This document shows positions 1 to 19,656 of a stretch of 19,656 bases of DNA, piece by piece. The stretch lies in NCBI GenBank assembly GCA_900299205.1, contig OMIW01000151.1, positions 1-19,656 on the forward strand. The letters are read 5' to 3'. The notes under the pieces were generated by a model. The model was not told the origin of the DNA. It did not search any database and saw only the letters and a program-made list of their open reading frames with translations. A program made the translations under genes and the position numbers. Position 1 is the first letter of the stretch, and each line of letters starts with the position of its first letter. This DNA comes from Pseudomonadota bacterium (GTDB lineage Bacteria > Bdellovibrionota_C > UBA2361 > OMIW01).

Positions 1-581
1 CCCCTGCCCCCCTTTCATACTCGTTGGAGCAATTTGACCTAACCCTCAATTTTGCCCCCATCGATTTCATTCAGCCTCACGGACGACTCAATAGAAAGCT
101 CGTCGCGACAGCCATTGAATGGATGCAACCGCGTGTGACCGAAAACTTCCTCGACCTTTTTTGTGGGCTCGGAAACTTCTCCCTCCCACTTGCAAGATAC
201 GCTCGCGCCGTTGCAGGCATTGAAGGTAGTCACGTCATGACCAATCGAGCTGAACAGAATGCATCTCTGAATAAGATTGATAATGCAAAATTCTACGCGG
301 CTAATTTGGAGGCCGATATTTCGAATGAATCTTGGGCACAGCTCAATTACGACGGCATTCTGCTAGACCCGCCCCGAAGTGGAGCTGCCGCTTTTTTGCG
401 CCAGGTTGATAGGTTCTCGCCTCAACGGATCGTTTACGTTTCGTGCAACCCGATAACATTTGCATCTGATGCAGCGATTCTCGCAGAACGAGGGTTTATA
501 CTTTCAAGGATCCGGGTTGCTGATATGTTCCCCCACACTGAGCATGTCGAGACGATGGGATTGTTCATATCAAGAGGGTGA
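1..581 (+). CDS. rlmD: 23S rRNA (uracil-5)-methyltransferase, RlmD/TrmA family, 3' part
   Basis: SAM-dependent enzyme that makes 5-methyluridine in 23S rRNA. Only the C-terminal half is present. The reading frame is open from base 3 through a possible TTG at 24 and the homology continues upstream of that TTG, so the gene starts outside the window. Visible motifs are FIQPH (position of the family FxQxN motif), the SAM-binding loop LDLFCGLGNFSLP, LLDPPRSGA, the catalytic-cysteine motif VSCNP, and FPHTEHVETM with the catalytic-base glutamate. The PPRSG stretch reads P-A-R-A-G in the E. coli enzyme. The iron-sulfur cysteines and TRAM domain would lie upstream and cannot be checked, so TrmA/RlmC-type relatives are not fully excluded. 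It converges on the receptor gene, with 40 nt between the stops. Confidence 0.9.
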   Translation, partial: PAPLSYSLEQFDLTLNFAPIDFIQPHGRLNRKLVATAIEWMQPRVTENFLDLFCGLGNFSLPLARYARAVAGIEGSHVMTNRAEQNASLNKIDNAKFYAANLEADISNESWAQLNYDGILLDPPRSGAAAFLRQVDRFSPQRIVYVSCNPITFASDAAILAERGFILSRIRVADMFPHTEHVETMGLFISRG

Positions 582-621
582 ATCCCCCTTTCGTCCCCCA
601 CCAAAGTGAGACGCTGCATCC

Positions 622-2838
622 CTAGAACATCCCGCGAAATCCGAAGATCACAGCCCGTCCACGCAGCGGTGCAAGATCCTTTAGAAACGACGAGTGCACT
701 CGGGCCTCCTCATCAGTAAGGTTGGTTCCTCGAACAAACAGTCTCAGCGAATGCGGTTCATCCCCCCATCGATAACTCATCTCACTATTGAACATAGAAT
801 AACCCTCGGTGGGGATCTCTCCGGCAGCCAGTCGTCGCTGTGCTTCTACCCGCACCGACTCGACCATCATCTCTATCGCGTTGGGAAGCTCCCAACGACC
901 ACGGAGGATGTATCGCAACGGCGGTGTTCGCGGAATGTAGCTATCCCGGTCTCTATCATGCGTACGGACTAAATCACTCTGAAAATCAATCGTCAGTCGA
1001 TGTCCAAACATCGGAACAATCTGATCGACATGGAGCGATGACAAAAACTCGCCCCCCCAAAAGGTCGCTCCAGTTTCCTCGTAGGTAAACAGCGGAAATT
1101 CCTCCTCCGACCGGCCAATTCCCCGTAAGTTAAAATAACTGGAGAACCGTTGATAGAAGGGAGTTATTGATGCCGTTAGCATCCCTTTATTTTTATGAAA
1201 TGAGAGGTCGAGGCCGGTGGATCGCTCCTTTGAAAGCGATGAGTTACCTCGCTCAGTGATCCGTCGCGCATAATGAATACCATCGGCATAGAGCTCGATA
1301 GGAGATGCCGCCCTCTCAGCATAAGCCAGCGATGAAGCGATTGAATATACTGCCTCAGCATCAAGTTCCCACCTGAACCCCCCCGAAATGCTCAGGGGAC
1401 TGCTTCTAAAAGAGTCGCCAATTATCGGATCATGTGATACTGACTCAAACCGCCCTCCCCATTGGAGGGAGAACGGATCAGTTAATTGCGCTTTTTCGAA
1501 GAAGAATAATGCCTCGGTCTTACTCTTCGTTGCGGGAATAAATGCCTCCTCTCCCTGAGCAGAAAAATCATCATACATTGAGTGAATTCCGAAGACTCCC
1601 GTCACCGACCCTACGGGCTGATGAATAAATTCAAGACGCCCCTCAAATCCGTCTTTTTCAAAAAGGTTGCCGACCGCTCCTCCCTCAAACTCTGTGTGTT
1701 CGTAGTCTGTTGCACCGACGCGAAATTTTATTGATTCGATTGGCGCATCGAAATCGTACCGACCTCGAAGGTCAGCACGAAGCTGCTTCGCATCAATTCT
1801 GACATCATCAGAAGCATTCTCCTCTCTGCCCCTACCCAAATCCTCATCCTTGGATTCCTCGTGCCCGTGTGCATGACCTGGAACACCGTATGCGCTATCG
1901 AATCCACTCACTGCGAGCCCAACAAAGCCCTCCTCAAAAATATGCGACGCCCCAACAGTGCCTCCATACGTCTGAGAGTCGCTGTTCGGAACAATCCCTC
2001 GAGCTTCATATTCATCGTCGGATTTATCCTCGAGATGCTCATTACCCTCGAGCGACTCCTCCCGCTCCCGAAGACGCTCGGATTCTGCTGACCCCGGAAT
2101 TTCGTAAGAGCTAGTCCTTCTTGAAAAAGCTGCCCCGTACCAGTTGACCGAGCCACTTTCCGCCCTGAGCCTGACCGCCTCTGATTTTTCATTGTCTGCG
2201 CTGTCTCCAAACTGCCCCAAAACGGTCCCTTCAAAAGGCTTTCCCAGAGAAAACTCAGCAATAGATCCGTCCGTCACGTTCACAGCACCACCAATCGCTG
2301 AACTTCCGTACAGCAAAGTCTCGGGACCTCGTAGGATCTCTATCTGCTCGGCCTGCAGCGGGTCGGCAACAACAACATGATCTTCGCTCAAGCTCGAGAC
2401 ATCACCGGTCGACACCCCATTGCGCAGCGTCCTAACCCGCTCGCCACTAAAACCACGGATAACAGGACGGCTCGCGCCGGGACCAAAAAACGAGCTCCGA
2501 ACGCCTGGCTGCAGATCAACCGTTTCTCCGAGCGTACTGCGCAAACGATCTTGAAGCCGCTCTCCCTCCAGAACACTTGCTGGCCGACTGAATTCGAGGA
2601 GACTCTGGGAAAGGGGGTCTGCTTGAATGACGATGGTAGGAATGTCCCCTGATTCTCGGAGCTCCGCTCCGCCTGCCTTTTTATCCACCTCACCTACTCC
2701 GTCCTGTGCGAGAGAACTGGAAGAATGGATGCTAAGGAGGCTGCCAACGAGCAGAATTGTGCATAAATTCTTGGATGTTCCGGGCGGTTGTGCGACCCTA
2801 GATTTATTTGTTATACTTTTGCAATAAATCGTGACCAT
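622..2838 (-). CDS. znuD: TonB-dependent outer-membrane receptor, ZnuD-like (probable zinc uptake)
   Basis: Outer-membrane gated beta-barrel that imports a metal with TonB-ExbBD energy. A signal peptide (hydrophobic run near LCTILLVGSLL, ending near SSLAQ) is followed by a TonB-box-like IPTIVIQ. The plug domain carries RPVIRGFSGERVRTLRNG, SSLSEDHVVVADPL and ILRGPETLLYGSSAIGGAVNV, closely resembling ZnuD-type zinc receptors. A barrel of about 550 residues ends in a terminal Phe (GFRGMF), as expected for BAM recognition. An extracellular-loop-like segment starts GVPGHAHGHEES and continues rich in Asp/Glu, a plausible metal-capture loop also seen in ZnuD relatives. Start: an in-frame ATG exists at 2868 without a Shine-Dalgarno sequence. 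The ATG at 2838 has GGAG six bases upstream and is preferred (738 aa). It is divergent from a Zur-like repressor, which supports zinc, though a related metal such as cobalt or nickel is possible. Confidence 0.88.
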   Translation of the reverse strand: MVTIYCKSITNKSRVAQPPGTSKNLCTILLVGSLLSIHSSSSLAQDGVGEVDKKAGGAELRESGDIPTIVIQADPLSQSLLEFSRPASVLEGERLQDRLRSTLGETVDLQPGVRSSFFGPGASRPVIRGFSGERVRTLRNGVSTGDVSSLSEDHVVVADPLQAEQIEILRGPETLLYGSSAIGGAVNVTDGSIAEFSLGKPFEGTVLGQFGDSADNEKSEAVRLRAESGSVNWYGAAFSRRTSSYEIPGSAESERLREREESLEGNEHLEDKSDDEYEARGIVPNSDSQTYGGTVGASHIFEEGFVGLAVSGFDSAYGVPGHAHGHEESKDEDLGRGREENASDDVRIDAKQLRADLRGRYDFDAPIESIKFRVGATDYEHTEFEGGAVGNLFEKDGFEGRLEFIHQPVGSVTGVFGIHSMYDDFSAQGEEAFIPATKSKTEALFFFEKAQLTDPFSLQWGGRFESVSHDPIIGDSFRSSPLSISGGFRWELDAEAVYSIASSLAYAERAASPIELYADGIHYARRITERGNSSLSKERSTGLDLSFHKNKGMLTASITPFYQRFSSYFNLRGIGRSEEEFPLFTYEETGATFWGGEFLSSLHVDQIVPMFGHRLTIDFQSDLVRTHDRDRDSYIPRTPPLRYILRGRWELPNAIEMMVESVRVEAQRRLAAGEIPTEGYSMFNSEMSYRWGDEPHSLRLFVRGTNLTDEEARVHSSFLKDLAPLRGRAVIFGFRGMF

Positions 2839-2893
2839 GAGGCACTCCAGGAGTTGCAGCTTATGCATTAAGCGCCGATTTAGAGGTAGTGCA

Positions 2894-2937
2894 TAGGTAT
2901 CACGACAAACGTTAAAGGGTCAACCTTAATGTATATT
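2894..2937. promoter_or_regulatory. Divergent promoter region with candidate Zur operator
   Basis: An imperfect inverted repeat is centred near 2920, with arms TTAAAGG (2912-2918) and CCTTAA (2924-2929); the core AAGGGTCAACCTT is 10/13 self-complementary. It covers a good -35 for the receptor on the minus strand (TTGACC, 2918-2923), which is 18 bp from a weak -10 (TACCTA, 2894-2899). On the plus strand it lies just before an AT-rich -10-like TATATT (2932-2937) for the repressor gene. A site here could repress both genes when zinc is plentiful. The assignment to Zur is inferred from the neighbours; the sequence is not a textbook E. coli Zur box. Confidence 0.5.
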
Positions 2938-2962
2938 TTTACCAGTTAGGCCATTTCTCTTC

Positions 2963-3505
2963 ATGCAGAAAAAATCTTCCCGTGCCTCATCAGTCTCAGC
3001 TTCTCCGACATCGCATGAACACTGTCGCTCCGCCGTGACGGTAGTCCACTACGTTGATAGCTGCCTCGCCATCCTAGTCCGGCATGGTCTTCGGGTAACT
3101 GCCCCCCGGAGGTCGGTGATATCTTTTCTGGCAAGACAGGAAAATCCTGTCACCATTGCCGAGCTGTTTGATGCGCTGGGCGAACTATCTTGCGGCAAAC
3201 AACCGCTCAGTAAAGTGTCACTCTATCGAGTTATCGCCGATCTCGAACATATCCAGCTCGTTCACAGGGTTCACCCATCGGGAGGATATATCCTCTGCAC
3301 CCACATTGGCTGCGAAGAGCACTCACATGTGATTATCACCTGCCCTACCTGTGAAAAAACGGAGGAAACAACGGTGCCGAAGGAGCTATTAAGTCCCCTT
3401 GTTTTTTTCATCACTCAAACGGGTTCCTATCTTCACCCATCTTCGCTTCTTCGAATCGAAGGAGTGTGTCAAAGGTGCCACCGAATATCCCATCAATCGT
3501 GTTAG
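2963..3505 (+). CDS. zur: Fur-family metal-dependent repressor, probably Zur
   Basis: DNA-binding repressor of the Fur superfamily, 180 aa. The winged-helix domain covers roughly residues 35-95, with LRVTAPRRSVISFLA and the recognition-helix region KVSLYRVIADLE. The dimerisation domain follows, with a His-rich metal-site region (CTHIGCEEHSHVIITC). Two CxxC pairs (CPTC and CQRC) are the usual structural zinc site of Fur, Zur and PerR proteins. The first 25 or so residues are Ser-rich and precede the normal family start, so the true start could be slightly downstream. It is divergent from a ZnuD-like receptor, with a palindrome between them, which favours zinc sensing and autoregulation. Fur or PerR remain possible on sequence alone. 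The TAG stop overlaps the convergent prmC stop by 4 nt. Confidence 0.82.
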   Translation: MQKKSSRASSVSASPTSHEHCRSAVTVVHYVDSCLAILVRHGLRVTAPRRSVISFLARQENPVTIAELFDALGELSCGKQPLSKVSLYRVIADLEHIQLVHRVHPSGGYILCTHIGCEEHSHVIITCPTCEKTEETTVPKELLSPLVFFITQTGSYLHPSSLLRIEGVCQRCHRISHQSC

Positions 3506-4419
3506 AGTTCTTCAGTTAACCGCTTAAACACCACCACTCGCTCAACTCCAGCCAGATCGGATATGATTCGCCCACTAAAACCGATTGGAGCGAACCGTTC
3601 TATAACAGAAACCGCCTGCCCCCTTCCAACCTCGATCAAAATACTCCCCTCTGGCTTCAAGAAAGAGGCTGCTCTCTGTAAAATATTCCGAATATCTGAT
3701 AGCCCACACTCGTCGGCGAAAAGGGCCTGTTGTGGCTCGTACGATGTTTCTGGCGACAGCTCTTTATCGACCCTATCTATGTAGGGGGGATTTGAAAGAA
3801 TAAGGTCAAACGCCTCCCATGGTTCGCAGGGTTCAAACCACGAGCCATGTCGAAAGTCCAGAGAAACGCCCAGACACTCCGCATTTTCGATAGCAATCTT
3901 CAAAGCTCTCTGACAGCTATCGACAGCACATCCCTTGACAGACACTCCCCTTCGACTAGCCTCGTGCTGAACCGAAATAGCGATGCAACCGCTGCCCGTT
4001 CCAAGATCAAGGAACTGGAGAGCGTCAGGTGTCACTGCATGTTCGTCTTTCTCTGCGCGTGCTCTGCGATCAATCGCAACCAACAGTCGGACCGCTTCCT
4101 CTACGAGCACCTCGGTATCAGGTCGTGGGATCAGCACATCAGGGGCCACCCGAAATGGAAGCCCAAAGAACTCTTTGCTTCCTGTGAGATAGGCAACAGG
4201 CTCGGATTGCCCTCTCCGATAAACGAGTTCCTGAAATCGGCCTATTGCTTCACCCTCAACTTTGGTCAGGTGATGGACAACCAGATACAGTCGCGAGCAC
4301 CCCAGCACAAAACTCAACAGCACCTCAGCATCAAGCTGGGGGGTTTCACTTGTTGCGGAGAGCTGGCCCCTTGCCTCCTCGAGCAGCGCTGCTATCGAGT
4401 CGCCGCTACGCATCGCCAC
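3502..4419 (-). CDS. prmC: Release factor glutamine methyltransferase PrmC (HemK)
   Basis: Methylates the GGQ glutamine of peptide release factors RF1 and RF2 using SAM, which speeds translation termination. The N-terminal helical domain (about residues 1-75) binds the release factor. The motif IPRPDTEVLVE (98-108) precedes a Rossmann methyltransferase domain with LDLGTGSGCIAIS (137-149) and the substrate-glutamine motif NPPY (210-213). Length (305 aa) is slightly above E. coli PrmC (277). The start is GTG at 4419 or ATG at 4413; neither has a strong Shine-Dalgarno sequence. The start overlaps the end of prfA, its substrate gene, so the two are probably translationally coupled. This prfA-prmC arrangement is widely conserved. 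Confidence 0.95.
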   Translation of the reverse strand: MAMRSGDSIAALLEEARGQLSATSETPQLDAEVLLSFVLGCSRLYLVVHHLTKVEGEAIGRFQELVYRRGQSEPVAYLTGSKEFFGLPFRVAPDVLIPRPDTEVLVEEAVRLLVAIDRRARAEKDEHAVTPDALQFLDLGTGSGCIAISVQHEASRRGVSVKGCAVDSCQRALKIAIENAECLGVSLDFRHGSWFEPCEPWEAFDLILSNPPYIDRVDKELSPETSYEPQQALFADECGLSDIRNILQRAASFLKPEGSILIEVGRGQAVSVIERFAPIGFSGRIISDLAGVERVVVFKRLTEEL

Positions 4420-5479
4420 GCTGCAAAGCTTCTGCGCGGGCAGCCGCGATGAGAGGGTCTATCAATTGATCCAGATCTCCCTCCATCACTTGATCGAGCG
4501 CATAAACCGACAGATTGATCCGGTGATCAGTAACCCGAGACTGAGGGAAATTATAGGTTCTGATCTTTTCGGACCGATCTCCCCCCCCTACCTGACTTCG
4601 CCGGTCGGCTCGCCTCTCTGCATCTGCCTCCGCCTGCTTCTGTTCAAGTAACCTCGCCTTAAGTACTCGGAGCGCCTTCTCCTTATTTTTAAGTTGCGAC
4701 TTCTCATCTTGCATCGCCACTACTATCCCGGTCGGGATGTGAGTAATTCTGACCGCCGAGTCGGTGGTATTGACACTTTGGCCACCTGGACCACTCGAAC
4801 GGTAAACGTCAATTCGGAGATCCTTTTCCTGTAGTTCTACCTCAACATCTTCTGCCTCTGGCAGGACCGCCACCGTCACGGTGCTCGTGTGTACGCGCCC
4901 CTGCGCCTCGGTTGCGGGCACGCGCTGAACGCGATGCACTCCCCGCTCGAACTTAAATCGGCTGAAGGCCCCATCTCCCGTAATCATCGCAATGACCTCC
5001 TTGAACCCGCCGACGGCCGCCGAACTCACCCCCATTAACTCAACCCGCCAATGCCGAGCTTCGGCATACCGGGTATACGATCGAAAGAGCTCACCCGCAA
5101 AGAGACCTGCCTCGTCCCCACCTGCCCCCGCCCGGATCTCAAGAATGACATTCTTGGCATCATTCGGGTCCTTCGGAAGCAACAGATACTGGAGCTGCTC
5201 CTCGAGCTTTTGAGACTCCTGCTGGAGCAGTGCCAGCTCCTCCTCAGCAAGGGCTGCCAGCTCCTTATCGCTCTCTCGTTCGACAAGCTCTTTGCTGCCT
5301 CGAATTTCATCGAGCACCTTTTTAAACGCCCGAAAGGTTGCCACAATCTCCGTCAGCTCTTTATGTTCCCGAGAGTACTTCTGAAAAAGTCCCCTATTGG
5401 AAACGATATCGGGCTGAGAGAGCATCTGTCCTATCTCCTCGTAACGCTCCTCAACTGCCTGTAGTTTTTCGTGTAACAT
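4406..5479 (-). CDS. prfA: Peptide chain release factor 1
   Basis: Recognises UAA and UAG in the ribosomal A site and triggers peptidyl-tRNA hydrolysis. The 357-aa length is typical. Seen in sequence: an N-terminal coiled-coil-rich region (residues 1-100), the core RAGAGGDEAGLFAGEL (116-131), the codon-reading tripeptide PAT (188-190), which marks RF1 rather than RF2 (SPF), and the catalytic GGQ within SSGPGGQSVNTTDSA (about 228-241). ATG start at 5479 with AGGG about 7 nt upstream. It is the first gene of a prfA-prmC pair transcribed away from groES; about 480 bp of non-coding DNA separates it from groES. Confidence 0.97.
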   Translation of the reverse strand: MLHEKLQAVEERYEEIGQMLSQPDIVSNRGLFQKYSREHKELTEIVATFRAFKKVLDEIRGSKELVERESDKELAALAEEELALLQQESQKLEEQLQYLLLPKDPNDAKNVILEIRAGAGGDEAGLFAGELFRSYTRYAEARHWRVELMGVSSAAVGGFKEVIAMITGDGAFSRFKFERGVHRVQRVPATEAQGRVHTSTVTVAVLPEAEDVEVELQEKDLRIDVYRSSGPGGQSVNTTDSAVRITHIPTGIVVAMQDEKSQLKNKEKALRVLKARLLEQKQAEADAERRADRRSQVGGGDRSEKIRTYNFPQSRVTDHRINLSVYALDQVMEGDLDQLIDPLIAAARAEALQRGDA

Positions 5480-5646
5480 AGCTCAACCCTAGCCCGTCGG
5501 CACCGTCGCACCGCATGATATTCCCCCCCCCCGACCGTCCCGCACCGTGCCCCTTGGCCAATACTGTAGCGGCCTCTATTCTTGATCGTTCGGCACCCGT
5601 GAGGCAATTCACCCTCCTGAGAACCAAACAGAAAAAAAAAATTCTC
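5480..5646. other. Non-coding segment upstream of prfA
   Basis: No convincing gene is present. It holds a run of ten C (5523-5532), a run of A near 5632-5641, and an inverted repeat TGAGAA/TTCTCA around that A run without a flanking terminator T-tract in either orientation. The prfA promoter should lie here; I see no -10/-35 pair good enough to name. A 107-aa open frame on the minus strand (5451-5774) overlaps the prfA start and resembles nothing I know. Confidence 0.5.
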
Positions 5647-5682
5647 ATCTGGCCTTGAATTACGGCGGTCGGGTGTCCATTA
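5647..5682 (+). promoter_or_regulatory. Candidate sigma-32-like heat-shock promoter of groESL
   Basis: TCTGGCCTTGAA (5648-5659) closely fits the extended sigma-32 -35 element (TNtCNCcCTTGAA). After a 15-bp spacer comes GTCCATTA (5675-5682), a partial fit to the -10 CCCCATNT. The spacing is at the upper end of the usual range. No CIRCE (HrcA) inverted repeat, TTAGCACTC-N9-GAGTGCTAA, is visible upstream of groES, which is consistent with sigma-factor rather than HrcA control. If real, it would give a leader of about 275 nt before groES. Confidence 0.5.
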
Positions 5683-5689
5683 AGGGGTC

Positions 5690-5963
5690 GGGTTTGCGGG
5701 GGATGCCGTTTGGTAGTAAAAGAGCGGCCCATCCGGGAGGGATGCCCAGGCAGCGCCTGATAGGCAAAAGGCATATCTCTCGGTTAAGTAAACCACTCAT
5801 CGTTGGCGCAATTGACCTCCAAAGGGGTCAGGGTGCGCCTTGAGCCGCCATCAGTTCACGTCAGAGCCGTAGTAGCTCTCGGGGGCTCCATGGAAAGGCA
5901 CGGTGGTTCGGTAGTGAGCATTACCACGAAGAAGGAGTTACCACTTAAAGGAGATAGTGTCGT
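5690..5963 (+). promoter_or_regulatory. Long hairpin-rich leader of groES (possible structured RNA)
   Basis: A 270-nt stretch without a convincing ORF but with several clear stems. These are CATCC/GGATG (5730-5744), CAGGC/GCCTG with a 3-nt loop (5747-5759), a two-part stem GGCGCA-GACCTC/GGGGTC-TGCGCC capped by a CAAA loop (5805-5839), and AGAGC/GCTCT (5863-5879). Two Shine-Dalgarno-like GGAG sites follow, around 5933 and 5951. It may be the 5' UTR of the groESL mRNA, perhaps regulatory. The 3' half (about 5813-5850) also resembles the TTGA-CC-AAGG-TCA-GGG...GCC order of 6S RNA, so an independent small RNA is possible; I cannot decide between these. Confidence 0.4.
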
Positions 5964-6284
5964 ATGAGCGAAAAAACAGACAAAACGCTTGATGCAAAGA
6001 TCCGTCCATTACAGGACCGGTTGATCGTGAAGGTGCTCGATGGCGAGGAAAAAACCGCTTCCGGGTTGTTCATCCCCGATAGCGCCAAAGAAAAGCCACA
6101 GCAGGGAGTAGTTGTTGCCCGTGGAAAGGGCAAGGTTCGGGAAGACGGCACTGTACAGCCTCTTGACCTTAACCCCGGGGACAAAATCCTGTTCGGCAAG
6201 TACTCAGGGACCGCAGTGAAGATTGAGGGAGAAGAGTTCCTCATCATGCGCGAAGATGATGTTTTGGGCGTTCTCCAAGCTTAG
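5964..6284 (+). CDS. groES: Co-chaperonin GroES (Cpn10)
   Basis: Heptameric lid of the GroEL folding chamber in the cytoplasm. At 106 aa it is about ten residues longer than usual; the extra part is an N-terminal [10 protein letters not shown] tail before the canonical [12 protein letters not shown]. Family features present are the mobile-loop region [18 protein letters not shown], which contacts GroEL, GKV...G...[39 protein letters not shown]. The start ATG is preceded by AAAGGAG about 10 nt upstream. It is followed by groEL after 126 nt, almost certainly as one operon. Confidence 0.97.
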
Positions 6285-6350
6285 TCCCTTCAATGCGGTT
6301 CCCGACCAACGGGGGCGCGCGCGAACAGGACTAGGTGAATTCAGAACTAA

Positions 6351-8048
<1,698 letters not shown>

Positions 8049-8055
8049 TAATACA

Positions 8056-8090
8056 ACTCGGATAGGGTAGCAGTATGTTCCTATCTGAGT
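8056..8090 (+). other. Hairpin just after groEL
   Basis: ACTCGGATAGG (8056-8066) pairs with CCTATCTGAGT (8080-8090), 11 bp with one G-U. There is no T-tract directly after it. It sits between the groEL stop and the true terminator and may protect the mRNA 3' end. Confidence 0.55.
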
Positions 8091-8132
8091 CCTGTCATCT
8101 ACCAAAGGTCCGGCTAAACACCGGGGAAGAAG

Positions 8133-8186
8133 GGGTAAGAAGGGGCATGATGTTCTCGTGCTCTCCTTACCCTTTTTTCGTTTTTT
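8133..8186 (+). terminator. Rho-independent terminator of groESL
   Basis: GGGTAAG (8133-8139) pairs with CTTACCC (8166-8172). The inner GGGCA/TGCTC region adds further pairing, and two T6 runs follow (8173-8178 and 8181-8186). Confidence 0.85.
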
Positions 8187-8218
8187 AGAACTCCGACGCA
8201 TAAATTATTACCTCTCGT

Positions 8219-8246
8219 TTGTGACTTCCTCCCATTGTGCTATCGT
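8219..8246 (+). promoter_or_regulatory. Possible sigma-70-type promoter for murA
   Basis: TTGTGA (8219-8224) and TATCGT (8241-8246) are separated by 16 bp, each matching 4 of 6 consensus bases. It sits between the groEL terminator and murA, where a promoter is expected. The match is modest. Confidence 0.35.
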
Positions 8247-8324
8247 TTCACGATCAAAACTCCGACTAAACCTCGATGAGAATTGATTCGAAAAAAGGCA
8301 ACACAGACTTTGAAAGAAAACGAT

Positions 8325-9629
8325 ATGTACGAATGTATCGAGGTAGTTGGAAAGGGCTCTCTCAACGGATCGGTAGTCGCCGGAGGTGCAAAAAACGCCG
8401 CTCTTCCCCTTCTCATGGCGACCTTGTTAACCGATGAGCCGGTAACTCTATCAAATGTTCCAGCACTCGAAGACATAACCCACGTCCGTCAGCTGCTCGA
8501 AGCACTTGGGTCACAAATGGATCTGCACCGAATTGGTCTCGACGGGGGTGCAGTAACTATTCAGACGAAAGAACTCTCAAGGCACTCTGCGAGCCATAGC
8601 CTTATCAAGGCACTTCGGGCCTCATTTTGGATCCTTGGGCCTCTCCTCGCTCGCTGTGGCGAGGCGCAGGTGTCACTTCCCGGGGGGGACATCATCGGTG
8701 CTCGACCCGTTGATATCCACCTTGAAGCGCTCACTGCGATGGGAGCCAATATCGAGCTAAAACATGGCGTTGTCTTTGCTACGGCTCCCCATGGCCTTCG
8801 TCCGGCCCATATTACGTTTCGCTATCCATCTGTTGGTGCGACTCACCAGATCCTCATGGTTGCGGCTCGAATCTCCGGTACAACCATTATCGAGGGCGCT
8901 GCAAGGGAGCCAGAGATAGAGTCGATGGCCGAACTTCTGAGCAGAATGGGGGCGCATATCGAGGGAGCTGGAACTTCTCGAATTCTCATTTCCGGCACTC
9001 CGCACCTTTCGGGTACCTCACTCGACCTTATCGGTGACCGGATTGAGGCGGGCACCTACCTCTGCGCTGGAGTAGCCACTCGAGGTAAGGTGACCGTGAA
9101 TGGAGTTCGGCCCGCTCATGTCGGTAAACTGCTCGATATCTTCTCAGAGATGGGATGTGAAATTGAGAGGGGCAACAATTCAATCACTGTTGATGCTCAG
9201 CACGACCTCAGAGGAGTATCTGTTACCACAGGTCCATTTCCAGAGCTTGCGACGGATCTACAGGCTCCCCTCCTGGCTGCCCTCTGTACTGTTGAGGGAG
9301 AAAGCTCGGTCGAAGAGACGGTCTACGAGGCTCGATTCCGCCACGTGGCTGAGCTTTGGCGACTGGGGGCACACATTGAACTATCTGATCGCTGTGCCAG
9401 AATCATCGGAACGCCGAGGCTGAGTGGTGCTGCGGTTGAAGGTCACGACATTCGGGCGGCGGCGAGCCTTGTTGTCGCGGGTTTGGCAGCAGAAGGCTCC
9501 ACCTTTATAAGTGAGCCTCATCATCTTCGCAGAGGATATGAGCGACTCGAGGAAAAGATTGCAGCACTCGGAGGTACCATCTGCAATAGAATAGCGGATG
9601 CTGAAGATCTGATGTTTTCAGGATGTTAA
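8325..9629 (+). CDS. murA: UDP-N-acetylglucosamine 1-carboxyvinyltransferase (MurA), Asp active-site type
   Basis: Catalyses the first committed step of peptidoglycan synthesis, transfer of enolpyruvate from PEP to UDP-GlcNAc, in the cytoplasm. Length is 434 aa from ATG 8325 (E. coli 419); a TTG at 8283 would add 14 residues not seen in the family. Substrate-binding K23-N24 sit in GAKNAALPLL. The active-site loop reads LPGGDIIGARPVD, with Asp122 at the place of the usual Cys115 (PGGC in E. coli). Asp at this position is known to keep the enzyme active but block alkylation by fosfomycin. The C-terminal RRGYERLEEKIAALGG is typical. The coding region overlaps rlpA by 7 nt, so both are probably co-expressed. 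Confidence 0.96.
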   Translation: MYECIEVVGKGSLNGSVVAGGAKNAALPLLMATLLTDEPVTLSNVPALEDITHVRQLLEALGSQMDLHRIGLDGGAVTIQTKELSRHSASHSLIKALRASFWILGPLLARCGEAQVSLPGGDIIGARPVDIHLEALTAMGANIELKHGVVFATAPHGLRPAHITFRYPSVGATHQILMVAARISGTTIIEGAAREPEIESMAELLSRMGAHIEGAGTSRILISGTPHLSGTSLDLIGDRIEAGTYLCAGVATRGKVTVNGVRPAHVGKLLDIFSEMGCEIERGNNSITVDAQHDLRGVSVTTGPFPELATDLQAPLLAALCTVEGESSVEETVYEARFRHVAELWRLGAHIELSDRCARIIGTPRLSGAAVEGHDIRAAASLVVAGLAAEGSTFISEPHHLRRGYERLEEKIAALGGTICNRIADAEDLMFSGC

Positions 9630-10042
9630 GTAGTTTGGCGCAACCACGATCTTTTCTCATCACGATGATCTTGGGGATGGCTTTCCTCTCGTCATGCTCA
9701 TTTATCCGAGAGAAACGGGCTCAATTCTCGTCCCCCTCCCCGGCAGTTGGAGAATCCTGCTATATGCAAGCGTCTTACTACGGCGCAGCCTTTCATGGCC
9801 ATCCCACTGCAAACGGGGAGATTTTTAATCGTCATGGATGGACCGCCGCGCATCGAACTCTCCCTTTCGGATCCATCTTGCGAGTTACCTATCCAACAAC
9901 CGGAAGAACAGTCACAGTGCGAATCAACGACCGAGGGCCTTATATCCGAGGAAGAGATCTTGATTTGGCAGAAGGAGCGGCCGCTCGCCTCGGGATGCGG
10001 CATGTTGGGGTCGCCAAGGTTCGAGTTCGTCGCATCGGCTGA
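9623..10042 (+). CDS. rlpA: RlpA-like lipoprotein (double-psi beta-barrel), short form
   Basis: Predicted outer-membrane lipoprotein of the RlpA family; characterised members are lytic transglycosylases acting on denuded septal glycan. The signal peptide covers residues 1-24 with lipobox LSSC (Cys25). The DPBB domain shows ASYYGAAFHGHPTANGE, TAAHRTLPFGS (catalytic-type His77) and VRINDRGPYIRGRDLDL (Asp103). At 139 aa it has no SPOR domain, unlike E. coli RlpA (362 aa), so septal targeting must differ. The ATG overlaps the murA stop and has no clear Shine-Dalgarno sequence, suggesting translational coupling. The pairing with murA fits a cell-wall role. Confidence 0.9.
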   Translation: MLSSLAQPRSFLITMILGMAFLSSCSFIREKRAQFSSPSPAVGESCYMQASYYGAAFHGHPTANGEIFNRHGWTAAHRTLPFGSILRVTYPTTGRTVTVRINDRGPYIRGRDLDLAEGAAARLGMRHVGVAKVRVRRIG

Positions 10043-10203
10043 CCTCAAATCGTCGCCAAATTCCCTGTCAATAGTCTCCAATAAGCAACTTTCCCGTCAA
10101 ATATCCGATACAGGGATCATCGAATTCTTTCACTGAAGGATTGGCAAATAAAACACCTCCTCCAGTGGCTGAATATGTTTACCCTTACGCGGACATTTGA
10201 TTT

Positions 10204-10566
10204 ATGAAAATTTCAGCAAGTTCCCTAACTAGTTTTTTATCTCCTTCAATTAGTGCCTCTGATACAGAAAAAGCCGCGAGAAGCGTCGGCAGTCGAGCTC
10301 AAGCCGAACAGGAAAAACTGATGAACCTCTATGGATTGTCATCTGGCGGTAAGAGCGACAAACAGATTAATGATGCACTCCAAGCAATGAACCTTCCACC
10401 AAAAGCCGGTCCAGGAACCATGCAAGAGCATCTGCGAGGCTTGATTGATGCTCAGCAACAACGAGTGAATAGATCGTTTGAAACGCTCTCCGCATTCCAG
10501 ACATTCATGAAGAATATTCACGAAATGATCATGAGCATTATCCGAAACATGCGGTTGCAGCCCTAG
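10204..10566 (+). CDS. Small helical protein of unknown function (possible T3SS needle/rod-like substrate)
   Basis: I do not recognise this 120-aa protein. It has no signal peptide, no Cys and no membrane segment. The N-terminus is Ser/Ile-rich (SASSLTSFLSPSISASD), as often seen in type III substrates. The C-terminal 40 residues form a likely amphipathic helix ending IHEMIMSIIRNMRLQ, reminiscent in length and hydrophobic spacing of T3SS needle-protein (SctF) C-termini, but identity is low. It stands alone as a monocistronic unit with its own terminator, 4.8 kb from the T3SS block. Start ATG 10204 has only a weak upstream GGA. The 161 bp before it show no clear promoter. The needle/rod idea is a guess; a plain hypothetical protein is the safe reading. 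Confidence 0.7.
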   Translation: MKISASSLTSFLSPSISASDTEKAARSVGSRAQAEQEKLMNLYGLSSGGKSDKQINDALQAMNLPPKAGPGTMQEHLRGLIDAQQQRVNRSFETLSAFQTFMKNIHEMIMSIIRNMRLQP

Positions 10567-10615
10567 AGGGGCTCGAGGAGGTATAAGCGACGAGAGACTG
10601 ACCCCCTCCTTTTTT
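10566..10615. terminator. Terminator downstream of the 120-aa gene
   Basis: GAGGGG (10566-10571) pairs with CCCCTC (10603-10608), with an inner CTCG/CGAG pairing (10572-10575 and 10590-10593), followed by T6 (10610-10615). It serves the plus strand. Its T-tract touches the stop codon of the convergent lipoprotein gene. Confidence 0.7.
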
Positions 10616-11351
10616 AGCCCTTTAGTCGGAGTATCGTGATCGGCTCTCCTCCTCCCGGAGCGTCAGCGATAAGTATCGTATAAAATCCCCTGTCCTCGAA
10701 TACTAAATCTCGCTCAACGGCTAAAACCTCCTTGGAATTCGCGATGGTGACCCAAATAGTATATGTTCCCGGTAATCCCTCGAAGTACCCCCCATTTATC
10801 CCCAATCCGATATTCCGCACGGTGGGCCCCACCGATTCCACGCTCGTGCCCGAATCGAGAACGTACACATCAGCACGGGGCGCAGCCTCGGCAACCCTGA
10901 TTACCTGAAACTTGACTGAACCTTTCGGGGCGCCATCAGTATCATCGCGAAGAAGGGTACTTCGGGGATTTTCTGCAGTACCAAATACGAGAAGGGTTTG
11001 ATCGTTACCGTCGCTAAGATTAAAACTCGTGCTTCCTATCGTCGTCAGGGTACCCGAAACCAGAGCTCGAATCTCTCGCTGACCACTTCGGACATTTACG
11101 TATCCAGTACTCTCAAGGTAGCCCATCTTTTCTACGAAGGAGCGCCCATCTACTAGGACATCAATCGCAGATATCTGGGCATTACCGTTGATCACACGCA
11201 AATTTGTCCGACGGTCGCGATTCTGACGACCAGAACCACACCCCGATATTCCTATCAACAACAAAACCAAGAAAACCCCATAAAACCGCTTAAAAATGCA
11301 CGAATACCTTCTTGGATGCGGGAGCAGCTGGAAAAAATTGATTTTTGCCAC
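10614..11351 (-). CDS. DUF4397-type lipoprotein
   Basis: Predicted exported lipoprotein, 245 aa. A basic N-region and hydrophobic stretch (VFLVLLLIGISG) end in a lipobox ISGC (Cys38). The mature part has the DUF4397 pattern: LRVINGNAQISAIDVLVDG, a Tyr-rich YVNVRSGQREIRAL segment, then a second beta-rich repeat (VIRVAEAAPRADVYVLDSG). DUF4397 proteins are beta-sandwich envelope proteins of unknown role. The start is GTG at 11351 with GAGGG seven bases upstream. It lies 24 nt behind nth and probably belongs to the nagZ-nth transcript. No catalytic motif is visible. Confidence 0.8.
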   Translation of the reverse strand: MAKINFFQLLPHPRRYSCIFKRFYGVFLVLLLIGISGCGSGRQNRDRRTNLRVINGNAQISAIDVLVDGRSFVEKMGYLESTGYVNVRSGQREIRALVSGTLTTIGSTSFNLSDGNDQTLLVFGTAENPRSTLLRDDTDGAPKGSVKFQVIRVAEAAPRADVYVLDSGTSVESVGPTVRNIGLGINGGYFEGLPGTYTIWVTIANSKEVLAVERDLVFEDRGFYTILIADAPGGGEPITILRLKG

Positions 11352-11375
11352 AAATCGACCCTCGAAAAGTTCTTC

Positions 11376-12029
11376 CTATCTGACATTAAACGCGCACAGA
11401 GCGCTGAGCACACACTCATCACACCGAGGATTCCGGGCAGTACACACCGCCCTTCCGTGAAGAATCAAACTATGATGAAGAGCTCGCCATCGCTTCTTCG
11501 GAAATTGTCCCCGCAATTCCTCTTCAACTTCCCTGGCATCCTTTCCCCGGGCAAGACCCAGCCTTCTAGACACTCGAAAAACATGCGTATCCACAGCAAG
11601 GCCCGCCTCGGTTCCCCGCTCACTCGCCACCACATTGGCCGTCTTACGTCCAACGCCGGGCAAGGTCTGGAGGTCATCGATTGTTGCTGGGAGCTGCCCT
11701 CCCCAACGCTCAACGACCTGCTCTGCGAGGGCCCGGATATTACGCGCCTTCGTTCGATAGTAGTTTATTGGCTTGATAATCGCCTCAATCTCCTCGACCG
11801 ATCCTGCAGCCAGCGACTGAAAGGTAGTATATCTCTCAAAGAGAGTTGGAGTCACCTGGTTGACTTTCTTGTCGGTGCATTGGGCTGACAGCACTACTGC
11901 CACCACAAGCTGATAGTCATCGGAGAAGTTGAGCTCAGACTTCGGATTAGGGTATGCCGCCGCCAACCGTTTCATCAAACTCTCCCGCTTTTGCCGGGAG
12001 AACTCTCTCACTAAGCCGCCGTCTACCAC
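11376..12029 (-). CDS. nth: Endonuclease III (base-excision DNA glycosylase/AP lyase)
   Basis: Removes oxidised pyrimidines from DNA and cleaves the abasic site. The helix-hairpin-helix LPGVGRKTANVV contains the catalytic Lys129, and VDTHVFRV supplies the catalytic Asp147. The C-terminal [4Fe-4S] ligands are C196-X6-C203-X2-C206-X5-C212, exactly the Nth spacing. The frame is open up to a TTG at 12104, inside nagZ. The GTG at 12029 is preceded by GAGGGG five bases upstream and gives 217 aa, matching E. coli (211), so it is chosen. It lies 52 nt after nagZ and 24 nt before the lipoprotein gene. Confidence 0.95.
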   Translation of the reverse strand: MVDGGLVREFSRQKRESLMKRLAAAYPNPKSELNFSDDYQLVVAVVLSAQCTDKKVNQVTPTLFERYTTFQSLAAGSVEEIEAIIKPINYYRTKARNIRALAEQVVERWGGQLPATIDDLQTLPGVGRKTANVVASERGTEAGLAVDTHVFRVSRRLGLARGKDAREVEEELRGQFPKKRWRALHHSLILHGRAVCTARNPRCDECVLSALCAFNVR

Positions 12030-12081
12030 CTTATCCCCTCTTTCGCGGTGCCCTATTGACAACAATTGGCCGTGGGCACTC

Positions 12082-13182
12082 CTAACGACCGAACGCCACC
12101 TCAATCGACAGTCGAGCGTGATTCTCGAGAACCTCTCGAGCCAACACCTCCACCGCCGGCATCGGGATCTTGCCTAATAAACTGTCAATCCGCCGACGAG
12201 CATTTGACATCTGATTGGCAAAATTAGCATCCCCCTCAACCCGTTCGGAAAATACGTGGGCCATGGAGAAAAGATGATCGATTCGGGGATTGAGATACCG
12301 GGCAACAATCGTGAGATCACACCCCGCGATGAATGGTTCAACTACGGCTCCCTCCTCATCGACACGGCGACTGATAGCCTTCATCTCAAGATCGTCGGAG
12401 ACAACCACCCCGTCGTATCCGAGCTCACCTCTCAAAAGGTCATGAATGAGGGTTCGCGAGAAGGTTGCCGGCTCCGACGGGTCAATAGCCGGAAATAACA
12501 CGTGAGCCGTCATAACGAGAGGAATTCCGTCACTGCACAGATCTCGGAACGGTACTAACTCTCGCTGCACGAGAACGTCTCGGGAAGTAGCGAGGACTGG
12601 AAGCTCGAGATGCGAATCGGTACTGGTATCCCCGTGACCGGGGAAGTGTTTTGCACACCCCAGCACCCCTGCATCCGAAAGGCCGCGAGCATACTCTCTC
12701 GCAAAGGTCGCCACTTCGACGGGATCTGAACTCAGCGCTCTCACTCCGATGATCGGATTGTTAGGATTGGAGTTAATATCTGCCAATGGTGCCCATGATA
12801 CATTTACGCCGAGGGAGCAAAGCTCCCTCCCGGTCGCCCGCGCTACGTTGTAGGACTGCTCCCTGAGGAGACAGGGAGGAGGGAATCGAGTAATCGGATG
12901 GGGAGTCCTCACGACGCTCCCCCCCTCGTGGTCAAGGGTAACCAGCATCTGCGAGCGACCCGCATACCGCTTTACTTCAGCCAAGAGAGTATCGAGTGAA
13001 TGGATCCAATCGCCGTACGGTTTGCCATACACAAAGTTTCGCGCTAAGAGAAGCACCCCAACAGGGCGAAGGCTCTCTAAAACCTTTTTGTCCTCGTCCG
13101 ATAAAGAAGGCCCAGAGAGCCCCACGATAAGATGGTTGCCAAACGGGGAAAGGTCGCGCGGGTGTGTCGATCGGTCAACCAT
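12082..13182 (-). CDS. nagZ: Beta-N-acetylhexosaminidase NagZ (GH3)
   Basis: Cytoplasmic enzyme of peptidoglycan recycling that releases GlcNAc from anhydro-muropeptides. Visible features are LVTLDHEGGSVVRT (82-93), the NagZ-type loop AKHFPGHGDTSTDSHLELP (177-195) carrying the acid/base His-Asp pair, and VVSDDLEMKAIS with the nucleophile Asp263. Length from ATG 13182 is 366 aa (E. coli 341). That start has AGGAAG six bases upstream. The frame continues to 13311, but the extra residues are not family-like. The lack of a signal peptide is consistent with a cytoplasmic location. It is divergent from panB, with 161 bp between starts. Confidence 0.94.
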   Translation of the reverse strand: MVDRSTHPRDLSPFGNHLIVGLSGPSLSDEDKKVLESLRPVGVLLLARNFVYGKPYGDWIHSLDTLLAEVKRYAGRSQMLVTLDHEGGSVVRTPHPITRFPPPCLLREQSYNVARATGRELCSLGVNVSWAPLADINSNPNNPIIGVRALSSDPVEVATFAREYARGLSDAGVLGCAKHFPGHGDTSTDSHLELPVLATSRDVLVQRELVPFRDLCSDGIPLVMTAHVLFPAIDPSEPATFSRTLIHDLLRGELGYDGVVVSDDLEMKAISRRVDEEGAVVEPFIAGCDLTIVARYLNPRIDHLFSMAHVFSERVEGDANFANQMSNARRRIDSLLGKIPMPAVEVLAREVLENHARLSIEVAFGR

Positions 13183-13343
13183 GATAAACTTCCTGTGATT
13201 AAGGAGATAACGGTCCCGGGGGTTTATAAATCCGTCCGCCCGGAATTCACCAGAGCCCCCAAGGAGCTGGAGACCCCAGTAAAGAGCGAACATCGCGGGT
13301 CTGGCTATCAAGAGTACGATAACAGTCGTTGGGATGACAAATT
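13183..13343. promoter_or_regulatory. Divergent nagZ/panB intergenic region
   Basis: The 161-bp region must hold promoters for both directions. It contains TTGTCA on the minus strand near 13338 and -10-like GATAAC near 13319 on the plus strand, but no well-spaced -10/-35 pair stands out. The panB ATG has a weak GGGA upstream. Confidence 0.3.
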
Positions 13344-14228
13344 ATGAAAAACCACCAACACCGGTCGAACAAGGACACTAGCGAATCAACGAGTTTGAAC
13401 GCGCATCCCTTAAGAGTTACCGCCCCATGGCTAGCTGATGCGCCGCGACCCATCACCTGCCTCACCGCATATGACTTTACAATGGCCGCTCTTCTCGATA
13501 AAGCAGGGATCGATCTCATCCTCGTCGGCGATTCGCTTGCATCTCCGATGCAGGGTAAGGGTAACACCCTCCCGGTAACGATGGATCAAATGGTATACCA
13601 CTGTGCCTGCGTAACCGCTGGTGTTCAGAGAGCTTTTGTTGTAGGAGATATGCCGTTCCTATCTTATCAGGTATCCACCGAGGAGGCTGTAAGAAATGCG
13701 GGGAGGCTGGTGCAGGAAGGAGGCGTAGGCGGCGTGAAACTCGAGGGAGGCGCGCCATTCGCGGACACCATCAGAGCTATTGTGCGGGCAGAGATACCCG
13801 TCGTGGGACACATCGGCCTTACCCCCCAATCGGTGAATCGGATGGGCGGATACCGCGTGCAGGGCAAGGGCAAGGAGGGAGAAAAGAACTTCCGCTCCCG
13901 CACCCGTAGTCAGATACTCGCTGATGCTCGTGCCGTTGAGTCAGCGGGGGCCTTTTGTCTCGTGGTCGAAGGGGTACCAAGCGAACTCGGAGCTGAAATA
14001 TCGAGAGAGATATCGATACCGACTATCGGTATCGGAGCAGGCAACTCCTGTCGCGGGCAAATCCTTGTGACCCATGATATGCTCGGCCTGTCACTGCGAG
14101 AGAGTCCAAAATTTGTAAAGCAGTTTGGAAACTTGCAGGAGGCGGTGCTACAATCGGTGGTGGGCTACGTCAGTGAAGTCATCGCCGGGAACTTCCCGGG
14201 TCCAGAGCATTCCTATGGAGATCGATGA
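13344..14228 (+). CDS. panB: 3-methyl-2-oxobutanoate hydroxymethyltransferase
   Basis: First step of pantothenate (coenzyme A) synthesis: transfers a hydroxymethyl group from methylene-tetrahydrofolate to ketoisovalerate. Length is 294 aa (E. coli 264); the extra residues are an N-terminal tail (about 20 aa) and a short basic insert after RVQGKGKEG. Metal-site residues are Asp63 in LVGDSLA, Asp102 in VVGDMPF and Glu134 in KLEGG. The catalytic Glu209 is in VVEGVPSEL. GHIGLTPQSVN and IGIGAG are typical. panD follows after 86 nt, so two pantothenate genes are together; panC is not in the window. Confidence 0.96.
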   Translation: MKNHQHRSNKDTSESTSLNAHPLRVTAPWLADAPRPITCLTAYDFTMAALLDKAGIDLILVGDSLASPMQGKGNTLPVTMDQMVYHCACVTAGVQRAFVVGDMPFLSYQVSTEEAVRNAGRLVQEGGVGGVKLEGGAPFADTIRAIVRAEIPVVGHIGLTPQSVNRMGGYRVQGKGKEGEKNFRSRTRSQILADARAVESAGAFCLVVEGVPSELGAEISREISIPTIGIGAGNSCRGQILVTHDMLGLSLRESPKFVKQFGNLQEAVLQSVVGYVSEVIAGNFPGPEHSYGDR

Positions 14229-14314
14229 CGTGGTCAAAAAATTGAAGGCCGCAAACTCGCATCTCGGTTGACAAAAAAGGCCGAGCACGATGGTAAGAGG
14301 TGAGGAGTAGGGGT

Positions 14315-14704
14315 ATGACGCTGTTTCGTTCAATGCTTCGGGCAAAAATCCATGGTGCCACCGTCACACACGCCGATATCCACTATGAGGGTAGTATAGC
14401 CGTCCCCCTTCCTCTGATCGAAGCGACTGACTTGCTGCCAAATGAAGAGGTCCACGTCTGGAACGTCACTCGTGGCACCCGCTTCCAAACCTATGTGATC
14501 GCTGGCGCACCGGGCCGTGATGACATTTCAGTTAATGGGGCGGCGGCTCATCTCGTCGAATTAGAGGATACCATTATTATCGCAGCCTTCTGTTCAATCC
14601 CCGAGGAGATTGCCAGACAACACCAACCAAAAGTCATCTTTGTCGACGAGTACAATCGGATAAAAGAGATTCGAGCTGAGCAGTTTCCACCCGTAAGCAG
14701 GTAG
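14315..14704 (+). CDS. panD: Aspartate 1-decarboxylase proenzyme
   Basis: Makes beta-alanine from aspartate for pantothenate synthesis. It is a pyruvoyl enzyme that self-cleaves between Gly26 and Ser27 in HYEGSIAV. Other family segments are MLRAKIHGATVTHADIHYEG, VHVWNVTRGTRFQTYVIAG and ISVNGAAAH. Length is 129 aa (E. coli 126). The frame opens with a GTG at 14300, but ATG 14315 fits the family start and has an AGGAGTAGGGG region just upstream. It follows panB and precedes smpB by 63 nt. Confidence 0.95.
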   Translation: MTLFRSMLRAKIHGATVTHADIHYEGSIAVPLPLIEATDLLPNEEVHVWNVTRGTRFQTYVIAGAPGRDDISVNGAAAHLVELEDTIIIAAFCSIPEEIARQHQPKVIFVDEYNRIKEIRAEQFPPVSR

Positions 14705-14767
14705 CTCTGACCCGAAAACTTTAACCGGTATTCGCCGCTGCTCAGTACCATCAAAACCGAGATTCCC

Positions 14768-15247
14768 ATGAGCGCGCGACCACCACCAACCTCATCCGAA
14801 AAAACCATTCTCGTCAACAAAAAAGCCCGCTTTGAATATCATATCCTCGAGGTCTTCGAGGCAGGAATCGTGCTTTCTGGCTCCGAGATTAAGTCCGTAA
14901 GAAACAGTGGTATAAGTATTGAAGAAGGCTATGTGCGCCCTTTTTCAGATGGCATGTATCTTCTGGGTGCTACCATTCGCCCTTACTCTCACGGCCACCA
15001 CGGTGCTGCGACTTACGACCCTTTGAGACCAAGAAAACTATTACTCCATAAAAGACAAATCGACTTTCTCAGGGGGCGTGTAGAGCAAAAGGGTCTAACA
15101 ATTGTTCCCCTGAGGGTATACCTCAAGGGGGGACGAGCAAAGGTTGAAATTGCGCTCGCTCGGGGCAAGGACAATCCTGACAAAAGAGAGGCAGTCAAAG
15201 AACGAGAGGCAAAGCGCGAGCTAGCTCGTGCGCTCAAACATGGCTAA
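14768..15247 (+). CDS. smpB: SsrA (tmRNA)-binding protein SmpB
   Basis: Binds tmRNA and brings it to stalled ribosomes for trans-translation. Family segments are KKARFEYHILEVFEAGIVLSGSEIKSVR split around residue 30, the EGYVRPFSDGMYLLGATIRPY core, RKLLLHKRQI, and the C-terminal tail NPDKREAVKEREAKRELARALK, which enters the empty mRNA channel. The 159-aa length is typical. No tmRNA gene (ssrA) is visible next to it, although the two are neighbours in many genomes. It is the last gene of the panB-panD-smpB run and converges on the T3SS block. Confidence 0.97.
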   Translation: MSARPPPTSSEKTILVNKKARFEYHILEVFEAGIVLSGSEIKSVRNSGISIEEGYVRPFSDGMYLLGATIRPYSHGHHGAATYDPLRPRKLLLHKRQIDFLRGRVEQKGLTIVPLRVYLKGGRAKVEIALARGKDNPDKREAVKEREAKRELARALKHG

Positions 15248-15289
15248 TCGGTCCAATCGAGAGGAACAATCCTGCCCATAGTATAAAAT

Positions 15290-15324
15290 GTGGCAGCCCC
15301 CCAATCGGAAAGGCCACTAATTTT
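15290..15324. terminator. Weak hairpin between smpB and the T3SS block
   Basis: GTGGC (15290-15294) and GCCAC (15313-15317) are followed by TAATTTT. On the other strand ATTTTAT follows. It could serve as a weak bidirectional terminator for the convergent smpB and TPR genes; the stem is only 5 bp. Confidence 0.35.
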
Positions 15325-15341
15325 CCCCCAAATACGACGGG

Positions 15342-15785
15342 TCAGCCGCGAATACGATAACGAGCAAGAAGCATTCGGTAGACCCTCACTATGTTTTTAT
15401 CAAATTCTATCCCCGACTCCATCGCCTCTCGAATTTCTCCAAGGTAGGTTCCGGCGGAATTATAATCCTCAAGACCGAACATCGCGATGACTAAAAGTAA
15501 TGTCGCCTCTGCAACCTGAGAGTCAATCTCCGAAGCTCGACGGGCAGCACCCGCTGCTTGAATAAAATCTCGCTCAAACAAGGCGATGATGGCCTGACCA
15601 ATCGAAGCTGGGGCAAGATTTGGTACTAGATGGATTAATCCATCAAAAATTACCGATGCCTGACGAAGATTCCCTGTTTCGAGATAGAGCTGCCCAAGAG
15701 CATAGATTGACTCTATTTGCTCAAGGGAATACCCCTTCTTTAGCACCTCCGAGCGTAAATCCGCGAGCGTGCTCTGCGACTTCAT
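15342..15785 (-). CDS. TPR protein, probable T3SS chaperone-like (SycD/LcrH or SctG type)
   Basis: A 147-aa all-helical protein with tandem tetratricopeptide repeats: IYALGQLYLETGNLRQASVIFDGL, then PASIGQAIIALFERDFIQAAGAARRASEID (each shown here only as the repeat core), then a third degenerate repeat ending in GEIREAM. Small TPR proteins of this size are the class II chaperones of translocators (SycD/LcrH) or the needle-subunit chaperone SctG (PscG/YscG). It is the last gene of the T3SS block and its ATG overlaps the preceding stop by 4 nt (ATGA), implying coupling with the 87-aa protein. There is no signal peptide. The fold call is good; the partner is unknown. Confidence 0.75.
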   Translation of the reverse strand: MKSQSTLADLRSEVLKKGYSLEQIESIYALGQLYLETGNLRQASVIFDGLIHLVPNLAPASIGQAIIALFERDFIQAAGAARRASEIDSQVAEATLLLVIAMFGLEDYNSAGTYLGEIREAMESGIEFDKNIVRVYRMLLARYRIRG

Positions 15786-16045
15786 ACGCCACCCCCGAGG
15801 TCAGCTCCTAACCACTCAAGCACCTGCTTCAACATCTTCTCTTCAGCGGCATATGGTCGCCGAAGCTCAAGGGGTGCCTCCCGAAGCTCAAGGTCAAGAA
15901 GAATTTGACGAACCCTCTCGTGCCGCGCAAATAGTGAACTTGTCAATTCATGGAGCTTTTGAACATTTCCGAGCGTCGGGAGAAGAGATATCAGCGGATA
16001 TACCGAAGCTGAGTCCGCAGGTTCAAAAAGGGGTCTTTGCGGCAT
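15782..16045 (-). CDS. Small helical protein of T3SS block, unknown
   Basis: I do not recognise this 87-aa protein. The C-terminal half is charged and helix-prone (HERVRQILLDLELREA, then EEKMLKQVLEWLG). There is no signal peptide or membrane span. ATG 16045 has GAGG four bases upstream. It is coupled by a 4-nt overlap to the TPR gene. In Pseudomonas and Yersinia, small SctE and TPR SctG proteins form a pair that holds the needle subunit, so a partner of the TPR protein is a fair guess. A remnant of the missing SctU C-terminal domain was considered, but the NPTH motif is absent. Confidence 0.65.
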   Translation of the reverse strand: MPQRPLFEPADSASVYPLISLLPTLGNVQKLHELTSSLFARHERVRQILLDLELREAPLELRRPYAAEEKMLKQVLEWLGADLGGGV

Positions 16046-16097
16046 CGTGCCTCATTCCATTAAAACTACCACTAAATCGGCTATAGGATTACTGCGC

Positions 16098-16658
16098 TCA
16101 ACCTCGTACTGAACGAACAGAGAGCAGCAGCAATAAGCCTGAAGTGGCGGCTGCGCCTCCTCCCAACAATACCAGCCACCGACGTACATCAACAAGCAGG
16201 TTTGATCCGTCAGTCTCCAGGATGTGAAAACTCCCGGCTCTGCTGACCCAGAACTGAAGAGTTAGATAGCCGACCGAAAGGCCGAGGAGGATCCACACCA
16301 AACCGAAAAGTGTCCTGATAAAAAGCCCAATATCTGACCCCATTCCACGGGGCTGAAAAGCTCCCCACTTTGGCCACAAAAAGGCAATTGCGATGGATAC
16401 TCCGCACACAACTAACATCGGCAAACCCAAAAAAATGGCCGCGAATCTCAGGATCAACTCCCATGGAGCTATGTTCGCTACACTGCCAATAGATTTCTGA
16501 GCCCCTTCCACAAATGGCCAACTATGGAACCACAAGCCCTGCATCCGTTCAGCCGAAAATAATGTACTAACACCCCCTAGAGAAAGAGCAAGAGTGGCAA
16601 ACTCAGCGAAAAAGACCGATATCTGCCGTAGGTGCCTTACCTTTCGATTAATCTCCAA
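16098..16658 (-). CDS. Four-pass membrane protein in the sctU position (SctU/FlhB-like membrane domain only)
   Basis: A 186-aa inner-membrane protein with four likely membrane segments (about 12-35, 64-96, 108-137 and 159-182). It sits directly after the sctT-position gene, where sctU normally lies. Patterns resembling the FlhB/SctU membrane domain are a basic N-terminus (NRKVRHLRQ), a GAFQPRG segment after segment 2, like the family G..F.P loop, and GLFIRTLFGLVWILLG, like the helix that follows it. SctU proteins are about 350 aa with a cytoplasmic NPTH autocleaving domain; here the protein ends after segment 4 and the inner loop is short. The start is TTG 16658 with GAGGA six bases upstream. 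The homology is inferred and could be wrong. Confidence 0.55.
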   Translation of the reverse strand: MEINRKVRHLRQISVFFAEFATLALSLGGVSTLFSAERMQGLWFHSWPFVEGAQKSIGSVANIAPWELILRFAAIFLGLPMLVVCGVSIAIAFLWPKWGAFQPRGMGSDIGLFIRTLFGLVWILLGLSVGYLTLQFWVSRAGSFHILETDGSNLLVDVRRWLVLLGGGAAATSGLLLLLSVRSVRG

Positions 16659-16766
16659 GGCTCTTCCTCATTTTTTCTCTAGAAAATGCGACAAAAATCA
16701 AATATTTGAATCTAGCCCTCATTAATTCGAATCTGCTTGCCGGGATATACTCTTACTCCTCAGAAA

Positions 16767-17285
16767 CTACCAGATCAGATTCCCTACCAACTCTCTACCA
16801 AGAAATATGAGAACCCCCAAGAAAACAACTAATCTTAACGCGCGCACCAGACCGAGAAATTCGCCTCTTCCCCTCTCTGCACACCATGCGAGAGGAACAA
16901 AACTTAGTCCAACAACAAGTCCAGCGGTTGCCGATACGAAGAGAGCCTTCTCAGCCAACCCGAGAATTATCATAAAAAAAGCCATAAAGTCTGAGGGCAA
17001 ATCTCCTGATGCGACGTTTGGGCTCAAGACGTTATTCCCTAATCCGCTTCCCGCAACACAAAGCATCCAAACTGAAAGCGATGAAGCAATCGGAACCTCA
17101 GACATCTGGCCTAGGATGACAACAGCGGCCCATGCAACAAGAACTGGAGCGAAAAATAGAAAAATCGCCCCTCCTATTTGATAGCCACTGTCAAATAGGA
17201 GCAAAATCCGTGCACCAAAACCTACGACAACCGCCAAGAGAAGCATTGACCCCACGTCAATCGATTCCTCCTCTTTCGATTTCAC
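16767..17285 (-). CDS. Polytopic membrane protein in the sctT position
   Basis: A 172-aa integral membrane protein with about five or six hydrophobic segments (12-31, 36-59, 66-85, 100-137 with a possible break, 148-170). By order (sctQ-R-S-here) it occupies the place of SctT/FliR, a usually 250-260-aa export-gate subunit. I could not match a diagnostic SctT motif, so the name is positional. It lies 19 nt after sctS. GTG 17285 has GAGAGG just upstream; GTG 17255 or ATG 17246 are alternatives. A 108-nt gap then leads to the sctU-position gene. It could be a shortened SctT or an unrelated membrane protein that replaced it. Confidence 0.55.
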   Translation of the reverse strand: MKSKEEESIDVGSMLLLAVVVGFGARILLLFDSGYQIGGAIFLFFAPVLVAWAAVVILGQMSEVPIASSLSVWMLCVAGSGLGNNVLSPNVASGDLPSDFMAFFMIILGLAEKALFVSATAGLVVGLSFVPLAWCAERGRGEFLGLVRALRLVVFLGVLIFLGRELVGNLIW

Positions 17286-17304
17286 AAAGCCTCTCGAAAA
17301 CTTT

Positions 17305-17550
17305 TTAACGAAACGCGAGCGTACCGAGATCCCTTAGAAGCATCCAACTTCGCTCCCACACGACTATCATCGCTGAAATTCCTGCTCCAAGCCGGAGGGT
17401 TAACCCGAACGACGGCATTCTTACTCCTGCTGCTCGCTCGACCATTGATACGAAAATCGAACCAGCAACTATTGCCCCTCCAACAGGGATTCCAAAGGCA
17501 ACCAAAAGGTTCATAGCCAAGACGAAGAGGTCTTTAAGCTCTGATGTCAC
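17305..17550 (-). CDS. sctS: T3SS export apparatus protein SctS (FliQ/YscS family)
   Basis: Small two-helix inner-membrane subunit of the type III export gate, present in several copies around SctR. The frame opens at TTG 17589, inside sctR. GTG 17550, with GGTGGGG just upstream, gives 81 aa and places the conserved helix-1 proline (AFGIPVGG) at residue 22, as in FliQ/SctS (86-89 aa). Helix 2 follows a short basic/polar loop (RAAGVRMPSFGLTLRLGAG) and ends WERSWMLLRDL, like the family W...L..F end. Divergence is considerable, so confidence rests on size, two-helix topology and position right after sctR. Confidence 0.7.
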   Translation of the reverse strand: MTSELKDLFVLAMNLLVAFGIPVGGAIVAGSIFVSMVERAAGVRMPSFGLTLRLGAGISAMIVVWERSWMLLRDLGTLAFR

Positions 17551-17578
17551 AAATCCCCACCGTTTTATTCCGATAAAA

Positions 17579-18163
17579 CTACTGGCCAAACAAGGACTTC
17601 ATAAGCAAGGACCACCCATCAATCGCAAAAAAAGTGAGCATCTTTGCAGGAAATGATACCGAGTCGGCCGTTATTGAGTGTATACCCACCATCGACATAA
17701 AGAGAGCCACTATGAGATCAATAACGAAAAACGGGATAAGTAACTTGACACCGCTTGCAAAAGCTCGCCTCACTTCAGATATTGCAAAGGCTCCCAGGAG
17801 AAGCTCAACGGAGGGTCCTGTGTCTCTCGTTGTTTCGGACAGGCGGGAACCATCGGGCTTCATCGACAGCCCCTGCATCTGCTTGATGACCATCGGGTCG
17901 GTGCGAGCGGAGAGGGCATCAACAATTTCCCTCGTGGAATCTGCATTACCTGACCCAGCTTCCCGTCCTCCAGAAATATGAGCCAGGGAATCCGGAGATA
18001 TTTCGAGCCGACCACCAAAGGATAAAGCGACGGATATTAAGATTACGGAAATTGCTGACGGCAAATCCGCAAAACCGAGTGCACGCCTCAATATGGCGAG
18101 CACGACCAGTGTGCGAATAAAAGATGATAAAAATATCACACTAAAAATGAACGAGGGATCCAC
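17579..18163 (-). CDS. sctR: T3SS export apparatus protein SctR (FliP/YscR family)
   Basis: Core pore subunit of the type III export gate in the inner membrane. Clear family matches are SFIRTLVVLAILRRALG (14-30), the FAISEVRRAF segment (126-135), IPFFVIDLIVALFMSMVG (143-160), and SFPAKMLTFFAIDGWSLL (170-187), which aligns with the family S.PfKlllFv.vDGW.L. The periplasmic middle (51-118) includes the expected TDP segment. At 194 aa it is shorter than usual (about 215), and about 15 residues of helix 1 seem missing. GTG 18163 is the first possible start because a TAA directly precedes it. FliP is the flagellar homologue; no flagellar genes are nearby. Confidence 0.9.
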   Translation of the reverse strand: MDPSFIFSVIFLSSFIRTLVVLAILRRALGFADLPSAISVILISVALSFGGRLEISPDSLAHISGGREAGSGNADSTREIVDALSARTDPMVIKQMQGLSMKPDGSRLSETTRDTGPSVELLLGAFAISEVRRAFASGVKLLIPFFVIDLIVALFMSMVGIHSITADSVSFPAKMLTFFAIDGWSLLMKSLFGQ

Positions 18164-18308
18164 TTACAATGTCTCGATGATTGTTTCCAACGTCATTTAC
18201 GTATCACTCAGATTTAAGATATGTCAAAACAGCCTGCTGCGCTTAATTTTTGTTCTTTCGGAGAATAAGCCCATCCGGAACGACGATACTCATTACCCAT
18301 CGGAAAAA
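18164..18308 (-). other. sctQ-sctR spacer
   Basis: A 145-nt spacer inside an otherwise compact block. On the minus strand it holds a 10-codon open frame, ATG 18196 to TAA 18164, encoding MTLETIIETL. Its stop abuts the sctR GTG. A 28-codon frame (18300-18214) has no Shine-Dalgarno sequence. Neither is convincing as a gene, but the first could couple translation into sctR. Confidence 0.4.
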
Positions 18309-19340
18309 CTAATCTACCTCAACCGCGAACCGCCCGCGATATGATCTGATAACACCTCGTCCCTCTTTATTACCATTCACCCAAAGCTCCACTCTATCAC
18401 CCAAGGGTATGCCAGTTTCAAGCATCGCACCCATTTGAGAAATCTCAGCAAGGAGTGTTGGCTCGCATGTGATACCACCAAGAACTACAGAGAAGCGTTC
18501 GAACCCTTCAGGGAAAGTCGGACCGGATGTCCTAGCAGATAGTATTTCGCATCCGAGACGCGATTCAACATCACAAATTCGAGCACTTATAAGGCTATTA
18601 TCATCGAATCTGAGCACGACACTATCAGACATCGGAATATCCAGATCGACCGCCTGACCGGTTCGAAGATAATCACGAAGAGCCGTGGGCGGAACTGCCA
18701 GCTGAGCTACCTCTATCGACATGGTAACTGGCATCGCGCTGAGTCGATGAGTCGAATGAAGCTGTAATCGCCACAGCCGATCAAGCTCATCGACCAAACT
18801 GGAGGATAGAAGCAACCACAACGATACTTGCTGGCCATTGACGAGGAACATCACCTTTACAGCCCCTCCATATTCGTGCGAAGCGATATCTATCCCTCCA
18901 AAGACACGAACCTCATTCGACCCCTCACCTCTCCAGCTGAGCGCCAAACTACCAACGAGCCTCCTCGCCAAGTACTCTAATAGTAAACCCTGGGCCTTTT
19001 GACCAACATCAGGAACAAAAGCATCTAGGAAAGAAGCCTTACTCGCCCCATCGGCCGTAACCACTAGATGGTGTCCCCCTAGTGCCAACATGACTCCTGA
19101 GCCACTCAATTGGGGCACTGCGGCTACTGGCTTTACCTCCACAACACGAATCTCTGCACCGACCGAATCGATTATAGGCAACCAAAAAACGGTAAGGTTA
19201 GGAACCCATCGTTCAGGTCGGCTTCGCAAAAACCCTCTCGATAACGCCACATGCCGCCGGTCCACCTGACGGAGGAGACCCTGCGGCTCCCAAGGAATGA
19301 GCTCGACATCAACCTCATTTTCATTCGAATAATCATTCAT
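18309..19340 (-). CDS. sctQ: T3SS cytoplasmic sorting-platform (C-ring) protein SctQ
   Basis: SctQ (YscQ/SpaO family, homologue of FliM/FliN) forms the cytoplasmic pods that sort substrates for the export gate. The C-terminal 75 residues are a clear SpoA domain, with TLLAEISQMGAMLETGIPLG then DRVELWVNGNKEGRGVI. A weaker SpoA-like domain precedes it (VPPTALRDYLRTGQAVDLDI). The N-terminal 200 residues are divergent, as is normal for the family. Length from ATG 19340 is 343 aa (YscQ is about 307). A TTG at 19373 gives 354 aa; neither start has a good Shine-Dalgarno sequence. An internal start making a short SctQ-C product, common in this family, was not evident. Position before sctR fits the canonical order. 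Confidence 0.85.
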   Translation of the reverse strand: MNDYSNENEVDVELIPWEPQGLLRQVDRRHVALSRGFLRSRPERWVPNLTVFWLPIIDSVGAEIRVVEVKPVAAVPQLSGSGVMLALGGHHLVVTADGASKASFLDAFVPDVGQKAQGLLLEYLARRLVGSLALSWRGEGSNEVRVFGGIDIASHEYGGAVKVMFLVNGQQVSLWLLLSSSLVDELDRLWRLQLHSTHRLSAMPVTMSIEVAQLAVPPTALRDYLRTGQAVDLDIPMSDSVVLRFDDNSLISARICDVESRLGCEILSARTSGPTFPEGFERFSVVLGGITCEPTLLAEISQMGAMLETGIPLGDRVELWVNGNKEGRGVIRSYRGRFAVEVD

Positions 19341-19391
19341 ATGGAGCGATTTTTGCTTTACATTCCAGAGCAACGAACGGGCTACTCAGAG

Positions 19392-19652
19392 TTAGTCCCC
19401 CTCGAATCTTACCGGCTCCTGAAGCTCCCCGAGGGCCTGACGCAGTTCTGTACCCAATAACGGTATCCGGGTTGAGGCTGGAAGAACCGCCATTATCTGT
19501 GCTACCTCTCCAAGCTCTTCTCCCAAGTGGGCATCCTGTTCAAGAAACGTCTGCGACTCACGACCATCCAGTAATACCGCGATCGCCACCATCGCACGCT
19601 GAGCCGGAGGTAGTTTCCTGAAACGCTCTAATCCAGCCATAAAAGATTCCAC
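19392..19652 (-). CDS. Small protein upstream of sctQ, possibly partial
   Basis: I do not recognise it. The 86-residue frame begins GTG 19652 (or ATG 19640, with GGA eight bases upstream) and is open to the window edge, so it could be the end of a longer gene. It is helical and acidic in its second half (DAHLGEELGEVAQIMAVLP, then LRQALGEL). It ends 18 nt before the TTG 19373, or 51 nt before ATG 19340, of sctQ. Genes upstream of sctQ in T3SS operons often encode SctO, SctP or SctL, but no such family match is visible. The segment LERFRKLPPAQRAMVAIAVL faintly recalls FliG-type helices. Confidence 0.5.
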   Translation of the reverse strand: MESFMAGLERFRKLPPAQRAMVAIAVLLDGRESQTFLEQDAHLGEELGEVAQIMAVLPASTRIPLLGTELRQALGELQEPVRFEGD

Positions 19653-19656
19653 AGCA

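What the first reader, a model, noticed from the sequence alone, without database searches (positions are those of the whole stretch)
16098..16658. SctU-like membrane domain without autoprotease
The protein in the sctU slot has four membrane segments, ends right after the fourth, and lacks the NPTH cytoplasmic domain that switches substrate specificity in every characterised SctU/FlhB. The loop between segments 2 and 3, which in FlhB wraps the closed gate, also looks shortened. If it works in export, needle-length switching must be done differently; the NPTH domain might instead be encoded elsewhere as a split protein.
Basis: partly seen in the sequence, partly recalled or inferred. Interest (0 to 1): 0.8.

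Follow-up and report, generated by a model that had tools for sequence, protein, structure and literature searches.

The report
Eroding gate protein of pilus-linked T3SS
In a group of uncultured bacteria, a type III secretion machine joined to a Tad pilus has lost the self-cutting 'switch' half of its SctU protein, and some members have lost the whole export channel yet kept the rest, which suggests the machine no longer works as an ordinary protein syringe.

Summary
It ends 5 residues after TM4, carries no NPTH, and has a 16-residue TM2-TM3 loop (about 38 in FlhB). Alone it matches no family; identity rests on synteny plus a weak profile hit. Orthologous loci across its whole class clearly encode SctU (14/14 match PF01312), all stopping soon after TM4. 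So loss of the autoprotease is ancestral there, not a local truncation. The host apparatus is a Tad-T3SS hybrid: in relatives SctV lies in a Flp pilin-RcpC-TadA-TadB-TadC operon, next to FHA-SctD, SctJ and SctQ, resembling Myxococcus Kil plus 'needleless' T3SS*. SctRSTU was precisely deleted twice (a four-species clade and G038) and nearly lost in G002, while SctV, SctQ and Tad genes stay conserved. The window shows a late stage of gate erosion. Structure prediction was uninformative, and the Tad/SctV half is missing from this genome's assembly.

The parts
16098..16658 (-). SctU-slot protein: membrane domain only, 186 aa, 4 TM, no linker, no autoprotease domain
   Evidence: best of 82 window ORFs on the SctU profile (E=0.008); synteny with PF01312-positive SctU in relatives
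16767..17285 (-). SctT-slot protein, 172 aa, 5 TM (about 200 aa in order relatives, 250-310 aa in other orders); identity by position only
   Evidence: not detected by the class SctT profile
17305..17589 (-). SctS, 94 aa
   Evidence: class SctS profile 1.6e-18; orthologue L037 matches PF01313 at 1.7e-9
17579..18163 (-). SctR, 194 aa, shorter and more divergent than the flagellar and second-system SctR
   Evidence: PF00813 5.8e-27
18309..19373 (-). SctQ (C-ring/sorting platform); the conserved anchor of the locus
   Evidence: PF01052 3.2e-8; clear orthologues across the class
19392..19655 (-). small conserved gene between SctJ and SctQ in relatives; runs off the contig end, so SctJ/SctD and upstream genes are missing here
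   Evidence: family model 7.8e-28
15782..16045 (-). 87-aa conserved small protein, possible SctX/PscE-like partner of the TPR protein (inference)
   Evidence: orthologues at the same position, best 5e-18
15342..15785 (-). TPR protein, SctY/LcrH-like chaperone
   Evidence: NCBIfam NF052415 SctY 3.1e-6, below its cut-off; orthologues, best 3.5e-35

Best explanation
The ORF is the SctU orthologue of a Tad-coupled, apparently needleless type III apparatus that is conserved in its class. Shown: the class-wide SctU of this system lacks the FlhB linker and autoprotease domain; SctV sits inside a Tad pilus operon joined to SctD/J/Q; the SctRSTU gate is the fast-changing, repeatedly lost part, while SctV/SctQ/Tad are kept. 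Inferred: an ancestor dropped the autoprotease because there is no needle or ruler and so no early-to-late switch to make, which left a gate fixed in the post-switch state. The SctV ring and sorting platform then came to serve the Tad machine, for instance by presenting chaperoned cargo to the pilus base, and the SctRSTU channel became dispensable. In the window, SctU is at most a structural hairpin protein on a failing gate, or a remnant.
For: Synteny Q-R-S-T-U-87aa-TPR. PF01312 in 14/14 orthologues, the first ending at profile position 222 of 335. Profile chain: genus-g11 SctU to class SctU E=5e-16, class SctU to second-system SctU E=1e-25, SctT control 0.3% probability. Tad-SctV operon: Pfam PF13614, PF16976, PF00437, PF00482 twice, PF00771 and a Flp pilin; contiguous with SctD/J/Q in several genomes. 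RSTU deleted in G018/G023/G024/G025 (one clade, 100/99) and independently in G038, with no system-c SctR elsewhere but SctV kept, 70-81% identical within the clade and with an intact GDA region. G013/G026: SctQ 90% identical (dN 0.06) against SctU 45% (dN 0.57). Literature: deleting the FlhB C domain blocks early and permits late export (PMC13344023); Kil pilus and needleless T3SS* act together in Myxococcus (PMC12075869).
Against: In most genera SctU-c is an intact ORF with a near-normal loop, and the few unsaturated dN/dS values are below 1 (0.31-0.54), so it is not neutral and may still build a gate. The window protein is linked to the family only by position and a weak hit. Its own genome lacks system-c SctV, SctJ and Tad genes in the assembly, probably a contig gap but unproven. 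No expression, secretion or predation data exist.
Confidence: 0.62

Rival explanations
1. A working, simplified export gate: SctU-c without its C domain still assembles on SctRST and the gate exports a single class of substrates, like a post-switch FlhB.
For: Open reading frames throughout the class; loop length near normal in most genera; Salmonella FlhB without its C domain still exports late substrates (PMC13344023).
Against: The whole gate was lost twice and nearly so in G002 while SctV stayed. Loops of 16-25 residues in the window and much of g11 compare with the finding that deletions of 6 or more residues in the 30-residue FlhB loop abolish motility (PMC7064499).
Confidence: 0.3
2. The gate of the second T3SS (with the split SctU) serves SctV-c, so the system-c gate is redundant; its separate SctU C domain may also act in trans on SctU-c.
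For: Both systems co-occur in most genomes, often with a single non-flagellar SctN ATPase; G018, G023 and G038 keep the second system's SctR; its free C domain is present.
Against: G002 (95% complete, 20 contigs) has no second-system SctU or SctV, a crumbling system-c gate, and still keeps SctV-c plus Tad genes. SctU-c lacks the linker to which the C domain would dock.
Confidence: 0.15
3. The window ORF is an unrelated four-helix membrane protein, or a decaying reading frame, sitting in the sctU slot.
For: No direct family match; the profile score is weak and about 3 of 500 shuffles reach it. The SctQ-to-TPR distance is unchanged (2523 against 2525-2528 bp) although the T and U ORFs are shorter, as expected from ORF decay.
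Against: Same order, strand, topology and operon position as undoubted SctU in more than 20 relatives; best of 82 ORFs on the SctU profile.
Confidence: 0.2
4. Assembly or sequencing error truncated a normal SctU.
For: Single metagenome-assembled genome.
Against: No C-domain in any frame downstream; the same truncation occurs in the relatives from many independent assemblies.
Confidence: 0.03

Closest known systems
FlhB / SctU (Bac_export_2, PF01312) membrane domain
   Same: Four TM helices, N-terminal PT..KL..LR motif in orthologues, position after SctT
   Different: Chain ends after TM4; no linker GDP motif, no NPTH autoprotease domain; in the window the gate-wrapping loop is about half length and sequence identity is almost erased
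Myxococcus xanthus Kil (Tad-like) system plus needleless T3SS* (PMC8460266, PMC12075869, PMC10433427)
   Same: A Tad pilus and a T3SS basal platform (SctD/J/Q/V, LcrH-like TPR) that go together; FHA-domain proteins; no needle or secretin recognised in the T3SS part
   Different: Here SctV is inside the Tad operon and SctD/J/Q directly adjoin it; SctU has no C domain; the gate is lost in some lineages. Myxococcus is described with separate Kil and T3SS* loci and a complete SctRSTUV
Helicobacter-type FlhX (free-standing FlhB C domain; recalled, lead only)
   Same: A separately encoded FlhB C domain; such ORFs occur in these genomes (for example G000:C59)
   Different: FlhX accompanies a full FlhB; in the second T3SS here the C gene replaces the missing half of a split SctU

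Membership tests
FlhB/SctU (PF01312) | Significant sequence match to the family | tested here: inconclusive
   Window protein: none in Pfam, E=0.008 on the class SctU profile. Orthologues in the same slot: 14/14 match, best 2.5e-24
FlhB/SctU (PF01312) | Four TM helices, encoded after SctT | tested here: met
   Four segments by hydropathy and four long helices in the low-confidence model; operon position. Orientation of the ends not tested
FlhB/SctU (PF01312) | About 30-residue loop between TM2 and TM3 | tested here: not met
   16 residues in the window, median 33.5 in orthologues of other genera
FlhB/SctU (PF01312) | Cytoplasmic linker and NPTH autoprotease domain | tested here: not met
   Absent in the window and in every system-c orthologue examined
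FlhB/SctU (PF01312) | FlhB-like membrane fold | tested here: inconclusive
   pLDDT 62, pTM 0.40; no FlhB among Foldseek hits, but the positive control (L094 SctU) also found none
Kil/T3SS*-like Tad-T3SS system | Tad ATPase, TadB/TadC, RcpC and Flp pilin encoded with T3SS platform genes | tested here: met
   In relatives; not found in the window genome's assembly
Kil/T3SS*-like Tad-T3SS system | No needle, ruler or own secretin | tested here: inconclusive
   None recognised among the locus proteins scanned; not searched genome-wide
Kil/T3SS*-like Tad-T3SS system | Contact-dependent prey killing or lysis | not testable with these tools
   Uncultured organisms

The most novel reading that the evidence does not exclude
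In this class a Tad pilus machine has taken over the SctV ring and sorting platform of a T3SS; the SctRSTU channel is being discarded, so that SctV works without an export gate of its own, a use of the FlhA/SctV family not described in the papers found here. The window records a late stage of that loss.
Probability: 0.4. Interest if true: 0.9.

Novelty: new variant of a known kind. Interest (0 to 1): 0.74.

Why it matters
SctU/FlhB self-cleavage and the SctRSTU gate are treated as core to every type III machine. A whole class that lacks the switch, and lineages that lack the gate but keep a strongly conserved SctV within a Tad operon, would show which T3SS parts can be separated. It also gives genomic support to the proposal, made for Myxococcus predation, that a Tad pilus and a needleless T3SS form one machine. 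The second T3SS, with SctU encoded as two genes at the exact cleavage point, is a natural version of a pre-cleaved switch.

Tried and rejected
1. Direct family scans of the window protein (Pfam, NCBIfam, phmmer in 57 genomes): nothing useful. 2. AlphaFold plus Foldseek/VIA: low confidence (pLDDT 62 and 66), no FlhB match; the L094 orthologue, an undoubted SctU by sequence, also found none, so the test had no power. The PDB sequence search with the window+g11 profile gave only two meaningless LSm7 hits, whereas the class SctU profile found FlhB chains at 4.5e-18. 3. Frameshift hiding a C domain: rejected by reading the frames downstream and a motif scan of all six frames. 4. Free C domains as partners of SctU-c: in G009 and G031 (no full-length FlhB found) the only free C domain lies in the second T3SS locus, so no dedicated partner was found. 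6. Synonymous sites are saturated in most g11 pairs, so dN/dS values are rough. 7. G071 (9 Mb, unnamed) was read as a possible myxobacterial comparator: its two SctU are full length with NPDH or NPTH, but its identity is unknown.

Full report
What is there. The window is a complete 19,656-base contig (G000:C151) of a 2.45-Mb, 90%-complete genome in 206 contigs. Its last 4.3 kb carry, on the minus strand, a small gene cut by the contig end, SctQ, SctR, SctS, a 172-aa five-TM protein, the 186-aa four-TM protein of the finding, an 87-aa protein and a TPR protein. SctR and SctQ are recognised by Pfam, SctS by a class-specific profile at 1.6e-18, and the TPR protein resembles SctY (3.1e-6, below the curated cut-off). 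The 186-aa and 172-aa proteins match nothing on their own (phmmer of the former in relatives).

Is it SctU? SctQ of this type occurs in 41 of the 45 genomes of the class, the window's own included. In most of them the genes R-S-T-U-87aa-TPR follow in the same order. The protein in the U slot there is plainly SctU: all 14 members of alignment A2 match PF01312, best 2.5e-24, and the profile finds FlhB chains in the PDB at 4.5e-18. Genus g11, whose U proteins are 193-205 aa, links to these at E=5e-16 by profile comparison, and these link to the SctU of a second T3SS at E=1e-25; a control comparison of the window+g11 profile with SctT is negative. The window protein joins through synteny and topology, and is the best of 82 window ORFs on the SctU profile, though only at E=0.008; about 3 of 500 shuffles reach its score. 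I take it as the SctU orthologue at about 80% confidence.

What is missing. In every system-c SctU examined the chain stops soon after TM4: the median tail is 24.5 residues in other genera, 18 in g11 and 5 in the window, against about 155 in FlhB. The TM2-TM3 loop, which wraps the closed gate in FlhB (PMC7064499), is 33.5 in other genera, 24 in g11 and 16 in the window. No C-domain or NPTH is hidden in another frame.

What machine it belongs to. System-c SctV (PF00771, for example 3e-177) lies in an operon with a TadZ-like ATPase, a Flp pilin (conserved GAS[LM]VEYALL or GATMLEYALL), RcpC/CpaB, TadA/CpaF, TadB and TadC, followed by a kinase-like/HEAT protein. In G029, G031, G038, G032 and G041 this operon lies on the same contig as, and close upstream of, the platform genes: FHA-domain SctD, SctJ and SctQ. 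This resembles the Myxococcus Kil Tad pilus and its needleless T3SS*, which act together in predation (PMC8460266, PMC12075869, PMC10433427), except that here the two gene sets are joined. In the window's genome the contig ends just where SctJ should begin, and SctJ-c, SctV-c and the Tad-c genes are not in the assembly. I read this as a gap, but loss cannot be excluded.

The gate is being lost. SctRSTU is cleanly absent between SctQ and the TPR gene in G018, G023, G024 and G025, which form one clade (support 100/99), and independently in G038. No system-c SctR lies elsewhere in those genomes, while SctV-c is retained and, where compared within the clade, 70-81% identical with the GDA region intact. 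G002 (95% complete, 20 contigs) keeps a 174-aa SctR, a 78-aa SctS, a 61-aa SctT fragment and a 153-aa U-slot protein; it has SctV-c and the Tad genes, and no second T3SS was found. Between two close g11 species SctQ is 90% identical, SctR 75% and SctU 45%. In the window the distance from SctQ to TPR is the same as in relatives (2523 against 2525-2528 bp) although the T and U frames are shorter. Together these describe a gate under relaxed selection, with the window at a late stage.

How it may work. Shown: loss of the switch domain, coupling to Tad genes, retention of SctV/SctQ without a gate. Inferred: without a needle and ruler the switch has no task; in Salmonella, removing the FlhB C domain blocks early and permits late export (PMC13344023), so the ancestral state would have been a fixed post-switch gate. 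SctV and the sorting platform then served the Tad machine and the gate became dispensable. The main rival is that SctRSTU-c is still a simple working gate in genera that keep it. A gate borrowed from the second T3SS is possible but does not fit G002.

The second T3SS. In 22 loci SctU-N ends at a motif such as VIVVEK, where NPTH should follow, and in 21 of these genomes' loci a separate SctU-C starts near YxxAVGLxY, just after it; NPTH is in neither half. In the two loci scanned, a PAS/GAF histidine kinase gene of about 880-1030 aa lies between the halves, and a large gene lies there in the other mapped loci; in the window's genome the halves are 10 bases apart on C165. In the listed matches from genomes outside the class (382 searched in all), the only short frame is one at a contig edge.

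Limits. The genomes are metagenome-assembled and unnamed except through genome contigs titles (uncultured 'Deltaproteobacteria', 'Bdellovibrionales' and others). Structure tests had no power. Novelty is judged from the open-access library and my own knowledge; the Cell Reports paper on T3SS* could not be read.

Noticed in passing
G000:C165:120-887 and 898-1200 (L055); L054:3037-3819/6515-6769; L053; L051; L178-L193: Second T3SS of the class has SctU split into two genes exactly at the NPTH cleavage site, with NPTH itself absent, usually with a large gene (PAS/GAF hybrid histidine kinase in the two scanned) between the halves.
   Followed up: partly
L148, L149, L150, L155, L156, L158, L147: Tad (Flp pilus) operon with SctV inserted after TadC, joined to FHA-SctD/SctJ/SctQ: a Tad-T3SS hybrid locus.
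   Followed up: partly
L111, L113, L117, L118, L135: SctRSTU precisely deleted while SctQ, TPR and SctV remain.
   Followed up: yes
G000:C55:2177-3919 and equivalents: SctV of the second T3SS leaves positions about 405-455 of PF00771 unmatched in nearly all genomes, near the start of the cytoplasmic part.
   Followed up: no
G000:C59:8991-9278; G029:C90:7379-7597; G038:C38:121927-122139: Additional free-standing FlhB C-domain ORFs, FlhX-like, on the FlhB contigs in G029 and G038.
   Followed up: no
G009, G007, G010, G018: Apparently only one non-flagellar SctN/FliI-type ATPase for two non-flagellar T3SS sets.
   Followed up: no
window:10204-10566: 120-aa ORF without known family or clear relatives in the fetched loci; function unknown.
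   Followed up: partly
window:622-3505: TonB-dependent receptor-like gene (622-2868, minus) divergent from a Fur-like regulator (2963-3505, plus), read from sequence only.
   Followed up: no
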